This document shows positions 1 to 64,000 of a stretch of 64,000 bases of DNA, one piece after another. Position numbers and translations under genes: made by a program. The notes beneath the pieces are model-generated. The model was not told where the DNA came from. It worked only from the letters and a program-made list of their open reading frames with translations, and ran no database searches. The DNA lies in the NCBI RefSeq assembly GCF_024494575.1, contig NZ_JANHDO010000001.1, positions 434,001-498,000 on the forward strand. Reading direction: 5' to 3'. The stretch's first letter is position 1, and every line of letters begins with the position of its first letter. Source of the DNA: Halorubrum salinum. Its GTDB lineage: Archaea > Halobacteriota > Halobacteria > Halobacteriales > Haloferacaceae.

Positions 1-200
1 AGTACGAGCGAACCCACGAGTTCTACCTCTGTGAGGTGTGTTCGATCCGGTTCGAGTTCGGCGAGGCGATGGACTTCGGCTTCGAGTGCCCGGAGTGCGG
101 CTCGCCCGTCGAAGCGATGGACAACGACCGGCTCCGCGAGGCGATGGAACGCCGTCTCGAGGAACTCCGCGAGGAACTCAACGTGGATGTGACCGGCTGA
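1..200 (+). CDS. tfe: Transcription initiation factor E alpha subunit, C-terminal part (5' end outside window)
   Basis: The window opens inside this gene; reading from base 3, 65 codons remain before TGA at 198-200. TFE acts with TBP and TFB to help archaeal RNA polymerase open promoters. The visible part is the C-terminal zinc ribbon: CEVC at visible residues 10-13 and CPEC at 29-32, followed by a charged helical tail (REAMERRLEELREELN). The N-terminal winged helix is not in view. The stop codon overlaps the start of the next gene (TGATG), so the two are probably co-translated. Recognition is by the zinc ribbon and the haloarchaeal tail sequence. Confidence 0.88.
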   Translation, partial: YERTHEFYLCEVCSIRFEFGEAMDFGFECPECGSPVEAMDNDRLREAMERRLEELREELNVDVTG

Positions 201-895
201 TGGTCGTCCTCGCAACCAAGTGCTACGTCGAGGGCGACGCCCGCGACCGCGCGCTCGACGGCATGGGCTCGCTCGTCGCGAACGACGTCGGGGACCTCCA
301 CGTCGACTGGCAGGTCGGCGTCCGCGACGACGGCTTCGTGCAGGTCGACGTGACCGGCGACGACGCCGAGGTCGCCCGCAACGTCCTCGCGGAGACGTGG
401 GGCGAGATCGTCTCGCACGACGCGGGACTCGTCGCCGGCGAGACGTACGTCGGGACCCTCGAATCGTGGGACGACGACGGGTTCGTGCTGGACGCGGGCG
501 AGGACGTGCTCGTTCCCGCCGACGGGCTCGGCCTCGGGGTCGGATCGCCGGAGCAGGTCGTCGAGCGGTTCGGACTGGTCCAGCACCTTCCCATGACGTT
601 CGTCTACGGCGGCGACGTCGGCGACCCGGACGCGGAGCCGAGCCGCCTCGCCGACAGCGAGCGCGATCGGCTGTACGACTGGCAGCGCGAGAACGGCCGC
701 GTGAACGTCAACTCCGCGACCCGCGGCGAGGTTCGCGCGACGGTGAACCGCGCGGGCCACGCCCAAGACATCGTCACGGTCGAGCGGCTCGGCCTCTTAG
801 AACAGAGCATCGTCTGCACCGAGAACACGGACCCGCCGGGACTGCTGGCCGCGATCGGATCGTACCTCCCGGCGGAGATGCGGTGTGTCGTCTGA
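200..895 (+). CDS. DUF2110 family protein
   Basis: A 231-residue cytosolic protein with no membrane segment. It begins MVVLATKCYVEGDARDRA and looks like the archaeal DUF2110 family, which is commonly encoded beside tfe. No catalytic motif is apparent; the fold seems to be alpha/beta with an OB-like middle part (EIVSHDAGLVAGETYVGTL). The ATG at 200 overlaps the tfe stop codon by one base, which decides the start over longer in-frame alternatives and implies translational coupling. Its position suggests a link to transcription or RNA, but this is inference; the biochemical function is unknown. Confidence 0.8.
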   Translation: MVVLATKCYVEGDARDRALDGMGSLVANDVGDLHVDWQVGVRDDGFVQVDVTGDDAEVARNVLAETWGEIVSHDAGLVAGETYVGTLESWDDDGFVLDAGEDVLVPADGLGLGVGSPEQVVERFGLVQHLPMTFVYGGDVGDPDAEPSRLADSERDRLYDWQRENGRVNVNSATRGEVRATVNRAGHAQDIVTVERLGLLEQSIVCTENTDPPGLLAAIGSYLPAEMRCVV

Positions 896-909
896 GGTGA
901 TCTGACCCC

Positions 910-1674
910 GTGAACCGACGCTTCGCCCTCGCGGTCGCCGTCGTCGCGCTCCTCGCGGTAAGCGCCGGCTGTCTCACCTACGTCAACGACGGCGGCGACG
1001 TCGCGAACGCGACCCTCGATGCCGATCCCCCGCGCGAGTACGACTTCGCGACGGACCGCGACGCCGCGTTCACCCTCTCGACGGGAACGCAGTACACGGC
1101 CGTCTACAACGTCTCCGGCGTGGAGGAGCTTCGCCTGTACCGACAGACGCCGTACGCGGGCGACCAGCCGCTGGAGTTCGAGGCGTTCCGCTACCGAACG
1201 ACCGACGGCGAGGTGTTGAACGGCACCGAGTTCCGCGCCCGCGGCGGCGAGGTCGACCGGACGCCGGACGAGACGTGGATCCGGTTCGGCGACGGGCTGG
1301 GCGGCGGACAGGTGGCGTTTTCGGCGACCGGGTCGCCGCGGCGGTTCTCCACGCTCACCTACGTCGAGGGGTCGTACGCGGTGACGCTGCCGCCCGGATT
1401 CAGCACCGAGTTCCCGGTCGTCGGTCACATCTCTCCCCGGGGGTACGACGTCGAGACGGTCGGCGACCGCGACCGCATCGTCTGGGAGGACGTGACGAGC
1501 GGCTCCGTCGTTGTGCAGTCGTACCGCGAGACCGACCTTCTCGTCTTCGGCGTCATCCTCGCCGTCGCGATCCTCGCCGCGATCGTCGGGACGGTCTACT
1601 TCCGCCGACAGCTCGAAGCCCTCCGCGAGCGCCGCCGGGAGATGGGACTCGGCGTGTACGAGGACGACGAGTAA
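910..1674 (+). CDS. DUF5803-type membrane-anchored lipoprotein
   Basis: A 254-residue protein starting at GTG 910, 14 bases after the DUF2110 stop. The N-terminus is a signal peptide ending in a lipobox (LAVSAGC, Cys about residue 21), so the mature protein is probably lipid-anchored outside the cell membrane. A roughly 180-residue extracellular domain follows, then one transmembrane helix near residues 205-228 (TDLLVFGVILAVAILAAIVG) and a short charged cytoplasmic tail. It resembles the haloarchaeal DUF5803 family; function unknown. The last 17 codons and the stop lie inside a 59-bp tandem duplication, described separately, which leaves the reading frame intact. Confidence 0.75.
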   Translation: MNRRFALAVAVVALLAVSAGCLTYVNDGGDVANATLDADPPREYDFATDRDAAFTLSTGTQYTAVYNVSGVEELRLYRQTPYAGDQPLEFEAFRYRTTDGEVLNGTEFRARGGEVDRTPDETWIRFGDGLGGGQVAFSATGSPRRFSTLTYVEGSYAVTLPPGFSTEFPVVGHISPRGYDVETVGDRDRIVWEDVTSGSVVVQSYRETDLLVFGVILAVAILAAIVGTVYFRRQLEALRERRREMGLGVYEDDE

Positions 1675-1752
1675 CGCGTCGCCGCGAGCGCCGCCGGGAG
1701 ATGGGACTCGGCGTGTACGAGGACGACGAGTAACGCGTCGCCGCGAGCGCCG
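1623..1752 (+). repeat. 59-bp perfect tandem duplication at the 3' end of the DUF5803 gene
   Basis: Bases 1623-1681 are repeated exactly at 1682-1740, and the first 12 bases occur a third time at 1741-1752. The unit contains the last codons (RERRREMGLGVYEDDE), the stop codon and a few bases after it. Because the first copy keeps the stop, the second copy is untranslated. Perfect identity between copies points to a recent slippage or unequal crossover event. Confidence 0.97.
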
Positions 1753-1827
1753 ACTGCACCGGCCGCCGCCTCCCGTGGTGGCCCTCGCCGGCCGCGTCCT
1801 TTTCTATCCCGCCCGCCTTGTGCGGGC

Positions 1828-2520
1828 ATGGACGCTGCAATCGTCACCGTCGGGGACGAACTCCTCGTCGGCGACACCGAGAACACGAACGCGACGTGGC
1901 TCTGTGACCGGCTCGACGCCCGCGGGGTGCGGGTCCGCCGCGTGACCGTCGTCCCGGACGAGGTCGGCGAGATCGCGAGGGTTGTCAACGAGTATCACGC
2001 CGAGTACGACGCCGTGATCGTCACCGGCGGCCTCGGACCGACCCACGACGACGTGACGATGGACGCCGTCGCGGCCGCCTTCGGCCGCGATCTGGAGGCA
2101 AACGAACGGGCGGCCGGATGGCTCGCCGAAGAGGGATACAGCGCCGACGACCTGGCGGCCGAGACGACGCACCTCCCCGAGAACTGTCGGCCGCTCGAAA
2201 ACGAGGCGGGCGTCGCGCCCGGCGCGGTCGTCGAGTCCGTGTACGTGCTTCCGGGCGTTCCGCGGGAGATGAAGGCGATGTTCGAGTCCGTCGCCGACGA
2301 GTTCGAGGGGACGCCGACGCACACGGTCGTCGTCGACGTCGACGAGCCGGAGAGCGCGCTGTTGGAGCGGTTCGCGGCGCTCGAATCGGAGTTCGACGTG
2401 AGCGTCGGGTCGTACCCCGGCGAGAGCGTGCGCGTGAAGATCACGGCGGCGAGCGCGGACGAGGCCGAGCGCGCCGCCGAGTGGATCCGAACCCGATCGA
2501 CGCTGGTCGACTCGGCGTGA
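1828..2520 (+). CDS. CinA-type molybdopterin-binding domain protein
   Basis: A 230-residue protein (MDAAIVTVGDELLVGDTENTN) equivalent to the N-terminal MoaB/MogA-like domain of bacterial CinA; the C-terminal nicotinamide-nucleotide amidase domain is absent. The hallmark motif VTGGLGPTHDDVT lies at about residues 70-82 and a second conserved patch, VYVLPGVPREMKAMF, at about 137-151. The family binds molybdopterin-like ligands or handles ADP-ribose-type nucleotides, but the role of archaeal short forms is not settled. The ATG at 1828 is the only start compatible with the conserved beta-strand beginning AAIVTVG. It stands alone between the duplicated repeat and a convergent small gene. Confidence 0.85.
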   Translation: MDAAIVTVGDELLVGDTENTNATWLCDRLDARGVRVRRVTVVPDEVGEIARVVNEYHAEYDAVIVTGGLGPTHDDVTMDAVAAAFGRDLEANERAAGWLAEEGYSADDLAAETTHLPENCRPLENEAGVAPGAVVESVYVLPGVPREMKAMFESVADEFEGTPTHTVVVDVDEPESALLERFAALESEFDVSVGSYPGESVRVKITAASADEAERAAEWIRTRSTLVDSA

Positions 2521-2561
2521 TCGGGGCGGTCTTCGGCTCCCCGACGTGACGCGTCGCCGGC

Positions 2562-2675
2562 CTACCGGAAGAGGTACACGAGCCACGCGGCGGTGACGAC
2601 GAGACTCGCGACGAGCACGGCGGTCGCGGTCGCGTCGATCGGCAGCGGTTCGGTCACGGCGGCTTCGAGTAGCAT
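2562..2675 (-). CDS. Small single-pass membrane protein, 37 residues
   Basis: A 37-codon ORF beginning MLLEAAVTEPLPIDATATAV with one hydrophobic segment at residues 15-35 and a final Arg. I do not recognise a family. Support for it being real is the promoter: on the minus strand an AATACTTAAG TATA-like element at about 2700-2710 lies near 30 bp before the ATG, the spacing seen for the leaderless genes here, and the codons keep a GC-rich third position. It is divergent from the NAD-kinase-like gene. It could be a membrane regulatory peptide; no function is claimed. Confidence 0.55.
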   Translation of the reverse strand: MLLEAAVTEPLPIDATATAVLVASLVVTAAWLVYLFR

Positions 2676-2801
2676 GGATCGGGGTTGTTCTGGGGGCGTC
2701 TTAAGTATTGATCTTCGCCCGTCGCGGCCCGGCTGCGACCCGGCGGAGACGCCGCCCGGCCGACGCGCCTCGCTTAAGTTCTCGCCGGCGAAGTGTCGGG
2801 T

Positions 2802-3944
2802 ATGCACGTCGGATTCGTGATGAACCCGATCGCCGGTATGGGCGGTCGCGTCGGGCTCAAAGGCACCGACGGGAAGGTCGCCGAGGCGGTCGAGCGCGGG
2901 GCGACGCCGCGCGCGCCGGACCGCGCGCGCCGGGCGCTCGACCGCCTCGCGTCGGTCGCCCCCGAGACGCGCGTCTCGACCGCGTCCGACCCGATGGGAG
3001 AGCGGTTGGTCCGCGAGGCCGGCTTCGACCCCGTGCGCGTCGTGGACCCGTTCGAGGGCGACGCCCCGGAGCCGACCGAGACGAGCGCGGACCACACGGC
3101 TCGCGTCGTGCGGGCGTTCGCCGGCCTCGAACGCGAGACCGGACCCGGAACCGACACCGGCACCGAAGACGCGGGCGACGCGCCCGTCGACCTCGTCGTC
3201 TTCGTCGGCGGCGACGGCACCGCGACGGACGTGGCGACCGCACTGGAGGGGACCGATGTGCCGATGCTCGGCGTCCCGGCCGGGGTGAAGGTGTACTCGT
3301 CGGTGTTCGCGGTCTCGCCGGAGGACGCCGCGGAGGTCGCGGCGACGTTTTCCCGGACGGAGCGCCGCGAGGTGATGGACATCGACGAGGACGCCTACCG
3401 CGAGGGCGAGGTCCACCCGGAGCTGCGGGCGGTCGCCGCGGTCCCCGTCGCCGACGACCTCCAGTCGTCGAAACAGACCGCGAGCGGGACCGTCGAGTCG
3501 CTGGCCGAGGGCGTCGCCGACGACGTTCGCGCGCGCGACGGCGAGGGCGTCACCTTCGTGCTCGGACCGGGGTCGACCGTCGGCGCGATCAAGGCGGAAC
3601 TGGGGTTCGAGCCGTCGCCGATCGGCGTCGACGTGTGGCGCGACGGCGAGGTCGTCGCCCGCGACGCGACGGAGTCCGAGATCCTCGACGCGCTCGGCGA
3701 GGAGAACGTGATCGTGGTCTCGCCGATCGGCGGACAGGGGTTCGTCTTCGGGCGGGGGAACCCGCAGCTGTCGCCCGCCGTCATCGAGCGCTGTGAGGTG
3801 CAGATCGTCGCGTCTCGGTCGAAGCTCGACGACGTGCGCGCGCTCCGCGTCGACACCGACGACCCCGCCCTCGACGCCGAGCTGGCCGGGTGGGTCCGCG
3901 TCCGCGTCGGGAAGTTCGAGACGCGGATGATGAAGATCGTCTGA
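2802..3944 (+). CDS. ATP-NAD kinase-like protein (archaeal COG3199 type)
   Basis: A 380-residue protein of the NAD kinase/diacylglycerol kinase-like fold. It begins MHVGFVMNPIAGMGGRVGLKG, typical of the archaeal AcoX/COG3199 branch, and carries the nucleotide-binding motif GGDGT at residues 136-140. A later glycine-rich patch (SPIGGQGFVFGRGN) fits the C-terminal beta-sandwich. By family it would phosphorylate NAD using ATP or polyphosphate; substrate specificity of this branch is uncertain. The ATG at 2802 lies 27 bp after a TTAAG TATA element at 2773-2777, so it is preferred to the in-frame GTG at 2793. A low-complexity stretch (ETGPGTDTGTED) at about 112-123 is an insert. Confidence 0.82.
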   Translation: MHVGFVMNPIAGMGGRVGLKGTDGKVAEAVERGATPRAPDRARRALDRLASVAPETRVSTASDPMGERLVREAGFDPVRVVDPFEGDAPEPTETSADHTARVVRAFAGLERETGPGTDTGTEDAGDAPVDLVVFVGGDGTATDVATALEGTDVPMLGVPAGVKVYSSVFAVSPEDAAEVAATFSRTERREVMDIDEDAYREGEVHPELRAVAAVPVADDLQSSKQTASGTVESLAEGVADDVRARDGEGVTFVLGPGSTVGAIKAELGFEPSPIGVDVWRDGEVVARDATESEILDALGEENVIVVSPIGGQGFVFGRGNPQLSPAVIERCEVQIVASRSKLDDVRALRVDTDDPALDAELAGWVRVRVGKFETRMMKIV

Positions 3945-4011
3945 GTCTGTCGGCGGCGACGGGACGCGCGAACCTGTTCGTTTAACCCACCGTGGATCGT
4001 GATCCGCGTAT

Positions 4012-5178
4012 ATGGTCGAGGTTCTGCTTCTCGTCGGACTCGTGGTCGCGGCGTTCGTCGGGTACAACATCGGCGGGGCGACGACCGGGCCGGCGTTCGG
4101 ACCGGCGGTCGGCGCGAACGTGATCTCGAAGGCCGGCGCGGCCGCGTTGATGTCGGTGTTCTTCTTCGTCGGTGCGGGGACGCTCGGACAGCGCGTCGTG
4201 ACGACGCTCGGCGAGGATCTCGTGACGGGCGCGAACGTCTTCACGCTGGAGACGAGCATCGTCGTCCTGTTTTTCATCGGCGGCGCGCTGTTCATCGGGA
4301 ACTTCGCCGGCGTCCCCGCGTCGACGTCGATGACGGCGGTGGGGGCGATCGCCGGGCTCGGGCTGGCGACCGGGACGCTCGATCTGGCGGTGATGGGTGA
4401 GATCGCGATCTGGTGGATCGTCGCCCCGATCATCGGGTTCTGGGTCTCCGGCGTCGTCGGCCGGTACTTCTATCCGACCATCGACAAGTGGGTCGCGATC
4501 GAGAGCACCGAGGGCGCGCTGTTCGAGTTCGACCGCTCCGGCGTGATTCCGCGGCCCGTTCCCGGGCCGAACACGACCCGGCGCGAACTCGTCGGCGGCG
4601 CGGTCGTCATCGCCATCGGCTGTCTGATGGCATTCTCCTCGGGCACGTCGAACATCGCGAACGCCATCGCGCCGCTCGTCGCGCTCGACGGCGTCGAGAT
4701 GGAGCCGATGATCCTCCTCGGGAGCGCCGCGGTCGCGGTCGGCGCGTTCACGATCGCCCGGCGGACGCTCGACACGCTCGGAAACGACATCACCGACCTG
4801 CCGCTCACCGCCGCGATCGTCGTCGCCTGCGTCTCCTCAGGGATCGTCATCACCCTCTCCGCCGTGGGTATCCCGGCGTCGTTCGTGATCATCGCGACGA
4901 TGTCGATCGTCGGGCTCGGCTGGGGGCGCGCGACGCGGACCGTCACCGTCAAACAGGGGATACGCGGCGAGAAGGAGCCGACGGTCTCCGTCGGCGCGCT
5001 CGCCGCAGACGAGATGCCGGACATCGGCGAGGGCGACCCGTCGAACATCCCCTCCGCGGCGGATCTGTTCAACCCGACCACGAGCGCCCGCGTCGTCCTG
5101 ATGCAGAACGTCGTGCCGCTCCTCTCGACGGTCGGCGCGCTGGTGACGTTCACGCTGCTCTTCCGGTTCGTCTGGTAG
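4012..5178 (+). CDS. Inorganic phosphate transporter, PiT family
   Basis: A 388-residue integral membrane protein of the PiT/PHO-4 family, which imports phosphate with H+ or Na+. Both family signature repeats are visible: GYNIGGATTGPAFGPAVGA at residues 17-35 and SSGTSNIANAIAPLVA in the middle. About ten hydrophobic helices separated by a central acidic cytoplasmic loop (EFDRSGVIPRPVPGPNTTRR) fit the family layout. A TTTAAC element near 3980 sits about 28 bp upstream of the ATG, implying a leaderless monocistronic mRNA. No phoU-like regulator is adjacent, so regulation cannot be inferred from context. Confidence 0.93.
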   Translation: MVEVLLLVGLVVAAFVGYNIGGATTGPAFGPAVGANVISKAGAAALMSVFFFVGAGTLGQRVVTTLGEDLVTGANVFTLETSIVVLFFIGGALFIGNFAGVPASTSMTAVGAIAGLGLATGTLDLAVMGEIAIWWIVAPIIGFWVSGVVGRYFYPTIDKWVAIESTEGALFEFDRSGVIPRPVPGPNTTRRELVGGAVVIAIGCLMAFSSGTSNIANAIAPLVALDGVEMEPMILLGSAAVAVGAFTIARRTLDTLGNDITDLPLTAAIVVACVSSGIVITLSAVGIPASFVIIATMSIVGLGWGRATRTVTVKQGIRGEKEPTVSVGALAADEMPDIGEGDPSNIPSAADLFNPTTSARVVLMQNVVPLLSTVGALVTFTLLFRFVW

Positions 5179-5240
5179 CCGCGTCGGCGCGCCGGGAAGC
5201 GGGGCGCGTCGAGCCGGAGCCGCCGACTCTCGGTTCGGAT

Positions 5241-5879
5241 CTACCGACCGAACCGCCGCTGTCGATTCTGGTAATCGAGGACCGCACGGAGATAGTCGCG
5301 CCGCCTGAAATCGCGCCAGTTCACGTCGGTGAAGTACAGCTCCGCGTACACCGACTGCCAGATGGCGAAGTCGGAGAGCCGCTCCGCACCGGTTTTGATG
5401 ACGAGATCGGGCTCTTCGGGGAACACGAGCCGGTCCGAGACGTCGGCGGCGTCGATCTCGTCCGGATCGACGGTGCCGTCGGCGACGTCCCGTGCGAGCT
5501 CCCTGACCGCGCCGGCGAACTCGGCTTTTCCGCCGAGCCCCACCGTCACCCGGATCGGGGCGTCTTCGGCGTTCGGGGGTGACGAGTCCGGGTCGTCGCG
5601 GTCGGCGTCCGCCGGCCCTCTGACGACGAGCGGCCTCGGGGCGTCGAGCCGCCGTAGTTCGCGCGTGAGCGCGGGCACGACGGACTCGTCGAGGACGGAC
5701 ACCGAGACGGTGACGCGCGCCGCGCCGTACTCGAACGCCCACCGGAGCGCGTCGGCGAGGGTGTCGAACGCGCCGTCGGCGAGGAGATCGCGCTCGGTGA
5801 TGACGATCGCGACGTGCGACGGCGGCTCGCCGTCGTGGAGGCGGTGACGGAGCGCGAGGTAGCTGTCGTACAGTCCCAC
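5241..5879 (-). CDS. Undecaprenyl diphosphate synthase-like protein lacking the MDGNRR motif
   Basis: A 212-residue protein with the C-terminal half of cis-prenyltransferases: residues matching the family's RTGxERxSxFxxWQxxYxExYFTDxxWxDF pattern are present (KTGAERLSDFAIWQSVYAEL). The N-terminal catalytic motif that should read like MDGNRRWA is replaced by VITERDLLADG, so the Asp and Asn that bind pyrophosphate-Mg are missing. Classical long-chain polyprenol synthesis is therefore doubtful; it may be a non-catalytic subunit. The GTG at 5877-5879 is chosen because a perfect TATA (ATTTATACCC on the minus strand, 5901-5910) lies 27 bp upstream; the longer frame starting at 5963 gives an Arg-rich extension unlike the family. 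Confidence 0.82.
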   Translation of the reverse strand: MGLYDSYLALRHRLHDGEPPSHVAIVITERDLLADGAFDTLADALRWAFEYGAARVTVSVSVLDESVVPALTRELRRLDAPRPLVVRGPADADRDDPDSSPPNAEDAPIRVTVGLGGKAEFAGAVRELARDVADGTVDPDEIDAADVSDRLVFPEEPDLVIKTGAERLSDFAIWQSVYAELYFTDVNWRDFRRRDYLRAVLDYQNRQRRFGR

Positions 5880-6043
5880 GTCGAACTGATCCCGTCGGTC
5901 GGGTATAAATCGTCGGCGTCGGGGCGGCGACGCGGACGCTCGGCGGCGCGGCGACGCGGGCACGACGGCGCGGCGATCGCACGGAGCGGGCGTGCCGCGC
6001 GGACGACGAGGGGTTTAATTCGCCGTCGCTCGTAGCGTGCGCG

Positions 6044-6598
6044 ATGGCAGACAGCTATCGCGGCGTGTTCGGCGCGATCCCCTACGCGATCCGACACACC
6101 GAGTCGTGGACCATGCGGCTGTACGGCGTCGTCGGCGCGCTGTCGGCCGGGTTCATCGCGCTCGTCGTCACGCTCGGACTCGTCGTGTGGATGGGCGAGA
6201 CCGTCGGCGTCGAGAGCGGGACGTTCCTGTTCACGCGATCGCTTTTCGTGGTCGCCGGCTTCGCCGCGGTCGCGCCGCTCCTCGCCCCGCTGCTTTTCGT
6301 CGCGCGCCGACACCGACGGGACGATCCGGTCAGCGACGGCTACGACCGGAAGCTAGCGTACGGCGGGTTCTGCTTTCTGGCCTCGCTGTACGTCGGAATG
6401 ATAATCTCCACGCCGGCCGACCTGCGCGAGCCGACGGAGTCGGTCGCGTTGGGCGCGCTCTACGCGCTGCCGCGGCCGGCGGCGGTCGTCCCGCCGGTCG
6501 CGGCCGCCGTCCTCGTGTTCGCGCTCCACTTCCGGCTCCGCGTCGGCGGGGACCCGGCGGCCGACGACGCCCCCGAGACCGACGCCGCCTCGGAGTAG
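6044..6598 (+). CDS. Haloarchaeal four-helix membrane protein of unknown function
   Basis: A 184-residue protein with about four transmembrane segments (near residues 26-48, 63-86, 105-125 and 140-162) and a short acidic C-terminal tail ending DAPETDAASE. It starts MADSYRGVFGAIPYAIRHT; the amphipathic N-terminus precedes the first helix. I recognise it only as a type conserved beside secDF in haloarchaea; no enzymatic motif is visible. A TTTAAT element near 6013-6018 gives a leaderless start. It is followed after 60 bases by the DUF5812 gene and then secF-secD, so a link to membrane biogenesis is possible but unproven. Confidence 0.65.
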   Translation: MADSYRGVFGAIPYAIRHTESWTMRLYGVVGALSAGFIALVVTLGLVVWMGETVGVESGTFLFTRSLFVVAGFAAVAPLLAPLLFVARRHRRDDPVSDGYDRKLAYGGFCFLASLYVGMIISTPADLREPTESVALGALYALPRPAAVVPPVAAAVLVFALHFRLRVGGDPAADDAPETDAASE

Positions 6599-6658
6599 CG
6601 GACGAGGTCCGTCCGCGGCTCGAAACCCCGAAGGGGCTCGGCGGCGTACGCCTGTGCA

Positions 6659-7219
6659 ATGACCGACGAAGCGGACCGCGGCGACGAGACGGCCCCCGCA
6701 GACGAGTCGGACCGCGACGGCGGGCGGGATAGCGACGGCGACCCCGACGCGGCCGCCGGCAAAGAGAGCACGTTCCTCGTCACTCACGTCGAGGCCGACT
6801 CGGCGGTGCTGAAGGACGTCCACGACGGGCAGGTCCACACGCTGAGTTCGAACCCCGGGCTCGCCGAGGACGACGCGGTCGAGGCGACCGTCGCGCCGGA
6901 CCCGCCGATGGAGGTGACCTATCGGGTGATCGAGGTGAGCGAGCGACGGAGCCTCTCGATGGCGGAGAGCGAGGAGCCGCCGACGGTCCACGAGCGCGAC
7001 CTCGCGGCGGAGACGCCGACCGGCGAACTGGCTCGCGAGCCCCGCGCCGGTGTCGGCGAAGTCCACGTGCTGACGCCGCCCGAGGGGGACACGCGTGACG
7101 CGGTCGCGGACGTGCTCGCGGACCGCGAGGGGACCCTCGCTCGCGCGGCTCGGCTCGGCGTGAACCGCGTCGAGATACGGTCGGAACCCGGCGTCGTGAG
7201 CGTGCGATACCTGCCGTGA
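6659..7219 (+). CDS. DUF5812 family protein
   Basis: A 186-residue soluble acidic protein. The first 36 residues are a disordered Asp/Glu-rich leader (MTDEADRGDETAPADESD), followed by a compact beta-rich domain (STFLVTHVEADSAVLKDVHDGQVHTLS) and a C-terminal alpha/beta part ending VRYLP. It matches what I know of the haloarchaeal DUF5812 family, which commonly precedes secF. Function is unknown. No membrane segment or zinc motif is present. The 84-base gap to secF contains a separate TATA element, so secF can be transcribed independently. Confidence 0.7.
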   Translation: MTDEADRGDETAPADESDRDGGRDSDGDPDAAAGKESTFLVTHVEADSAVLKDVHDGQVHTLSSNPGLAEDDAVEATVAPDPPMEVTYRVIEVSERRSLSMAESEEPPTVHERDLAAETPTGELAREPRAGVGEVHVLTPPEGDTRDAVADVLADREGTLARAARLGVNRVEIRSEPGVVSVRYLP

Positions 7220-7303
7220 GCGTACGTGCGACGCGTCGGGCGGCGGCGCTCGCGCGCGCCCGAGTGAGAAGGCTTATTCGAGCCCGCCCGGGAATCGGTG
7301 ATT

Positions 7304-8185
7304 ATGGTAGCGATCGAGGTACCGGAGATAAACTACACCGAGTACTCTAACCGGCAGCTCGTGGCGGTCCCGCTCGCGGTCCTCGTTCTCGCGCTCGCGA
7401 TCATCGGCGGGTGGTATCTCGCCACCGGCGCGCCGGCGGACCTCGGGTTGGAGTTCACGGGCGGCGTGGAGCTCCGGATAGCCGACGACGGCGGCGACGT
7501 GGAACAGCAGATCGAAACCGCATTCGAGCGACAGCCGGACTCGGTCCGGTCGATTCCCGCCGACGACGTGTACGTCGTCACCTTCCGCGCGGCCGACGAC
7601 GACCCCGAGGGGCTCGCGAACGACCTCTCGACGCAGGCCGACGAGGCCGGGCTCTCGACCGAGGCGGTCGACCAGGTCTCGCCGAGCTTCGCCAGCGACA
7701 CCGCACGCACCGCCGTCTTCGGGGTCGGGCTCGCGTTCCTCGGGATGAGCGTGCTCGTGTTCGCGCTGTTCCGGACGTTCGTCCCCTCCATCGCGGTCGT
7801 CGCCTCCGCGTTCTCCGACCTCGTGATCCCCGTCGCGGTGATGAACCTGCTCGGGATCCAGATGACGCTCGGCACGATCGCGGCGCTTCTCATGATCATC
7901 GGATACAGCGTCGACTCGGACATCCTGTTGAACAACTCCGTGTTGCGTCGGACCGGCGACTTCTACGAGTCCGTGAGCCGCGCGATGCGGACCGGCGTGA
8001 CGATGACGCTCACGTCGATGGCGGCGATGATCGTCATGGCGGTCGTCGCGGCCGTCTTCGGCGTCGACCTCCTCCGGAACATCGGGATCATCCTCGCGGT
8101 CGGGCTCTGTGCCGACCTCATGAACACGTACCTCCTCAACGTCTCGCTGCTCCGTTGGTACAAGTTCGAGGGGGTGAGCCGCTAA
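7304..8185 (+). CDS. secF: Protein translocase subunit SecF
   Basis: A 293-residue inner-membrane protein of the SecDF complex, an RND-type machine that uses the proton gradient to assist Sec export after the translocon. The N-terminal helix is followed by the P1-like periplasmic domain opening with LGLEFTGGVELR, then five helices at the C-terminus. The conserved region GTIAALLMIIGYSVDSDILLNN carries the membrane-embedded Asp residues used for proton transfer. The ATG at 7304 is preferred over GTG 7298 because CTTATTCG near 7273 is about 28 bp upstream. The TAA is immediately followed by the secD ATG. The order secF then secD is the usual one in haloarchaea and opposite to that of most bacteria. 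Confidence 0.95.
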   Translation: MVAIEVPEINYTEYSNRQLVAVPLAVLVLALAIIGGWYLATGAPADLGLEFTGGVELRIADDGGDVEQQIETAFERQPDSVRSIPADDVYVVTFRAADDDPEGLANDLSTQADEAGLSTEAVDQVSPSFASDTARTAVFGVGLAFLGMSVLVFALFRTFVPSIAVVASAFSDLVIPVAVMNLLGIQMTLGTIAALLMIIGYSVDSDILLNNSVLRRTGDFYESVSRAMRTGVTMTLTSMAAMIVMAVVAAVFGVDLLRNIGIILAVGLCADLMNTYLLNVSLLRWYKFEGVSR

Positions 8186-9787
8186 ATGCTCGAACCGGTC
8201 AAGAAGAACTGGCGCATCCTGCTCTTGGTCGTCGTCGTGGTCGGCGCGACCGTGGCGCTTTTCGCGCCGCAGTTCGGCCCACAGACCGCGCCGGGCGAGA
8301 ACGCGACCGAGGCCCAACAGGGTGTCACGAACCTCCAGTACGGGCTCGATCTCGCCGGCGGGACGCGCGTCCGCGCTCCGCTTCTCGGTTACACCGCGAC
8401 CGGCGTCGACTTCGGCGGCGACACGCCGGTGGAGGTCGAGGAAGCGGTCGCCGCGGAGCTCGACGATACCGGCGCTCGCAACGTCGGCACGTACGTCGAA
8501 GACGACGCTCGACAGGTCGAGGTCACCGACGCCTCGGTGAGCGAAGACCAGTTCCGCGCCGCGATGGAGGCGGCCGGGTACGCGTACGAGGACGTGCGGC
8601 CGGGAGTCACCCCGGAAACGCGTGATCTCGCCCAAGAGATAATCCAGGGCAAGATCAACGAAGCGGGTCTCTCGGGCGGCAGCGTCCAGCAGGTCCAGTC
8701 GATCACCGGACGGTACTTCATGCTCGTCGAGGTGCCCGGTGAGGGCCGAGAGGACGTCGTCTCGCTTCTCGAAGAACGCGGGACTGTCCAGATCGACATC
8801 GCGTATCCGACCGACAACGGCACCGCGGTCGAAGAGGCGGTGTTGATCCAGGACGACTTCGAGAACATCGGCACGGCAACGCAGCGCGAGGGGACGACGC
8901 AGTCGTACGTCCCGGTCACGGTCCGGAACACCGCGGCCGGCGGCGAGCAGTCGCCGGCGGCGGGCTTCCAGCAGGCGGTCGCCGACCGCGGGTTCCAGTC
9001 GGCGTATCAGACGGAGACCGACCGGTGCGAGTACAACACCGAGACGGGCGAGATCGGGAACGACAACCCGTGTCTCCTCCTCACGGTCGACGGTGAGGTC
9101 GTCAACTCGTTCGGGATGGACCCGGACCTCGCCGCCAGCATGGCGAGCGGCGAGTGGGCCGAGACCGGGAGCTTCCAGCTGACGACCGGCGACTTCGCGA
9201 CCGCGGAGACCATCTCCGTCAACCTGCGCGCCGGTGCTCTCCCCGCCGAACTGGACATCAGCGGACAGGGGACATCGAGCACCATCTCGGCCGCACAGGG
9301 TGAGAGCTACAAGACCTACTCGCTGGTGACGGGGATCCTCGCGGTGTTCGCGGTCGCGGGCATGGTGTTCCTCCGCTACCGCGAGCCGGCCGTGGCGCTG
9401 CCGATGATCGTGACCGCGCTCGCCGAGGTGTACGCGCTCCTCGGGTTCGCGGCGCTTCTGAGCTACCCGCTCGAACTCGCGGTGATAGCCGGGTTCATCG
9501 CCGTGGTCGGGACCGGCGTCGACGACCTCGTGATCATCGCCGACGAGGTGATGAGCGAGGGCGAGGTGAACTCTCGGACGGTGTTCGACTCCCGGTTCCG
9601 CCGCGCGTTCTGGGTCATCGGAGCGGCCGCCGCGACGACCATCGTCGCGATGTCGCCGCTCATGGTGCTCTCGCTCGGCGACCTCTCCGGGTTCGCGATC
9701 TTCACCATCCTCGGCGTGCTGATCGGCGTGTTGATCACCCGCCCCGCCTACGGCGACATCCTCCGCCGGCTGCTCACGATCCGGTGA
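8186..9787 (+). CDS. secD: Protein translocase subunit SecD
   Basis: A 533-residue partner of SecF, starting on the base after the secF stop, so the two are certainly co-translated. It has an N-terminal helix, the motif LQYGLDLAGGTR at about residues 51-62, a large extracytoplasmic domain with the base/head regions typical of SecD, and five to six C-terminal helices. The segment GFIAVVGTGVDDLVIIADEV contains the functional Asp pair in the fourth helix. Archaeal SecD lacks bacterial YajC partners, and none is seen here. Downstream, GTCCCG-TT-CGGGAC at 9789-9802 and a T5 run at 9854-9858 may terminate transcription. Confidence 0.95.
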   Translation: MLEPVKKNWRILLLVVVVVGATVALFAPQFGPQTAPGENATEAQQGVTNLQYGLDLAGGTRVRAPLLGYTATGVDFGGDTPVEVEEAVAAELDDTGARNVGTYVEDDARQVEVTDASVSEDQFRAAMEAAGYAYEDVRPGVTPETRDLAQEIIQGKINEAGLSGGSVQQVQSITGRYFMLVEVPGEGREDVVSLLEERGTVQIDIAYPTDNGTAVEEAVLIQDDFENIGTATQREGTTQSYVPVTVRNTAAGGEQSPAAGFQQAVADRGFQSAYQTETDRCEYNTETGEIGNDNPCLLLTVDGEVVNSFGMDPDLAASMASGEWAETGSFQLTTGDFATAETISVNLRAGALPAELDISGQGTSSTISAAQGESYKTYSLVTGILAVFAVAGMVFLRYREPAVALPMIVTALAEVYALLGFAALLSYPLELAVIAGFIAVVGTGVDDLVIIADEVMSEGEVNSRTVFDSRFRRAFWVIGAAAATTIVAMSPLMVLSLGDLSGFAIFTILGVLIGVLITRPAYGDILRRLLTIR

Positions 9788-10056
9788 GGTCCCGTTCGGG
9801 ACGCGCCCGCACCGCACACCCGCTCCCGTCGGTCCGGATCGACCGCTGACCGCTTTTTGTCGGCTTCGCTGTTTCACGTCCTCCCCTTCGCCGTCCGTGG
9901 TCGACCCTCGCTGTCGCGCCGTTCGCGGCCGGCTCTCCCTGCTCCCCTGAGGTCACTGCGCCGTCGGAGACTCCGCCGTGCCGTGTCCGATCGCCGGAGT
10001 GTCCCCGACGAGCATCGATCACCCACGATTCTGAGTGGCCAACCGACAAACTATTA

Positions 10057-10074
10057 GTTTAGACCAATCTAAAC
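10057..10074 (+). promoter_or_regulatory. Palindromic operator on the promoter of the DtxR-family gene
   Basis: The sequence GTTTAGACCAATCTAAAC has perfect 7-bp arms around a 4-bp centre. It lies between the likely TATA element (CTATTAG, 10051-10057) and the ATG at 10080, where it would cover the transcription start of a leaderless mRNA. DtxR/MntR/SirR proteins bind such dyads when loaded with Fe2+ or Mn2+, so the gene directly downstream is the obvious binder and probably represses itself and the coupled transporter gene. Confidence 0.72.
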
Positions 10075-10079
10075 CGAGT

Positions 10080-10784
10080 ATGCCGACCGACACCGTCGAA
10101 GACTATCTCAAGGCGATCCACCGGATCGAGTCGCGGACGGGACCGCCCGTCTCCACCTCGGCGATCGCGGAGGCGCTCGGGAAGGCCCCGGCGACCGTCA
10201 CGAGCATGCTCGAAACGCTCTCGGACCGCGGTCTCCTCACCCGCGAGAAGTACGCGGGCGCGGAACTCACGCCGGCAGGCGAGGTCGCCGCGCTCGAAGT
10301 CGTCCGCCGCCACCGGCTCATCGAGGCGTTCCTCTCCGAACAGCTGGGATACGAGCCGAGCGAGGTCCACGACGAGGCCGACGCGCTCGAACACCACGTC
10401 AGCGAGGAGTTCACCCGTCGGGTGGAGCGCACGCTCGATTACCCGACCGCCGACCCCCACGGCGATCCGATCCCGCCCGCAGACCTGTCTACGCCCGAGA
10501 CGTCCGGGACCGCGGTGCTCGCCTCGCTCGAACCGGGATCGCTGGCGACGGTCGCCCGGGTGAGCGACCGCGACCGAGACGTTCTGGAGTTCCTCTTCGA
10601 CGCGGGCATCACACCGGAGACGACCGTCGAAGTCGTCGACGTCACGTCGTTCGGGATGATGACGGTCAGGACCGAAGACGAGGCCGAACACGACCTGCCG
10701 GAGGCGGTCGCCGAGCGCGTTCACGTCGCGCGGTCGCCCGAGGCCGCCGGAGTCGACGACGGCGTGGAGGCGGGAGGCGCATGA
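10080..10784 (+). CDS. Metal-dependent transcriptional regulator, DtxR/MntR/SirR family
   Basis: A 234-residue repressor that binds DNA in response to Fe2+ or Mn2+. Residues 1-65 form the winged helix (VEDYLKAIHRIES, recognition helix around ATVTSMLETLSDRGLL). The dimerisation/metal region carries RRHRLIEAFL and ADALEHHVSEE, matching metal-binding His and Glu of the family; position 8 is Asp as in MntR, but position 11 is Lys rather than Glu. A C-terminal SH3-like FeoA-type domain spans about 140-220. The ATG at 10080 follows an 18-bp palindrome that is a likely autoregulatory operator. The stop overlaps the next start (ATGA), tying it to a GDT1-type transporter. Confidence 0.92.
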   Translation: MPTDTVEDYLKAIHRIESRTGPPVSTSAIAEALGKAPATVTSMLETLSDRGLLTREKYAGAELTPAGEVAALEVVRRHRLIEAFLSEQLGYEPSEVHDEADALEHHVSEEFTRRVERTLDYPTADPHGDPIPPADLSTPETSGTAVLASLEPGSLATVARVSDRDRDVLEFLFDAGITPETTVEVVDVTSFGMMTVRTEDEAEHDLPEAVAERVHVARSPEAAGVDDGVEAGGA

Positions 10785-11485
10785 CGGGGTACGCGGAGAT
10801 CGTCGTGATCGCCTTCGCCGCACAGCTCGCGGTGCTTCCGGGCGAGAAGGTCCAGTTGATGATCGCCGGGCTCGCGACGCGCTACGACCCGAAGGTCGTC
10901 GTCGCGGCCGCGGGGTCGGCGTTCGCGGGCTGGACCGCCGTCGAGATCGCGTTCGGCCGGGCGCTTCAGGCCGCGCTGCCGCCGCTCGCGCTCGACGCGG
11001 TGACCGCGGTGCTGTTCTTCGCCTTCGCGGTCCTCTTGTATCGGTCCGCGCCCGCCCGCAACTCCGGCTTCGGAGACGCAGAGCGGACCGACGGCGGACT
11101 CGCCGCGTTCGACGACCTCTCGCTACCGGGTAGCCTCGACCGCTACTCGGAGTCGTTCGGCGGCTTTTTCCCCATCTTCCTCCTCACCGCGACCGGCGAG
11201 TTCGGCGACAAGACGCAGCTGGTCACGATCGGGCTCGCGGTACAGTACGGCGCGACCTCGGCGATCTGGTTCGGCGAGATGCTCGCCATCATCCCGGTGA
11301 GCCTCGCGAACGCGTACCTGTTTTCGACCTTCGCCGGCCGGTTCGACATGCGGCTCGCGCACTTCGGCTCCGCGCTGCTCTTCGCCTTCTTCGGTGCCGA
11401 CACCGTGCTCTCGATGGCCACCGGATTCTCCGTCTGGGAGGCGTTCGTCGGCGCGGTCGGCGGGCTCGCGTCCGGGCTGTTCTGA
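10781..11485 (+). CDS. TMEM165/GDT1 (UPF0016) family cation transporter
   Basis: A 234-residue membrane protein with six predicted helices arranged as two three-helix repeats, the layout of the GDT1/TMEM165 family that moves Mn2+ and Ca2+ in exchange for protons. The second repeat has an intact signature, GEFGDKTQLVTIGLA. In the first repeat the signature is degenerate: LPGEKVQLMIAGLA keeps the first half of the helix but not ExGDKT. Translation is coupled to the upstream DtxR-type gene through a 4-base overlap, so the pair is probably a metal-efflux unit under metal-sensing control. The central loop (DAERTDGGLAAFDD) is acidic and variable. Confidence 0.87.
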   Translation: MTGYAEIVVIAFAAQLAVLPGEKVQLMIAGLATRYDPKVVVAAAGSAFAGWTAVEIAFGRALQAALPPLALDAVTAVLFFAFAVLLYRSAPARNSGFGDAERTDGGLAAFDDLSLPGSLDRYSESFGGFFPIFLLTATGEFGDKTQLVTIGLAVQYGATSAIWFGEMLAIIPVSLANAYLFSTFAGRFDMRLAHFGSALLFAFFGADTVLSMATGFSVWEAFVGAVGGLASGLF

Positions 11486-11611
11486 GTCGGTAGGCGTTTG
11501 GTAGGCGGTCGTAGGCGTCCGGTAGGCGTCGCGGTTTCGCCCGCTCGACGGCCGTTGCGGTCCGCCCGCCCGGCGCAGCATGTTATATACCTGCGTCGCC
11601 TCCCTACGGGA

Positions 11612-12085
11612 ATGGGACACACACGCATTCTAGTCGTTCTCGCCGTTGCGGCGGTTGCCATCGGTGCCGTCACCGGCGGCGCGGTCGCACAGTCTTCCGG
11701 TGACGACGCGGACCTGTACGAGTCGCTGGAGGAGATGGTCCCGGCGTACAACGAAAACGCCGACAGCGTTAATCTCGGCCCGGTCAGCATCGCCGGGACG
11801 AGCAATATCTACATCGAGGACGGGGACTCCGTCGTCACGTACTCGATGACGATAGACGACCGGAACCGCATCACGGACCTGTCCGAGAGCCCGGACGACG
11901 ACGCGGTCCGAAAGATAACCACCGACCGCGAGACGATAGAGCGTCTCACTGCCGCCGACAACCCGGCTCGCGCGTTCCGCGACGCGGTCGCCAACGACGA
12001 CATCGTCATCACCGGGGAGGACGGCCAGACCGTCGAGCGGATAAAGTGGGCGGTGATCAACGCGTTCAAGGGATTCTTCCTGTAG
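11612..12085 (+). CDS. Secreted or membrane-anchored protein of unknown function
   Basis: A 157-residue protein with a Sec signal peptide at residues 1-27 (ILVVLAVAAVAIGAVTGGAVAQ) and a predicted cleavage after AVAQ or nearby. The mature part is acidic, with an alpha/beta pattern and the segment DDRNRITDLSESPDDDAVRKI; I do not recognise a family. The start is supported by TTATATAC at 11583-11590, 26 bp upstream, which excludes the longer frame beginning at 11498. It is convergent with rnhB, with 22 bases between stop codons. Confidence 0.68.
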   Translation: MGHTRILVVLAVAAVAIGAVTGGAVAQSSGDDADLYESLEEMVPAYNENADSVNLGPVSIAGTSNIYIEDGDSVVTYSMTIDDRNRITDLSESPDDDAVRKITTDRETIERLTAADNPARAFRDAVANDDIVITGEDGQTVERIKWAVINAFKGFFL

Positions 12086-12107
12086 CGCGCGGCGATTCAC
12101 GTCGCTG

Positions 12108-12824
12108 TCAGAACTCGTCTAACGCCGACTGCTCGGCGGCGGCGAGCAGGTCGTCGCAGGTCGCCCACGACCGGCGGGCGCAGTCGGGGACGTCGCCGGT
12201 ATCGGCCACGTACTCGCGGAGAAACGACCGAGTCTTCGGGTCGCTCGGGTAGCCGCTACCGAGGGCGGCGTAGTCGTCGTACTCGGCGTCGATCGCGGCC
12301 ATTCGTTCGTCGCGGGACACCTTCGCGACGACGCTCGCAGCCGCGACGACGGGGTCGTCCGCGTCGGCCCCGTGCGCGGCGGTGACGTCGATCGACGGGA
12401 CCGTCCCGCGGTCGTCGATCCGCTCGTTCCCGTCGCGTTCTCGGCGAACGAACTCCCCGAGCCGCCGACCGAACCGCTCCTCGTCCGTGTCGCCCGCATC
12501 GGCGACGACGCGAACCGGCTCGCCGAGACCGGCCGCGACGTCCCCCGAGAGCGCGGTCCGTGCCGCTCGCGCTTGGGCGCGCACCGTGAGCGTGTTCATG
12601 TCGGTGTCGGGGCGGTCGATCTCGCCCGGCTCGACGAACGCGACGCCGATCGCGACCGTATCGAGCGCCGCGATCTCCGCGTCTATCGCCTCGCGCCGAT
12701 CGGGTGAGAGACGCTTCGAGTCGTCCACGTCCGCCGGCAGGTGCGCCGGGTCCGCGAGCACCGCCGCGGCCACCATCGGTCCGAGCACGGGCCCCTTGCC
12801 GGCCTCGTCGACGCCGAGATACAC
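12108..12824 (-). CDS. rnhB: Ribonuclease HII
   Basis: A 238-residue enzyme that removes RNA from RNA-DNA hybrids and single ribonucleotides misincorporated in DNA. The N-terminal motif YLGVDEAGKGPVLGPMV holds catalytic Asp6 and Glu7; a further Asp is in VVADAGD near residue 110, and AAASVVAKVSRD is the family's basic patch. Size is normal for archaeal RNase HII. A TATA element (TATTTATCC on the minus strand, about 12846-12854) lies 25 bp before the ATG, indicating a leaderless mRNA. Confidence 0.95.
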   Translation of the reverse strand: MYLGVDEAGKGPVLGPMVAAAVLADPAHLPADVDDSKRLSPDRREAIDAEIAALDTVAIGVAFVEPGEIDRPDTDMNTLTVRAQARAARTALSGDVAAGLGEPVRVVADAGDTDEERFGRRLGEFVRRERDGNERIDDRGTVPSIDVTAAHGADADDPVVAAASVVAKVSRDERMAAIDAEYDDYAALGSGYPSDPKTRSFLREYVADTGDVPDCARRSWATCDDLLAAAEQSALDEF

Positions 12825-12892
12825 GTACCGGTGGTCGTCGCTGAAGGATAAATACGTTCAGAAAGCGGTCGAGTGCGTCCGACGGCGGTCAG

Positions 12893-13264
12893 CTACTCGA
12901 CGAGGACGGCGTTGACCTGTCCGGTCTGGCCGGGACGGGAGGTGACGCGGGCGCGGCCGGCGGACGTCTCGATGATAGCGCCCTTCGTGACGATGTTCCG
13001 GCGGGCGTAGTTGACGTTCGAGGGGTTCTCGACGACGTTCTCGATCGTGGCCTCGCTGACGACACCGTCGTCTGCGACCTGTGCGACGTTCGTCGAGAGC
13101 GCGCGGACCTTCGTCTCCGTGCCGCGGGAGTCGATGTACTGGACCCGCGTTTCGCCGACGGTCGTCTCGGCGGGCTCGCGGCCGAGCTGGTGGCGCTTCT
13201 TGTTCGCGGCGTGCTTGAGTCGTCCGCCCGTGCGCTTGCGTGTGGAGCGTCCTTGGTCTTTCAT
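12893..13264 (-). CDS. rps8e: 30S ribosomal protein S8e
   Basis: A 123-residue protein of the archaeal/eukaryotic small ribosomal subunit. The beginning MKDQGRSTRKRTGGRLKHA is diagnostic of archaeal S8e, as is NVNYARRNIVTKGAIIET. It binds 16S rRNA and has no bacterial counterpart. It is more basic at the N-terminus than the surrounding acidic proteome. A CAAGTATTC element at about 13286-13294 lies close to 27 bp upstream on the minus strand. It is transcribed alone; the K+ channel gene ends 114 bases upstream. Confidence 0.96.
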   Translation of the reverse strand: MKDQGRSTRKRTGGRLKHAANKKRHQLGREPAETTVGETRVQYIDSRGTETKVRALSTNVAQVADDGVVSEATIENVVENPSNVNYARRNIVTKGAIIETSAGRARVTSRPGQTGQVNAVLVE

Positions 13265-13377
13265 ACAGAGACGAACAGCCAGCGAATACTTGAAGCGTTC
13301 GACTCGCACCGGGCTACACGGCCTGTCTCGCCGCCGACACGGCACGAACCGTTGTCGTCACGCGAACCGGGGAGCCG

Positions 13378-15012
13378 TCACGTGAACTGCCGCTCGAACG
13401 CGCGGATCCCGTCGTCGGTGCCGACCACGACGACCTCGTCGCCGGCGACGAAGCGCGTGTCGGGTCCGATGTCGGTGATCGTCTCGTCGTTCCGCTCGAT
13501 CGCGATGACGCTGCAGCCGGTCGTCTCGCGGACGTTCGCCCGAGCGACGGTCTGCCCGGTCAGCTGCGGTGCCGCGGTCTGGATCACCTCGACGTGGGTG
13601 TCGAGCGAGAGCACGTCACGGTCGTCGAGGACGCGTGACGCACACAGCCGTCCGGTCACCGTCGCGAGCGCGAGCACGTAGTCGGCACCCGCCCGGTGCA
13701 TCTTCGGGACGCTCTCGCTCTCTTCGACCCGCGCGAGGATCTCGACGTTCGGTGCCAGATCGCGGGCCACGAGCGTCGTGAACTCCGCCACCGTGTCGTC
13801 GGGGAGCGCGAGCACGGCCGTCTGCGCGTCCTCGATACCGGCGGCGGAGAGCGTCTCCGGATCGGTCGCGTCACCGACCACGTCGACGTCGTCGGCGTCC
13901 GTCTCGTCGACGACCGTCACCGGAATGCCGGCGTCGGTCAGGACTGACGTGACTGCGCGCCCCACCTGTCCGTAGCCGACGACGACCGTCTCGCCGGCAC
14001 CGAACCGACGGGTCGAGGAGTTGCTCATGTCGACGAGCCGTTCGAGCTGGTCTTCGCGTCCGGAGACCAAGAGCACGGTCCCCGCCGACAGCGTCGCGTC
14101 CGGCGGCGGCGCGGCCTCGAACTCCCCGTTGAACCACGCCCCGATCACGTTGACGCCGGTTCGCGCGCCGATGCCGCTGTTGGCGAGCGTCGTCCCGGCG
14201 AGCCCGCTCCCGTGGTGGATCGACACCTCCGCGATCCGAAGCGAATCGCCGATCGGGACCGCCTCGTCCAGGTCGGTCTGCACCGCCGTGGTAACTTTCG
14301 CGGCGAGGCTCTCACCGAGCAGCGACCGCGGGGAGAGCACCTCGTCCGCGCCGGCGAGTCGGTGGTACCGCTCGCGGTCGGGGTTCTCGACGACGCTGAT
14401 GACGCGAACGTCGGGCGAGATCTCCTTGGCGGCGAGGACGACGCTCGCGTCGACCTGGTCTGACACGTCGGTGACGAGCGCCCGGGCGCTCGTCAGATTC
14501 GCGCGCTGCAGCCCGTCGGTTGATTCGGGGTCGGCGCGGATCACGTCGTGATCGTCTTCGTACAGCGCCACCGCGCGGTCGGAGTCGGGCTCGACGACGA
14601 CGTACGGGATCGACTCCGAGCCGAACTCGTCGAGCAGCGCGTCGGAGCGGGAGGTGTCCGCACAGACCACCACGTGGTCCGTGAGGCCGTCGTCGACCGC
14701 GCGGGGGACCGTCGTCGAGAACGCCTCTTGGAGGAGCGGGGTCACGACGACGGGCAACGCGCCGATGAGGAGCACCATCCCGACCAGGTCCATCACGGCG
14801 ATGAACGCGTTCATCTGTTGGCTCTTCCACGGGGCGTCGCCGCCGAAGCCGGTCGTGGTGAACATCTCGACCGAGAACCGAAGCGACTCGACGAGCGTGC
14901 GTGGGTCGTTCTCGTACACCTCCATCCCCCACCGATAGGCGAGGGCGGTGGCGATCAAAACGGCGACGACGAACGCGGAGTACCCGACGACGCGACGCTT
15001 CCACGAGTCCAT
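13378..15012 (-). CDS. Two-helix potassium channel with tandem TrkA/RCK domains
   Basis: A 544-residue membrane protein. The first helix (GYSAFVVAVLIATALAYRWG) and second helix (VMDLVGMVLLIGALPVVV) flank a pore loop with TTTGFGGD at about residues 56-63, a haloarchaeal variant of the TVGYGD selectivity filter. The cytoplasmic part has two TrkA-N (Rossmann) domains, one beginning DHVVVCADTS and one GETVVVGYGQVGRAV, each followed by a TrkA-C domain. This is the MthK/KefC-like gating arrangement. The ATG at 15012 is chosen because a TTTTAGTG TATA element is about 25 bp upstream; the longer frame to 15120 lacks family similarity. Confidence 0.88.
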   Translation of the reverse strand: MDSWKRRVVGYSAFVVAVLIATALAYRWGMEVYENDPRTLVESLRFSVEMFTTTGFGGDAPWKSQQMNAFIAVMDLVGMVLLIGALPVVVTPLLQEAFSTTVPRAVDDGLTDHVVVCADTSRSDALLDEFGSESIPYVVVEPDSDRAVALYEDDHDVIRADPESTDGLQRANLTSARALVTDVSDQVDASVVLAAKEISPDVRVISVVENPDRERYHRLAGADEVLSPRSLLGESLAAKVTTAVQTDLDEAVPIGDSLRIAEVSIHHGSGLAGTTLANSGIGARTGVNVIGAWFNGEFEAAPPPDATLSAGTVLLVSGREDQLERLVDMSNSSTRRFGAGETVVVGYGQVGRAVTSVLTDAGIPVTVVDETDADDVDVVGDATDPETLSAAGIEDAQTAVLALPDDTVAEFTTLVARDLAPNVEILARVEESESVPKMHRAGADYVLALATVTGRLCASRVLDDRDVLSLDTHVEVIQTAAPQLTGQTVARANVRETTGCSVIAIERNDETITDIGPDTRFVAGDEVVVVGTDDGIRAFERQFT

Positions 15013-15120
15013 CGAATCGCCGTACGGAACCCACCCACTAAAACGGGACGTGTGCGCTCCCGCCCCGCTTCCGCGACCGAACGTCGAGGGTTTAAGATTC
15101 GCGGGCGTCGATTGGGGCAC

Positions 15121-15525
15121 ATGGTGCGGAACCCGCCGCGCGAGCGGGCCCCTCCGTCGGTCGACGAGGTGCTCGACGCGCTGGCCGACGACGCCGCGCG
15201 GCGGATCGTCACGGCGCTTTCCGAGCCGAAGACCGCGAGCGAACTCTCCGAGGAGTGTGACATCCCGCTGTCGACGACGTACCGCAAGCTCGAACAGCTC
15301 ACGGAGGCCTCACTCCTCGAAGAGTCGACGGACATCCGCCGCGACGGACAGCACACGACGCGGTACTCGGTGGCCTTCGAGTCCGTGACGGTCGCCATCT
15401 CGGACGACGGCGACGACGGTGACGACTCGGAGCGCCGCGAGTTCGACGTGTCGTTCACGCGCCCGGAGCGAACCCGGGACGAACGCCTAGCCGACCTGTG
15501 GTCGGAGCTACGCGAGGAAACATGA
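15121..15525 (+). CDS. ArsR-like winged-helix transcriptional regulator
   Basis: A 134-residue protein with a single winged helix-turn-helix at about residues 10-75: VLDALADDAARRIVTALSEPKTASELSEEC followed by recognition helix PLSTTYRKLEQLTEA. The C-terminus is an acidic stretch (SDDGDDGDDSERR) and a final helix. It resembles haloarchaeal ArsR/GntR-like regulators typically paired with a small membrane protein, here co-translated through a 4-base overlap (ATGA at 15522). TTTAAG near 15091 gives a leaderless start. The signal sensed is unknown. It is divergent from the K+ channel gene, so a role in regulating that gene is conceivable. Confidence 0.82.
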   Translation: MVRNPPRERAPPSVDEVLDALADDAARRIVTALSEPKTASELSEECDIPLSTTYRKLEQLTEASLLEESTDIRRDGQHTTRYSVAFESVTVAISDDGDDGDDSERREFDVSFTRPERTRDERLADLWSELREET

Positions 15526-15800
15526 CTACGCACATCGACCTGCTCATCATCGTCGCAAAGACCGCCATCCTCGTGCTCGGTGGCAGTATCACCTACTACG
15601 CGCTCCGCGCGTACGGCCGGACCGGCGACCGGTCGCTTCGCGCGCTCGGTATCGGGTTCGGGATCGTCACCGTCGGGGCGCTCGTCGGCGGGGTGTCTCA
15701 CCAGATAATCGGCGCCGACCTCGCCGTCGGCATCGCGGTCAACAGCCTGCTGACGGCGGTCGGGTTCGGGGTCATCGTCTACTCGCTGTACGTGGAGTGA
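15522..15800 (+). CDS. Small three-helix membrane protein paired with the upstream regulator
   Basis: A 92-residue hydrophobic protein with three predicted helices (residues 8-25, 40-62 and 70-90), beginning MTTHIDLLIIVAKTAILVLGG and ending YSLYVE. It overlaps the regulator gene by four bases. This regulator plus three-helix protein arrangement (of the DUF7521 kind) is common in haloarchaea, and I infer that the membrane protein senses or transmits a signal to the winged-helix partner; there is no direct evidence here. No catalytic residues are visible. Confidence 0.75.
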   Translation: MTTHIDLLIIVAKTAILVLGGSITYYALRAYGRTGDRSLRALGIGFGIVTVGALVGGVSHQIIGADLAVGIAVNSLLTAVGFGVIVYSLYVE

Positions 15801-15934
15801 GATCGGCGGTCCCCTCGGTGTGGCGTGTCGTCTAACGTTCGTGTCGCCGGCTCGCAGTCTCCGCGTCGGACGAGACGGCCACTGAACCCCCCGTTTCGGT
15901 AGCCTTTTGCGCCGTTCGACCGTCAGACGGACCA

Positions 15935-16636
15935 ATGAGCGACGCACGCGAAGAGCTCTCCCGTCGGATCGCCGGCGAAATAACGCTCAGCGACGACCCC
16001 GGGGCGACGCTCCGGAAGTGGCGGACCGACTTCGACGTCTCACAGACCGAACTCGCAGACCAGCTCGACGTCTCATCTTCCGTGATCTCCGACTACGAGA
16101 GCGGCCGCCGCGAGAGCCCCGGCATCGGCGTCGTGCGGCGCACCGTCGACGGCCTCCTCGACATCGACGAACAGCGCGGCGGCGGGCGGCTCCGCCAGTA
16201 CGCCCGGGTGCTCTCGGCGGGCTTCGAAAGCGACATCGTCCACGACCTCCGCGAGTATTCGACGGCCGTGTCGCTCGAGGCGTTCTACGACGCGATGGGG
16301 GCCACGGAGATCGCGCGCGGCGACCAAGACCACGTGAACGGCCACACCGTCATCAACTCGATCGAGGCGATAACGCGGCTGTCGAGCGAGGAGTTCTACC
16401 GGCTGTACGGGCAGTCCACCAACCGGGCGCTGGTGTTCACGGGAGTCACCCGCGGCGAGTCGCCGCTCGTCGCCATGCGGGTCGTGAGCCCCACGCCCAA
16501 CGCGGTCATCCTCCACGGCATCGAGGACGGCGAACTCTGGGAGCACGCGGCCGACCTCGCGCGGGTCGACCAGTTCTCTCTCGCGACCTCCACGAAGGAC
16601 CTCGACGCGTGCCTTGCCGACCTACAGGCGCTTTGA
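15935..16636 (+). CDS. HTH (XRE/COG1709-type) transcriptional regulator
   Basis: A 233-residue protein with an XRE-type helix-turn-helix at about residues 25-80 (WRTDFDVSQTELADQLDVSSSVISDYESGRR) and a larger C-terminal ligand-binding-like domain (HTVINSIEAITRLSSEEFYRL). The arrangement matches the archaeal COG1709 regulators. The ligand and targets are unknown. The ATG at 15935 is the only one giving a complete N-terminal helix. No close operon partner: the next gene is convergent 41 bases downstream. Confidence 0.86.
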   Translation: MSDAREELSRRIAGEITLSDDPGATLRKWRTDFDVSQTELADQLDVSSSVISDYESGRRESPGIGVVRRTVDGLLDIDEQRGGGRLRQYARVLSAGFESDIVHDLREYSTAVSLEAFYDAMGATEIARGDQDHVNGHTVINSIEAITRLSSEEFYRLYGQSTNRALVFTGVTRGESPLVAMRVVSPTPNAVILHGIEDGELWEHAADLARVDQFSLATSTKDLDACLADLQAL

Positions 16637-16677
16637 GCCGAACGCGGAACGACCGGTAACTGCGCGTCCGCCCCCCG

Positions 16678-16857
16678 TCACTCGTGGTGGTGGACCCACT
16701 CTTCGGTCGGCACGAGGTCGGACCCTCCGCACGCCCCGCAGGCCTCCGGCGCTTCGAACTCGTGTTCGCCGGGGGCGATCTGCGTGGGCGTCCCGGCGTG
16801 GGTCACTTGACAGCTCTCGCATACGAACTCCTTGACGTTCTCCGGGCTGTGTGCCAT
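16678..16857 (-). CDS. Small zinc-ribbon protein, 59 residues
   Basis: A short protein with two zinc-binding knuckles: CESC at residues 13-16 and CGAC at 40-43, and a histidine-rich end (EEWVHHHE). It resembles the small CPxCG-type zinc-finger proteins that are numerous in haloarchaea; function unknown. The start is supported by a TATA element (CATTTATGA on the minus strand, around 16880-16888), about 27 bp upstream. It is convergent with the COG1709 regulator. Confidence 0.78.
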   Translation of the reverse strand: MAHSPENVKEFVCESCQVTHAGTPTQIAPGEHEFEAPEACGACGGSDLVPTEEWVHHHE

Positions 16858-17013
16858 GCGAAGCCACCACACCCTGTTTTCATAAATGTGCTGACCGCTG
16901 TCGGGCGGAATAGGGCGTCGTCGACGGCCGCGGCGCGCCGCACCGCGCGTCACCGGGTGTGAGAATCTCGCGGTCCGAGTGCCACGTGTCGTCAGAAAGC
17001 GGCGGATCGGCGA

Positions 17014-17087
17014 AGCCAGGGCAGGGAGTTGAACCCCGGAAGTCTCGATTACAAGTCGAGTGCATGAACCACCCATGCTCCCCTGGC
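17014..17087 (-). tRNA. tRNA-Thr (anticodon UGU)
   Basis: The minus strand folds into a full cloverleaf without intron. The acceptor stem GCCAGGG/CCCTGGC is perfect, the D stem is GCAT/ATGC, the anticodon stem CTCGA/TCGAG closes the loop CTTGTAA (anticodon TGT, reading ACA), the variable loop has five bases, and the T stem CGGGG/CCCTG holds the loop TTCAACT. The discriminator is T; CCA is not encoded. In my alignment positions 8, 14 and 21, which normally form the U8-A14-A21 triple, are G, G and C. A TATA-like element lies upstream near 17105. Confidence 0.93.
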
Positions 17088-17110
17088 GCAGGCTGGCGTA
17101 CTCGGTCCAC

Positions 17111-17605
17111 CTATGAGTGCGTGTCGCTTTCGGCGAGCGGTTTCGTCAGCTCGACGCGGTGCGGCTCGTAGCCCCGATCCGCGTAGAAGTCGCGGGCGAG
17201 GTCGTTGTCCGCGAGCGCCTCCAGCGCGACCGCGTCCGCGCCCGCCTCGCGCAGCGCCTCCTCGGCCGCGTCCAGCAGTTCGGTCCCGATCCCCTCGCCG
17301 CGCCGACCGGGAACGACGAACAGGTTACTCACCGTCCCCCGCGTTCGGTCGCGCTCGTACCCGTTCCGGTCGAGCTCGAAGCCGACGAAGCCGACGACCT
17401 CCTCCCCGGAGCGAGCGACGAGCAGCTCTTCGGTGACCGCGGCGCGCGCGACCCACTCCCGGACCGCCCCCCGGTTCGCCTCCGCCCGCAGGGTCGCACC
17501 GTAGCGGCGCTGTCCCGCGGCGAGCGCGACCCAGAGGTCGGTCACCGCGTCGGCGTCGTCGGTGGTCGCGGGGTCGACCCGGACCCGATCGCTGTCGGGC
17601 ATCAT
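17111..17605 (-). CDS. GNAT family N-acetyltransferase
   Basis: A 164-residue cytosolic acetyltransferase. The acetyl-CoA binding motif A is intact: VSNLFVVPGRRGEGIGTELLDAA (R/Q-x-x-G-x-G at about residues 102-107), and motif B ends NDLARDFYADRGYEPHRVEL. The acceptor substrate cannot be told from sequence. Two Met codons in tandem (17605 and 17602) could start it. The stop is 24 bases from the tRNA-Thr gene and both are on the minus strand. Confidence 0.88.
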   Translation of the reverse strand: MMPDSDRVRVDPATTDDADAVTDLWVALAAGQRRYGATLRAEANRGAVREWVARAAVTEELLVARSGEEVVGFVGFELDRNGYERDRTRGTVSNLFVVPGRRGEGIGTELLDAAEEALREAGADAVALEALADNDLARDFYADRGYEPHRVELTKPLAESDTHS

Positions 17606-17671
17606 CCGTGGTTCGGCGCGGCGCGTGTTGAGCCTATCGCCGGGGGACGCGGCGCGCTCGTTCCGGACCGC

Positions 17672-18307
17672 TCACGCCTCCCGACACTCCGGACAGACCG
17701 CCTGTCCGTTGGCGGTGACGAGGTCCGGAACGAGCGCGCCGCAGGCCTCGCACACGCCCTGCGTCGGCGATCCGTCGGCGTCCGTGGTCGACGCGTCCAC
17801 GGCGGGGTCGGTCCCGCCGTCCGCGTCCGGCGACCGCGTCCGCATCCGACGCGACTCGCCCGGCGACTGCTCGCCGAACGCACCGCCCGGTGCGGCGTCG
17901 CCGCTCCGAGGCGTCCTCGCGGCGAGCACGTCGCCGGCGGTGACGACGCCGACCGCCTCGTCCTCCTCGACCGCCACGACGCGATCGACGCCTTCGGCGA
18001 CGAGCCGCTCCTCGACGGCCGCGAGCGCGTCGTCCGGCGCGACGGTCGGCAGCGGCGGTCCCATCGCGGACCCGACGGTCCGCTCCACGGCCGCCTCGAC
18101 GTCCGCATCCGCCGACTCCGCGTCGAGCAGCACGCCGAGCGCCTCGCGGCACGCGAGCCGACCGACCGGTCTGCTCCCGCGGACCACGACGAGACAGTCA
18201 GTCTCCTCGGAGACCATGAGGTCGGCCGCCGCCGCGAGCGAGTCGGACTCGCTCGCCCCGAGGAACTCTCGGTGCATCACGTCCCGAACCGTGGTGTCTG
18301 TTCGCAT
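17672..18307 (-). CDS. CBS-domain protein with C-terminal zinc ribbon
   Basis: A 211-residue protein with two CBS repeats (about residues 1-60 and 72-130; VRDVMHREFLGASESDSLAAAA and VGSAMGPPLPTVAPDD), which usually bind adenosine nucleotides. A disordered acidic linker of about 45 residues follows, then a zinc ribbon CEACG...CPECREA at 186-210. The combination suggests a nucleotide-sensing regulator that contacts a nucleic acid or protein through the ribbon; the target is unknown. A TTTTTAG TATA element at 18331-18337 lies about 27 bp before the ATG. It is divergent from udk. Confidence 0.87.
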   Translation of the reverse strand: MRTDTTVRDVMHREFLGASESDSLAAAADLMVSEETDCLVVVRGSRPVGRLACREALGVLLDAESADADVEAAVERTVGSAMGPPLPTVAPDDALAAVEERLVAEGVDRVVAVEEDEAVGVVTAGDVLAARTPRSGDAAPGGAFGEQSPGESRRMRTRSPDADGGTDPAVDASTTDADGSPTQGVCEACGALVPDLVTANGQAVCPECREA

Positions 18308-18433
18308 ACTGCGTGGCTCGCTCCCGATCGGCTAAAAACTGCCCCCGGTACGATTATACGAACCCGCCGCGTAGCCTGGGGGTTGGGACCTCGAAAAAGG
18401 AGGCTTCAAACCCGCCCCCGTCCGATCGCGAAC

Positions 18434-19132
18434 ATGACCGTGCCCTCGTTCGTGATCGGGATCGCTGGGGGGACGGGCGCGGGCAAGACGACGGTCGCCC
18501 GTCTCGTCACCCGCGACCTCGGCGACGACGTCACCCGCATCCCGCTCGACAACTACTACGAAGACCTCACGCACCTCGACTTCGAGGAGCGACAGTCCGT
18601 CAACTACGATCACCCCTCGGCGTTCGAGTGGGACCTCCTCCGCGAGCACCTCGAAACGCTGCTCGACGGACGCCCCGTCGAGATGCCCCAGTACGACTTC
18701 GAGGTCCACAACCGGAAAGCCGACACCGTCACCGTCGAGCCGACCGACGTGATCGTGCTCGAAGGGATCCTCGCGCTGTACGACGAGGACATAAACGAGC
18801 TGATGGATCTCCGGCTGTTCGTCGAGACCGACGCCGACGTGCGTATCCTCCGGCGGATCCGACGAGACGTGATCGACCGCGGCCGCGACTTAGAGGGCGT
18901 CATCGAGCAGTACCTCTCGACGGTGAAACCGATGCACGAGCAGTTCATCGAACCGTCGAAGAAACACGCCGACCTGATCATTCCGGAGGGCGCGAACAGC
19001 GTCGCGGTGAACCTCTTAGAAGAGAAGCTCCGCGCGGAAGTCGACGGCGAGTCGGGAAGCGGCTGGGAGCGCGGGAGCCTCGAATCGGCGCTGGGTGAGA
19101 AGCGCTCCTCGGACCTCGACGGCGACGAGTGA
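18434..19132 (+). CDS. udk: Uridine kinase
   Basis: A 232-residue P-loop kinase that phosphorylates uridine or cytidine in pyrimidine salvage. The Walker A motif GGTGAGKTT is at residues 12-20, and LDNYYEDLTHL and NYDHPSAFEWDLL are the uridine-binding elements of the family. Later RDVIDRGRDLEGVIEQYL is the lid region. The acidic C-terminal tail (EKRSSDLDGDE) is a haloarchaeal extension. TTCAAACC near 18404-18411 serves as TATA, giving a leaderless ATG at 18434. Confidence 0.94.
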   Translation: MTVPSFVIGIAGGTGAGKTTVARLVTRDLGDDVTRIPLDNYYEDLTHLDFEERQSVNYDHPSAFEWDLLREHLETLLDGRPVEMPQYDFEVHNRKADTVTVEPTDVIVLEGILALYDEDINELMDLRLFVETDADVRILRRIRRDVIDRGRDLEGVIEQYLSTVKPMHEQFIEPSKKHADLIIPEGANSVAVNLLEEKLRAEVDGESGSGWERGSLESALGEKRSSDLDGDE

Positions 19133-19213
19133 GTCTCAGTCGACGCGGCTCGACCCGTCGTCGCGTTTCGTCTCACCGCTCGGTCTCCTCGCCTCCCCCG
19201 CTTTCGCGGCCGC

Positions 19214-20593
19214 CTACCGCCGCCGGCTCGCCACCCGCTCTTCTGCGGTCTCCGCGCTGACGACCTCATAAAGCGTCGCCCGCCCACCGTCGTCTTTCGG
19301 CCGCAGGACGCGCCCGAGCCGCTGGGTGAACTCCCGCTCGCTGCCCGACCCCGAGAGGACGACGGCGACGTTCGCGTCGGGCACGTCGACGCCCTCGTCG
19401 AGCACGTTGGCCGCGACGACTCGGCTGTAGGTCCCGTCTCGGAACCGCTCTAACGTCTCTCGGCGCTCCGCCGCGCTCGTCTCGGCGGTGATCGCGGGGA
19501 GGAGGAACCGCTCTGAGAGCCGATAGACGAGGTCGGTGTGTGCGGTGAACACGATCACGCGGTCGTCGCGGTGCCGATCGAGGATCTCCCCGAGTCGCTC
19601 GACCTTCCGCGTCGCGTTCATCATGACCGCGCGAGCGTCCTGCTTCGCTAACAGGGCCTCGCGGGCGGCCGGGTCGTTGCCCGAGCGCTTGACGAGCTCC
19701 TGATAATCGCTCCCGCTCGTGAACGTGATACCGGCGTCGCGGACGTACTCGACGAACGTGCCCTGTCTCTCGTCGTAGCGCTCGCGTTCCTCTGGCGTCA
19801 GTTCGACTTCGATCCGACGGATGTCGTAGGGTGCGAGGTGCTCTCCGGCGAGGTCGTCCGCGTCGAGCCCGTACACGCGGTCGCCGAGCAGCTCCGCGAC
19901 GGTCTCGTGAGCGCCGTCCGGTCGCTCGAACGTCGCCGTGAGCCCGAGCCGAGCGGGCGCGGCGAGCAGCCGCGCCACGTCGCGGTACCCCTCGCCGCCG
20001 AGGTGGTGGACCTCGTCGAAGACCACGAACTCGAAGGCGTCTCCCACGTCCTCGGCTTTCAGGTACGCGGAGTCGTACGTCGACACCGTGATCGCCTCCC
20101 GTCGCTGTTCGCCGCCCCCGAACCGGCCGATCGGAACGTCGAACTCCGTCTCCAACTCCCGCTGCCACTGGTCGAGGAGATCGACGGTCGGGACCACGAC
20201 CAGCGTCGGGACGCCGAGGTCGACCATCGCGCGGATCGCGATCACGGTCTTTCCCGCGCCGGTCGGGAGTTCGAGCACGCCGCGGTCGCCCGCCTCGTGC
20301 CACGCGTCGAGCGCCTCGCGCTGGTACTCTCGGAGGTCGTAGTCGGTCGTGAGGCCGTCGCCGAGGCAGTCGGCCTCGGCGGCGCGGTCGCTCGCGTCGA
20401 GCACGCGGTCGTCGACGCTCACGCCCGCGACCGCCAGCGCACGGCGGATCGCGGCGTAGCGGTACGCGGGCGCGCGGCCCGTCTCCGATCGCGGATCGGC
20501 CTCGACGCCGGGGAGCGGGGGAAGCGGCTCGGTCGCGTCCGCGCCGGCGTCGACCCGGATCGTCCCGTCCTCGTAGGTGAGCCGGACGGTCAT
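19214..20593 (-). CDS. DEAD/DEAH-box helicase, XPB/Rad25 family
   Basis: A 459-residue SF2 helicase. Motif I is ELPTGAGKT at about 109-117, motif II is DEVH (FDEVHHL) near 189, motif III is LTATFER near 214, and motif VI is TQRLGRVLRPK near 430. An N-terminal domain of about 70 residues (RLTYEDGTIRVDAG) matches the damage-recognition domain of archaeal XPB. XPB in archaea is thought to act in nucleotide excision repair, often with Bax1 nuclease; no bax1 is adjacent here. The ATG at 20593 gives the complete N-terminal domain. Confidence 0.92.
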   Translation of the reverse strand: MTVRLTYEDGTIRVDAGADATEPLPPLPGVEADPRSETGRAPAYRYAAIRRALAVAGVSVDDRVLDASDRAAEADCLGDGLTTDYDLREYQREALDAWHEAGDRGVLELPTGAGKTVIAIRAMVDLGVPTLVVVPTVDLLDQWQRELETEFDVPIGRFGGGEQRREAITVSTYDSAYLKAEDVGDAFEFVVFDEVHHLGGEGYRDVARLLAAPARLGLTATFERPDGAHETVAELLGDRVYGLDADDLAGEHLAPYDIRRIEVELTPEERERYDERQGTFVEYVRDAGITFTSGSDYQELVKRSGNDPAAREALLAKQDARAVMMNATRKVERLGEILDRHRDDRVIVFTAHTDLVYRLSERFLLPAITAETSAAERRETLERFRDGTYSRVVAANVLDEGVDVPDANVAVVLSGSGSEREFTQRLGRVLRPKDDGGRATLYEVVSAETAEERVASRRR

Positions 20594-20695
20594 CGGCGAG
20601 TGTTGCCGTCCGACTCACAAAGACGCACCGTTCGGCGTCCGACCGCCGGCGTCGCGCCCCGGGCGCGGATCGCGGACGCCGGCTCGGCCAGTCTC

Positions 20696-21145
20696 CTACT
20701 CGGAGATGGTCGTCTTCACGATGCTCACGGGCGCGGTCGACTGCCGCGAGACGCGCTCCGTGACCGACCCGAGCATCCGGCGGTAGCTCCCCGACCGCGT
20801 CTTCGAGCCCATCACCGTCAGATCGATGTCGTTCCCGTCGATGTACCGGAGGATCTCCTCGTGCGGGTCCCCGTACACGAGCTCTGTAACCGCCTCGACG
20901 CCGGCGTCTCCGGCGTGGTCCGCCACCGCTTCGAGCGCCGTGCGGCCGCGCTCTTCGAGCGTCGACTCGGCACCTTCCGCGCCGTCGACGAACTCGTCGC
21001 CGGAGTACGCGTTGACCACGCCGCTGTCGACGACGTACAGCACGTGAAGCGTCGCGTCGTACCGATTCGCGGCGTCGATCGCGTGGTCGATCGCGCGGTC
21101 GACGCCCTCGCTGCCGTCCGTCGGGAGCAGTATTCGATCGTACAT
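20696..21145 (-). CDS. Universal stress protein (UspA family)
   Basis: A single-domain Usp of 149 residues beginning MYDRILLPTDGSEG. The C-terminal segment VMGSKTRSGSYRRMLGSVTERV contains the G-rich ATP-binding loop. Such proteins bind ATP and are induced under stress; the partner is not known. TTTATTC at 21168-21174 on the minus strand, about 26 bp upstream, sets the start; the longer frame from 21229 adds an unrelated leader. Confidence 0.9.
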   Translation of the reverse strand: MYDRILLPTDGSEGVDRAIDHAIDAANRYDATLHVLYVVDSGVVNAYSGDEFVDGAEGAESTLEERGRTALEAVADHAGDAGVEAVTELVYGDPHEEILRYIDGNDIDLTVMGSKTRSGSYRRMLGSVTERVSRQSTAPVSIVKTTISE

Positions 21146-21324
21146 GGGTGAGGATTCGACACCCCGGAGAATAAATCGGTCGGCGGTTCTCACGCCGTGC
21201 ACGGGGACGAGACGAGTCCGGATCTGCACCGCTGGCTCGTCTGCGGTCGTTCAAATAAGATCGAGCGGTGGTCGAGCGGTCGGCCCGAGCGGTGGTCGAA
21301 TCGTTCGCCGCGCGTCGGACTGTC

Positions 21325-21714
21325 TCAGATGACGCGGTTCTGCAGGTAGTCGAGGTGTTTCGCGTTGTAGACGATCTTGACCTCGTCGGTCGCCGGGCTA
21401 CCGATGCAGGTCAGGCGGACGTTCTTCTCTTCGACCTCCTCGTCGGAGAGGATCTGTTGCATGTCCATCTCGATGTCGCCTTCCTTGACGATGGACGCGC
21501 AGTTCGCACACGCACCGGCGCGACACGAGAAGGGCCAGTCGTAGCCCTGCGCCTCGGCCGATTCGAGAATGTACTCGCCCTGATTGACGTCGAGGGAGCC
21601 GTAGTCTTCGGCGTCGAGGTCGGCGTCGGCGGCCTCCTCGAAGAGGTCGTCGTCGTCCATCGACCAGCCGTGGTCGTCGAGCACTTCGTAGTTGAGGTAT
21701 TCTACTGTGGGCAT
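21325..21714 (-). CDS. fdx: 2Fe-2S ferredoxin, halobacterial type
   Basis: A 129-residue plant-type ferredoxin, exactly the length of the classic halobacterial protein. Cluster ligands are Cys64, Cys69, Cys72 and Cys103 (CRAGACANC ... LTCIG). The extra acidic N-terminal domain (residues about 10-40, [18 protein letters not shown]) is the hallmark salt-adapted insertion. It carries electrons for 2-oxoacid:ferredoxin oxidoreductases. The ATG at 21714 matches the known start [11 protein letters not shown]; a second Met codon lies directly before it at 21717. Confidence 0.97.
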
Positions 21715-21924
21715 CATCTGCCGGTTTGGTGCCCACCTCATTAGGCTTTGCTGTTCAGCGTGTTCTGTGTGAAAATCGAGGCCCCGAAGCGAGACGAGAC
21801 CGAGTCAGCCGCGTTCGGCCGCCTCCGACCCGAACCCGAGCGGTACGCGCACGCGATTCCGCCCGCCGCCTCCGTAGCGGCCGCAGGCCGTCTCGCTCGG
21901 ACGGGCCGACGACCGACGGGCGAG

Positions 21925-22386
21925 TCACTCGTCGGCGTCGTTCCCGGCCGGGTCGTCGCTCGGCTCTCCATCCTCGGGGTCGAACTCGTCGACCGGGGTC
22001 ACGCTGTAATCGACGGTGAGGGTGTCCTTCGTCGCGCGGACCTTCCCGACGAACGCGGATATCTCGTCGAGACTCCCTTCGAGCACGAAAAGCTCCATGC
22101 AGTAGCGCGACCCGACGTGGCTGTGGAAGTTCGAGGCGACGATCCCCTCGTGCTCGTGTCGGAGCCGCATCATCCGCTCTTCGACGCTCGTCGTCTCGTA
22201 GTCGAACAGCACGGTCACCACGCCCATGAGTTCCCGGTCGTCGAGCCGTTCGTCTTCGAACTCGCCGAGGAGGCTCCGAGACGCCTCGCGGACGACCTCG
22301 CTGCGACCGGTGTAGCCGTGCTCGTCTGCGAACCCGTCTATCCGCTCCAGTAGCTCCTCCGGCATCGAGACGCTGACGACCGTCAT
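21925..22386 (-). CDS. nikR: Nickel-responsive regulator NikR
   Basis: A 153-residue repressor with an N-terminal ribbon-helix-helix ([33 protein letters not shown]) and an ACT-type metal-binding domain. The nickel ligands of E. coli NikR (H76, H87, H89, C95) are matched one position later by His77, His88, His90 and Cys96 (RHEHE ... [11 protein letters not shown]). The tail [18 protein letters not shown] is an acidic haloarchaeal extension. The gene starts 25 bases after the PadR stop codon, and a dyad with NikR-like half-site spacing sits on its own promoter. No nickel transporter is adjacent. Confidence 0.92.
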
Positions 22387-22387
22387 A

Positions 22388-22414
22388 TAATAACTGACTG
22401 CATAGATATTATTA
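22388..22414 (-). promoter_or_regulatory. Candidate NikR operator: TAATAA-N15-TTATTA
   Basis: Perfect 6-bp inverted half-sites at 22388-22393 and 22409-22414, separated by 15 bases, sit just before the nikR start codon (22386). The distal arm coincides with the TATA element (GGTTAATAAT on the minus strand) and with the PadR stop codon; the proximal arm covers the presumed transcription start. Known NikR operators have two 6-bp half-sites separated by about 16 bases, so autoregulation is plausible. AT-rich sequence makes chance symmetry possible. Confidence 0.5.
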
Positions 22415-22729
22415 ACCTTTGAGGTTCGACTCGCCCGTCGTCGTCGCTCGCCCGCCGTCGACTCGGTCGGTGAGCCACGCGTAGTGATCGAGGAGCGCGC
22501 GTTCCCCGGCGTCGGTGAGCGCGTACACGTCCGCGATCCCCTCGGTGTGGCGGTCGAGGAAGCCGGCCTCGACGAGCGACGTGAGCGTCCCGTAGAAGGA
22601 TCCGGGATCGATCCGCTCGTCGTAGTGCGATTCGAGCCGACTCTTCAGCGACTGCGCCCGCAGCTCCCCCGCGTCGTACAGCAGGGCACACAGGTCGCGG
22701 CGACGACCGCTGTGAAGCCACTTCGTCAT
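22412..22729 (-). CDS. PadR-like winged-helix transcriptional regulator
   Basis: A 105-residue protein. The winged helix covers residues 8-80: [27 protein letters not shown], then the recognition helix [18 protein letters not shown] and wing [20 protein letters not shown], typical of the PadR family. I chose ATG 22729; an in-frame ATG at 22840 (after GTG 22843) would add 37 residues and fits the TATA-like GATATATTA near 22868 better, so the true start is uncertain. The AT-rich upstream region contains a dyad (ATATTA-N13-TAATAT). The gene runs into nikR. Confidence 0.8.
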
Positions 22730-22870
22730 GGGCCGCGTTTCGCGCGGGTCCCCTCGACCGTTTCGGTCGACGACCAAAGCGCCCACCCGCTGTCCGAGGA
22801 GTTCTAACCCGCCAAACATACACCACAGTATATTCGCCATCACGACATCTATTTCTAACTAAATGAGGAT

Positions 22871-22895
22871 ATATTAGCTATTTGTATCGTAATAT
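22871..22895. promoter_or_regulatory. AT-rich dyad between PadR-like gene and small zinc-finger gene
   Basis: ATATTA at 22871-22876 and TAATAT at 22890-22895 form an inverted repeat with a 13-base spacer; GGA and TCC outside them extend the symmetry with one bulged base. It overlaps the probable promoter of the PadR-like gene and lies in a roughly 120-bp AT-rich island shared with the divergent 44-residue protein gene. PadR proteins bind AT-rich dyads, so this is a plausible operator. Confidence 0.35.
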
Positions 22896-22950
22896 TCCTT
22901 GTAGTGTGTAGTAACGGAAGTTTCATCAGTCTCCTATCCGTGGGGAGCGT

Positions 22951-23085
22951 ATGCACACCACGATCGAACGGGTGATCTGTCGCCACCGGTACGAGCGCCG
23001 TGCGGTCGTCATCGATCCGGACGAGGTCGTCGAATCCTGTGCCAAGTGCGGCAAGGAGCGGGTCCGGTCGACCGCCGGTTCGTAA
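22951..23085 (+). CDS. Small zinc-knuckle protein, 44 residues
   Basis: A short gene reading MHTTIERVICRHRYERRAVV and ending RSTAGS. Cys10, His12, and a CAKC knuckle at 30-33 could bind zinc. The product is basic compared with neighbours. It resembles the small CxxC proteins of haloarchaea but I cannot name the family. AGTTTCATC at about 22918-22926 could be the TATA element, close to 28 bp upstream. It is divergent from the PadR-like gene. Confidence 0.55.
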   Translation: MHTTIERVICRHRYERRAVVIDPDEVVESCAKCGKERVRSTAGS

Positions 23086-23301
23086 CGCAGACCGGCCGCG
23101 TCTCTGTCGCGGACCGGCCGCGCCTCCGTCCGAGTCGTGCGGCTGCGGCGCGCGACACGTCGACCAGCGCAACACGACGATCGCGCGGCGGGACGACCGC
23201 GCGACGGACGCCGGATCAACCCCACTCCGCTCGTCCGCCGGTCGGTCCGGTATCACCCACCCGGGCGATAGGGGGAAATGTACGGAACTCCTACCCGGGG
23301 T

Positions 23302-23625
23302 ATGCTCGCGCTCGTCGGGTTCCTCACCCTCGTCGCGCTCGTCGGATTCCACGTCCTGCTCGCCGGGGTGACGACTCGGTTCTTCCGTCTCCGCTTGTCG
23401 ACCGCGTGGGGCTCGGTCGTCTACACGATCGTCTTGACGCCGATACTGCTCTTCGTCTCCACGCTGTTTTTCACCGGCGTGCTCAACGTCGGCATCGGCC
23501 TCGATCTGGGTAGCCCGACCATCGTCTTCGGGCTGCTCATCGTGCTCCCGATCGTGCTCGGCGTGGCGATCGACTACCTGTACGTCCCGTCGCCGGAGGA
23601 GTACGAACTCCCGGAGACCCGGTGA
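23302..23625 (+). CDS. Three-helix membrane protein of unknown function
   Basis: A 107-residue hydrophobic protein (MLALVGFLTLVALVGFHVLLAG) with helices at about 1-25, 37-60 and 65-90, and a C-terminal soluble tail PSPEEYELPETR. The tail and size match a haloarchaeal membrane family I know only as uncharacterised. An in-frame ATG at 23278 would add eight residues; neither start has a clear TATA element. The stop lies seven bases from the end of the convergent tmk gene. Confidence 0.65.
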   Translation: MLALVGFLTLVALVGFHVLLAGVTTRFFRLRLSTAWGSVVYTIVLTPILLFVSTLFFTGVLNVGIGLDLGSPTIVFGLLIVLPIVLGVAIDYLYVPSPEEYELPETR

Positions 23626-23632
23626 CGACGGC

Positions 23633-24229
23633 CTACCGCTCTCCCGCGAGTTCCGCCACGACGTCGCCGACCCGGTCGCTCACCGCTGACGGCGACGCGG
23701 TCGCGTCGACGCGGTGGAACCGGTCCGGCTCGGCGTCGATCAGTCGTTCGTAGTTCTCACGGACCGCGGCGAGGTAGCCGTCCTGTTCGAACTTGTTCGT
23801 CCGTCCGGAGCGCTCGGCCGCGGTCCGCGCGTCGAGGTCGAGGTATATCGTCGCGTCCGGCGGCCGCGAGAACGGGTCGTGAACGTCGCGAATGTACGCG
23901 AGCGGTCGGTCGATGTCGACGTCGCTCGCGGCGAGCGTCGCCGCCTGATACGCGAACCGCGAGTCGGAGTAGCGGTCGGAGATCACGAGGTCGCCGTCCG
24001 CGAGCGCGGGCTCGATCGTTCGAGAGAGGTGGTCCGCGTGGTCCGCCGTGTAGAGGAACAGCTCCGCGAGCGGGTCCGCGTCGTCGGCCTCGATCGACCG
24101 GTAGACCGCGTCGCCGTACCAGCTGTCGGTCGGCTCGCGGGTGAACGTCGCGTCGGGGAAGCGGTCGCGAAGCGCCTCCCACGCGGTCGTCTTGCCGCTC
24201 CCGTCGATCCCCTCAAGCGTGATAAGCAT
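23633..24229 (-). CDS. tmk: Thymidylate kinase
   Basis: A 198-residue P-loop kinase that converts dTMP to dTDP for DNA synthesis. Walker A is GIDGSGKTT at residues 7-15; the DR(Y/H) substrate motif appears as [12 protein letters not shown], and [10 protein letters not shown] is the dTMP-binding loop. The lid [16 protein letters not shown] is typical of archaeal enzymes. TTTATTCC at 24252-24259 on the minus strand, about 26 bp upstream, sets the start at 24229 and excludes the longer frame to 24322. Confidence 0.95.
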
Positions 24230-24301
24230 GCGTCGCGCTCGGACGCGCCGGGGAATAAACGACTGGGGTTTCGGAGGGACGACGTCGTCCTTTTTAGTGT
24301 A

Positions 24302-24319
24302 CCGGCGGCAAACCGCCGG
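24302..24319 (+). promoter_or_regulatory. Perfect inverted repeat CCGGCGG-CAAA-CCGCCGG at the CorC-like gene promoter
   Basis: Seven-base arms at 24302-24308 and 24313-24319 with a 4-base loop. It begins just after the TATA element (CTTTTTAGTG, 24290-24299) and ends one base before the ATG of a leaderless 16-codon ORF at 24321. As DNA it could be an operator on the core promoter. As RNA it would only be transcribed if initiation occurs upstream of the position expected from the TATA spacing. Confidence 0.5.
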
Positions 24320-24320
24320 C

Positions 24321-24371
24321 ATGGTCAGCGACTCTCCCGGGCCGCAGCCGCCACGGAGGCACCGATGGTAG
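24321..24371 (+). CDS. Leaderless upstream ORF overlapping the CorC-like gene start
   Basis: A 16-codon [19 protein letters not shown], whose ATG is 27 bp after the TATA centre, exactly where a leaderless mRNA would begin translation. It runs in another frame across the start of the CorC-like gene: the main ATG (24365) comes four bases before the uORF TAG (24369-24371). The main gene has its own GGAGG ribosome-binding site at 24355-24359 inside the uORF. This is a candidate translational attenuator or coupling device; no peptide function is claimed. Confidence 0.4.
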
Positions 24372-25858
24372 CCGTCGCCGTCTCAGTCACCCGCGTGGTC
24401 GCTGCGCTCGTGTTGGTGGTGTTGAACGGCTTCTTCGTCGCGAGCGAGTTCGCGTTCGTCCGCGTCCGCTCGACGTCGGTCGAACAGCTTGCCGAGGAGG
24501 GCCGCGCCGGGTCCGGCGCGCTACAGGACGTGATGACGAGCCTCGACGACTACCTCGCGGCGACGCAGCTCGGGATCACGATCGCGTCGCTCGGACTCGG
24601 ATGGATCGGCGAGCCCGCGGTCGCCGCGCTCATCGAGCCCGTGCTCGGTCCGCTGCTCCCCGAGAGCCTCGTCCACCTCGTCGCGTTCGCGATCGGATTC
24701 AGCGTCATCACCTTCCTCCACGTCGTGTTCGGCGAGCTCGCGCCGAAGACGATCGCCATCGCGCAGGCGGAGCGGGTCGCGCTGCTTTTGGCCCCGCCGA
24801 TGAAGCTCTCTTACTACCTGTTCGCGCCCGGGATCGTCGTGTTCAACGGGGCCGCGAACTGGTTCACGCGGGCCATCGGCGTCCCGCCCGCGTCCGAGAC
24901 CGACGAGACGCTCGAAGAACGGGAACTCCGGCGCGTGCTGGCGCGCTCCGGCGAGGCCGGTCACGTCGCCGACGCGGAAGTCGAGATGGTCGAGCGGGTC
25001 TTCGAGCTCGACGACACCGTCGTCCGCGAGGTGATGGTTCCCCGCCCCGACGTGGTGAGCGTGCCGGTCGACGCCGACCTCGACGCGATCCGGACGATCG
25101 CACTCGACGCCGGCCACACGCGCTACCCGGTCGTGGCCGACGAGGACGCCGACCGCGTGGTCGGCTTCCTCGACGTGAAAGACGTGCTGCGCGCCACGGA
25201 GACCGGCGACGAATCGGTCACCGCGGGCGACCTCGTGCGAGACGTGATCGTCGTGCCGGAGACGACCTCGCTCTCCGACCTCCTCGTCCAGTTCCGCGCC
25301 GAGCACCGCCAGATGGCCGCCGTCGTCGACGAGTGGGGGGCCTTCGAGGGGATCGCCACCGTCGAGGACGCCGTCGAGGCGCTCGTCGGCGACCTCCGCG
25401 ACGAGTTCGACGCCGGCCGCGGCGACCACACCATCCGGAAGGAGGCCGAGGGGACCTACGAGGCCGACGGCTCCGTCTCGCTGTCGGTCGTCAACGAGAC
25501 GCTCGGCACCGACTTCGACGGGAACGGCTACGAGACGCTCGGCGGGCTCGTGTTGGACCGTCTCGGCCGCACGCCTGACCCGGGCGACGCCGTCTCCGTC
25601 GGCGGGTACGGCTTCGAAGTGACCGCGGTCGACGGTGCCCGCATCTCGACCGTCCGCGTGACCCGGACGGACGTGGAGGCCGGGAGCGGCAGTTCCCGAG
25701 GCGAGGCGACCGACGGCACTGACGAAAGCGTCACCGCCGGCGACAGCGGCGTGACTGACGACAGCGACGCCGACTCCGGCGACGACAGCGACGCCGACAC
25801 GACTCACGACAGCGACGCCGACTCCGGCGACGACAGCGACGCCGACACGACTGTGTGA
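24365..25858 (+). CDS. CNNM/CorC-type (HlyC/CorC) membrane protein with CBS domains
   Basis: A 497-residue protein. The N-terminal CNNM transmembrane domain (about 1-165) includes [16 protein letters not shown], the family signature. Two CBS repeats follow ([19 protein letters not shown] and [17 protein letters not shown]), then a CorC/HlyC C-terminal domain ([17 protein letters not shown]). The family exports or regulates Mg2+/Co2+. The ATG at 24365 has a GGAGG five bases upstream, unusual in this mostly leaderless window. The last 55 residues are an acidic, repeat-built tail ([14 protein letters not shown]). Divergent from tmk. Confidence 0.9.
25761..25856 (+). repeat. 48-bp in-frame tandem repeat encoding the acidic tail of the CorC-like protein
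   Basis: Two copies of a 48-bp unit start at 25761 and 25809 and encode (D)[14 protein letters not shown] twice, separated by His or Val. Within each unit the 15-bp phrase for DSDAD itself is duplicated. The period is a multiple of three so the frame is kept. Such Asp/Ser tails add negative charge and are likely to vary in length between strains. Confidence 0.9.
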
Positions 25859-25910
25859 CACCTCGCCAACGCGGGGGAGTATTTTAGTCTCGCGCGGTGA
25901 CGGTGCGTGC

Positions 25911-26783
25911 ATGATCGATCAGATCCTGTTTCCGACGGACGGGAGCGAGGGAGCGAGAGAGTCCTTCGAGCACGTCCTCGACCTCGCCGCCGACCACGCC
26001 GCGACCGTCCGCCTCCTCAACGTCGCCGACACGACTCACGACAGCGTCACGCGGATCGGAGGGGAGGTCGTCGACGTACTCGAACGCGAGGGGAAGTCGT
26101 TCGTCGACGACCTCGCCGACCGCGCCGCCGACCGCGGCGTCTCGGCGACGACGCACGTCGCACAGGGCGGGGTCGAAGAGACGATCGTCGCGTACGCCGC
26201 AGAACACGACGTCGACCTGATCGCGATGTCGACGCGGGGTCGCACGGGGCTCGACCGCCTGCTGCTCGGGAGCACCACCGAGCGGGTCCTCAGGCAGTCG
26301 GACGTCCCGGTGCTCAGCGTTCGCCCCGCCGACGCGACGCCGCGGTACCCGTATCGGAACGTCCTCGTCGCGACCGACGGGAGCGACCACGCCGACGCCG
26401 CGGTCGAGCGCGCCGCGGCGCTCGCGGCCGCCACGGACGCGACGGTCCACGTGCTCTCGGTCGTCGACGTCGGTGCCGTCGGGAGCGAGGCGTACTCGGG
26501 GGTCGACGCGCTGATCGACGACGCGGAGGAGACCGTCGCGGCGGCGTCGGCCGCCGCCGCGGCCGAGGGCGTCGAGACGGTGGAGGCCGTCGAAGTCGCC
26601 GCGTCGGCCGCCGGCGGCATCCGGTCGTACGTCGCCGACCACGACGTCGACCTCGTCGCGCTGGGGACGCGCGGGCGGACCGGCGTCGAGCGGTACGTCC
26701 TCGGGAGCGTCGCCGAGCGGACCGTTCGGACCGCGCCCGTGCCGGTGTTGACGGTTCCGCGACCCGACCGACCGAGTGAGTGA
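25911..26783 (+). CDS. Tandem universal stress protein (two UspA domains)
   Basis: A 290-residue protein of two Usp domains. Domain one starts MIDQILFPTDGSEGARES and ends near 142; domain two starts YRNVLVATDGSDHADAAV at about 146. Each has the ATP-binding pattern (MSTRGRTGLDRLLLGSTTERV and LGTRGRTGVERYVLGSVAERT). Two-domain Usps bind two nucleotides in one chain. ATTTTAGTC at 25881-25889 lies about 27 bp upstream. No operon partners: the gene 106 bases downstream has its own promoter. Confidence 0.92.
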   Translation: MIDQILFPTDGSEGARESFEHVLDLAADHAATVRLLNVADTTHDSVTRIGGEVVDVLEREGKSFVDDLADRAADRGVSATTHVAQGGVEETIVAYAAEHDVDLIAMSTRGRTGLDRLLLGSTTERVLRQSDVPVLSVRPADATPRYPYRNVLVATDGSDHADAAVERAAALAAATDATVHVLSVVDVGAVGSEAYSGVDALIDDAEETVAAASAAAAAEGVETVEAVEVAASAAGGIRSYVADHDVDLVALGTRGRTGVERYVLGSVAERTVRTAPVPVLTVPRPDRPSE

Positions 26784-26889
26784 CGCCCGACCGAGCAACG
26801 CGAGCGACGCCCGACCGCGCTCACGCGATCGCGGCCGAACCCGTCGACTCCGCGGTAGGTTTACGGGGCTTCCGCCCGTCACGAGTCGT

Positions 26890-27786
26890 ATGAAAGTGTT
26901 GGTAGCCGGCGGAACCGGGTTCATCGGATCGCACCTCTGCCGCGCGCTCGCGGACGGCGGTCACGAGGTGACGGCCCTCTCGCGGTCGGCCGACGACACG
27001 CCCGGCGACGTCGCCGCCGCCGTCGGGGACGTCACCGACTACGACTCGATCGTCGACGCGGTAGACGGACAGGACGCCGTGGTGAACCTCGTCGCGCTCT
27101 CCCCGCTTTTCGAGCCGAAGGGCGGAAACGTGATGCACGACCGGATCCACCGTGGCGGCACCGAGAACCTCGTACGAGCCGCGGAGGAAGGCGGAGCCGA
27201 CCGGTTCGTCCAGCTGAGTGCGCTCGGTGCCGACCCGGACGGGGCGACCGCTTACATCCGCGCGAAGGGCGAGGCCGAGGCGATCGTCCGCGACAGCGAC
27301 CTCGACCACACGATATTCCGCCCCTCCGTCGTCTTCGGCGACGGCGGCGAGTTCGTCTCGTTCACCAAGCGGCTGAAGGGAATGTTCGCGCCCGGCGTCC
27401 CCCTCTACCCCCTGCCCGGCGGCGGGAGGACCCGGTTCCAGCCGATCCACGTCGAGGATCTCGTCCCCATGATCGTCGCGTCGCTCGAGTCGGACGACCA
27501 CGTCGGCGAGGCCTACGAGATCGGTGGCCCGGAGCGGCTGACGCTGCGCGAGGTGACGGACCTCGTGTACGAGGCCGAACAGAAGGGGGTCACGATCGTG
27601 CCGCTGCCGATGCCGCTCGCGAAGATCGGGCTCTCGGTGCTCGGCGCGGTACCGGGATTCCCGATGGGGCCCGACCAGTATCGGTCGCTGCAGTTCGACA
27701 ACACGACCGCCGACAACGACGTCGGCGCGTTCGGGGTCGACGCCGGCGAACTGACCACGCTCGCCGAGTACCTCGGCGTCGAGTGA
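26890..27786 (+). CDS. NAD(P)-binding protein, NDUFA9/atypical SDR family
   Basis: A 298-residue Rossmann-fold protein with the N-terminal motif GGTGFIGSHL (residues 7-16). It matches the atypical short-chain dehydrogenase group that includes the complex I accessory subunit NDUFA9 and ubiquinone-related proteins. The YxxxK catalytic pair is not in its usual form (TAYIRAKGEAE retains Tyr and Lys with proper spacing). By family it may bind NADPH and assist quinone or respiratory functions; in haloarchaea this is unproven. AGGTTTACG near 26857-26865 serves as TATA. Confidence 0.85.
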   Translation: MKVLVAGGTGFIGSHLCRALADGGHEVTALSRSADDTPGDVAAAVGDVTDYDSIVDAVDGQDAVVNLVALSPLFEPKGGNVMHDRIHRGGTENLVRAAEEGGADRFVQLSALGADPDGATAYIRAKGEAEAIVRDSDLDHTIFRPSVVFGDGGEFVSFTKRLKGMFAPGVPLYPLPGGGRTRFQPIHVEDLVPMIVASLESDDHVGEAYEIGGPERLTLREVTDLVYEAEQKGVTIVPLPMPLAKIGLSVLGAVPGFPMGPDQYRSLQFDNTTADNDVGAFGVDAGELTTLAEYLGVE

Positions 27787-27939
27787 CATGACGCGGGTGC
27801 CGTGCGCCGCCGGAACGACCGAGACGAGCCGAGAGCGTCGGCCTCGCTCGCGGATACGGATCTCAGGGCTGGTAACGGCAACCGAAGGCTTAAATACGAG
27901 TTTACAGTCTGTTGTTTCCAAAGGCCGAGAGAGCACACG

Positions 27940-29118
27940 ATGAAACTTGCAATGATCGGATTCGGACAGGCGGGGGGGAAAGTCGTCGACAAGTTCCTGG
28001 AGTACGACAAGCGGACGGGCTCGGAGATCGTCCGCGCGGCCGCGGCCGTCAACACGGCCAAGGCGGACCTGATGGGCCTCGAACACATCACCGAGGAACA
28101 GCGGGTACTCATCGGGCAGTCCCGGGTGAAGGGCCACGGGGTCGGCGCGGACAACGAACTCGGCGCGGAGATCGCCGAGGAGGACATCGACGAGGTACAG
28201 GGCGCGATCGACTCGATCCCGGTCCACGAGGTCGACGCGTTCCTCGTCGTCGCCGGGCTCGGCGGTGGGACGGGCTCGGGCGGCGCGCCGGTGCTCGCGA
28301 AACACCTCAAGCGGATCTACACGGAACCCGTCTACGGGCTCGGTATCCTGCCGGGCAGCGACGAGGGTGGCATCTACACGCTCAACGCCGCTCGGTCGTT
28401 CCAGACGTTCGTCCGCGAGGTGGACAACCTGATGGTGTTCGACAACGACGCGTGGCGACAGACCGGCGAGTCCGTGCAGGGCGGCTACTCCGAGATCAAC
28501 GAGGAGATCGTCCGACGGTTCGGAATCCTGTTCGGCGCGGGCGAGATCCAGCAGGGTCAGGAGGTCGCAGAGAGCGTCGTCGACTCCTCTGAGATCATCA
28601 ACACGCTCTCCGGCGGCGGCGTCTCGACCGTCGGGTACGCGGAAGAGGAGGTCGAGGAGCGAAGCTCCGGCGGGCTGCTCTCTCGGCTCCGAAACGACGA
28701 CGACGAGGACGAACTCGACAGTGCACACACCACCAACCGGATCACGAGCCTCGTCCGCAAGGCTGCTCTGGGACGGCTCACGCTCCCCTGTGAGATCGAG
28801 GGCGCGGAGCGCGCGCTGCTCGTGCTCGCCGGGCCGCCGGAGTACCTCAACCGGAAGGGGATCGAGCGCGGCCGCAAGTGGCTCGAAGAGCAGACCGGCT
28901 CGATGGAGGTCCGCGGCGGCGACTACCCGTACCGCGGTGCCGGGTTCGTTGCGACCGTCATCCTGCTCGCGGGCGTCACGAACGTCCCGCGGATCAAGGA
29001 GCTCCAGCAGGTCGCCATCGAGGCGCAGGACAACTTAGACGAGATCCGCGAGGAGAGCGAGGACAACCTCGACGAGCTCGTCAGCGACGGCAGCGACGAG
29101 CTGGAATCGCTGTTCTAG
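27940..29118 (+). CDS. cetZ1: CetZ1 tubulin-like cell-shape protein
   Basis: A 392-residue GTPase of the archaeal CetZ branch of the FtsZ/tubulin superfamily, which controls cell shape and motility rather than division. The N-terminus MKLAMIGFGQAGGKVVDKFLEYD and the tubulin signature GGGTGSG at residues 108-114 are intact; KGHGVGADNELGAEIAEEDID and SNLDELVSD-like C-terminal acidic tail match CetZ1. TTAAATAC at 27890-27897 is the TATA element, giving a roughly 20-base untranslated leader rather than a leaderless start. cofC follows 13 bases after the stop, the same order I recall for Haloferax. Confidence 0.93.
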   Translation: MKLAMIGFGQAGGKVVDKFLEYDKRTGSEIVRAAAAVNTAKADLMGLEHITEEQRVLIGQSRVKGHGVGADNELGAEIAEEDIDEVQGAIDSIPVHEVDAFLVVAGLGGGTGSGGAPVLAKHLKRIYTEPVYGLGILPGSDEGGIYTLNAARSFQTFVREVDNLMVFDNDAWRQTGESVQGGYSEINEEIVRRFGILFGAGEIQQGQEVAESVVDSSEIINTLSGGGVSTVGYAEEEVEERSSGGLLSRLRNDDDEDELDSAHTTNRITSLVRKAALGRLTLPCEIEGAERALLVLAGPPEYLNRKGIERGRKWLEEQTGSMEVRGGDYPYRGAGFVATVILLAGVTNVPRIKELQQVAIEAQDNLDEIREESEDNLDELVSDGSDELESLF

Positions 29119-29131
29119 GGCGACCCTCTCG

Positions 29132-29770
29132 ATGGAGGTCCTCGTTCCGTTCTCGACCGACCGCCCCAAGTCTCGACTCTCTTCAGTCCTCGATCCAGCC
29201 GAGCGCGCGGCGTTCGCCAGGGCCATGCTCGCGGACGTGCTCGACGCTGTCAACGCCGCCGGCGGGGAGCCGCGGGTGCTCGCGACCGGTCCGGTCGAGC
29301 CCGAGACCGAGTGCCCGGTCGAGGTCGACGACCGCCCGTTGACGCGCGCGGTGAACGCGGCGCTATCGGACCGGCGCACGACCGCCGATCAGCCCGTCGG
29401 GATCGTCATGGCCGACCTCGCTATCGCCACCCCGTCCGCGCTTCGGGAGCTGTTCGACGCGGTCGAGCGAGCCGCTGACGTCTCGATCGCTCCCGGGCGC
29501 GGCGGCGGGACGAACGCGCTCGCGGTCGACCACCCCGAGTTCCACGTGGACTACCACGGCGCGTCCTACCGCGACCACCGACGGATCGCAGACGAGGTCG
29601 ACGCGACCGTCAGCGCGATCGACTCCCATCGGCTGGCGACCGACGTCGACGAGCCCGCGGACCTCGCGGAGGTGCTGATCCACGGCGAGGGACGGTCGGC
29701 GGCGTGGCTCCGCGAGGCGGGATTCGCGCTCGACGCGTCCGGTGGCCGGGCCTCGGTCGTTCGGAAGTGA
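29132..29770 (+). CDS. cofC: 2-phospho-L-lactate guanylyltransferase CofC
   Basis: A 212-residue nucleotidyltransferase that activates 2-phospholactate (or phosphoenolpyruvate) with GTP in coenzyme F420 synthesis. The N-terminus MEVLVPFSTDRPKSRLSSVLDP is the NTP-binding loop, VIVMADLAI-like segment (IVMADLAIATPSAL) carries the catalytic Asp, and APGRGGGTNALAVDHP matches the family's third motif. It lies 13 bases after cetZ1 and upstream of cofG, another F420 gene, supporting the assignment. Confidence 0.93.
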   Translation: MEVLVPFSTDRPKSRLSSVLDPAERAAFARAMLADVLDAVNAAGGEPRVLATGPVEPETECPVEVDDRPLTRAVNAALSDRRTTADQPVGIVMADLAIATPSALRELFDAVERAADVSIAPGRGGGTNALAVDHPEFHVDYHGASYRDHRRIADEVDATVSAIDSHRLATDVDEPADLAEVLIHGEGRSAAWLREAGFALDASGGRASVVRK

Positions 29771-30048
29771 GCGTCCGGGCGCTCACCGCCGTTTCCGTCG
29801 GTACCGACAAGTGAGTGACGTCCCTTCCACACGTCAGAGCGTATGCCGAGGCGCATCGAAGAGACGCTGTCGGACCGGTTCGACGTCGACGTGGGGTACT
29901 GAAGACGAACGCGGGGCCCCTCGTTTCGACGGGGTCGGCGAAAGGACCCCGACTGACCATCCCGGCCCGTCGGGACGTAACCGGAACCGGTGTCGTCGGG
30001 AGATCCGCAACCGCGATCCTTTTTGAACGTCGACCGCGAGTAGCGCCC
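29771..30048 (+). other. Intergenic stretch between cofC and cofG with a possible 19-codon ORF
   Basis: This 278-base stretch holds one short ORF at 29843-29902 (MPRRIEETLSDRFDVDVGY) with haloarchaeal codon use but no clear promoter. After its stop, the same kind of codon-like composition continues in a shifted frame up to about 30020. It may be a decayed gene or plain spacer. The final bases carry the cofG TATA element (CTTTTTGAAC, about 30018-30027). I see no repeats or RNA structure. Confidence 0.35.
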
Positions 30049-31212
30049 GTGTTCGCCGGAGCGGACGAGTACGACGTCGACGTCGCGGTCGACGAGCGGG
30101 CGGTCGAGCGGCTGCTCTCGGTTCGGCCGGACGACGTGGACACCGCCGATCGGCTCACGTTCGCCCGAAACGTCTTCGTGCCGCTGACGACCGCGTGCCG
30201 GTACACCTGCACGTACTGCACGTACTACGACGTGCCCGGCGAGGCGTCGCTGCTCTCGCCCGATGAGATCCGCGAGCGCTGTCGCGTGGGTGCCGACGCC
30301 GGCTGCACGGAGGCGCTTTTCACCTTCGGCGACGACCCGGACGACCGGTACACGGAGATCCACGAGCGGCTGGACGAGTGGGGGTTGGACTCGATCTACG
30401 ACTACCTCTACCGCGCCTGCGAGATCGCCTTGGACGAGGGGCTCCTCCCGCACTCGAACCCCGGCGACCTCACGGAGACGCAGTTCGGCGACCTGCGCGC
30501 GGTGAACGCTTCGATGGGCGTCATGCTGGAGACGACGGCCGACGTCGACGCGCACAGCGGCGGTCGTCGAAAGACGCCCGGACAGCGGCTCAACACGATC
30601 CGCGCGGCGGGTCGGCAGGGCGTCCCGTTCACCACGGGGATCCTCGTCGGGATCGGTGAGGACTGGCGCGACCGGGCGGAGAGCCTGCTCGCCGTCCGCG
30701 AGCTACACGAGCGACACGACCACGTTCAGGAGGTGATCGTCCAGAACGTCGTCCCGAACGAGCGGTCGGACTTTTCGAAGCCGGACCTGTCGACGATGCG
30801 CCGGACCGTTGCGATGGCGCGAGCGGCGCTTCCTCCGGACGTCTCCGTGCAGGTGCCGCCGAACCTCTCGCCTGCGGCCGAGCTCGTCGACTGCGGGATC
30901 GACGACCTGGGGGGCGTCTCGCCGGTCACGGACGACTACATCAATCCCGAGTACGCGTGGCCGGACCTCGACGGGCTGCGCGCGGTGGCCGACGCCGGGG
31001 GGATGCCGCTTCGCGAGCGCCTTCCGACCCACGCCCCCTACCTCCCGACCGACAGTCGGCCGTCCGGTGTCGATCCCGCCCCGCCGCCGACGGGCCGCGA
31101 CGACTGGCTCTCGCCCGCGGTCCGTTCCCGAATCCGCCGAGACGACGTGCACGGACGCCGGCTCCGCGGCGTCGCGCGCGGCGACGGACCGCTCGCCGCT
31201 CGCAGCGACTGA
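30049..31212 (+). CDS. cofG: 7,8-didemethyl-8-hydroxy-5-deazariboflavin synthase, CofG subunit
   Basis: A 387-residue radical SAM enzyme that, with CofH, makes the deazaflavin F0 of coenzyme F420. The cluster motif is CRYTCTYCTYY at about residues 47-57 (CxxxCxxC). Further conserved parts are EALFTFGDDPDDRY, HSNPGDLT and GVMLETTADV. The GTG at 30049 is chosen because a TATA element lies about 28 bp upstream; a longer frame from 29815 is Arg-rich and not family-like. The C-terminus has a haloarchaeal proline-rich extension. cofH is not in the window. Confidence 0.94.
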   Translation: MFAGADEYDVDVAVDERAVERLLSVRPDDVDTADRLTFARNVFVPLTTACRYTCTYCTYYDVPGEASLLSPDEIRERCRVGADAGCTEALFTFGDDPDDRYTEIHERLDEWGLDSIYDYLYRACEIALDEGLLPHSNPGDLTETQFGDLRAVNASMGVMLETTADVDAHSGGRRKTPGQRLNTIRAAGRQGVPFTTGILVGIGEDWRDRAESLLAVRELHERHDHVQEVIVQNVVPNERSDFSKPDLSTMRRTVAMARAALPPDVSVQVPPNLSPAAELVDCGIDDLGGVSPVTDDYINPEYAWPDLDGLRAVADAGGMPLRERLPTHAPYLPTDSRPSGVDPAPPPTGRDDWLSPAVRSRIRRDDVHGRRLRGVARGDGPLAARSD

Positions 31213-31287
31213 GACACCGGAGCGCACCGAACATAAACAACCGCGGAGCCAGTAGCTTCTTTATATACTCTCTCGAATGATGCGGTG

Positions 31288-32148
31288 ATGGTACCACTCC
31301 AGTTCGGGCTGACGGGGTTGGCGGCAGCGATCGCCGGAATCCTGTTCACCGTGTTCTTGTTCGTCGCGGGCTTTCTGGCCGTGCTGTTGATCGGCAAAGT
31401 CGTCGCGATCCCCGCGGTCGAGCGGACGCTCCGCTCCCGCGGGTTCGACGAGGCCGTGTTGAGCCTCGGGTCGAGCGTCGCGAACGCGGTCGTCTGGGTC
31501 GCCGCGGTCGCGATCGGGTTCACGATCGCGGGTTACGGCGCGTTCCTCTCCGCGTTCGCCGTCTTCGGCGGCGCGCTCGCGCTCGCCGTCGGCTTCGCCG
31601 CCCAAGACCTGATCGGCAACTTCGTCGCCGGCGTGTTCATCCTGAAGGACAAGCCGTTCGAGGTCGGCGACTGGATCGAGTGGAACGGCAACGCGGGCCG
31701 CGTCGAGGACATCGACCTGCGCGTCTCGCGGGTCCGGACGTTCGACAACGAGCGGGTCACGGTGCCGAACGGCGACCTCGCGAACAACGCCGTCACGAAC
31801 CCGGTCGCCTACGAGACGCTCCGACAGAAGTTCGTCTTCGGTATCGGCTACGACGACGACATCGACGAGGCGACCGACATCATCGTCGACGAGGCGGCGG
31901 AACACGACGAGATCCTCGACGATCCCGCCCCGTCGGTCCGACTGACCGAGCTGGGCGATTCGGCGGTCGGACTGCAGGCGCGGATCTGGATCGCCGATCC
32001 CGACCGCGGGGACTTCGTCCGCGTGCGGTCGGAGTACGTCACCGCGGTGAAAGAGGCGTTCGACGACGCCGGTATCGACATGCCGTACGTGCACCGACAG
32101 CTCACCGGCAGCGTCGAAGTCGTCGAGACGGTCGCAGACGACGAGTAG
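31288..32148 (+). CDS. Small-conductance mechanosensitive channel (MscS family)
   Basis: A 286-residue channel that releases solutes on hypo-osmotic shock. Three helices (about 5-28, 55-78, 82-108) end in the pore-lining third helix, GGALALAVGFAAQDLIGNFVAGVFI, with the alternating Gly/Ala pattern of MscS. The beta domain (DWIEWNGNAGRVEDIDLRVSRVRTFDNERVTVPNG) and the alpha/beta C-terminal domain follow. TTTATATACT at 31259-31268 lies 25 bp upstream of ATG 31288, excluding the alternative GTG at 31285 on similarity of length only. Confidence 0.93.
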   Translation: MVPLQFGLTGLAAAIAGILFTVFLFVAGFLAVLLIGKVVAIPAVERTLRSRGFDEAVLSLGSSVANAVVWVAAVAIGFTIAGYGAFLSAFAVFGGALALAVGFAAQDLIGNFVAGVFILKDKPFEVGDWIEWNGNAGRVEDIDLRVSRVRTFDNERVTVPNGDLANNAVTNPVAYETLRQKFVFGIGYDDDIDEATDIIVDEAAEHDEILDDPAPSVRLTELGDSAVGLQARIWIADPDRGDFVRVRSEYVTAVKEAFDDAGIDMPYVHRQLTGSVEVVETVADDE

Positions 32149-32236
32149 CCCGGTCCTTCCGGTGGCGATCCGCTCGCCGGCCGCCGCTTCGCCGCGTACG
32201 GAACCACTTTTCAGCCACCACTCGAAAGTACCACCG

Positions 32237-32875
32237 ATGAATCCCACCGAGTGGCGGACGTATCTAGTGACGCAGTCGAGCCGATCGGCCGGCCGCGACA
32301 CCGAGGCGATCGTCGAGGCGGCGATCGACGGCGGCGTCGACGCCGTGCAGCTCCGCGAGAAGGGTCGGTCGGCACACGACAGATACGACCTCGGCCGGCG
32401 GCTCCGCGAGGTCACGGCGGCGGCGTCGGTGCCGCTGATCGTCAACGACCGGATCGATCTCGCGGCGGCGATCGACGCGGACGGCGTCCACCTCGGACAG
32501 TCGGACCTCCCCGTCGAGGTCGCGCGTGAGCGGCTCGGATCCGAGGCCGTCGTCGGCTGTTCGACGTCGACGATCCCGGAGGCCGAGGCCGCGGAGGCGG
32601 CGGGCGCGGACTACCTCGGCGTCGGCGCGGTGTACGGAACGGTGTCGAAGGACGTCCCCGAAGAGAAAGACGGGATCGGGACGGAGCCGGTGGCGGCGAT
32701 CGCGGACGCGGTCGACGTCCCCGTCTTCGGGATCGGCGGCATAACCGCCGACAACGCGAGGCCCGTGATCGAGGCGGGCGCGACCGGAACGGCGGTTATC
32801 TCCGCGATCACCGCCGCGGACGACCCGACGGCCGCGACCGCGGCGCTCGGCGAGGTGATCGGCGATGCCCGGTGA
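32237..32875 (+). CDS. thiE: Thiamine-phosphate synthase
   Basis: A 212-residue TIM-barrel enzyme joining HMP-diphosphate and thiazole phosphate into thiamine phosphate. Substrate motifs are VDAVQLREKGRS, LIVNDRIDLAAAIDADGVHLGQSDL and CSTSTIPEAEAAEAAGADYLGVGAVYGTVSK. Arg and Asp of VND-R-IDLA bind the HMP-PP/Mg2+. The gene overlaps thiM by 11 bases, so the two are one translation unit for thiazole salvage and coupling. I see no TPP riboswitch in the 88 bases upstream. Confidence 0.95.
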   Translation: MNPTEWRTYLVTQSSRSAGRDTEAIVEAAIDGGVDAVQLREKGRSAHDRYDLGRRLREVTAAASVPLIVNDRIDLAAAIDADGVHLGQSDLPVEVARERLGSEAVVGCSTSTIPEAEAAEAAGADYLGVGAVYGTVSKDVPEEKDGIGTEPVAAIADAVDVPVFGIGGITADNARPVIEAGATGTAVISAITAADDPTAATAALGEVIGDAR

Positions 32876-33710
32876 ACCGATCGACGCCGACCGCGTCCGC
32901 GCGACGCTGTCTGCCGTCCGAGCGTCGGCACCGCTCGTCCATCACCTCACCAACGAGGTGACGACGAGCGAGACGGCGAACGTCACGCTCCACTGGGGCG
33001 GTCTCCCCGTGATGGCCAACGCCCCGGCCGAAGCGGGCGACATGGCCGCCGGTGCCGACGCGGTCGTGCTCAACACCGGAACGGCCTCCGTGACGGACGT
33101 CGACGCCATGATCGACGCCGGGACCCGCGCGAACGAGAACGGCGTCCCGGTCGTGCTCGATCCGGTCGGCTACGGAGCGACGCCCCACCGCGTCGAGTCG
33201 GTCAGTCGCCTGCTCGATGCGGTCGCGTTCGACGTGATCAAGGGCAACGTCGGCGAGATTCGCGGACTCGCGGGCGAGGAGGCGACCGTCAGAGGCGTCG
33301 AATCGGTCGGCGAGAGCGACGGAGCCGCTTCGGCGGCGCAGGCGCTCGCCGCGGAGACGGACGCGGTCGTCGTCACGTCCGGGCCGACCGACGTCGTCGC
33401 CGGCGACGGAGCGGCCTACGAGCTGGCGGTCGGTCACGAGCGGATGGGATCGTTCGTCGGGTCGGGCTGCATGCTCGCGAGCACGCTCGGGACGGTGGCC
33501 GCGGTCACCGACGCCTCCGAACCACCGGTCGACTCGACGCGAGAGGCTGCGCTCGTCGCGTGTGCGGCCTACGGGCTCGCCGGCGAGCGCGCCGCCGCGT
33601 CGGAGCCCGCCGGGCCGGCGAGCTACCGGACGGCGTTCATGGACGCGGTCGCGTCGCTCGCGGACGACCCCCTCGACGCCGACGTCGAGTCTCGCCTGTC
33701 ACGGGTGTGA
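32865..33710 (+). CDS. thiM: Hydroxyethylthiazole kinase
   Basis: A 281-residue ribokinase-like enzyme that phosphorylates hydroxyethylthiazole for thiamine salvage. Conserved elements are PLVHHLTNEVTTSETANVTLHWGGLPVM (substrate pocket), VVLDPVGYGAT, VIKGNVGEIRGLAG and the catalytic GSGCM anion hole (SFVGSGCMLAS), Cys in the position of the catalytic residue. It starts inside the end of thiE. The presence of both genes suggests that this organism salvages thiazole; de novo genes are not in the window. Confidence 0.95.
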   Translation: MPGEPIDADRVRATLSAVRASAPLVHHLTNEVTTSETANVTLHWGGLPVMANAPAEAGDMAAGADAVVLNTGTASVTDVDAMIDAGTRANENGVPVVLDPVGYGATPHRVESVSRLLDAVAFDVIKGNVGEIRGLAGEEATVRGVESVGESDGAASAAQALAAETDAVVVTSGPTDVVAGDGAAYELAVGHERMGSFVGSGCMLASTLGTVAAVTDASEPPVDSTREAALVACAAYGLAGERAAASEPAGPASYRTAFMDAVASLADDPLDADVESRLSRV

Positions 33711-33892
33711 CGTACTGACGGGGCACTGGTCGGACGCGGTGCGGTGACCGATAGCGAGGGCGAACAGGCGGTGCGTGTGACGGACGGGCACGTCGATCGT
33801 CCGATCCGCGCGAGACCGCACCGCACACCCGCGTTCCCCCGCGCGGTGGCCGAGGCTGGCACGGGCGGGATGGCCGCGGCACCGGTGATAAG

Positions 33893-34618
33893 CTAGCGGG
33901 TCGCGGCCTTCCACTCGCGGAGGCCGAGCCGCTCGCCGTCGAGGTCGTCGTCGTCGGCTTCGGTGGCGGCCCAGAGAAAAAGCGGCGCGACGCTCCCGGG
34001 GTCGCGAGCGCGCTCCTTACCGGTGAGGTCGGTGGCGACGAGCCCCGGATCGACGACGCCGACCGTCGCGTCGAGGTCGGCCGCGAACCCGCGTGCGACC
34101 GCCTCGGCGGCGGCCTTCGAGACCGCGTACGCGCCCATGCCCGGGGTCGAGTCGTGCGCGACGGTGCCCGACGGGACGATGATCCGGGCGTCCGCGGCGA
34201 GGTGCGGGGCCGCTTCCCTGATCGTCGCGAACACCCCCCGGGCGTTCGTCCGCATCGTGTCGTCGTAGTCGGCGTACGACAGGTCGTCCACCGGCTTCTC
34301 TCCCGGCGCGCCGTGGAGGACCGCCGCGTTCGCGAACACCACGTCGATCGGGCCCGCCTCGCGGGCGACTCGCTCGAAGAAGCGTTCGAGGTCGAACTCG
34401 TCGCGGACGTCGGCACGGGCTCCCCAGGCGGTGCCGGCGGGGTCGGATCCGTCCTCCTCGTCGGCGGAATCGGCCCCGTTCAGTGCCGCAACGGTCCGAT
34501 CGACCGTGCCGCCGTCGCGCCCGGAGACGGCGACGAACGCGCCCGCGTCGACGAACGCCTCGGCGACCGCCCTCCCGATCCCGCTCGTTGCGCCGGTGAT
34601 CGCGACCGTCGGATCCAT
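33893..34618 (-). CDS. Short-chain dehydrogenase/reductase
   Basis: A 241-residue classical SDR. The cofactor motif TGATSGIG is at residues 8-15, NAA (FANAAVLHG) in mid-chain, and the catalytic YAVSK (Tyr-x-x-x-Lys) near 163-167 with a Ser (VPSGTVA) before it. An Asp/Ser-rich insert (NGADSADEEDGSDPAG) after the second strand suggests NAD(P) preference cannot be judged from the usual basic residue. The substrate is unknown. It is divergent from the carotenoid operon. Confidence 0.88.
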   Translation of the reverse strand: MDPTVAITGATSGIGRAVAEAFVDAGAFVAVSGRDGGTVDRTVAALNGADSADEEDGSDPAGTAWGARADVRDEFDLERFFERVAREAGPIDVVFANAAVLHGAPGEKPVDDLSYADYDDTMRTNARGVFATIREAAPHLAADARIIVPSGTVAHDSTPGMGAYAVSKAAAEAVARGFAADLDATVGVVDPGLVATDLTGKERARDPGSVAPLFLWAATEADDDDLDGERLGLREWKAATR

Positions 34619-34737
34619 ATGGTCGTCGTAGGGGCGTCGGCGACTTAGGCGTACCCACTCGCCCGGTGGAATCGAGACCGACTCTGATTCGCGACGCGCC
34701 CGTCTGGCCGGTCTTTATACTTCGTCCGAGCGTACGA

Positions 34738-36243
34738 ATGTGCATGGACGTGGCCCCGGATATCGACGCCGCGGCCGGCGAGTCCGTCGTCGTGATCGGC
34801 GGCGGATTCGGCGGCCTCTCGACCGCGTGTTACCTCGCAGACGCCGGCGCGGACGTGACCCTCTTGGAGAAGAACGAACAGCTCGGCGGACGCGCGAGTC
34901 GGCTCGAAGCCGACGGGTTCCGGTTCGACATGGGGCCGTCGTGGTACCTGATGCCCGACGTCTTCGAGCGCTTCTTCGGCCACTTCGGCCGCTCGCCCGA
35001 GGAGTTCTACGAGCTGGAGCGGCTCGACCCGCACTACCGCGTGTTCTGGAAGGACGGGGACCGGGTCGACGTGCTTCCGGACCGCGAGGCGAACAGGCAG
35101 CTGTTCGAGGAGTACGAGCCCGGCGCGGGCGAGGCGTTCGACGCGTATCTCGAGGAGGCGGAACGCACCTACGAGATCGGGATGGAACACTTCGTGTACG
35201 AGGACCGCCCGCGGCTGCGAGACTACGTCGACAAAGACGTGCTCCGGTACTCGTGGGGGCTCTCGCTTTTAGGCAAGATGCAGGGGCACGTCGAGGGGTA
35301 CTTCGACCACCCCAAGCTCCAGCAGCTGATGCAGTACACGCTCGTCTTCCTCGGCGGCTCGCCGCACAACACCCCGGCGCTGTACAACCTGATGAGCCAC
35401 GTCGATTACAACATGGGCGTCTACTACCCGGAGGGCGGGATCGGCGCGGTCGTCGACGGGATCGTCGAGCTCGGCGCGGACCTCGGCGTGGAGTACGTCA
35501 CCGACGCCGAGGTGACGGGGATCGAGGGCCGCCGGGGCGCGTTCGCGGTCGACACCGCCGCCGGGGACCGACACCTCGCGGATCTCGTCGTCTCGGACGC
35601 CGACTACGCGCACACCGAGCAGGAACTGCTCCCGAAACACAAGCGACAGTACAGCGAGGCGTACTGGGAGTCGCGGACGTACGCCCCCTCCGCGTTCCTG
35701 CTGTACCTCGGCGTCGAAGGCGACGTACCCGAACTCGCCCATCACACGCTCGTGTTGCCGACGGACTGGGACGGGCACTTCGCGCAGATCTTCGACGAGC
35801 CGTCGTGGCCGGACGACCCCGCCTACTACCTCTGTGTGCCCTCGAAGACGGACGATACGGTCGCGCCCGACGGGCACAGCAACCTCTTCGCGCTGGTCCC
35901 GATCGCGCCGGGGTTAGAGGACACTCCCGAGCTTCGCGAGGAGTACCGAGAGCTGGTGCTCGATGACATCGCGGCGAACGCCGACACCGACCTGCGCGAC
36001 CGGATCGTCTTCGAGGAGACGTTCTGCGTCGACGACTTCGCCGACCGGTACAACAGCTATCGGGGGAGCGCGCTCGGGCTCGCACACACCCTGCGTCAGA
36101 CCTCGCTGCTCCGGCCGCCGCATCGCTCCGAGGCGGTCGACGGGCTCTACTTCACGGGCTCGACGACGACGCCCGGAATCGGGGTCCCGATGTGTCTCAT
36201 CAGCGGCCAACTGACCGCGGAGTCGATCTCGGACTCGATCTGA
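34738..36243 (+). CDS. crtD: Carotenoid 3,4-desaturase CrtD (bacterioruberin pathway)
   Basis: A 501-residue FAD-dependent desaturase of the phytoene-desaturase family. The dinucleotide-binding motif VVIGGGFGGLSTACYLADAG is near residues 19-38, followed by LGGRASRLEADGFRFDMGPSWYLMP. The C-terminal motif GLYFTGSTTTPGIGVPM is the family FAD contact. In the known order crtD-lyeJ-cruF it introduces the 3,4 double bonds during conversion of lycopene to bacterioruberin. GTCTTTATACTT at about 34710-34721 gives a start at 34738, with a second Met two codons later. The next gene starts 15 bases after the stop. Confidence 0.9.
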   Translation: MCMDVAPDIDAAAGESVVVIGGGFGGLSTACYLADAGADVTLLEKNEQLGGRASRLEADGFRFDMGPSWYLMPDVFERFFGHFGRSPEEFYELERLDPHYRVFWKDGDRVDVLPDREANRQLFEEYEPGAGEAFDAYLEEAERTYEIGMEHFVYEDRPRLRDYVDKDVLRYSWGLSLLGKMQGHVEGYFDHPKLQQLMQYTLVFLGGSPHNTPALYNLMSHVDYNMGVYYPEGGIGAVVDGIVELGADLGVEYVTDAEVTGIEGRRGAFAVDTAAGDRHLADLVVSDADYAHTEQELLPKHKRQYSEAYWESRTYAPSAFLLYLGVEGDVPELAHHTLVLPTDWDGHFAQIFDEPSWPDDPAYYLCVPSKTDDTVAPDGHSNLFALVPIAPGLEDTPELREEYRELVLDDIAANADTDLRDRIVFEETFCVDDFADRYNSYRGSALGLAHTLRQTSLLRPPHRSEAVDGLYFTGSTTTPGIGVPMCLISGQLTAESISDSI

Positions 36244-36257
36244 GCGTGGGTGATCCC

Positions 36258-37157
36258 GTGACCGACACCGACGCGCCGACGGTCGCCGACGAACGCGGGG
36301 AGGGGCTCGCGGACCTCCTCCGGTACCTGCTGGTGTTGTCGCGCCCGCGCTTCTGGCTGTACCTCGCCGGTCCCGTCGCGGTCGGGGTCACCTACGGTAT
36401 CGGCGACGTGAGCGGACTGTTCACACCCGTCACGGTCGGGCTCGCGGCCTACTTTCTCGTGCCGGCGAACGTCTACCTCTACGGCGTCAACGACGCGTTC
36501 GACGCCGACATCGACGAACTGAATCCGAAGAAGGACGACCGCGAGGCGCGCTGGCGGGGGTCCCGAACCGTCGCGCTCGCGGTGGTCGCGGCGGGGGTCG
36601 TCGGTCTCGTGACGTTCGCGATCACCCCGCGGGTCGCGTGGCCGTACCTCGTCGGCTTCTTCGCGCTCGGTGCGGCCTACAGCGCGCCGCCGCTGCGGTT
36701 CAAGACCACGCCGTTCGCGGACTCCGTCTCGAACGGGCTCTACATTCTCCCCGGCGCGGCCGCGTACGCGACCGCCGCGGGGGCGCACCCGCCGCTCGCG
36801 GCGCTCGCCGGCGCGTGGCTCTGGACGATGGGGATGCACACGTTCTCCGCGATCCCCGACATCGAGCCGGACCGCGCCGCGGGGATTCGCACGACTGCGA
36901 CGCTTCTGGGCGAGAGTCGGACGTACGCCTACTGTCTCGGCTGCTGGACCGCCGCGGCGGCCGCGTTCGCCGCCGTCGACTACCGACTCGGCGCGCTGCT
37001 CGGGGTGTACCCGGTCTTCGTCGTCTGGGTCGCGACGTCGTCGGTCGCCGTCGACCGCGCGTACTGGTGGTTCCCGGCGCTGAACACGGTTATCGGGACG
37101 CTGCTCGCGATGGGCGGACTCTGGCGCGTCTACCCGATCACGGAGGCGCTCGGATGA
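36258..37157 (+). CDS. lyeJ: Lycopene elongase/1,2-hydratase LyeJ (UbiA superfamily)
   Basis: A 299-residue UbiA-type prenyltransferase with about eight helices. The first Asp-rich motif is NDAFDADIDELNP (NDxxDxxxD) and the second is DIEPDRAAGIRTTA (DxxxDxxxG). It adds C5 isoprene units to both ends of lycopene and hydrates them, forming the C50 skeleton. The likely start is GTG 36258; another GTG at 36246 is possible. It sits between crtD and cruF with a 4-base overlap into the latter, the arrangement proven for bacterioruberin synthesis in Haloarcula. Confidence 0.92.
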   Translation: MTDTDAPTVADERGEGLADLLRYLLVLSRPRFWLYLAGPVAVGVTYGIGDVSGLFTPVTVGLAAYFLVPANVYLYGVNDAFDADIDELNPKKDDREARWRGSRTVALAVVAAGVVGLVTFAITPRVAWPYLVGFFALGAAYSAPPLRFKTTPFADSVSNGLYILPGAAAYATAAGAHPPLAALAGAWLWTMGMHTFSAIPDIEPDRAAGIRTTATLLGESRTYAYCLGCWTAAAAAFAAVDYRLGALLGVYPVFVVWVATSSVAVDRAYWWFPALNTVIGTLLAMGGLWRVYPITEALG

Positions 37158-38098
37158 CCGACGAGAGCGGGTCGACCGCGACCGACGGGACCGCACCCGA
37201 CGGTTCCGCCTCGTCGACCGCGAGCGACGCGTCCCCGCAGTCCGCCGCCTCGCGGGCGGACGCCGTCCGCGCCCGGCTCCCGGAGACACGGAAAGGGGCT
37301 CAACGCCGCCTCGACCGGCTCGTCCGGGAGAACCGGTTCACCATCGCCGTGTTGTTCCCGCTCGTCGGCGCGGTCGCGCTCGTCGGCAGCGCCGAGGGAT
37401 GGGTGCCCGATCCGATCGCGTTCAACCCGTGGTTCGTGCTGTTCGGCGTGCTGGTGATGCGCTCGCCGCTCGCCGTCGGCGTGCTGCCGTCTATCGACCG
37501 TCGCGCGCTCGGCTGGGTCGGCGTCCTCGTCGCGTACACCTACGCGATCGAGTTCGTCGGCGTCGCGACCGGGTGGCCGTACGGGGGATTCGAGTACACC
37601 GTGAGCCTCGGGCCGATGCTCGGCGGCGTGCCGCTCGCGCTCCCCGTCTTTTTCATTCCGCTCGTCGTCAACGCGTACCTGCTCTGTCTGTTGTTGCTCG
37701 GGCCGCGGGCCGAGCACGGATGGCTCCGGCTCGCGACCGTGATCGCCGCCGTCGTCGCGATGGACGTTGTCCTCGACCCGGGCGCGGTCGCGCTCGGCTT
37801 CTGGGACTTCGGCGGCGGCGCGTTCTTCGGCGTGCCCCTCTCGAACTACGCCGGCTGGGTGCTCTCCGCGACGGTCGCGGTCGTCACCCTCGACCGGGCG
37901 TTCGCGCTCTCGGACCTCCGCGCCCGCCTGCGCGACTGCGAGTTCATGCTCGACGACATGGTGAGCTTCGTCATCCTCTGGGGCGGGATCAACCTCTTTT
38001 ACGGGAACCTCGTCCCCGCCGTCGTCGCCGCCGCCTTCGGCGTCGGTCTCGTCCGCGCGGACCGGTTCGACGCCCGCCTGTTCGTCCCGTGGGCGTGA
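37154..38098 (+). CDS. cruF: Bisanhydrobacterioruberin hydratase CruF
   Basis: A 314-residue membrane protein with about seven helices after a 60-residue Ser/Thr/Asp-rich disordered N-terminus. Conserved features of the CruF/carotenoid 1,2-hydratase group are AYTYAIEFVGVATGWPYGGFEY and VLDPGAVALGFWDF with Asp and Trp residues in the membrane. It adds water to the terminal isoprene units, giving the tetraol bacterioruberin that reddens the cells. ATG at 37154 overlaps the lyeJ stop (ATGA), completing the three-gene operon. Confidence 0.92.
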   Translation: MTDESGSTATDGTAPDGSASSTASDASPQSAASRADAVRARLPETRKGAQRRLDRLVRENRFTIAVLFPLVGAVALVGSAEGWVPDPIAFNPWFVLFGVLVMRSPLAVGVLPSIDRRALGWVGVLVAYTYAIEFVGVATGWPYGGFEYTVSLGPMLGGVPLALPVFFIPLVVNAYLLCLLLLGPRAEHGWLRLATVIAAVVAMDVVLDPGAVALGFWDFGGGAFFGVPLSNYAGWVLSATVAVVTLDRAFALSDLRARLRDCEFMLDDMVSFVILWGGINLFYGNLVPAVVAAAFGVGLVRADRFDARLFVPWA

Positions 38099-38213
38099 GC
38101 GGTTCGCCCTGCGGGCGCGAGCGCCGCCGTCTGGCTCGCTTGACATACGTCTCGTCGTCACCGGCCGCCGCCACTCGAAACCGCTTATATATCGCCCGTT
38201 CATCGATCGATCC

Positions 38214-38267
38214 ATGAGCGTCCGCGCGGCCGCCGTTCCCCGGACGGCGGCGGAGGGAGCGAGATGA
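38214..38267 (+). CDS. Leaderless upstream ORF overlapping the dacZ start codon
   Basis: A 17-codon ORF, MSVRAAAVPRTAAEGAR, whose ATG is 26 bp after the TATA centre (CTTATATAT, 38184-38192), so the mRNA should begin at or next to this codon. Its stop overlaps the dacZ ATG (ATGA at 38264-38267). A GGAGG site at 38252-38256, inside the uORF, is correctly spaced (7 bases) for dacZ. Ribosomes finishing this ORF would be delivered to dacZ. It is a candidate leader peptide or coupling device; only the RNA arrangement is visible. Confidence 0.5.
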   Translation: MSVRAAAVPRTAAEGAR

Positions 38268-38821
38268 GTCGCCTCGCCATCGAGTACGGATCACACGATC
38301 GGGTCAGGGAGATAATCGATCGCCTGACCTACTGTACGGAGCACGTCAGCCGGTCGTTCGACGGCTGGGACGAGCCGCACGCCAAGGGCCCGGGGCTGTA
38401 CTTCGCCGTCGTCGCGGACCGCGAGTACGGCGCGTACGCCGACGCGATGGGCGACAATCGCTGGCCCCGAGACGGCTGTCGGTCCGTCTTCGAGGAGGAC
38501 GAGTTCGTCGACGCGGCGGAGGCCGTGAGCCTCGAACAGGACGGCGGCATCGTCGTCGCCGCCGACGGCGAGATCGAATCGCAGATGGTTCGGTTCCGCG
38601 ATCTGGGAACGCGGAGCGGCGAGTCGGACCTCGTCGACGACGTGAGCTACGAGCCGTGGATGGGGTCCAGACACATGAGCGCGATCGAGACCTCGGTCCG
38701 CCCGGAGGTCGTCGCGACGGTCACCCTGAGCGAGGAGACGGGCCGCGTGAGCATCTTCCGCGACGGCGACGCGGAGTCGCTGGAGCGCGACGAGCTCGGC
38801 GGGCCGTGGCGCGTCGACTGA
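38264..38821 (+). CDS. dacZ: Diadenylate cyclase DacZ (DisA_N domain)
   Basis: A 185-residue protein consisting of a single DAC domain, which joins two ATP into cyclic di-AMP. The catalytic motifs are present in variant form: DGG at residues 93-95 instead of DGA, and RHM at 136-138 (MGSRHMSAI) instead of RHR. TLSEETGRVSIF at about 154-165 is the family's closing strand. Size and single-domain layout match the archaeal DacZ of Haloferax. An internal TLTYCTEHVSRSF region has no known role. It is preceded by a leaderless 17-codon ORF and a GGAGG site. c-di-AMP often controls K+ and osmotic balance. Confidence 0.82.
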   Translation: MSRLAIEYGSHDRVREIIDRLTYCTEHVSRSFDGWDEPHAKGPGLYFAVVADREYGAYADAMGDNRWPRDGCRSVFEEDEFVDAAEAVSLEQDGGIVVAADGEIESQMVRFRDLGTRSGESDLVDDVSYEPWMGSRHMSAIETSVRPEVVATVTLSEETGRVSIFRDGDAESLERDELGGPWRVD

Positions 38822-39056
38822 CGGGGCTTTCTTCGACCGGGCTGCGGGCGGGTCTCCGCCCCAGCGCGCCGCCGTCGACCTCGGCGAAAACGCACGCTTA
38901 CGACGGGGTTTTACCGCCGGGTTTCCTACCGTGCTATATGATGGCACAGATCGGGTCGGGACGGGCGGTCTCCGACGTCTCCCCCGTCGCCGGCAGTAGC
39001 GCCAACAGGCTTATTCCCGAACCGGGTGCAGTTACTGGTATCTCCAGCGAGGAAGC

Positions 39057-41279
39057 ATGAACGAAGTTCAACTCGAAGTGGCGAAGGCGTACCCGAACGA
39101 TTCGGGGCGCGGTATCGCCCGACTCGACCCCGACACGCTGTTGCACCTGAAGCTCTCGCCCGGCGACATCATCGAGATCGAGGGCGCGGAGACCACCGCC
39201 GCGAAGGTGTGGCGCGCCGACCGACAGGACTGGAACACGGACACCGTCCGCGTCGACGGATTCACCCGGCAGAACGCCGACGTGGGCATCGGCGAGCGCG
39301 TCACGATCCGGAAGGCGGAGGCGGAGAAGGCCGACAAGCTCGTCTTGGCACCGCCGGAGGAGGCGTCGGTCCAGTTCGGCTCCGACGCCGCAGGCATGGT
39401 GAAACGCCAGATCCTCAAGCGGCCGGTCGTCGAGCGCGACATCGTCCCCGTGATGTCGAGCACGAACCACCCGTTCATGCGGTCGCCGGGGCAGGCGATC
39501 CCGCTCATCGCGGTCGAGACGGAGCCGGAGGGCGTCTGTCTCATCACCGAGGACACCGAGGTCGAACTGCGAGAGGAGCCGATCTCCGGCTTCGAGAAGA
39601 CCGGCGGCGGGATCACCTACGAGGACATCGGCGGGCTCCAGTCTGAGATCCAGCGCGTCCGCGAGATGGTCGAACTGCCGATGAAACACCCGCAGATATT
39701 CTCGAAGCTCGGGATCGAGCCGCCCCAGGGCGTCCTGCTCCACGGCCCGCCCGGCACCGGGAAGACCCTGCTCGCGAAGGCCGTCGCCAACGAGACGTCG
39801 GCGTCGTTCTTCTCCATCGCCGGCCCCGAGATCATCTCGAAGTACTACGGCGAGTCCGAACAGCAGCTCCGCGAGATATTCGAGGACGCCAAAGAGGAGA
39901 GCCCGAGCATCATCTTCATCGACGAGCTCGACTCGATCGCGCCCAAACGCGAGGACGTCACGGGCGAGGTCGAGCGCCGCGTCGTCGCCCAGCTCCTGAC
40001 GATGATGGACGGACTGGAGACGCGCGGGCAGGTGATCGTCATCGGCGCGACGAACCGCGTCGACAGCGTCGATCCCGCGCTCCGTCGTCCGGGCCGGTTC
40101 GACCGCGAGATCGAGATCGGCGTCCCCGACGAGGTGGGCCGCAAGGAGATCCTCCAGATCCACACCCGCGGGATGCCGCTGTCTGACGACGTGAGCTTAG
40201 ATCACCTCGCCGACGAGACGCACGGCTTCGTGGGAGCCGACATCGAGAGCCTCACCAAGGAGGCGGCGATGAAGGCGCTGCGCCGGTACCTCCCAGAGAT
40301 CGACTTAGACGAAGAGGAGGTGCCGCCGAGCCTGATCGACCGGATGATAGTCAAGCGCGACGACTTCTCGGGAGCGTTAAACGAGGTCGAGCCCTCGGCG
40401 ATGCGCGAGGTGCTCGTCGAGCTTCCGAAGATCTCGTGGGACAACGTCGGCGGGCTCTCCGAGGCCAAACAGCAGGTGAAAGAGTCGGTGGAGTGGCCGC
40501 TCTCCTCCCCGGAGAAGTTCGACCGGATGGGCGTCGACGCGCCGAAGGGCGTCCTGCTGTACGGTCCCCCCGGCACCGGGAAGACGCTGATGGCGAAGGC
40601 CGTCGCCAACGAGACGAACGCGAACTTCATCTCGGTGCGCGGCCCGCAGCTGCTCTCGAAGTGGGTCGGCGAGTCGGAGAAGGCGATCAGACAGACCTTC
40701 CGCAAGGCCCGGCAGGTGAGCCCGACGATCATCTTCTTCGACGAGCTCGACAGCCTCGCTCCCTCGCGTGGTCAGGAGATGGGCAACAACGTCTCAGAGC
40801 GCGTCGTCAACCAGCTACTGACGGAGCTCGACGGGTTAGAGGACATGGGTGACGTGATGGTGATCGGCGCGACCAACCGCCCCGACATGATCGACCCCGC
40901 GCTCCTCCGGTCCGGTCGGTTCGACCGCCTCGTGATGATCGGGCAGCCGGACCAGGAGGGCCGCGAGCAGATCCTCGACATCCACACCGAGAACACCCCG
41001 CTCGCGCCCGACGTGAGCCTCCGCGAGATCGCGGAGATCACGGACGGCTACGTCGGCTCCGACTTGGAGGGGATCGCCCGCGAGGCCGCCATCGAGGCGC
41101 TGCGCGACGACGACGACGCCGAGGAGGTCGAGATGAAACACTTCCGGCGCGCGATGGAGTCGGTGCGGCCCACGATCAACGAGGACATCCTCGCGTACTA
41201 CGAGGAGGTCGAAGAGCAGTTCAAGGGCGGCGGCGGCGAGTCGCTCCGCGACACCGGCGGCCGGATCGGCTTCCAATAA
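39057..41279 (+). CDS. Cdc48/VAT-type AAA ATPase
   Basis: A 740-residue double-ring AAA+ unfoldase. It has an N-terminal double-psi barrel ([22 protein letters not shown]), then D1 with Walker A near residue 229 ([12 protein letters not shown]) and Walker [10 protein letters not shown] near 284, and D2 with Walker A near 503 and Walker [10 protein letters not shown] near 557. It extracts or unfolds proteins for the proteasome (PAN-independent route). The C-terminus ([21 protein letters not shown]) lacks the hydrophobic tail of eukaryotic p97. CTTATTCC at 39010-39017 gives a short leader containing GAGG before the ATG. Confidence 0.94.
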
Positions 41280-41369
41280 CGACTCGTCTCACGCGGTGAG
41301 GTGTTTCTGCGCTCGACCGCGACTGTCGCTCCGCCGGCGGAATCGCTTGCGTTGCGGTCGTCGACCGGT

Positions 41370-41558
41370 CTACTCGTCGTCCGTGTCGCACACGCCGAGC
41401 GGGAGCGCCTCAGTCGCCGCGTCGTCGGCGTCGAGCCCCTCGTAGGCGTCGTCGATGAGTCTGGCGAGCTGGGCCTCCGGAGTCACGCCGCGGGCGGCGG
41501 CGAGCGCCGTGAGCCGCTCGTACTGCTCGGACGGGACGGACACCGTACCATCGTTCAT
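41370..41558 (-). CDS. Small ribbon-helix-helix-like protein, 62 residues
   Basis: A short acidic protein: a beta-strand-like start (MNDGTVSVPSEQYERL) followed by two helices (TALAAARGVTPEAQLARLIDDAYEGL), the pattern of CopG/Arc-type ribbon-helix-helix DNA-binding proteins, though basic DNA-contact residues are few. The end is acidic (GVCDTDDE). A CTTTTGTAG element at about 41580-41588 on the minus strand lies 26 bp upstream. It could be a small regulator or half of a toxin-antitoxin pair, but no partner gene is adjacent. Confidence 0.6.
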   Translation of the reverse strand: MNDGTVSVPSEQYERLTALAAARGVTPEAQLARLIDDAYEGLDADDAATEALPLGVCDTDDE

Positions 41559-41631
41559 ACGCGAACTGGATGTCGGAGCTACAAAAGCGTTGTTCGCCCC
41601 GGCCCGCGCGGCTGGGCGGCTCTCTGACCGG

Positions 41632-42855
41632 CTACCGCCCGAGGTCGGCGTGTGCCGACGACAGGTGCCGCGAGCCGAGCGCCGCGAGAAGCGAGAGTTC
41701 GCCGGCGAGCGCACAGACCGCGATCGCCTCCGCGAGCGCGTCGCCGTTGCTCCCGGCCGGATCGCCGCCGCCGCGCACTCCTAAGATGTCCAGCCCGGCC
41801 GCCTGCGTCGGGAGCGTCGTGCCCCCGCCGACGGTCCCCACTTCGAGGCTCGCTATCGACACCGACGCGTAGAGGTCGCCGTCGGTCGTCGTCTCGGCGG
41901 TGGTGATCGCGTTCGCGCCCTCGACTACCTGCGCCTCGTCTTGACCCGTGGCGAGGAACATCGCCGCCACCGCGTTGGCGACGTGGGCGTTGAAGCCGAG
42001 CGATCCGGCCTTCGCGGACCCGACGAGGTTCTTTCGCGTGTTGATCTCCGCGACGGCCTCCGGGGTCGTGTGGAGCCGATCCTCGACTATCTCGCGGGGC
42101 ACCTCCACGTCGGCCGTGACGGAGCGCCCGCGCCCCTCGACGGCGTTGACCGCGGCGGGCTTTTTGTCCGAACAGAGGTTCCCGGAGAGCGCGACGAGCG
42201 ACGCGTCGGTCTCGTCTTCGATCCGGTCGCAGGCCTCGCGAGTCGCGATGGTCGCCATGTTCATGCCCATCGCGTCTTTCGTGTCGTAGCGGAACCGCAG
42301 GAAGACGTTGTTCCCGACGACGTACGGCGTCACGTCGAGGAGTTCGCCGTGGCTCGTCGTCGACTCGGCCGCCTCGCGGAGGACGTCCTCGCTGTCGCGG
42401 ACCCATTCGACGAGCGCCTCGGCCTCGGCGACGTCGCGGACCCGGAACACCGGCGCGCGCGTCATTCCGCTCTTCGTCACGCGGGCGGTCGCGCCGCCGG
42501 CGTCGGTGACGACGGAGCAGCCGCGGTTGATTGAGGCGACCAGGGCGCCTTCGGTCGTCGCGAGCGGGAGGTACCGCTCCCCGGAGAGCGCGCCGCCGTC
42601 GATCGCGACCGGTCCGGCGACGCCCATCGGCACCTGCACCGCGCCGATCATGTTCTCGATGTTCGAGCCGTGCGCGTCGGCCGCGTCGAAGGCGTACTCG
42701 CCGAGCGCGTCGGCGTCGGCGTCGGCCGTCTCCGCGACCAGCCGCCGGCGGGCGGCGGCCGCGGTGTCGGCGTCGGCGTGCTCCTCTATCTCGTGAAACC
42801 GCACGTCGCCGTCGCGGACGCGGTCCGCGAGCGACGCCGGCGAAGGGTCCGTCAT
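41632..42855 (-). CDS. hmgA: Hydroxymethylglutaryl-CoA reductase
   Basis: A 407-residue NADPH-dependent enzyme making mevalonate, the committed step of archaeal lipid and carotenoid synthesis; the class-I signature ENMIGAVQVPMGVAGP and the cofactor region DAMGMNMATIATREA are intact. SGNLCSDKKPAAVN is the catalytic Lys/Asp loop. The substrate of statins, it is present in all haloarchaea. TATA-like CATTAGCATAC is about 27 bp upstream on the minus strand. It is not in the carotenoid operon but 3.5 kb from it. Confidence 0.97.
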   Translation of the reverse strand: MTDPSPASLADRVRDGDVRFHEIEEHADADTAAAARRRLVAETADADADALGEYAFDAADAHGSNIENMIGAVQVPMGVAGPVAIDGGALSGERYLPLATTEGALVASINRGCSVVTDAGGATARVTKSGMTRAPVFRVRDVAEAEALVEWVRDSEDVLREAAESTTSHGELLDVTPYVVGNNVFLRFRYDTKDAMGMNMATIATREACDRIEDETDASLVALSGNLCSDKKPAAVNAVEGRGRSVTADVEVPREIVEDRLHTTPEAVAEINTRKNLVGSAKAGSLGFNAHVANAVAAMFLATGQDEAQVVEGANAITTAETTTDGDLYASVSIASLEVGTVGGGTTLPTQAAGLDILGVRGGGDPAGSNGDALAEAIAVCALAGELSLLAALGSRHLSSAHADLGR

Positions 42856-42916
42856 GGACGACCCTCCTCGCGGCGTATGCTAATGGGTATCGGTTCGGCG
42901 GGGTCGCCGGGCGGTC

Positions 42917-43399
42917 CTACCGGCTCACGAACTCCGAGAGCCGTTCCCGTATCGAGTCGCTGCCGAGCTTGAGGTAGTAGGCGTCGCCGCCGTCCTCGTA
43001 GTAGTTGTCTATCCGGCGCACGACCTCGAAGCCGAGGTGCTCGTAGAACCCCAGCGCGGTGTCGTTCGTCGTGCGGGCGTGACAGGTGACGGAGCGGTGT
43101 TCCGCGGCGACGTCGGCGACGAGGCGTTCCGCGTGGCCCTGGCCGCGGTAGTCCGGATTGACCGCGAGAAAGAGCACGTAGCCGTCGCGGCGGACGGAGG
43201 CGAACGCGACGAGCGTGTTCCGCTCGACGAGGAGGTGCGTCGTGGACCGGCGGTAGGCGTCGACGAAGAACCCTCGACGCTGTCGCAGAACGCCCTCGTC
43301 GGCGCGGATCCGCTCTTTGAGATCCCACGCGGCCGAGGCGTACTCGGTCTCGCCGGGCGGATCCGTCCGTTTCTCTACGGTGACGCTCACTGCACGCAT
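42917..43399 (-). CDS. GNAT family N-acetyltransferase
   Basis: A 160-residue acetyltransferase. The acetyl-CoA motif is VNPDYRGQGHAERLVADV (Q/R-x-x-G-x-G/A) at about residues 83-100, and the C-terminal NDTALGFYEHLGFEVVRRIDNYYEDGG matches RimI-like members. The substrate is unknown. A minus-strand TATA (GTTATATCCC near 43418-43427) is about 25 bp upstream. It is divergent from the DUF502 gene. Confidence 0.9.
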   Translation of the reverse strand: MRAVSVTVEKRTDPPGETEYASAAWDLKERIRADEGVLRQRRGFFVDAYRRSTTHLLVERNTLVAFASVRRDGYVLFLAVNPDYRGQGHAERLVADVAAEHRSVTCHARTTNDTALGFYEHLGFEVVRRIDNYYEDGGDAYYLKLGSDSIRERLSEFVSR

Positions 43400-43501
43400 C
43401 TAACAGTCCTGTGGGATATAACTCCACCGCCACCGGGGTCCCTCGCGACGGCCGGCGTCCGCGACAGAACTGTTTTGTCGCGGTCGGTCGTGGTGACGCG
43501 T

Positions 43502-44437
43502 ATGTTCGAGGAGACGCCGCCGGGGCGGAAGCGGCTCCGACGGGCCTTCGTGACCGGGATCGCCGTGATCGTGCCGGCGGTGATCACCCTCGCCGTCTTG
43601 GGGTTCGTCTTCAACGCCATCTACGACTATCTCGACGCCTTCTCCTCCGCGGTCGTGCCGCTCTCCTCGCGAGTCTCGGTCCCGCTCTTCGGATCGATCT
43701 CCCGACAGCTCGTCGTCGAGGTCGCGACGCCGCTCGTGTTCGTCGCCTCGCTTCTCGTCCTCGGGATCGCCGTCGAATCGACTCGGTACGGCGAGCGGGC
43801 CGTCGAGTACACGCACTACGCGATCGAGCGGGTCCCCGGCGTCGGGTCGGTGTACCGCGGGTTCAGGCAGATGAGCGACGCGATGCTCGAATCCGACGAG
43901 GGGAACTTCCGCGAGGTGGTCTTAGTGGAGTTCCCGACAGAGGGGACGTACACGCTCGCGTTCGTCACGAGCGCCACGCCCGAAGCCGTCTCGGGGCCGA
44001 CCGGAAGCGACGAGATGCGGACGCTTTTCATGCCGATGGCCCCGAATCCGGTCATGGGCGGCCACGTCGTCTTCGTCCCCGAAGACCGGATCGTCGAGGT
44101 GGACCTGAGCGTCGAACAGGGACTGCGCGCCGTGGTGACGAGCGGCGTCGCGTTGGAGGGCGCGGCCGAGGACGTCGACGGCGTCTCGGCCGAGGGAATG
44201 CATGCGACCGACACGACGACCCACCTGCGGGACGGTCTCGACTCGGACTGGGAGATGGCGGCGGCAGCCGGCGACGCGGCCGAGTCGACGGAGGACGTCG
44301 ACCGCGGTTCGACGGGGGGAGTCGGTCGCGAGTCGACGGACGAGGACGCGGCGGGGCCGGGCGGTGACGACGCGACAGAACCGGATAGTGCCGACGCGAC
44401 CGGCCGAACGGACACGACCGAAGGCCCCGACCGATGA
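43502..44437 (+). CDS. DUF502 family membrane protein
   Basis: A 311-residue protein with two N-terminal helices (about 18-40 and 75-97), the second in a conserved region LLVLGIAVESTRYGERAVEY. The cytoplasmic/extracytoplasmic part VPGVGSVYRGFRQMSDAM and VVLVEFPTEGTYTLAFVT is the DUF502 core, about 200 residues as usual. A C-terminal acidic extension of about 80 residues (DDATEPDSADATGRT) is haloarchaeal. Function unknown. The stop overlaps the archease start (ATGA at 44434). Confidence 0.85.
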   Translation: MFEETPPGRKRLRRAFVTGIAVIVPAVITLAVLGFVFNAIYDYLDAFSSAVVPLSSRVSVPLFGSISRQLVVEVATPLVFVASLLVLGIAVESTRYGERAVEYTHYAIERVPGVGSVYRGFRQMSDAMLESDEGNFREVVLVEFPTEGTYTLAFVTSATPEAVSGPTGSDEMRTLFMPMAPNPVMGGHVVFVPEDRIVEVDLSVEQGLRAVVTSGVALEGAAEDVDGVSAEGMHATDTTTHLRDGLDSDWEMAAAAGDAAESTEDVDRGSTGGVGRESTDEDAAGPGGDDATEPDSADATGRTDTTEGPDR

Positions 44438-44898
44438 CGTACGCCCTGCGCGACCACACCGCGGACGTCGCCGTCGAGGCGACCGGTGACTCTCTCTCGG
44501 CGCTGTTCGCGTCCGTCGCCGACGGGCTCACGGCGGCGAGCTGTGAGTCGGTTCCGGAGACGGGCGACCGCTTCGACCTCACCGTCCGCGCCGAGAGTCC
44601 GGAGGCGCTGCTTTTCGACTACCTCGACCGGCTGATCTACGAGCGAGACGTGCGAGGCGTGTTACCGGCCGACCATCGGTGTTCGGTCTCCGGCCTCCGG
44701 GAGGACGCGACCGGCGACGGAACTGCCTCCGGGAGCCGCGGCGAGCGGGACGACGACGCGTGGACGGTCGACTGCTCTGCCCGCGGCGTCCCCCTCGAGG
44801 ACGTGACGGCTCGCGAGATCAAGGCGGTCACCTACTCCGAGATGACGCTCGAACGACGCGGCGACGAGTGGTACGCGTACGTCGTCTTCGACGTCTGA
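44434..44898 (+). CDS. Archease, RtcB activator
   Basis: A 154-residue protein that speeds RtcB turnover in tRNA splicing and RNA ligation by promoting guanylylation. The metal-binding Asp residues are in RDHTADVAVEA near the N-terminus and VVFDV at the C-terminus; EIKAVTYSEMTLERR is the conserved middle strand. A ~20-residue acidic insert (REDATGDGTASGSRGERDDD) is unusual. It overlaps the DUF502 gene by four bases, and rtcB itself is two genes downstream, so the functional link is supported by both family and position. Confidence 0.93.
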   Translation: MTYALRDHTADVAVEATGDSLSALFASVADGLTAASCESVPETGDRFDLTVRAESPEALLFDYLDRLIYERDVRGVLPADHRCSVSGLREDATGDGTASGSRGERDDDAWTVDCSARGVPLEDVTAREIKAVTYSEMTLERRGDEWYAYVVFDV

Positions 44899-45024
44899 CA
44901 GACCGTCTCACGCTACGGGCGGCCGCTCCGCTCGACACTCGTGGCGGCTCCGTCTCTCCGCGCCCGTCGTCGACCTATACTCTCCCGTTCGACCATTTAT
45001 CCACACGGAGCCCCTTGTCTCGGC

Positions 45025-46152
45025 ATGGCACGCACCCGTCTCGCCCGTCCGGCGACGGTCCTCGCCGCGGCGCTCGTCGGCGTCTCCCTCGTGCCCGGCG
45101 TCGCCTCTGCGCACGTGCGGTACGTCACCTCGACCGAACAGGTCGGGGAGGGGTTGGCGTTTCTGACCGCCGCGCTCGCAGACCCGGTGAACGTGGCGGC
45201 GCTCGCGGGCGGTGGTCTCGCGGCCGCGGCCGCCGTCGTCTCGTACCGCCGCGTCCGCGTCTTCGACCGCGACGTCGCGGCGTTCCGGACCGTGATGGCC
45301 GAGTACCGAGACCTCCTCCCGTGGCTGTTGCGCCTCGGGTTCGGACTCCCGCTCGTCGGCGCGGGCTTTGCCGGGTACTTTCTCAATCCCGTGGTCGACC
45401 CGCTGATCGGCGGCGGCGTCGACCGCCTGGCACAGATCCTGATCGGCTTCATGATCGTCTTCGGGTTCGGCACCCGCGTCGCCGCCGGCGTCGGACTCCT
45501 CGCGTACCTGATCGCGCTCCCCGTCGCGCCGCTTCTCGTCTACTCGCTGGAGTGGATACCCGGCTTCCTCGCGTTAGTGCTCGTCGGCAGCGGCCGCCCG
45601 AGCGCGGACCACGTGTTCGAGCGCGTGGCGTCGACGCCCGGGACGTTCTACAGCGAGGTCGACCCCGTTCGACGGGTCGTGGAGTGGGGAACCGACCGCC
45701 TCGATCCGCTCGAACGGTACGTCCCCACGGTCGTCCGCGTCGGGATGGGCGTCGGATTCATGTTCCTCGGTCTGTTCGAGAAACTGCTCGCGCCGGAGAT
45801 GGCCCGGGGCGTGGTCGAGCAGTACGGGCTCTCGACGGCGACGCCGATCCCCCCGGACCTGTGGGTCCTCGGTGCGGGGTTCGGCGAGATCGCCATCGGT
45901 GCCGCGATCGCCGTCGGCTTCTTCACCCGAGCGTCGGCGATGGCCGCGCTGTTCGTGTTCACGCTCACGCTTTTCGGCATCCCCGACGACCCGGTGTTGG
46001 CGCACATCGGGCTGTTCAGCCTCGCGTCCGCGCTGCTCATCACCGGCTCCGGACCGTACGCGCTCGACAATAGACTCTCGGACCCGCGGCGCGCGCCCGA
46101 CGATTCCGGGGCCGAGGGCGCAGCGCGGTCGGCGCGCGCCGCGGACGACTGA
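45025..46152 (+). CDS. DoxX family membrane protein
   Basis: A 375-residue membrane protein with an N-terminal signal-like helix (ARPATVLAAALVGVSLVPGVASA) and a DoxX domain in its C-terminal half: LGLFEKLLAPEMARGVVEQYGL and LWVLGAGFGEIAIGAAIAVGFFTRASAMAALFVFTLTLFGIPDD. Earlier helices extend the domain with an extra cluster around 85-200. DoxX proteins act in terminal oxidase or redox complexes; partner unclear. CCATTTATCC near 44995-45004 is the TATA element. It lies between archease and rtcB, possibly by chance. Confidence 0.85.
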   Translation: MARTRLARPATVLAAALVGVSLVPGVASAHVRYVTSTEQVGEGLAFLTAALADPVNVAALAGGGLAAAAAVVSYRRVRVFDRDVAAFRTVMAEYRDLLPWLLRLGFGLPLVGAGFAGYFLNPVVDPLIGGGVDRLAQILIGFMIVFGFGTRVAAGVGLLAYLIALPVAPLLVYSLEWIPGFLALVLVGSGRPSADHVFERVASTPGTFYSEVDPVRRVVEWGTDRLDPLERYVPTVVRVGMGVGFMFLGLFEKLLAPEMARGVVEQYGLSTATPIPPDLWVLGAGFGEIAIGAAIAVGFFTRASAMAALFVFTLTLFGIPDDPVLAHIGLFSLASALLITGSGPYALDNRLSDPRRAPDDSGAEGAARSARAADD

Positions 46153-46274
46153 ACCGGGGCTGTTCGGTGACCGCGTGGCGATCGTCCGCGGACGACCGTC
46201 CGCGCGACGGCCGACCGCGCGAGGGCCGCCCGCGGGACGTAACGCTATTCCCCCGTCCCGGCGAACGCCGGCGT

Positions 46275-47783
46275 ATGACTACCCGCGAGATCGACGGGAT
46301 CCGACTGGAGAAGGTGCGCGAGCACGTCTGGGAGATCCCGCGCGAGGGCGACATGAACGTTCCCGCCCGCGTCCTCGCCAGCGAAGCGCTCTTAGAGGAG
46401 ATCGGCGAGGACAACACCCTCGAACAGCTGAAAAACGCGACGCATCTCCCGGGGATGGCCGAGCCGGCGCTCTGTATGCCGGACGGCCACCAGGGATACG
46501 GGTTCCCCGTCGGCGGCGTCGGCGCTATCGACGCCCGGACCGGCTGTATCTCGCCCGGAGCGGTCGGCTACGACATCAACTGCGGCGTCCGGATGGTGCG
46601 GACGAACCTCACGTACGACGACCTCCGCGGCCGCGAGGAGGAACTCGTCGACGCCTTATTCGAGGCGGTTCCCTCCGGGCTCGGCGGCGGCGGCGTGATA
46701 GACGGCACCGCGGACGCCATCGACGGGGCCCTAGAGCGCGGCGTCGAGTGGGCGGTGGAGGAGGGGTACGGGATCGAAAGCGACCTGGCGCGCTGTGAGG
46801 ACGAGGGACGACGCCCCGACGCCCGCCCCGAGTACGTCACCCAGAAGGCGAAAGACCGCGGCCGCAACCAGCTCGGCTCGCTCGGCTCCGGCAACCACTT
46901 CCTCGAAGTACAGCGGGTCACCGACGTGTTCCGCGAGGGCGTCGCCGAGGCGTACGGGCTCGAAGAAGACGGGATCGTCGTCCTGATCCACTGCGGGAGC
47001 CGCGGGCTCGGCCACCAGACCTGCAACGACTACCTCCGCCGGATCGAAAAGGAGCACGCAGACCTCCTCGACGACCTCCCCGACAAGGAGCTCGCCGCCG
47101 CGCCCGCCGGCTCGGAGCTGGCAGAGGAGTACTACGGCGCGATGGGCGCGTGCATCAACTTCGCGTGGGTGAACCGCCAGCTCATCACCCATCAGGCCCG
47201 CGAGACGTTCGGCGAGGTGTTCGACGCCGACCCGATCGCCGACCTCGGAATGGAGCTGCTGTACGACGTGGCACACAACATCGCCAAAAAAGAGGTCCAC
47301 GAGGTCGGCGTCGACGCCGACGGGCGGCCCGCGGTCGGCGACGCGGCCGTCGACCGCGCGGAGCGCGAACTGTACGTCCACCGGAAGGGCGCGACGCGGG
47401 CGTTCCCCGCCGGCAACGAGGACGTGCCCGCGGCGTACCGCGACGTCGGCCAGCCCGTCATCATCCCCGGGAGCATGGGCGCGGGCTCGTACGTGCTCCG
47501 CGGCGGCGACCGGTCGATGTCGGTCTCGTTCGGGTCGACCGCCCACGGTGCCGGACGCCTGATGAGCCGGACGCAGGCGAAACAGGAGTTCTGGGGCGGC
47601 GACGTGCGCGACGACCTCGAAGCCGACCAGCAGATATACGTGAAAGCGCAGTCGGGAGCGACGATCGCAGAGGAGGCACCGGGCGTCTACAAGGACATCG
47701 ACGAGGTGATCCGCGTCAGCGACGACCTCGGGATCGGTGACAAGGTCGCGCGGACCTTCCCCGTCTGTAACATCAAGGGCTGA
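46275..47783 (+). CDS. rtcB: tRNA-splicing ligase RtcB
   Basis: A 502-residue GTP-dependent RNA ligase joining 2',3'-cyclic phosphate and 5'-OH ends in tRNA splicing and RNA repair. Metal ligands are in MPDGHQGYGFPVGGV, GYDINCGVRM (Cys), GSGNHFLEVQ and HCGSRGLGHQ; the guanylylated His is in STAHGAGR near residue 421. The protein ends VCNIKG, the family's normal C-terminus, and has no intein. ATG 46275 follows ACGCTATTCCC at about 46242-46252 by the leaderless distance. Archease is encoded 1.4 kb upstream on the same strand. Confidence 0.96.
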   Translation: MTTREIDGIRLEKVREHVWEIPREGDMNVPARVLASEALLEEIGEDNTLEQLKNATHLPGMAEPALCMPDGHQGYGFPVGGVGAIDARTGCISPGAVGYDINCGVRMVRTNLTYDDLRGREEELVDALFEAVPSGLGGGGVIDGTADAIDGALERGVEWAVEEGYGIESDLARCEDEGRRPDARPEYVTQKAKDRGRNQLGSLGSGNHFLEVQRVTDVFREGVAEAYGLEEDGIVVLIHCGSRGLGHQTCNDYLRRIEKEHADLLDDLPDKELAAAPAGSELAEEYYGAMGACINFAWVNRQLITHQARETFGEVFDADPIADLGMELLYDVAHNIAKKEVHEVGVDADGRPAVGDAAVDRAERELYVHRKGATRAFPAGNEDVPAAYRDVGQPVIIPGSMGAGSYVLRGGDRSMSVSFGSTAHGAGRLMSRTQAKQEFWGGDVRDDLEADQQIYVKAQSGATIAEEAPGVYKDIDEVIRVSDDLGIGDKVARTFPVCNIKG

Positions 47784-47818
47784 GTCAGGGATCGCTCGCC
47801 GACCGCACCCGTGCGGTG

Positions 47819-48130
47819 TCAGCGCTCGCGCTCGGCCGCCCGTCCCAGGTGTTCCTCGACCGCGTCGACCTTGCGGTCCGCGCTCTCGTCGCTCGTCCGT
47901 TTGTCGTCCACTTTCAACACCGTGGAGACGCGGTCACCGTCGACGGCGTCGTGCGCCGCCGCCGCGGCCGCGAACAGCGTGTCGGCGTCGTCGGCCTCGA
48001 TCACCGTCCCCATCGGGTTCGTCTCGTAGCTCACGTCGAACGCGTCGAGCGCGTCGACGGCCTTCGCGACCTCTTCGGCCATGCTCCCTTCTATCACCGG
48101 CGCGACGCTCAACAGCGCGATGACGGTCAT
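47819..48130 (-). CDS. MTH1187 family thiamine-binding protein (YkoF-like)
   Basis: A 103-residue protein with a ferredoxin-like fold of the DUF77/MTH1187 group. The sequence IALLSVAPVIEGSMAEEVAKAVDALD and ETNPMGTVIEADDADTLFAAAAAAHDAV is typical; related proteins bind thiamine or its precursors. The C-terminal DKRTSDESADRKVDAVEEHL helix is normal. It is convergent with rtcB, 35 bases apart. Its role may be thiamine handling, parallel to thiE/thiM elsewhere in the window. Confidence 0.88.
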   Translation of the reverse strand: MTVIALLSVAPVIEGSMAEEVAKAVDALDAFDVSYETNPMGTVIEADDADTLFAAAAAAHDAVDGDRVSTVLKVDDKRTSDESADRKVDAVEEHLGRAAERER

Positions 48131-48155
48131 ACGCGGCGCTCCGTGTCGCTCTTAC

Positions 48156-49088
48156 TTAAAACACGCCGCGGAGGAACGACAGCTGGTGGCCGATCGCGGG
48201 CTCGAAGTCGTCGCCGAGCACGGAGAAGTGGTCGGCGGGCATCGAGACGACGGTTCCGCGAGTGAGCGTATCGCCCGCGTCCGCGACCGTCTCGCGCTCG
48301 ACGATCGGGTCGTCGGTGCCGGCCACGAGGAGCGTCGGCGCGCGGATCTCCGAGAGCCGATCGACCGGCCGGTAGCTCGCCACGCGGAGCAGCGACCGCG
48401 CCGGCGTCTCGTTTCGCCACCGCGAGTCGCGGTCGACCAGATCGAGGTACCCCCGCTTCGTTCCCTGCTCCGTGATCGCCGCGAGGTCGGCGGCGTCGCC
48501 GACGATCGGGACCGTGCGTCCCCGCCCGAACCGGGACCCGACCAGGTCGCGGACCCCGGCGACGCCCGCGCGAAGCAGGTACCGCGCGCCGCGTCGGCGA
48601 GCGATCGCCCGACCGTCGAGCATCGGGACGAGGCCGATCACGGCGTCGACGTCGGTGCGGTCGGCGGCGAGCGTGAGGGCGTGTGCGGCCGACAGCGACG
48701 CGCCCCAGAGAATCAGCCCCCGGCCGACGGCGTCGACACGGCGCGCCCGATCGATCGCCGCCGCGTAGTCGGCGCGCTGTGCCGCGGGCGAGACCGCCTG
48801 TGAGTCCCCGTCGGACGCACCGAACTCGCGGTAATCGAAACACAGCGCGGCGTAGCCGGCGTCTGCGAACCGCTCTGCGACCGCGGGATAGCCGAAGCTC
48901 CGCTCCGCGCCCAGCCCCGGTGCCAACACGACGACGGGCGGGTCGTCCGGGTCGCCGGCGGGGAGATACAGCGTGCCCCGGCACGTCTCCCCGTCCACGT
49001 CGAAGGCGACCTCGCGGGTGGCGAACCGTTCTCGCGGCGGACGCTCGAGGCGTCGCTGCGCGCGGTTGATCGGGTTCCGTCGCGTCAC
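48156..49088 (-). CDS. Alpha/beta hydrolase
   Basis: A 310-residue serine hydrolase of the dienelactone-hydrolase-like group. The nucleophile elbow is LWGASLSAAHAL (G-x-S-x-S) near residue 120, the Asp/Glu region is VAGTDDPIV near 250, and the His is in MPADHFSVLGDD near 282. Oxyanion-hole HG is replaced by VLAPGLGAERS near 50. The substrate is unknown. It starts with GTG overlapping the upstream gene's stop (GTGA, 49085-49088), so the two are a translation unit. Confidence 0.87.
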   Translation of the reverse strand: MTRRNPINRAQRRLERPPRERFATREVAFDVDGETCRGTLYLPAGDPDDPPVVVLAPGLGAERSFGYPAVAERFADAGYAALCFDYREFGASDGDSQAVSPAAQRADYAAAIDRARRVDAVGRGLILWGASLSAAHALTLAADRTDVDAVIGLVPMLDGRAIARRRGARYLLRAGVAGVRDLVGSRFGRGRTVPIVGDAADLAAITEQGTKRGYLDLVDRDSRWRNETPARSLLRVASYRPVDRLSEIRAPTLLVAGTDDPIVERETVADAGDTLTRGTVVSMPADHFSVLGDDFEPAIGHQLSFLRGVF

Positions 49089-49483
49089 TGTCCGTCTCCC
49101 TGCCCGGCTTCTGCCGGTTCGTGTTCGCCGTCGCCGTCCGCGTGCGTCAACGTCTCCAGCACGCGCGTCGAGAACTCGGTCTCCGATATCTCGTACGCGA
49201 TGAGCGCGTCGAACCACTCCGCCTCGGCGCGCCACGTGCCGAGGACGTCTCCGGGCGAGCGGATCACGGTGCCGTCGACCGTGACGGGGTCCCACGCGTC
49301 GGCCTCCGCGCGATCGATGAGCGCGTTGAGCGCGCGACCGATCTCGCCGTGGTGAACCTCGCGGCCGGGGAACGCAGTCATGTACGTCAACTCCAGCGGG
49401 TCGTCCCCGTCGATGCGCTCGACGTTGATCCCGTAGCTCCGGAGCGCGGACTCCACGTCGTCCGTCCGGTCGTCGTCGGTCAT
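49085..49483 (-). CDS. Haloarchaeal protein of unknown function (DUF8159-like)
   Basis: A 132-residue acidic soluble protein, MTDDDRTDDVESALRSYGINVERID, followed by LELTYMTAFPGREVHHGEIGRALNALI. I recognise it as a type conserved in haloarchaea without known function. No motif, signal peptide or membrane helix is seen. GATTTATCC at about 49505-49513 on the minus strand is a TATA element about 26 bp upstream. It is co-translated with the hydrolase gene that follows. Confidence 0.7.
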   Translation of the reverse strand: MTDDDRTDDVESALRSYGINVERIDGDDPLELTYMTAFPGREVHHGEIGRALNALIDRAEADAWDPVTVDGTVIRSPGDVLGTWRAEAEWFDALIAYEISETEFSTRVLETLTHADGDGEHEPAEAGQGDGQ

Positions 49484-49576
49484 ACAGGACCGTCGGTCGG
49501 CCGGGATAAATCGGTACCGGCGTGTGATAGACGAGCGCAAAACGCTGATCGGCGTTCCGAAAGCCGCGGACGGGGA

Positions 49577-49594
49577 AGCCGCCGAGAGGCGGCT
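49577..49594. other. Hairpin in a 288-bp intergenic region with bidirectional TATA elements
   Basis: AGCCGCC-GAGA-GGCGGCT forms a perfect 7-bp stem with a GNRA-type loop on the plus strand. The region 49484-49771 separates divergent genes and has an extra TATA-like element readable in both directions (AAATATATAAAC, 49652-49663), 85-110 bases from either start codon. A minus-strand transcript from about 49631 would contain the hairpin and end in a T4 run near 49545. No ORF is present. It may be a small RNA or a regulatory site. Confidence 0.35.
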
Positions 49595-49771
49595 ATCGAT
49601 TCTGTCAGAGGCACACGATTTCCCGTGCGGCCGGCTAGCAGTAGCCTTCGAAAATATATAAACTCTCTGGCGAATTATCAGAATTTGATCGCCCGGCTCC
49701 GAGCCTCCCGTGTCGCCCGTTCGCCCCTCGTCGCGGTCACCATTTATCACCATCGCGGAACAGGGTCCGAT

Positions 49772-50866
49772 ATGCTCCGGAGGGCGACCACGGCGCTGGC
49801 ACGGTCGACGGACGTCACCGGCACCCTCGTCGTCGGCGGACTGTTGACCCTCTCGACGTGGATCGTCCTTCCGCTCTGGCTCGTCGCGACGCTCACCACC
49901 CCGCCGGCGGCCGTGGCCGGCCCGTTCGTGCTCACGCCGGCGCTCGTGGTCCGCGGCTACTTCGTCCGGATCCTCGCCGACGGGATCGAGAACGGCAACG
50001 CCGAGGGTGCCGCGTCGTTCGTCGCGTGGAACGACCTCTACCGCGACGGCGTCAGGTCGCTGCTCGTGAGCGCGGTCCTCCTCGCGCCGCTCGCCGTGCT
50101 GCTCGCGACGGCGGCCGTCGCGGCCGCAGCCTTGCGGTCCGCGTCCACCGACCTGCGACCGATCACCGTCGCGATCGAGGGCGCGCTCGGGCCGAGTGGA
50201 TCCACCGCGATCGCCGCCGCCGCGGTCGGACTCCTCGGCGTCCTCACCGCCGCGTACCTGCTCGCGTACGCGTACGTCAGGCCCGCCGCACTCGCCGCGT
50301 TCGCCGCCTCCGGCCGCCTCCGTGACGGCCTCCGACCGAGCCGGATCGTCCGCGTCGCCGGGTCGGGTCGGTACGCGGCGGCGTGGGTCGTCGCGACGGC
50401 GACGCTCGTCGCGGGATACGCGCTCGCCGGTCCGCTCGCGCTGATCGTGATCGGCAGCGTGGTCGTCTTCGCCGTCCGGGCGATCGCTCACGGCGTGTAC
50501 GGCCGCGGCGCGCGAGACGCGCTGTCGGGACACCCGGCCGGGCCCTCCGGTATCACACGCGTCGGTTCCGGTGACGACTCCCGCCCTCCTCCCGCAGTCG
50601 CTGCACGTGGCGCGCCTGCGTCCACCGGGACAAGCTACCGCTCGTCGCGGTCGCTCGGCGACGGCGGTTCGCGGTCGCGCCGAATCGAGGCCTCCCCGGC
50701 CGTCCAGTCCGGGCGGACCGTCCCGATCCGCCGTCGCGAGTCCGCCGACGGACCGGGCGATCCACGGGACGAGAGCGAGGGGGGCGACGGTCAGAGCGAG
50801 ACAGTCGACGCCGGCTTCGAGTGGGTCTCCGCGGACCGTCTGAGCGGTGGCAAAGACAAGAGTTGA
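49772..50866 (+). CDS. DUF4013 domain membrane protein
   Basis: A 364-residue protein with six to seven helices in residues 20-255 ([41 protein letters not shown] and others), the DUF4013 layout, followed by a 110-residue disordered cytoplasmic tail rich in Arg, Ser and Gly. The helices include [18 protein letters not shown], conserved in the family. Function unknown. CCATTTATCACC at about 49739-49750 is the TATA element with normal leaderless spacing. It precedes pelA by 25 bases. Confidence 0.8.
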
Positions 50867-50891
50867 TACGAGCCCGGGCGAACGGGCGGGC

Positions 50892-51959
50892 ATGCGAATC
50901 TCCGATCGGGGCTACGGCGAGGAGGGGCGCGAGCGGCTCACCCTCGTCCCCGAGAACGTCGACGACCTCTGGCATCTGGCACACGTCCTAGAGCCCGGCG
51001 ACCACGTCGAGGGCGACACCACCCGCCGGATCCAGCGGAACGACGACCAGATGCGCGACACCGGCGGACAGCGCGAGCACATCTTCGTCACGCTCGAGGT
51101 CGAAGACGTCGAGTTCGCTCGGTTCGCCAACCGGCTTCGGGTCTCGGGCGTCATCGTCGCCTGCTCGCGCGAGGACCAGCTCAACGCCCACCACACGCTC
51201 AACGTCGAGGAACACGACGAGATCACGGTGGAGAAACACTTCAAGCCGGACCAGACCGAGCGGCTGGAGGAGGCGACGGAGGCCGCGGAGAACCCGGACG
51301 TGGCCATCGCGACCGTCGAGGAGGGGGCCGCGTACGTCCACACCGTCCAGCAGTACGGCACCGAGGAGTACGCCTCGTTCACCAAACCCACCGGGAAAGG
51401 CGACTACTCCCGCCCGCGAGAGGAGCTGTTCGCCGACCTCGCTGACGCGCTCGCCCACCTCGACGCGGACGCCGTGATCCTCGCCGGCCCGGGGTTCACG
51501 AAGACGGACGCGCTCGACTACATCGAGGAGGAGTACCGGGATCTGACGGACCGGATCACCACGGTCGACACCTCCGCCGCGGGCGACCGCGGCGTCCACG
51601 AGGTGCTCAAACGCGGCGCCGTCGACGAGGTGCAAAAGGAGACGCGGATATCCAAGGAGGCGAGCCTCATCGACGACCTCACCGCCGAGATAGCCCAAGG
51701 CGCGAAGGCGACCTACGGCCCCGAGGACGTGGCCGAGGCCGCCGACTTCGGCGCGGTCGAGACGCTGCTCGTCGTCGACGACCGTCTCCGGACCGAACGA
51801 CAGGGCGACGGGGACTGGGACATCGACGTCAACGACGTCATCGAGTCGGTCGAACAGCAGGGCGGCGACGTGGTCGTCTTCTCCTCTGAGTTCGCGCCCG
51901 GCGAACAGCTCGCGAACCTCGGCGGAATCGCTGCGATCCTGCGGTACCGGCTCCAGTAG
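50892..51959 (+). CDS. pelA: mRNA surveillance protein pelota (Dom34)
   Basis: A 355-residue paralogue of release factor aRF1 that rescues stalled ribosomes with aABCE1. It lacks the GGQ motif, as expected. The N-terminal domain ([46 protein letters not shown]) is the Sm-like part; the central domain starts [17 protein letters not shown], and the C-terminal L7Ae-like domain ends RYRLQ. ATG 50892 follows GTTGATACG at about 50862-50870. It is convergent with dnaG. Confidence 0.95.
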
Positions 51960-51990
51960 CACGCCGAGACGTCGTCGCGTCGAACTGACC

Positions 51991-53610
51991 TCAGCTCCCG
52001 GCGCGGAGGTCCCCCACCGTCAACACGCGCGTCCCGACCGGTCGCTTTACGAACTCGCCGACGTCACGCCCGAACAGCTCTCCGACTCCCCGTTGAGCCG
52101 CCACGTCGAGGAGTCGCTGGTCGATCCGACCGTCGATAACGACCGCGCTCGGGGCGACGTCCGCGCCCTCGACCGCGTCGAACGCGTCGTCGACGGAGAC
52201 CTCCGCGAGCACGCCGAGATCGTCTCCGAGGAGCCGAGCTCGCCCGCTCTCAGCGTCGACGATCTCCTGTACGTGCTCTTCGAGCGATCGCGGCTCGCCG
52301 TCGGGTGTGTTCGGCTCGTCGCCTGCACCGTCCGGATCGCTGTCGGCGGCGGTCGTCCCGTCGCTTCTCGCCTCGTCGTCGACCGCAGTCGGTTCGTTTC
52401 CGGGAGCGGGAGCCGCGCCCTCGGCGACCGTCTCCCCGCCCGCGTCGGCGTCCCCGCTTGCGTCGGCGTCCCCGCTTGCGTCGGCGTCAGCGTCACGCTC
52501 CGCGTCGTCGTCGACGTCCTCGTCGGCGTCCTCGGCCTCGTCGACGTCCCCGTCCCCGCCGTCGCTCGAACCGCCGTCCACCGGTCGATCGCGCGCGTGG
52601 TCGCCGCCGCGTCGCCGGGATCCGTCCCCGGTCGCGTCCGCGGTAACGTCGTTCGGCTCGTCGGGCGCGCCCGCCTCGGCCTCGCTCTCTGCGGCCCCGT
52701 CCGCATCGACCGACTCGACTGCCCCCGCCCCGACCGCGGTACTGCCCGTGTCGCCGGCGGTCTCCGTCCGGGGCTCTGCCTCGACGGCCTCCCGGAGGTT
52801 CGGTTCGTCGGAGAGGCTGCTGTACGGAACCTTTCCGCGGAGCGCGTCGAACACGGTGCTGCGGTCGAGATCCTCGACGGACTCGCCCGGCGGAGCGAAC
52901 GCGACGTAGTCGACGTCGCCGACCTGTGCCAGTTCGCGCAAGATCAGTTCGCCGCCGCGGTCGCCGTCGAGGAAGGCGGTGACGGTGCGGTCGGCGGTGA
53001 GGTCCGCGACCGCGTCGGGGACGTTCGTCCCCTCGACGGCGACCGCGTTCTTGATCCCGCAGTCGAGGAGGGTCAGCACGTCCGCGCGCCCCTCGACGAC
53101 GATGACGGCGTCGGAGTCGCCGACGCGGGGACCGGCCGGAAGCCCCCGGTAGTCGACGATCCCCTCGACGCGGGCGGCCTCGCGGACCTCTTCGAGGATG
53201 TCGTCGCTCGCGAGGCTCGTCTCGTCGAAGCCGCCGGCGATCAGCTCTTTCGCGCGCTCGACGACCTCGCGGCGCTTCGCCGCCCGGACGTCTTCGATGC
53301 TCGTCACCTCGACCGACGCCCGACACGGTCCGATGCGGTCTATGGTCTCCAGCGCGGCCGCGAGGATAGCCGTCTCGACTTTATCGAGGCTCGACGCGAC
53401 GGTGACCTCGCCGAACGACTGGCCGTTCTCGGACTCGACGGCGACGTCGATCCGACCGACGCGGGAAGACTCCTGGAGGTCTCTGAGGTCGAGTTCCTCC
53501 CCGAGGAGCCCCTCCGTCTGTCCGAACACCGCGCCGACCACGTCGCTCCGCTCGACGACGCCGTCGGCCGCGATGGTGGCGTGAATCAGGTATTTTTCTG
53601 TGTCTTTCAT
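51991..53610 (-). CDS. dnaG: Archaeal DnaG-type primase (TOPRIM protein)
   Basis: A 539-residue bacterial-like DnaG primase of archaea, also found with the exosome. The TOPRIM domain has VIVVEGRADVL (Glu173) and FLDGDRGGELIL (DxD, about 214-218). The N-terminal DUF (MKDTEKYLIHATIAADGVVERSDVVG) is archaeal. A 165-residue acidic, low-complexity linker (DADASGD repeats, residues about 285-450) separates it from the C-terminal part (ARLLGDDLGVLAEVSVDD). The mRNA appears to have a 47-base leader with a strong hairpin. Convergent with pelA. Confidence 0.94.
   Translation of the reverse strand: MKDTEKYLIHATIAADGVVERSDVVGAVFGQTEGLLGEELDLRDLQESSRVGRIDVAVESENGQSFGEVTVASSLDKVETAILAAALETIDRIGPCRASVEVTSIEDVRAAKRREVVERAKELIAGGFDETSLASDDILEEVREAARVEGIVDYRGLPAGPRVGDSDAVIVVEGRADVLTLLDCGIKNAVAVEGTNVPDAVADLTADRTVTAFLDGDRGGELILRELAQVGDVDYVAFAPPGESVEDLDRSTVFDALRGKVPYSSLSDEPNLREAVEAEPRTETAGDTGSTAVGAGAVESVDADGAAESEAEAGAPDEPNDVTADATGDGSRRRGGDHARDRPVDGGSSDGGDGDVDEAEDADEDVDDDAERDADADASGDADASGDADAGGETVAEGAAPAPGNEPTAVDDEARSDGTTAADSDPDGAGDEPNTPDGEPRSLEEHVQEIVDAESGRARLLGDDLGVLAEVSVDDAFDAVEGADVAPSAVVIDGRIDQRLLDVAAQRGVGELFGRDVGEFVKRPVGTRVLTVGDLRAGS
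52442..52488 (-). repeat. 18-bp in-frame tandem repeat in the dnaG linker
   Basis: GCGTCGGCGTCCCCGCTT (plus-strand sense) occurs at 52442-52459 and 52460-52477, and its first 11 bases again at 52478-52488. On the coding strand it encodes repeats of Asp-Ala-Ser-Gly-Asp-Ala inside the acidic linker of DnaG. The period is six codons so the frame is preserved; copy number probably varies. Confidence 0.85.
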
Positions 53611-53629
53611 GATGGTGAATGGTGATGAT

Positions 53630-53649
53630 CGGGCGGCACAAGCCGCCCG
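53630..53649 (-). promoter_or_regulatory. 8-bp GC-only hairpin in the predicted dnaG 5' leader
   Basis: CGGGCGGC-ACAA-GCCGCCCG is a perfect inverted repeat. The dnaG TATA element (AACTATTTT on the minus strand, 53681-53689) predicts a start near 53657, so this hairpin would be at about nucleotides 8-27 of a 47-base leader. Most genes here are leaderless, so a structured leader suggests post-transcriptional control of DnaG. It could also be an operator dyad. Confidence 0.55.
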
Positions 53650-53784
53650 TGCGTGGTTGTGTCCCTCGCCGAAAATAGTTATCGCACTGTCTCCGTCGTC
53701 GCCGATTGAAGAAAATTATTCTGCGAAGTACCTAATCGAATCTCATTAGTAGAATTTATGGGCATAGAACCAAATTCGATCTGT

Positions 53785-54057
53785 ATGGTGCGAGAGCAGA
53801 GAGATTTCCTGTGGATACCGACGTTCGCTGTGCTCGTCGCCTTCGCCGTGCCGTGGCCGCTGTGGGGCGTCGACCTGATCGTTGCGGGACTTCCGGTGTG
53901 GATATGGTGGCACATCGCGTGGCTCGGGCTCTGTACGCTCCTCTTCACACGCTTCGTCCGGAGCGGGGCATGGGAGCGGGGCATGGGGCTCCACGCGTCG
54001 TCGAGTCCGGCCGCAGAGAGCGCGAGCGAGCCGTTCGGTCGAGGTGACGAGCCGTGA
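53785..54057 (+). CDS. DUF3311 family small membrane protein
   Basis: A 90-residue protein with two helices (LWIPTFAVLVAFAVPWPLWG and GLPVWIWWHIAWLGLCTLLFT) matching DUF3311, which almost always accompanies a sodium:solute symporter. The ATG at 53785 is 29 bp after AGAATTTATGG, so the longer frame from 53758 is not used. The stop overlaps the GTG of the transporter (GTGA). It is probably an accessory subunit of that transporter. Confidence 0.85.
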   Translation: MVREQRDFLWIPTFAVLVAFAVPWPLWGVDLIVAGLPVWIWWHIAWLGLCTLLFTRFVRSGAWERGMGLHASSSPAAESASEPFGRGDEP

Positions 54058-55538
54058 CCCTCGGTCTCTCGCTCGGGGTGGTCGTCGGCTACCTCGTGAT
54101 CGCGCTCGCCGTCGGCCTCGTCGCCTATCGCGTCTCCGAGACGACCGCGGAGGACTACTACCTCGCGAACCGGTCGATAGGGACCGCGGTCCTGCTTTTC
54201 ACCACGTTCGCCACGCTGCTGTCGGCGTTCACCTTCTTCGGCGGACCAAACCTCGCGTTCGCCGCCGGGCCGGAGTGGCTGATCGTGATGGGAACGCTCG
54301 ACGGCGTGTTGTTCGCGGTGTTGTGGTACGCGATCGGGTACAAGCAGTGGCTGATCGGCGACCGGCACGGGTACGTCACGCTCGGGGAGATGCTCGGCGA
54401 CCGGTTCGGCTCGACCGGACTCAGGGCCCTCGTCGCGAGCGTGAGCCTGCTGTGGCTGTTCCCGTACGTCATGCTCCAGCAGATGGGCGCGGGCGAGGCG
54501 CTCGTCGGACTCACCGGCGGCGCGGTCCCGTACTGGGGCGGCGCGGCGCTCGTCACCGCCTTTATGATCCTCTACGTCGTGCTCGCCGGGATGCGCGGCG
54601 TCGCGTGGACGGACACGATCCAGGGGCTGTTCATGCTCTCCGTCGTGTGGATCGCGGCCGTCTGGATCGTGTCCGCGGTCGGCGGCGTCGGCGCGGCGAC
54701 CGGCGCGATGCTCGAGGCGAGACCCGAGTTCGGGAGCTTCGGCGGCGGGCTCTACTCGCCGGGGTTCATCGTCTCGACCGCGATCACCATCGCGTTCGGC
54801 GTGACGATGTTCCCGCAGATCAACCAGCGGTTCTTCGTCGCGGACTCGGGCGAGACGCTGAAGCGGTCGTTCGCGCTGTGGCCGGTACTCGTCCTCCTGC
54901 TTTTCGTCCCCGCGTTCATGATCGGCGCGTGGGCGGCGGGGATGCCGGTCGACGTGCCAGACGGCGCGAACGTGCTCCCGGTCGTGTTGAGCGAGTATAC
55001 GCCCGCGTGGTTCGCCGCACTGGTGGTCGCCGGCGCGATGGCCGCGATGATGTCCTCGTCCGACTCGATGCTGCTCTCGGGGTCGTCGTACTTCACCCGC
55101 GACCTGTACCGTCCCCTGATCAACGCCGACGCGTCCGAGCGCCGCGAGGCGTGGCTCGCCCGGATCGGCGTCGCCGCGTTCGCGCTCGCCGCGTTCGTCG
55201 CGAGCCTGTTCCGGCCCGGCACGCTGATCGAGGTCGGCGACACGGCCTTCTCCGGGTTCGCGCTGCTGGCGCTCCCCGTGATCTGCGCGCTCTACTGGCC
55301 CCGGACCACCCGGAGCGGGATGATCGCCGGGGTGCTCGTCCCGCAGGTCGCGTACCTCGCGGTGGTGCTGTCGGCGGTCGCCTCGGCCGTCCCGACGCTG
55401 CCGCGAACGGTCGCCGGCGGCTGGGACGTGGCGCTCGGGCTGATGGTGCTTTCAGCCGTCCTCACCGTCGGCGTCTCGCTCGTGACCGCGCCGACCGCGG
55501 AGAGCGACGCCTCGCGGTTCGCCGTCGCGGGCGACTGA
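54054..55538 (+). CDS. Sodium:solute symporter, SSS family
   Basis: A 494-residue symporter with about 13 helices. Family landmarks are SETTAEDYYLANRSIG, AFTFFGGPNLAFAAGPEW, the sodium-site region AGAMAAMMSSSDSMLLSGSSYFTRDLYR and GYVTLGEMLGDRF. The substrate is unknown; members with a DUF3311 partner include pantothenate and other organic-acid transporters. It starts with GTG overlapping the small gene upstream. No regulator is adjacent. Confidence 0.92.
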   Translation: MTLGLSLGVVVGYLVIALAVGLVAYRVSETTAEDYYLANRSIGTAVLLFTTFATLLSAFTFFGGPNLAFAAGPEWLIVMGTLDGVLFAVLWYAIGYKQWLIGDRHGYVTLGEMLGDRFGSTGLRALVASVSLLWLFPYVMLQQMGAGEALVGLTGGAVPYWGGAALVTAFMILYVVLAGMRGVAWTDTIQGLFMLSVVWIAAVWIVSAVGGVGAATGAMLEARPEFGSFGGGLYSPGFIVSTAITIAFGVTMFPQINQRFFVADSGETLKRSFALWPVLVLLLFVPAFMIGAWAAGMPVDVPDGANVLPVVLSEYTPAWFAALVVAGAMAAMMSSSDSMLLSGSSYFTRDLYRPLINADASERREAWLARIGVAAFALAAFVASLFRPGTLIEVGDTAFSGFALLALPVICALYWPRTTRSGMIAGVLVPQVAYLAVVLSAVASAVPTLPRTVAGGWDVALGLMVLSAVLTVGVSLVTAPTAESDASRFAVAGD

Positions 55539-55637
55539 AGCGCGGCGGGCTCGCGGGCCACGCTCGGCGGCCGGTCGAACGACAATAACCGGCCGCCGAC
55601 CGACGGCTATTCGTCGCCGCCGACCGCACCGAGGGTC

Positions 55638-56273
55638 GTGCTCAGATACGTCACGACGAATCCGGGAAAGGTGCGCGAGGCGGAGCGGTACCTGACGGAC
55701 GGCTCCGTCAGCCAGCTCGACTTCGATTACACGGAAGTACAGGCCGACGAACTGGGCCCGATCGCGGCCCGCGGCGCGCGGGAGGCGTACCGCCACGCCG
55801 GCGAGCCGGTCCTCGTCGACGACGCGGGGCTGTTCATCGAGGGGTTCGACGGGTTCCCCGGCCCCTACTCCGCGTACGTCGAGGAGACGCTCGGCGTTGA
55901 GCGCGTCCACGAGATCGCCGCCGACCTCGACGACCGACGGGCCGCGTTCCGGTGTACGCTCGGCTACTGTGACGGCGAGGCGTTCGCCGCCAGCCCCGAC
56001 CCGGTCGACCGCGGCGACCGCGACGCGGCCGCGGCCGCCGGACCGACGACGGACGACGACCCGGCATCGGCGGAGGCGCTTCCGGTCAAGCTGTTCGAGG
56101 GGTACGTGCCCGGACGGATCGTCGCGCCCCGCGGCGACGGCGGGTTCGGGTACGATCCGATATTCGAACACGACGGCGAGACGTTCGCGGAGATGGACAC
56201 GGATCGGAAGAACGCGGTCTCACACCGGGGTCGCGCCCTCGCGAAGTTCGCGGAGTGGTACGCGGACCGATAG
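55638..56273 (+). CDS. XTP/dITP diphosphatase (non-canonical purine NTP pyrophosphatase)
   Basis: A 211-residue HAM1/RdgB-type enzyme that hydrolyses dITP and XTP to prevent mutagenic incorporation. The start VTTNPGKVREAERYL and substrate loop VLVDDAGLFIEGFDGFPGPYS, plus DGGFGYDPIFE and SHRGRALAKF are the conserved blocks. A 30-residue Asp/Ala-rich insert (SPDPVDRGDRDAAAAAG) in the middle is atypical. The start is GTG 55638; a weak CTATTCG TATA is about 30 bp upstream. Confidence 0.93.
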   Translation: MLRYVTTNPGKVREAERYLTDGSVSQLDFDYTEVQADELGPIAARGAREAYRHAGEPVLVDDAGLFIEGFDGFPGPYSAYVEETLGVERVHEIAADLDDRRAAFRCTLGYCDGEAFAASPDPVDRGDRDAAAAAGPTTDDDPASAEALPVKLFEGYVPGRIVAPRGDGGFGYDPIFEHDGETFAEMDTDRKNAVSHRGRALAKFAEWYADR

Positions 56274-56357
56274 CTCGCGGTCGCGCGGCCACTCGCGGTC
56301 GCGCAGCCGCTCACGGCCGATCGGCCGTCACGAAAACAGCGGCTTCGCCGGACGGCG

Positions 56358-56633
56358 TCAGTGCTCGATGTACTGCGTCTCCCACTCGATCCGGGCGTCG
56401 ATCTCGCGCTGCCCGCGTCGCGTCAGCGTGTAGTAGTTCGTCCGCCGGTCGCGCTGTCCCTTCTCCACCAGTCCCTTCTCGACGAGGGTGTCGAGGTTGG
56501 GATAGAGCCGGCCGTGGTGGATCTCCTTTTCGTAGTAGTCTTCGAGTTCGTCTTTGATCGCGAGTCCGTGCGGCTCATCGAGCCCGGCGATCACGTAGAG
56601 CAGGTCACGCTGAAAACCTGTGAGGTCGTACAT
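56358..56633 (-). CDS. PadR-family transcriptional regulator
   Basis: A 91-residue winged-helix protein, MYDLTGFQRDLLYVIAGLDEPHG, with recognition helix GRLYPNLDTLVEKGLVEKG and wing TNYYTLTRRGQREID, a good PadR match of normal size for the short archaeal type. The ligand and targets are unknown. A TTTATTTATTC on the minus strand near 56660-56670 is a TATA element about 30 bp upstream. The long AT-rich region before it contains a palindrome and hairpins described separately. Confidence 0.88.
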   Translation of the reverse strand: MYDLTGFQRDLLYVIAGLDEPHGLAIKDELEDYYEKEIHHGRLYPNLDTLVEKGLVEKGQRDRRTNYYTLTRRGQREIDARIEWETQYIEH

Positions 56634-56818
56634 ACAACTGCCTATACCTTCAGTTTGCGAATAAATAAATACATCGTTATAAATAGTCACTATCGCTGGT
56701 ATCGGCCCGCGCTACCCCGCGATTCCACCACCTACGATATATCAGAAAAGCAACTACCGTCTGCGGTTCGACGGTCGAACTCGCTGCGATCGTCGTTTAT
56801 GAGAACTGATATACTCGT

Positions 56819-56834
56819 GTGAGCGGCCGCTCAC
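56819..56834. promoter_or_regulatory. 16-bp perfect palindrome in the PadR-priS intergenic region
   Basis: GTGAGCGGCCGCTCAC is a perfect palindrome 8 bases after a TATA-like CTGATATAC on the plus strand. It lies 186 bases from the PadR start and 314 from priS. Such a symmetric site near a promoter suggests binding of a dimeric regulator, possibly the neighbouring PadR protein. Confidence 0.5.
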
Positions 56835-56837
56835 TCG

Positions 56838-56960
56838 GCGCTCTCGTTCGGTAACTCGTCGGCAGAAAGAGGCACTCCCGACGCGGAAAAAAGCCGCGTC
56901 GGGCGTGCCGTTGGTCCCCGCTGACGCTTCGGCCCTCCAGACGAAGCGTCACCCGACGGT
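56838..56960. ncRNA. Candidate structured RNA with two stable hairpins between divergent genes
   Basis: The 514-base stretch 56634-57147 has no credible ORF but holds two strong stems. The first has 10-bp arms (56877-56886 and 56894-56903) around a 7-base A-rich loop, and with one mismatch extends through GGCAC at 56871-56875 and GTGCC at 56905-56909. The second, TGACGCTTCG/CGAAGCGTCA, has 10-bp arms at 56922-56931 and 56942-56951. A minus-strand TATA (GGTTTATCAC, 56973-56982) predicts a start at about 56951, exactly the outer base of the second stem; a plus-strand start near 56838 is also possible. Neither flanking gene could use the stems as a terminator. Confidence 0.4.
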
Positions 56961-57147
56961 AACGGACACGGAGTGATAAACCTGACGAGCACGCGCTACC
57001 AGTGTCCGCTCGCTCACACGTTTGCGGAGCCGAACGTGTCGCGGTCACGAACACACGTATTCGGCCGTGTTCGGACGGACACGATCCGGCGGGCGGCCGC
57101 CACGAACGGTAACGTCTATACGTCGACCGCGGGTACAACGCGAGAGC

Positions 57148-58311
57148 ATGGACGATCGGACGCGAGAGTATCTGGAGGGGCGGTTCGGCGACTACTATCG
57201 CCACGCCTCGCCCGCCCTTCCCCCGGACGCGAACCTCCGCGAGTGGGGGCACATCCCGTGGACTCCGGGGTCGGGCACGACGATGGTGCGCCATCAGTCG
57301 CTCTTCGACCTCGGTGACGTCGACACCTTCTTCGCGGACAACGCTCCGCGGCACGCGTACTTCTCGGCCGCCCGCTACGACGACCCGGGCGCGTCGACGA
57401 TGTCGAAGAAAGGGTGGCGGTCGGCCGACCTGATCTTTGATCTCGACGCCGACCACCTCCCCGGCGTCGACCCGGAGACGACGAGCTATCCCGAGATGCT
57501 GGCGGCCTGTAAGGACGCCCTCTGGCGGCTGCTCGACTTTCTCGAAGACGATTTCTCCTTCGACGACCTCACGATCGTCTTCTCCGGCGGTCGGGGGTAC
57601 CACGTCCACGTCCGCGACGACGGCGTCCGCGATCTGGACAGCGAGGCGCGACGCGAGATCGTCGATTACGTCCGCGCGATCGACCTCGACACGGAGGGGT
57701 TGATCCGAACGGTGTCGGACCGCGGCACGACGAAACGCGTCCTCCGCACCGAGGGGGGATGGGGCGCTCGCGTCCACGAGGCGCTCGTCGCGTACGCGGA
57801 CGACCTCCGCGAGATGGACGAGGCGGCCGCCCGCGAGCGGCTGATGGAACTCGACGGGATCGGCGAGGGGCGCGCGGAGACGATCCTCGGCGCGTTCGAG
57901 CGCAACCCGACCGCGGTCCGCGAGGGGAACGTGGAGGCCGGCGGCCCGGGTGTGCGCCGGCTCGTCTCCGCGCTCGCCGCGCGGGTGGCCGCGACCGACA
58001 CCGCCCCGATCGACGAGCCGGTCACCACGGACACCAGACGGCTAATTCGGCTTCCGCGAACGCTCCACGGCGGGTCCGGACTCGTCGTCACCCCGATCGA
58101 CCGCGCGGATCTCGACGACTTCGATCCGCTTCGGGACGCGGTTCCGGAGCGGTTCGTCGGCCGCGAGATCCGGATCGAGAGCGACGCGGATCGGACGGTA
58201 GAACTAAACGGCGAGAGAGTGTTAGTCGAATCCGGTAGTAACACCGTGCCCGAGTTCGCGGGGGTCTTCCTGATGGCCCGCGGCGAGGCGCGGAAAGCCT
58301 CCGAACGATGA
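57148..58311 (+). CDS. priS: DNA primase small (catalytic) subunit PriS
   Basis: A 387-residue archaeal/eukaryotic primase catalytic subunit that starts RNA (or DNA) primers for replication with PriL. The catalytic Asp motif is DLDAD at residues 98-102, and [10 protein letters not shown] near 148-157 is the nucleotide-binding loop. REWGHIPW near 31-38 is conserved. The ATG at 57148 has only a weak TATA (GTCTATACG, about 57113-57121). The stop overlaps the GINS gene start (ATGA at 58308), the pairing seen in other haloarchaea. Confidence 0.95.
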
Positions 58312-59393
58312 ACCTCGACGAACTCAGATCGGCGCAGGCCAAGGAACGCCGCAAGGACAGCCTCCAGCACCTGCGGGACTCCTTTTACGACGACGTGGCC
58401 GCCTACGTCGCCGACCTGCGCGCGGCCCGCGACCGGCGCGCCGAGCAGGTCGAAAAACCGTTCTCCGACGACGACGTACGGCGCATGTCCGACGAGGTCG
58501 AGACCGCAGAGGAGGTCGCAGAGGCCCTCTACGAGCGCCGCGTCGGTAAGGTCGTCAAGCTCGCCTCTTTCGCGGCGGCCGACATGCCCGTCGAAGACGA
58601 GGGGATGACGACGGAGGAGCGCGAGCTGTTCGACGACCTCGTCGATCGGATCGGCCAGAACAAGTCCCGCGTGCTCGACGTGCTCTCCGGCGACGCCCCG
58701 CCGTCGTCCGACTCGGATGCGGCGACGCGGTCCGCTGATCCCGACCCCTCGACCGCGGCCTCGACAGCCGCCTCGACTGACTCTGACCTCCCCTCGGCGT
58801 CGGACGACACCGACGACAGCGCCCTCGCGGGGGCGATGGGTGGGTCCGCCGACACGGCCGGCGGACCGCCGCTCGACGACGCCCCCTCCGCTGACGCCGG
58901 CGACGCCGGCGATCACGCCCGCGACGACGCCGACGCTCCCGCGGCCCCTTCCGAAGCGACGTCCGCCGTCGGGACCGAGGATCGGCCGCCGGCCGACGTC
59001 GCCGGAAGCGACACGTCCCGTGACGACCCCCCCCGCGACGCCGCGGCCGACGGCTCCGGGGAACCGTCCGCGTCCACTGGCCCGACTGAAGTACCGCCGG
59101 AGCCTGCCCCGCCGGGCGCGCCGGGCGTGGAGGAGTCGAACCCGCACGCACCCGACTCGGTCGCGCCCGGCAGCGACCGGAAGGAGGCTCCCGACCGCAC
59201 TAGCGACGGGCCGACGGCGCGCGACACGCCCGCGCACGACGACCGCACGACCGTCAGAATCACCCGGGACGTGGGCCCGATCCTCGGCGTCGACGACCGG
59301 GAGTACGACCTCGCGAGCGAGGACGTCGTGACGCTGCCGGCGGAGAACGCGGACCCCCTCGTCCAGCGCGACGCCGCGGAGCGACTGGACTGA
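58308..59393 (+). CDS. GINS complex subunit (Gins51/Sld5-like)
   Basis: A 361-residue protein of the replicative helicase accessory complex GINS. The A-domain at the N-terminus ([41 protein letters not shown]) and the small B-domain at the C-terminus ([30 protein letters not shown]) are separated by an unusually long acidic, Pro/Ser/Asp-rich linker of about 175 residues. The ordinary archaeal protein is about 200 residues, so the linker accounts for the extra length. It is co-translated with priS. Confidence 0.9.
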
Positions 59394-59465
59394 CGCGACG
59401 GGGTCGGTTCCCTCCTGCGACGTCGACCGACGGACACTAACGCCGAGAGCGACTACTCCTCGGCG

Positions 59466-60755
59466 ATGGAGGTCGAGTTCCTCGGCGGAGCCCGCGAGGT
59501 CGGTCGGAGCGCCGTCCTCGTCGACGACGCCCTCTTGCTCGATTACGGGCTGATGACGGGTGACCCCCCGCAGTACCCGACCCGCGACCCGGAACCCGAC
59601 GCGGTCGTCGTCTCGCACGGACACCTCGACCACGTCGGGGCCGTACCGGCGCTTTTGAAGGGCTCGCGCAGGCCGACGATACACTGGACGCCGCCGACCG
59701 CGGAACTCGCACGAACCCTCGCCCGCGACACGCTCAAGCTCCACGGGAACAGCCCGCTCTGCCCTTTCTCTGCGGAGCACGTCGCGCGGCTCGGCGAGGT
59801 CGAGGCGCGACACGGGTACGCGGAGCCGTTCGTCGTCTCGGCCGGCGGTCGCGAGTACGAGGTGACGCTTTTCGACGCGGGCCATATCCCCGGTTCCGCA
59901 CACGTGCTGGTGGACGACAGCGTGGGACGGAGTCCCACGGGCGATCGGACGGAGTCCGATAGCGGAGCCACCCGCCTCCTGTACACCGGCGACTTTCACA
60001 CCGACGACCAGCGACTGGTGTCGGGGACGACCGCCCGACCCGACGCCGATATCGTGGTCTGCGAATCGACGTACGCCGACGTGCGCCACGAGGACCGGGA
60101 GGCGGTCGAGACGCGCTGGACCGAGCGCGTGCGGACGACGATGTGGGAGGGCGGGACGGTCGTCGCGCCCGCGTTCGCGATCGGCCGGACGCAGGAGATG
60201 CTGCTCGTCGCCGACGCCGCCGACGTGCATCCCTACGTCGACGGAATGGGCGTGGACGTGACGCGGATGCTCCGGCAGCACCCGTCGTTCCTGCGCGACC
60301 CCGAGGCGTTCCGTCGGGCGACGGGCGGGGCCCGGTTCGTGACGGGCCGCGACGGCCAACGCGAGCGGATCGCCGGCGACAACGAACTGATCGTCACCAC
60401 GTCGGGGATGCTCGCCGGCGGCCCGGTCCGATCGTATCTCCCGAAGATCCGCTCGAATCCGACGAACGCGGTCACGCTGACCGGCTATCAGGTGGAGGGA
60501 ACGCCCGGCAGAGAGCTACAGGACCACGGTCGGATGGAGCTGAACGGCCGGGTGCGCCCCGTGAGCGCGACCGTCGAGTCGTACGACTTCTCCGCGCACG
60601 CGGACCGAGACGGGCTGGAATCGTTCCTCTCTGACTACCCCGACGCGCGGCTGGCGATCGTCCACGGCGACCGCTGCGAGTCGTTCGCGGCCGATCTAAA
60701 AAACGCGGGATTCGACGCGAGCGCGCCCGAACTCGGGGACCGGATCGAGGCGTGA
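59466..60755 (+). CDS. Beta-CASP metallo-beta-lactamase ribonuclease (aCPSF2-like)
   Basis: A 429-residue nuclease of the beta-CASP family without KH domains. Zinc motif HGHLDH is at residues 51-56; further metal ligands are in DAGHIPGSAHVLV and YTGDFH, and the beta-CASP motifs are CESTYADV, FAIGRTQE, TTSGMLAGGPV and the final histidines YDFSAHADR and VHGDRCES. It processes or degrades RNA (5'-3' or endonucleolytic). An insert of about 18 residues (VGRSPTGDRTESDSG) not expected in the family is encoded by two palindromes. GINS gene ends 72 bases upstream. Confidence 0.92.
   Translation: MEVEFLGGAREVGRSAVLVDDALLLDYGLMTGDPPQYPTRDPEPDAVVVSHGHLDHVGAVPALLKGSRRPTIHWTPPTAELARTLARDTLKLHGNSPLCPFSAEHVARLGEVEARHGYAEPFVVSAGGREYEVTLFDAGHIPGSAHVLVDDSVGRSPTGDRTESDSGATRLLYTGDFHTDDQRLVSGTTARPDADIVVCESTYADVRHEDREAVETRWTERVRTTMWEGGTVVAPAFAIGRTQEMLLVADAADVHPYVDGMGVDVTRMLRQHPSFLRDPEAFRRATGGARFVTGRDGQRERIAGDNELIVTTSGMLAGGPVRSYLPKIRSNPTNAVTLTGYQVEGTPGRELQDHGRMELNGRVRPVSATVESYDFSAHADRDGLESFLSDYPDARLAIVHGDRCESFAADLKNAGFDASAPELGDRIEA
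59921..59960 (+). repeat. Two tandem palindromes with common core GGACGGAGTCC inside the beta-CASP gene
   Basis: CGTGGGAC-GGA-GTCCCACG (59921-59939) and ATCGGAC-GGA-GTCCGAT (59944-59960) are perfect inverted repeats that share the 11-base core GGACGGAGTCC and differ only outside it. They encode VGRSPTGDRTESD between HVLVDD and the conserved strand RLLYTGDFH, where the family normally has a short turn. They look like a small palindromic element that inserted in frame and was duplicated. Confidence 0.65.
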
Positions 60756-60786
60756 GGCGGCGGTCGCCGTGGCCACTGCGGCCGAG

Positions 60787-61044
60787 TCAGGCGCCGCCGT
60801 CGGTGTACGCCCAGTCGTCGAGCACGCGCTCCGCGGTCGCGTTCGCCTCGGCCGGAGAGGGACAGCAGCCGTCGACGACCTCGTCCGAGAGCGCTCCGGC
60901 GAGCGCGTAGACGGCGGCCCCGTCCGCTCGGTCGGCGACTCGCTCGAACGTCGGCCGGTACCCGGCGGCGGCGCGCTGTCCGGTCTCGTCGAGCGAGGCG
61001 TCGATGGCGTATTCGAGCTGACGAACCGCTTCCTCTGGTTCCAT
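60787..61044 (-). CDS. Small haloarchaeal helical protein, 85 residues
   Basis: An acidic protein, MEPEEAVRQLEYAIDASLDETGQ, entirely helical by prediction, with a Cys-Cys pair (GCCPSPAEANATAERVLDDWAYTD). I do not recognise it, but a minus-strand TATA element (GTTTAAGTG, about 61067-61075) lies 23-31 bp before the ATG and codon use is normal. It may be a small regulatory protein; unknown. It is divergent from the inositol phosphatase-like gene. Confidence 0.6.
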   Translation of the reverse strand: MEPEEAVRQLEYAIDASLDETGQRAAAGYRPTFERVADRADGAAVYALAGALSDEVVDGCCPSPAEANATAERVLDDWAYTDGGA

Positions 61045-61176
61045 ACCTACCGATCCGACCCCGGTTCACTTAAACGTACTCTGATTCATAACTGAGTTAA
61101 TAGTGGTGCCGGCGGGGTGTCGCGGTGACGCCTCGTAGATCGACGCGCATACGCGTCGCGAGCGCCGAGGGCACCT

Positions 61177-61974
61177 ATGACCGACGCAGACGAGCGAGCC
61201 GCCGTCGCGGAGCGCGCGGCCCGGGCCGGGGCGCGGGTCGCGGACGAGCGGTTCCGGAGCGACATCGCGGTCGAGACCAAAGGCGAGGTCGACGTGGTGA
61301 CGGAGGCCGATCGCGCGGCTCAGCGGACCGTGATCGAAGCGATCCGGGAGTCGTTTCCCGACGACGCGATCGTCGGCGAGGAGGAGGACGAACGCAAGAC
61401 GGTCCCCGACGAGGGCGCGGCGTGGGTGATCGATCCGATCGACGGCACGAACAACTACGTCAGAGACATCCGGGTGTGGGCGACGGCGGTCGCGGCGGTC
61501 GTCGACGGCGAGCCCGTCGCGGCCGCGGTCGTCGCGCCGGCGCTCGGCGACGTCTACACTGCCGACGCCGAGGGCTCGTACCGCAACGGCGAGCCGATCG
61601 CGGTCAGCGACGTGAGCGACGAGCGGCGGGCCACCGTCGCCCCGACGCTGTGGTGGGAGTTCGATGCCCGCGACGAGTACGCGGCGGCCTGTGAGGCCGT
61701 CGTCCGTCGGTTCGGCGACATGCGACGGCTCGGCTCGGCCCAGATCACGCTCTCGACCGCCGCCGCCGGCGGGCTCGAAGGAGTCGTCTCGAACCTGCGC
61801 GCCAACCCGTGGGACTCCGTCGCGGGCGTGTTCATCGTCCGACAGGCCGGCGGTCGCGCCACGGATCTGGAAGGCGACCGCTGGCGACACGACTCGACCG
61901 GCCTCGTCGTCTCGAACGGGGACCTCCACGACGAGGTGCTTGCGACCGCGAGAGCGGTCGAGGAGTCGACGTGA
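61177..61974 (+). CDS. Inositol-1-monophosphatase / fructose-1,6-bisphosphatase-like enzyme
   Basis: A 265-residue member of the lithium-sensitive phosphatase superfamily. Metal-binding motifs are EADRAAQ (TEAD), VGEEEDE, WVIDPIDGTNNY (DPxDGTxN) and, near the C-terminus, ANPWDSVAGVFIVRQAGG (WDxxAG). In archaea members hydrolyse inositol-1-phosphate, fructose-1,6-bisphosphate or NADP; which applies here is unclear. AACTGAGTTAATAG-type elements between 61090 and 61105 could drive it. No operon. Confidence 0.93.
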   Translation: MTDADERAAVAERAARAGARVADERFRSDIAVETKGEVDVVTEADRAAQRTVIEAIRESFPDDAIVGEEEDERKTVPDEGAAWVIDPIDGTNNYVRDIRVWATAVAAVVDGEPVAAAVVAPALGDVYTADAEGSYRNGEPIAVSDVSDERRATVAPTLWWEFDARDEYAAACEAVVRRFGDMRRLGSAQITLSTAAAGGLEGVVSNLRANPWDSVAGVFIVRQAGGRATDLEGDRWRHDSTGLVVSNGDLHDEVLATARAVEEST

Positions 61975-62041
61975 TCGGCCACGGCCTCGGGCCCGACGGC
62001 TCCGGATCGTCGGCCGACGCGACCGGACGGTGGACGGTCGG

Positions 62042-63217
62042 TCAGCCGACGTAGTCGAACGCGACGGCGAGGTCGTCGCCGCCCCAGAAGACGAACCGGT
62101 ATCGACCGGCCACGAGGTCGGGACAGACGCGGAGGGCGTCGGCGTGTGGTCCCCCCTCGACCAGCCCCGAGTCCGTCATCTCGAACTCCCACGCGAGCGT
62201 CTCGCCCGGTTCGACGCCGAGCGCCTCGTCCGTGTACCCGAACAGTGCCTCGCCGTCTGTCCCTCGGACCTCCGTCCAGCCGTCCGTCGTGCGAACTTCG
62301 AGGTTGTACTTGCCCTGATTGCCGACGTACGCCAGACGGCCGGAGACGTTCGTCAGTTCGATCCGGAACGGATCGCCGCGGGCGAGCGGCCCGTCGGCGG
62401 AGCTGGGGCCGTCTCCCGCCTCGTCGTCCGTGGTCACGATCCGCAGCGCGAGCGGACCCGCAGCGTCGTCGGTGTCGCCGTCGTCGATCCCCCCGCCGCC
62501 GCCCCAGTTGACCGCGCCCTCGTACGCCTGCGGGTGTCGCTCGAACCCCTCTGTCTCGCAGTCGAACGAGGCGGGAATCACGTTCGGTTCGCCGTCCGGG
62601 CGGACGACGCCGGGCAGCGCGCCGGGGTCGATCACGCCGTCGGCGTCGCGTACCGTCCCCGTCTCGCCCCAGCCGTCGGTGACCCGCAGCCGCACCGACT
62701 CCGGACGCGGGTCGGACTCGGCGCGCACCATCGCGGCCGGATAGGTGATCGCCTGTCCGCAGGCTTCGTTCGCCGCCGAGGTGTCTTCGACCCGTGCGCT
62801 CGCGGTCAGCGTCCCGTCTTCGATTGCGACGTCGTCGAACGACAGTTCGTCGTGACACGTCGTGGGGCCGACCGACTCGACGTACACGACGACGGCGCGT
62901 TCGAAGTCGGTCTCCGAGACGAACTCGCGCGTCTCCTCGGACGCGTCGTCGAGCAGCCAGTTCGCGTCCTCCGCTGCCGCGATGCGCGTGCAGAACCCCC
63001 GCCGCGATTCACGGTCCCACGCCGGGCCGGAGAGCGGCGATTCGACCTGCCGAACGGTCGCAACCGGGGACCGTGCGCCGCCGTCACCGCCGCCGTCGCC
63101 ACCGCCTCCATCGCCACCGCCGCCGTCCCCGTCGTCACCGCCCCCGCACCCGGCGAACGCGCAGACCCCTCCGGCCGCGACGCCGCGGAGCGCCAGTCGG
63201 CGCGTGATGTCGATCAT
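62042..63217 (-). CDS. Tat-exported lipoprotein with Gly/Asp-rich linker
   Basis: A 391-residue secreted protein. The N-terminus has twin arginines (ITRRLALRGVAAGGVCAFAGC) and a lipobox ending at Cys24, so it is probably exported folded by the Tat system and lipid-anchored. A 25-residue linker of Gly and Asp follows, then two beta-rich domains, the last including DGDTDDAAGPLALRIVT and ending FVFWGGDDLAVAFDYVG. I do not recognise a binding function. The minus-strand CTTATTCGG (63239-63247) gives start 63217. Confidence 0.8.
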   Translation of the reverse strand: MIDITRRLALRGVAAGGVCAFAGCGGGDDGDGGGGDGGGGDGGGDGGARSPVATVRQVESPLSGPAWDRESRRGFCTRIAAAEDANWLLDDASEETREFVSETDFERAVVVYVESVGPTTCHDELSFDDVAIEDGTLTASARVEDTSAANEACGQAITYPAAMVRAESDPRPESVRLRVTDGWGETGTVRDADGVIDPGALPGVVRPDGEPNVIPASFDCETEGFERHPQAYEGAVNWGGGGGIDDGDTDDAAGPLALRIVTTDDEAGDGPSSADGPLARGDPFRIELTNVSGRLAYVGNQGKYNLEVRTTDGWTEVRGTDGEALFGYTDEALGVEPGETLAWEFEMTDSGLVEGGPHADALRVCPDLVAGRYRFVFWGGDDLAVAFDYVG

Positions 63218-63438
63218 GCACCGGCCTACGCCGCGACCGAATAAGTGTCTCGTGTACGGACAAGCCGCTCTTTGTCCCACGCGCGTCGACGAAGTATAAC
63301 GGACGCAAAATGAGCTATAAACAATTAAATGGGTTCTACGGGCGTTGTGAAACGTCCCGCGACCTCCGAGAAATGAGATAAAAATCCCCGAACCCTCGCC
63401 CGGCTATATGTGGGTCCCCGACGTAGCGTGAACCGAGC
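63218..63438 (+). other. AT-rich divergent promoter region
   Basis: This 221-base stretch lies between the Tat lipoprotein gene and a small membrane protein gene on the opposite strand. It contains AT-rich tracts near 63300-63335 (AAACAATTAAATGG) and a TATA element (GGCTATATG, about 63411-63419) for the downstream gene. I see no ORF and no strong inverted repeat. Confidence 0.6.
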
Positions 63439-63660
63439 ATGTCAACCCCCGCTCCCACTCGTCTCGCCTCCGGTCGGCACGTCGCCGGTCTGATGACCGG
63501 CACGGTGAAGGCGGTCGCCTTCTGGGCGGCCATCGTCATCCCGCTCGCGTATCCCGCGCTGCTGTACGTGGGTCTCGACGGGACGACGGGACTGTGGTTC
63601 GTCGGACTGCTCGTCGCCAACGTCGTCGCGCTCGCACTCGGCCACGATCACAAGCGCTGA
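63439..63660 (+). CDS. Small two-helix membrane protein, 73 residues
   Basis: A hydrophobic protein, MSTPAPTRLASGRHVAGLMTGTVK, with helices at about 24-44 and 48-68, and a basic end DHKR. No family recognised. CTATATG at about 63413-63419 is 20-26 bp upstream of the ATG, the usual leaderless position. Many similar short membrane proteins occur in haloarchaea. Confidence 0.6.
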   Translation: MSTPAPTRLASGRHVAGLMTGTVKAVAFWAAIVIPLAYPALLYVGLDGTTGLWFVGLLVANVVALALGHDHKR

Positions 63661-63711
63661 TCGACGGACGGGACGCAGTCGACGGACGGATCGAGCGACA
63701 CGCCCTCCACG

Positions 63712-63754
63712 GCCCTCCGACGATCCCTCCCGCACGCCCTCCGACGATCCCTCC
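63712..63754 (+). repeat. Two 19-bp direct repeats with 24-bp period
   Basis: GCCCTCCGACGATCCCTCC occurs at 63712-63730 and 63736-63754, with GGCCCTCCGA-like fragments on both sides. It lies in non-coding DNA between the small membrane protein and the final gene. No function is evident. Confidence 0.8.
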
Positions 63755-63861
63755 ACGGCCCCGCCCGTATCGGTCTGTCAGTGCGGCTCAGCGTTCGCGT
63801 CGATCGACTCCGTGCCGACCCGTCTCGAAGCGCTTACCCACGGTCCGACCCGACTGCGGGT

Positions 63862-64000
63862 ATGACCGACGAGACGCACGTCGAGTGGCGCGACTGGGGC
63901 TCCGAGGCGTTCGCCGAGGCCGACGACCGGGACCGTCCGGTGCTTCTGTCGCTGTCCGCGACGTGGTGTGAGGGCTGTCACGAGATGGACGCGGTCACGT
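63862..64000 (+). CDS. Thioredoxin-fold (DUF255-type) protein, 5' part only
   Basis: The first 46 codons of a longer gene cut by the window end. It reads MTDETHVEWRDWGSEAFAEA and then DRPVLLSLSATWCEGCHEM, with a redox CxxC (CEGC). It matches the DUF255 group of thioredoxin-like proteins, large archaeal/bacterial proteins of the Spermatogenesis-associated 20 type. GCGCTTACC near 63829-63837 is a weak TATA element about 28 bp upstream. The rest of the protein, and so its full domain layout, is not visible. Confidence 0.75.
   Translation, partial: MTDETHVEWRDWGSEAFAEADDRDRPVLLSLSATWCEGCHEMDAVT

Follow-up and report, generated by a model that had tools for sequence, protein, structure and literature searches.

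The gene for a diadenylate-cyclase-like (DAC-domain) protein of the archaeal genus Halorubrum is preceded by a short upstream ORF (uORF) that opens where a leaderless transcript would be expected to begin and closes on a stop codon overlapping the start of the main gene. Sequence comparison among the orthologues indicates that this architecture is not a product of chance and that selection keeps the overlap itself. We consider it likely that the uORF is a leaderless, ribosome-loading fore-cistron that feeds the DAC-domain gene by termination-reinitiation.

The locus lies on the plus strand of the window, a stretch of 64,000 nt from Halorubrum salinum (contig NZ_JANHDO010000001.1, positions 434,001 to 498,000). 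A BRE-like element, CGAAAC (38176..38181), stands directly 5′ of a TATA box, CTTATATAT (38184..38192, centre 38188). Babski et al. 2016 (PMC4983044) give CGAAA as the haloarchaeal BRE motif, and count 72% of the protein-coding transcripts of H. volcanii as leaderless. The uORF (38214..38267; 17 codons, encoding MSVRAAAVPRTAAEGAR) begins with the ATG at 38214. This lies 26 nt past the centre of the TATA box, the distance at which a leaderless start would be expected. Within it is an SD-like GGAGG (38252..38256), 7 nt before the main start, and its TGA (38265-38267) forms with the main ATG at 38264 the coupling tetramer ATGA (38264..38267). The main cistron (38264..38821) encodes a 185-aa DAC-domain protein. 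The TATA box, ATG, 17-codon ORF, TGA/ATG overlap and GGAGG had all been pointed out in a sequence-only reading of this DNA, and each is present at the position given there. Directly upstream of the gene (36192-38098) are genes for a UbiA-type prenyltransferase and a carotenoid-biosynthesis protein (PF04240); the downstream neighbour (39057-41279) we take, from its sequence, to encode a CDC48-type AAA ATPase.

An orthologue of the DAC-like protein was present in all 52 genus genomes searched. The upstream region was readable in 51 of these, the copy in G034 being cut by a contig end. In 51/51 an ATG or GTG is found 25-27 nt past the TATA position, the distance at which, judged by sequence, a leaderless transcript would have its start codon; and in 51/51 the ORF from that start runs for 14-26 codons to a stop overlapping the main start. 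These ORFs are short (below ~50 codons) and directly upstream of a gene of annotated size. The overlap is of +4 type in 41 genomes, with the RTGA tetramer being ATGA in the window, and of 8 nt in the other 10. The arrangement is that of haloarchaeal termination-reinitiation pairs, which have a 1-nt or 4-nt overlap and usually an SD before the downstream start; a G-rich motif stands in the relatives at about the same place as the GGAGG of the window. The block of BRE and TATA box differs between relatives at 9.7% of sites, against 49% just upstream. The TATA box is clear in most of the 51 genomes, degenerate in G041 and weak in G049, and both of the latter keep the architecture. In the G049 leader (L057 / L170) the start region of the uORF is directly duplicated (GTGATCCATCATATGACCGATCAGGGGA twice), and the several in-frame starts all end at the ATGA overlap. 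The sequence-only reading had proposed that absence of the uORF from relatives keeping the gene would count against it; start position and overlap are instead kept throughout. Relatives of the protein outside Halorubrum are mostly without a uORF, so that for this gene the leader is a feature of the genus.

To gauge chance, the leader between TATA box and main start was shuffled with dinucleotides kept. The architecture arose in 0.8% of shuffles for the window genome and in 1.7% on average, and was observed in 51/51 genomes against ~0.9/51 expected from the shuffles; these are not 51 independent trials, because the genomes are related. The figures bear on the reading of the gene as an ordinary leadered one, with a ~50-nt 5′-UTR, a chance ATG and direct SD initiation at 38264. 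The GGAGG does lie at a good distance from that ATG, the single genome alone is compatible with chance, and a first survey for the architecture yielded 3 genes, where control spacings gave 0-2. Conservation in 51/51, with the overlap kept through changes of length, argues the other way, as does the finding that SD was not used so in the H. volcanii 5′-UTR tested (PMC3986360). By comparison of the genomes an ordinary leadered gene is already strongly disfavoured, and we give it hardly any credence.

Mapped onto a tree of the main gene, the leader has undergone a minimum of 17 changes in length, and the stop still always overlaps. Leader lengths range from 40 to 77 nt and leave a remainder of 1 or 2 on division by 3, never 0, so that uORF and main ORF are always in different frames. 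A few lineages switched to a +8 overlap (2 changes or more), with a stop at that position in every case. In 9 of the 10 genomes concerned this stop is a TAG made by ATGAGTAG, and the Ser2 codon is AGT in 9/9 of them, compared with 8 AGT and 30 AGC elsewhere (P = 1.8e-5, kinship of genomes ignored); the tenth, G043, has a TAA via ATGCGTAAC. Frameshifting or an N-terminal extension of the main protein was ruled out, as the uORF is out of the main frame in every one of the 51 and does not use the same frame in all clades. Since the overlap is kept through changes of length and frame while the peptide is nearly free, the sequences point to selection for a stop that overlaps the start, not for a particular frame or peptide.

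In no clade does the uORF body show synonymous changes in significant excess. The GTG clade shows 21 synonymous changes where 15.8 are expected (p = 0.08, weak constraint at most), and the MET and MSVQ clades show fewer than expected. Codons 2-7, at what would be the mRNA 5′ end, differ between relatives at 10.7% of sites, compared with 30% for the spacer between TATA box and start and 27% for the uORF between codon 7 and the SD. Such a pattern would be expected if the opening stretch of a leaderless mRNA matters for initiation, and the peptide or the RNA may still have some role of its own. A functional small peptide, or an attenuator-like sensing leader peptide that regulates the DAC-domain protein, would draw on the conservation of N-terminal codons inside clades (VTDGGNR, MSVR/MSVQ, MET), on the weak excess in the GTG clade, and on the N-x-C-P motif that the leader of an Amt gene (below) retains across several genera. 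It would have to accommodate three unrelated peptides before the same gene in different clades, a body that varies freely, and clades other than GTG that are without purifying selection. We hold it unlikely; the uORF peptide seems mostly dispensable, and the upstream cistron apparently lacks a product of its own.

In the reading that we prefer, transcription from the promoter at 38176-38192 would yield an mRNA with its 5′ end at, or 1-2 nt from, ATG 38214. A ribosome would initiate directly on this leaderless end, read the 17 codons, stop at the TGA and reinitiate at the overlapping ATG, aided by the GGAGG within the uORF, and so produce the DAC-domain protein; transcription start, uORF translation and coupling at this locus are what we infer from the sequence. 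The fore-cistron would be needed because haloarchaea do not start via SD in the 5′-UTR, and a leaderless micro-cistron would permit an SD near the 5′ end because the ribosome would reach it while translating. Termination-reinitiation is established in haloarchaea, as is leaderless initiation in Haloferax. An SD lying within an upstream ORF has been proposed to aid reinitiation in H. volcanii, where 9/9 overlapping pairs tested were strictly coupled, the contribution of the SD being variable (PMC6728339), and in a review (PMC12548453) the delivery of ribosomes is given as a function proposed for a short ORF. The sequence-only reading had a leaderless short ORF handing ribosomes on to the next gene and thereby setting c-di-AMP synthesis through dacZ: the first part gains support from the 51/51 conservation and the many length changes, and the second falls with the identity of the gene, given below.

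Coupling might also act by unfolding, if translation of the uORF opened a structure hiding the SD, to which a new ribosome then bound. The window genome offers such a structure, a CCGCCGTTCCCCGGACGGCGG hairpin in which the SD region is largely base-paired (mean unpaired probability 0.14). RNA folding of the 51 leaders gave no conserved structure: compared with shuffled versions they are not more strongly folded (mean z +0.7, none below -1.5), and across these genomes the SD is a median 51% unpaired. Nor does an SD recruit free subunits in the H. volcanii 5′-UTR tested (PMC3986360). Unfolding is thus very improbable beside termination-reinitiation by the ribosome that has read the uORF.

A search for the same architecture covered ~1.66 of the 2.73 Mb of the window genome (G000), with 1,339 genes called by a simple home-made gene caller. 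The strict scan for TATA box, short ORF and overlap gave 5 genes at a spacing of 23-28 against 1-4 at control spacings; with an SD required, there were 6 spacing-hits at 26-28 nt against 0.24 per spacing elsewhere. The hits were compared with relatives, leaving out C2:308379 and C2:276204, and three more conserved cases were found: genes for an Amt ammonium transporter (architecture at 12/12 loci in relatives), an amino-acid permease-Usp protein (14/15) and an ACT-domain protein (12/12). Two looser candidates of the survey, C1:193230 (lycopene-cyclase-like domain) and C1:412572, were dropped as not conserved (0/12 and 0/10), and serve as a useful negative control.

The Amt leader ORF (G000:C1:61143, minus strand, L135; loci L247-L258, L295-L315) ends at the Amt start. 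Its peptide reads VIQHMNT[ND]E... in Halorubrum and carries the N-x-C-P motif in several other genera; by strict criteria the leader was found in 13/21 further loci outside Halorubrum, each from a different genome. The permease leader ORF (G000:C1:93950-94036, L136; loci L172-L186) encodes MIHARRVTTARGGPP and has in the window genome a 39-bp in-frame insertion; at locus L186 an unrelated leader ORF likewise ends at GTGA. The ACT-domain leader ORF, MQTGTTPARR... (G000:C2:~90034-89975, minus strand, L222; loci L259-L270), has counterparts of 19-58 codons with a variable body, always ending at GTGA and mostly with a GGAGGTGG-like SD. We suggest tentatively that leaderless micro-cistrons may be a general haloarchaeal way of translating SD-preceded genes, a proposal about as open to doubt as to belief, with the balance slightly towards doubt. 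If it is true, some genes annotated as leadered with SD would be second cistrons, because an SD does not recruit ribosomes to haloarchaeal 5′-UTRs. Their ribosomes would come from a leaderless ORF missing from the annotation, in which the overlap and not the peptide is what conservation maintains, as seen for Amt in many genera. This would explain the purpose of an SD near the 5′ end in organisms where SD is unused in 5′-UTRs, and a class of transcripts would need its annotation corrected. The loci offer natural, conserved material for testing archaeal reinitiation.

A close likeness is to the leaderless coupled small ORFs of mycobacteria (Shell et al. 2015, PMC4633059), of which the Halorubrum leader appears from its sequence to be the haloarchaeal counterpart. 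There the ORF runs from the transcript 5′ end to an RTGA overlap, conservation in some cases extends to the architecture but not to the peptide, and ribosome delivery was proposed. The mycobacterial ORFs are bacterial and backed by transcription-start and ribosome data, whereas the Halorubrum leader, traced by comparison of genomes, belongs to an archaeon with TATA/BRE promoters and no SD use in 5′-UTRs. Termination-reinitiation pairs of H. volcanii (Huber et al. 2019, 2023; PMC6728339, PMC10666635) share the ATGA overlap and the SD at the end of the upstream ORF, and their downstream gene depends strictly on upstream translation; they are ordinary genes (enzyme subunits, ribosomal proteins), unlike the upstream cistron of 14-26 codons here. 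Babski et al. (PMC4983044) list H. volcanii uORFs of 15-31 aa upstream of normal genes, but in 5′-UTRs of 150-250 nt only, compared with the Halorubrum leader of ~50 nt; stop/start overlap and conservation do not figure in the section concerned. In a bicistronic design for Corynebacterium (PMC10367133) a leaderless fore-cistron and an SD drive the second cistron, both being reported necessary for strength, although this design is synthetic and bacterial. An earlier description of conserved leaderless coupled uORFs in haloarchaea was not found in the open-access literature, to which the search extended (subscription papers lay outside it).

The downstream gene had been labelled dacZ in the sequence-only reading, but it is a DAC-domain paralogue, the genome's true DacZ lying elsewhere. 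The 185-aa product scores 25.3 bits with Pfam DAC, where the cut-off is 27, and is far below the NCBIfam cut-offs for CdaA, CdaM and CdaS. In a diverse alignment of the family each of the 26 members matches Pfam DAC, so the homology is real. Profile matches in the PDB are all diadenylate cyclases, at weak significance (E 0.08-0.9), and the predicted structure has a mean pLDDT of 34, from a shallow alignment. The RHM motif is common to the DAC-like protein and DacZ; DGG replaces the DGA motif and is invariant in 27 aligned Halorubrum orthologues, while the most distant members of the family have DGA. The true DacZ (G000:C1:~966.6-967.5 kb, L058) has 273 aa, some 90 residues more, with the DGA motif and 70.2 bits for Pfam DAC, and the gene adjoining it is, as we read its sequence, presumably MscS-like. 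Its gene has a promoter-like TTATA ~26 nt before the ATG and no uORF, and looks plainly leaderless. Haloarchaeal dacZ is found in an operon with mscS (Braun et al., PMC6741144). The window gene shares with DacZ (HVO_1660) distant homology over the DAC nucleotide-binding domain and differs in locus; its size, its sub-cut-off Pfam DAC score, DGG in place of DGA and the lack of an adjacent mscS rule out that it is dacZ. The idea of c-di-AMP dosage control therefore falls, and the Haloferax data on DacZ essentiality and overdose (PMC6741144) are not transferable to this gene. This gene should not be called dacZ: haloarchaea have a second, widespread DAC-like family (~185 aa; L061-L100), which is distinct from DacZ and of which some genomes carry more than one copy. 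A record named, perhaps wrongly, Halobellus captivus (L130) also contains a Halorubrum-like copy (78% identity).

Follow-up and report, generated by a model that had tools for sequence, protein, structure and literature searches.

Predicted small RNA gene in the padR-priS gap

Between two genes of Halorubrum salinum that are transcribed away from each other lies a 514-bp gap with two strong hairpins (56634-57147 of the window, that is, of the whole 64,000-nt stretch of DNA analysed). A PadR-like gene on the minus strand starts at 56633, and priS, which encodes the small subunit of DNA primase, starts at 57148 on the plus strand. Since both genes start at the gap, the hairpins are not terminators of either, as an earlier note made from the sequence alone had argued. 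That note had named the gap as a candidate locus for a small RNA with a minus-strand promoter. Comparison of related genomes supports this proposal: promoter, hairpin loop and flanking single strand are kept over the class, and the stems carry compensatory changes. On this comparative evidence, the gap very probably contains a minus-strand small RNA gene that is one copy of a haloarchaea-wide RNA family.

Table 1. Features of the predicted RNA gene and its surroundings (window coordinates).
Feature	Position	Strand	Remarks
Small non-coding RNA gene	56865..56952	-	Predicted transcript of ~88 nt between predicted ends; TATA distance and core conserved, stems covarying
BRE-like CGTCAG	56982-56987	-	Just upstream of TATA-like box
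TATA-like box TTTATC	56975..56980	-	NTTA box; equal distance in 128/130 distinct copies
5' hairpin (stem B)	56922..56951	-	Stem TGACGCTTCG/CGAAGCGTCA, loop TCTGGAGGGC; arms 56922-56931 and 56942-56951 (10 nt, 100% complementary), 10-nt loop; nearly invariant in 30 loci
GGAGGGC of 5' hairpin loop	56932..56938	-	Invariant
Single-stranded GCGGGGACCAAC	56910..56921	-	Nearly invariant through GCGGGGACC
3' hairpin (stem A)	56871..56909	-	15/16 pairs, U-rich loop; arms 56871-56886 and 56894-56909 (16 nt, 94% complementary), 7-nt loop; variable but covarying
Pyrimidine tract TCTTTC after 3' hairpin	56865..56870	-	Possible termination signal; tract found 3' of the hairpin in 126/130 copies by a permissive pattern
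PadR-like regulator gene	56361..56633	-	Pfam PF03551; conserved downstream neighbour, outside transcript

Recomputing coordinates and pairing recovered both hairpins as first described, a perfect 10-bp stem and one of about 15 pairs with a single mismatch, together with GGAGGGC in the loop of the former on the minus strand. The minus-strand TATA-like box predicts a start near 56952, ~26 nt past the box, and this is the base just outside stem B, so that the predicted 5' end falls at the outer edge of the stem as had been noticed. Stem A is probably the RNA's own 3' hairpin or terminator. Most likely, the 3' hairpin and the pyrimidine tract after it would together end the transcript, the hairpin stopping transcription and protecting the 3' end.

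The fold of 56800-57000 was stronger than that of 200/200 dinucleotide shuffles on each strand (z -4.1 plus, -3.6 minus). Perfect 10-bp stems as such occur in the window about as often as expected (6 observed, 6.45 expected); two of them within one 514-bp gap are unusual (0.05 expected). Over 130 copies from related genomes, folding of the 3' region had a median z of -4.8, versus -0.03 in a control region located 90 nt downstream. A 16-bp palindrome listed along with the hairpins in the earlier note, GTGAGCGGCCGCTCAC, is indeed present at 56819-56834, downstream of the RNA. It is not part of it: 16-bp palindromes occur in the window at about chance frequency (8 observed, 5.95 expected), and this one was found in no other fetched locus (1/194, the window's own copy). 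The palindrome is thus a chance feature, separate from the RNA.

Conservation across the haloarchaea

A nucleotide search with the gap gave matches in 36 of 39 genomes and 14 of 17 genera. Beyond the genus the matching part was the transcript only, chiefly the 5' hairpin and the strand 3' of it. Alignment of 30 loci yielded 42 invariant columns, nearly all located in this 5' module or at the TATA box. In the near-invariant module, unpaired CAGCGGGGACC comes after the hairpin that bears the GGAGGG loop. When up to one mismatch was allowed, the core pattern GAAGCGTCNGCGGGGACC was present in 387 of the 391 class genomes and in 83 of the 86 genera, and its reversed control was rare. Most genomes outside the Haloferacaceae had one match and most of those inside had two. 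No match was present in the viral contigs, which were searched as a check for virus carriage.

The distance between the TATA-like box and the loop was also fixed (Table 1). The 130 copies scored for this and other features were taken from 194 loci by a pattern in which the core is obligatory; they are distinct by 120-nt sequence, some genomes having been fetched repeatedly. Because of the way they were collected, core invariance among the 130 is not independent evidence; the count over 391 genomes allowed one mismatch.

Searched with a covariance model built on the 5' module, 56 of 294 genomes of the phylum gave matches, 52 of them belonging to the same order. The four matches outside the order (E 0.0056-0.0075) were taken as noise. 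The genomes of the order without the core pattern (G030, G032, G298 and G389) gave weak model matches or none (best E 0.0097). Three of the four yielded PriS, and in a PriS tree with four outgroups these three formed a clade (100/98) standing beside the 17 other genomes of the order that it included (99/96). The RNA would thus either have arisen after that split or have been lost on that branch.

Compensatory changes in the stems

The earlier note had called for a covariance analysis of the stems in related genomes, and the stems passed it, strongly in the case of the 3' stem. Among 14 Halorubrum-type sequences (set A4), 5 pairs of the 3' stem showed changes on both sides in 10 cells, and 0/500 shuffles reached that number of cells; slid versions of the same structure also contained two-sided changes, at most 2 pairs and 4 cells. 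For the 7 sequences from family f14 (A5) the count was 3 pairs and 4 cells (4/500 shuffles). A set of 13 sequences, 12 of them distinct, from family f12 and Halobacterium (A7) gave 4 pairs and 8 cells (0/500 shuffles). The sets were chosen by hand, A4 comprising 14 of 22 Halorubrum-type loci. Covariation was not counted from two alignments in which the 3' stem was badly aligned (A2 and A6), nor from a tally with the stem chosen for each sequence. The comparison showed a 3' hairpin whose shape, not its sequence, is conserved.

The 5' stem is nearly constant in sets A4, A5 and A7, hence the little covariation signal there. The informative copies came from genome G095, which has four, two of them extra and divergent with changed 5' stems. 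In one (L193), CGCUCUG/CAGAGCG replaces CGCUUCG/CGAAGCG, which corresponds to two exchanged pairs; in the other (L194), one base is missing from each arm. A set of 13 sequences (12 distinct) in which divergent copies were deliberately included (A10) contained 2 pairs of the 5' stem changed on both sides, a level reached by 11/500 shuffles. Covariation in the 5' stem provides support for the predicted pairing through this one divergent copy, L193.

Possible modes of action

We propose that the RNA is an independent transcript from the minus-strand promoter and acts in trans. The invariant GGAGGG loop and the single strand CAGCGGGGACC, presented by the stem, would form its working surface. Complementarity to rRNA was at chance level, the longest matches being 8-11 nt compared with a shuffle mean of 9.2 and maximum of 11 (five rRNA loci, without the 5' part of 16S). 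The 11-mer TTGGTCCCCGC, complementary to the RNA, occurred at 28 sites in ten genomes, and the 17 sites outside the RNA had no gene in common. Together, these two results make a single long antisense target unlikely. Since nearly every base of the 5' module is kept, stem bases that pairing alone would let vary included, and the search for a conserved long antisense target found none, the most likely partner is a protein or RNP. We therefore tentatively favour recognition of the 5' module by a conserved protein or ribonucleoprotein, and rank this above pairing through short seeds. A further reading, somewhat doubtful in our estimation, is that of a housekeeping-like RNA that arose in the ancestor of crown haloarchaea and has changed hardly at all since, which would form the core of an RNP, for example on the ribosome or RNA polymerase, and have no counterpart outside the class.

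Short-seed pairing is nevertheless a serious possibility, if one that we consider less probable than a protein partner. The RNA would then be a base-pairing sRNA whose two unpaired G-rich stretches, the GGAGGG loop and GCGGGGACC, pair with C-rich sites in many mRNAs. Such invariant unpaired stretches look like a multi-target seed, and paralogues retain both of them while the remainder changes. However, the outside sites of TTGGTCCCCGC point to no common gene, rRNA offers only chance complementarity, and pairing would leave the invariant stem bases unexplained.

The motif CCUCC belongs to the 3' end of 16S rRNA and is complementary to GGAGG; of the five rRNA loci, L105 and L106 showed it. The loop might on this basis mimic a Shine-Dalgarno sequence, bind the 16S 3' end and shift initiation towards leaderless mRNAs. 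We regard this as improbable, since the pairing is 5 bp only, is not lengthened by the invariant flanking loop bases, and is accompanied by no further rRNA complementarity above chance.

Genomic neighbours and additional copies

Of the 130 copies, 86 are followed by padR on their own strand, with the match start at a median of 418 nt (n = 87). An attenuator or riboswitch in the 5' leader of padR would account for this arrangement. However, in 28 of the 86 padR-linked copies the RNA and padR are separated by an Amphi-Trp gene of opposite orientation, and this frequent interruption argues against a leader. Moreover, a DUF5813 gene adjoins 18 copies in place of padR, genes for dCTP deaminase and a CBS protein adjoin 2 more, and the window's padR has an AT-rich promoter-like stretch of its own just upstream. 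A padR leader is thus very unlikely. In one copy padR lies upstream; in 43 of the 130 none was found within 2.5 kb, in flanks that often covered only 1.5 kb. Flanks of the same kind, again often of 1.5 kb only, contained none of padR, DUF5813 or dCTP deaminase/CBS genes in 23 copies. Relatives of the PadR neighbour, at 53-60% identity, are encoded by three viral contigs (L220-L222).

Copies per genome reach four, and Haloferacaceae carry extra ones away from padR. One of the two copies beside dCTP deaminase and CBS genes belongs to the window's own genome as its second copy (G000 C2 37487-37546). Others are found on a Haloarcula plasmid and on pHLAC01 of Halorubrum lacusprofundi, the latter (L224) being similar to the divergent L193 and L194. 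A degenerate second copy in genome G066 (L159, C1 611429-611485; E 8e-9) has an altered single-stranded motif and is perhaps decaying. Like many metagenome assemblies, the window's own genome gave no 16S or 23S rRNA match, despite a listed completeness of 99.86%.

The remaining alternative is a protein product. The earlier note had reported no ORF in the gap; open frames do span it, and none of them is conserved. A leaderless micro-protein starting from a GTG or ATG, present at the RNA 5' end in 110 of 129 copies, would suit haloarchaea, whose mRNAs are mostly leaderless (PMC4983044), but hardly merits belief: the frame differs between forms with 10- and 11-nt loops while the bases are unchanged, the stem accounts for the T and G of the start triplet, and would-be third codon positions are invariant. 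The 5' hairpin loop measures 10, 11 and 12 nt in 72, 56 and 1 of 129 copies respectively, which shifts any frame while the bases stay and shows that the RNA is not coding.

Relation to known RNAs

Searches with Rfam 15 at the gathering score detected nothing in the gap, and in the whole window only a tRNA at 17014-17087. At a permissive threshold, the best match in the gap was CrfA (21 bits versus 38 needed). A search of 5.39 million papers by sequence gave no occurrence of the family core.

Several known classes resemble the RNA in part. Qrr and LhrC are bacterial multi-copy sRNAs with a fixed seed; they share with it several loci, an invariant core, own promoters and a terminator-like 3' hairpin. 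The haloarchaeal RNA differs in its archaeal promoter and in an invariance that takes in stem bases and extends over the whole class. RNAs of the CsrB/RsmZ type carry GGA both in the loop of a hairpin and in a single-stranded part, and GGA likewise occurs in the loop UUGGAGGGC and in the strand GGGGACC of the window RNA, which, unlike them, has few such motifs. Their partner CsrA is absent from H. volcanii (PMC6104027). The sotRNAs sot0042 and sot2652 (RF02656, RF02657) are also structured small RNAs widespread in haloarchaea, but are processed from insertion-sequence transcripts (PMC8303175), whereas the window RNA has its own predicted promoter, no adjacent transposase gene in the window and no Rfam match. 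By inspection, no RUGAUGA was visible in the conserved core, and no Rfam family of C/D or H/ACA guides matched.

One member of the family appears to have been seen before, in Haloferax. The second Haloferax copy follows genes for CetZ1, a 2-oxoacid dehydrogenase E1, TrkA, an 80-aa Lrp-like protein and a DUF5813 protein (L151, L153). The CetZ1 piece at this locus matches PDB 4b46, and we take HVO_2204 to be CetZ1. By gene order, the E1 domain gene is HVO_2209, known as oadhA4 (PMC8305020), and the 80-aa Lrp-like gene is HVO_2212, described as a 78-aa protein (PMC12850539). The order HVO_2204-HVO_2213 being matched, the second Haloferax copy sits just after HVO_2213. It therefore corresponds, by gene order and not by sequence, to the H. 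volcanii sRNA hts10, which would be a paralogue at another site than the window's padR-linked copy. The source paper for hts10 is reportedly that of Heyer et al. 2012.

The RNA hts10 (HVO_2213s, H. volcanii chromosome 2078656-816 F, 161 nt; Jaschinski et al. 2014, PMC3956466) was found by prediction and sequencing and is conserved in 18 other haloarchaeal genomes (PMC3956466). Its deletion had mild effects, namely an elongated lag on acetate and small changes in yield; the value at 1.2 M NaCl is footnoted for irregular wild-type growth (PMC3956466). The available parts of that account name neither a family nor a function, and describe no structure or second copy. Since paralogues exist, this single deletion could not show the role of the RNA; the extra copies of Haloferacaceae would add dosage and mask single deletions.

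The earlier suggestion of an undescribed RNA therefore holds in part. Through the gene-order link to hts10, the RNA is already on record in one species, as an anonymous transcript; the family, its structure, the padR-linked main copy and the class-wide invariance are not described in the literature searched. Of 27 H. volcanii sRNA genes tested, 22 were confined to that species, and poor conservation is reported for most sRNAs of haloarchaea (PMC3956466). An RNA that is nearly class-wide, whose near-invariant module measures ~40 nt and which reaches four copies in a genome, likely does something basic. Conserved intergenic sRNAs of Halobacteria without assigned function have also been reported from halite metatranscriptomes (PMC7002113).

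Other reported sRNAs were compared with the family. HVO_2908s and H3.2 are common to Haloferax and Halobacterium vesicles (PMC10927574). The padR-linked copy of H. volcanii is expected near fen1 (HVO_2873), at ~2716 kb, a position that HVO_2908s does not seem to fit; H3.2 was not linked to the family. We rejected H225.2R (HVO_1727s2), which sits between HVO_1726 and the 16S gene HVO_1728: HVO_1726 is neighboured by an orc1 gene and a gene for a TATA-binding protein, surroundings that occur at neither Haloferax copy. Because H225.2R (H. volcanii 1598008-1598103) adjoins HVO_1728, the conservation and deletion phenotype of this sRNA might reflect the rRNA leader or promoter and not an sRNA of its own.
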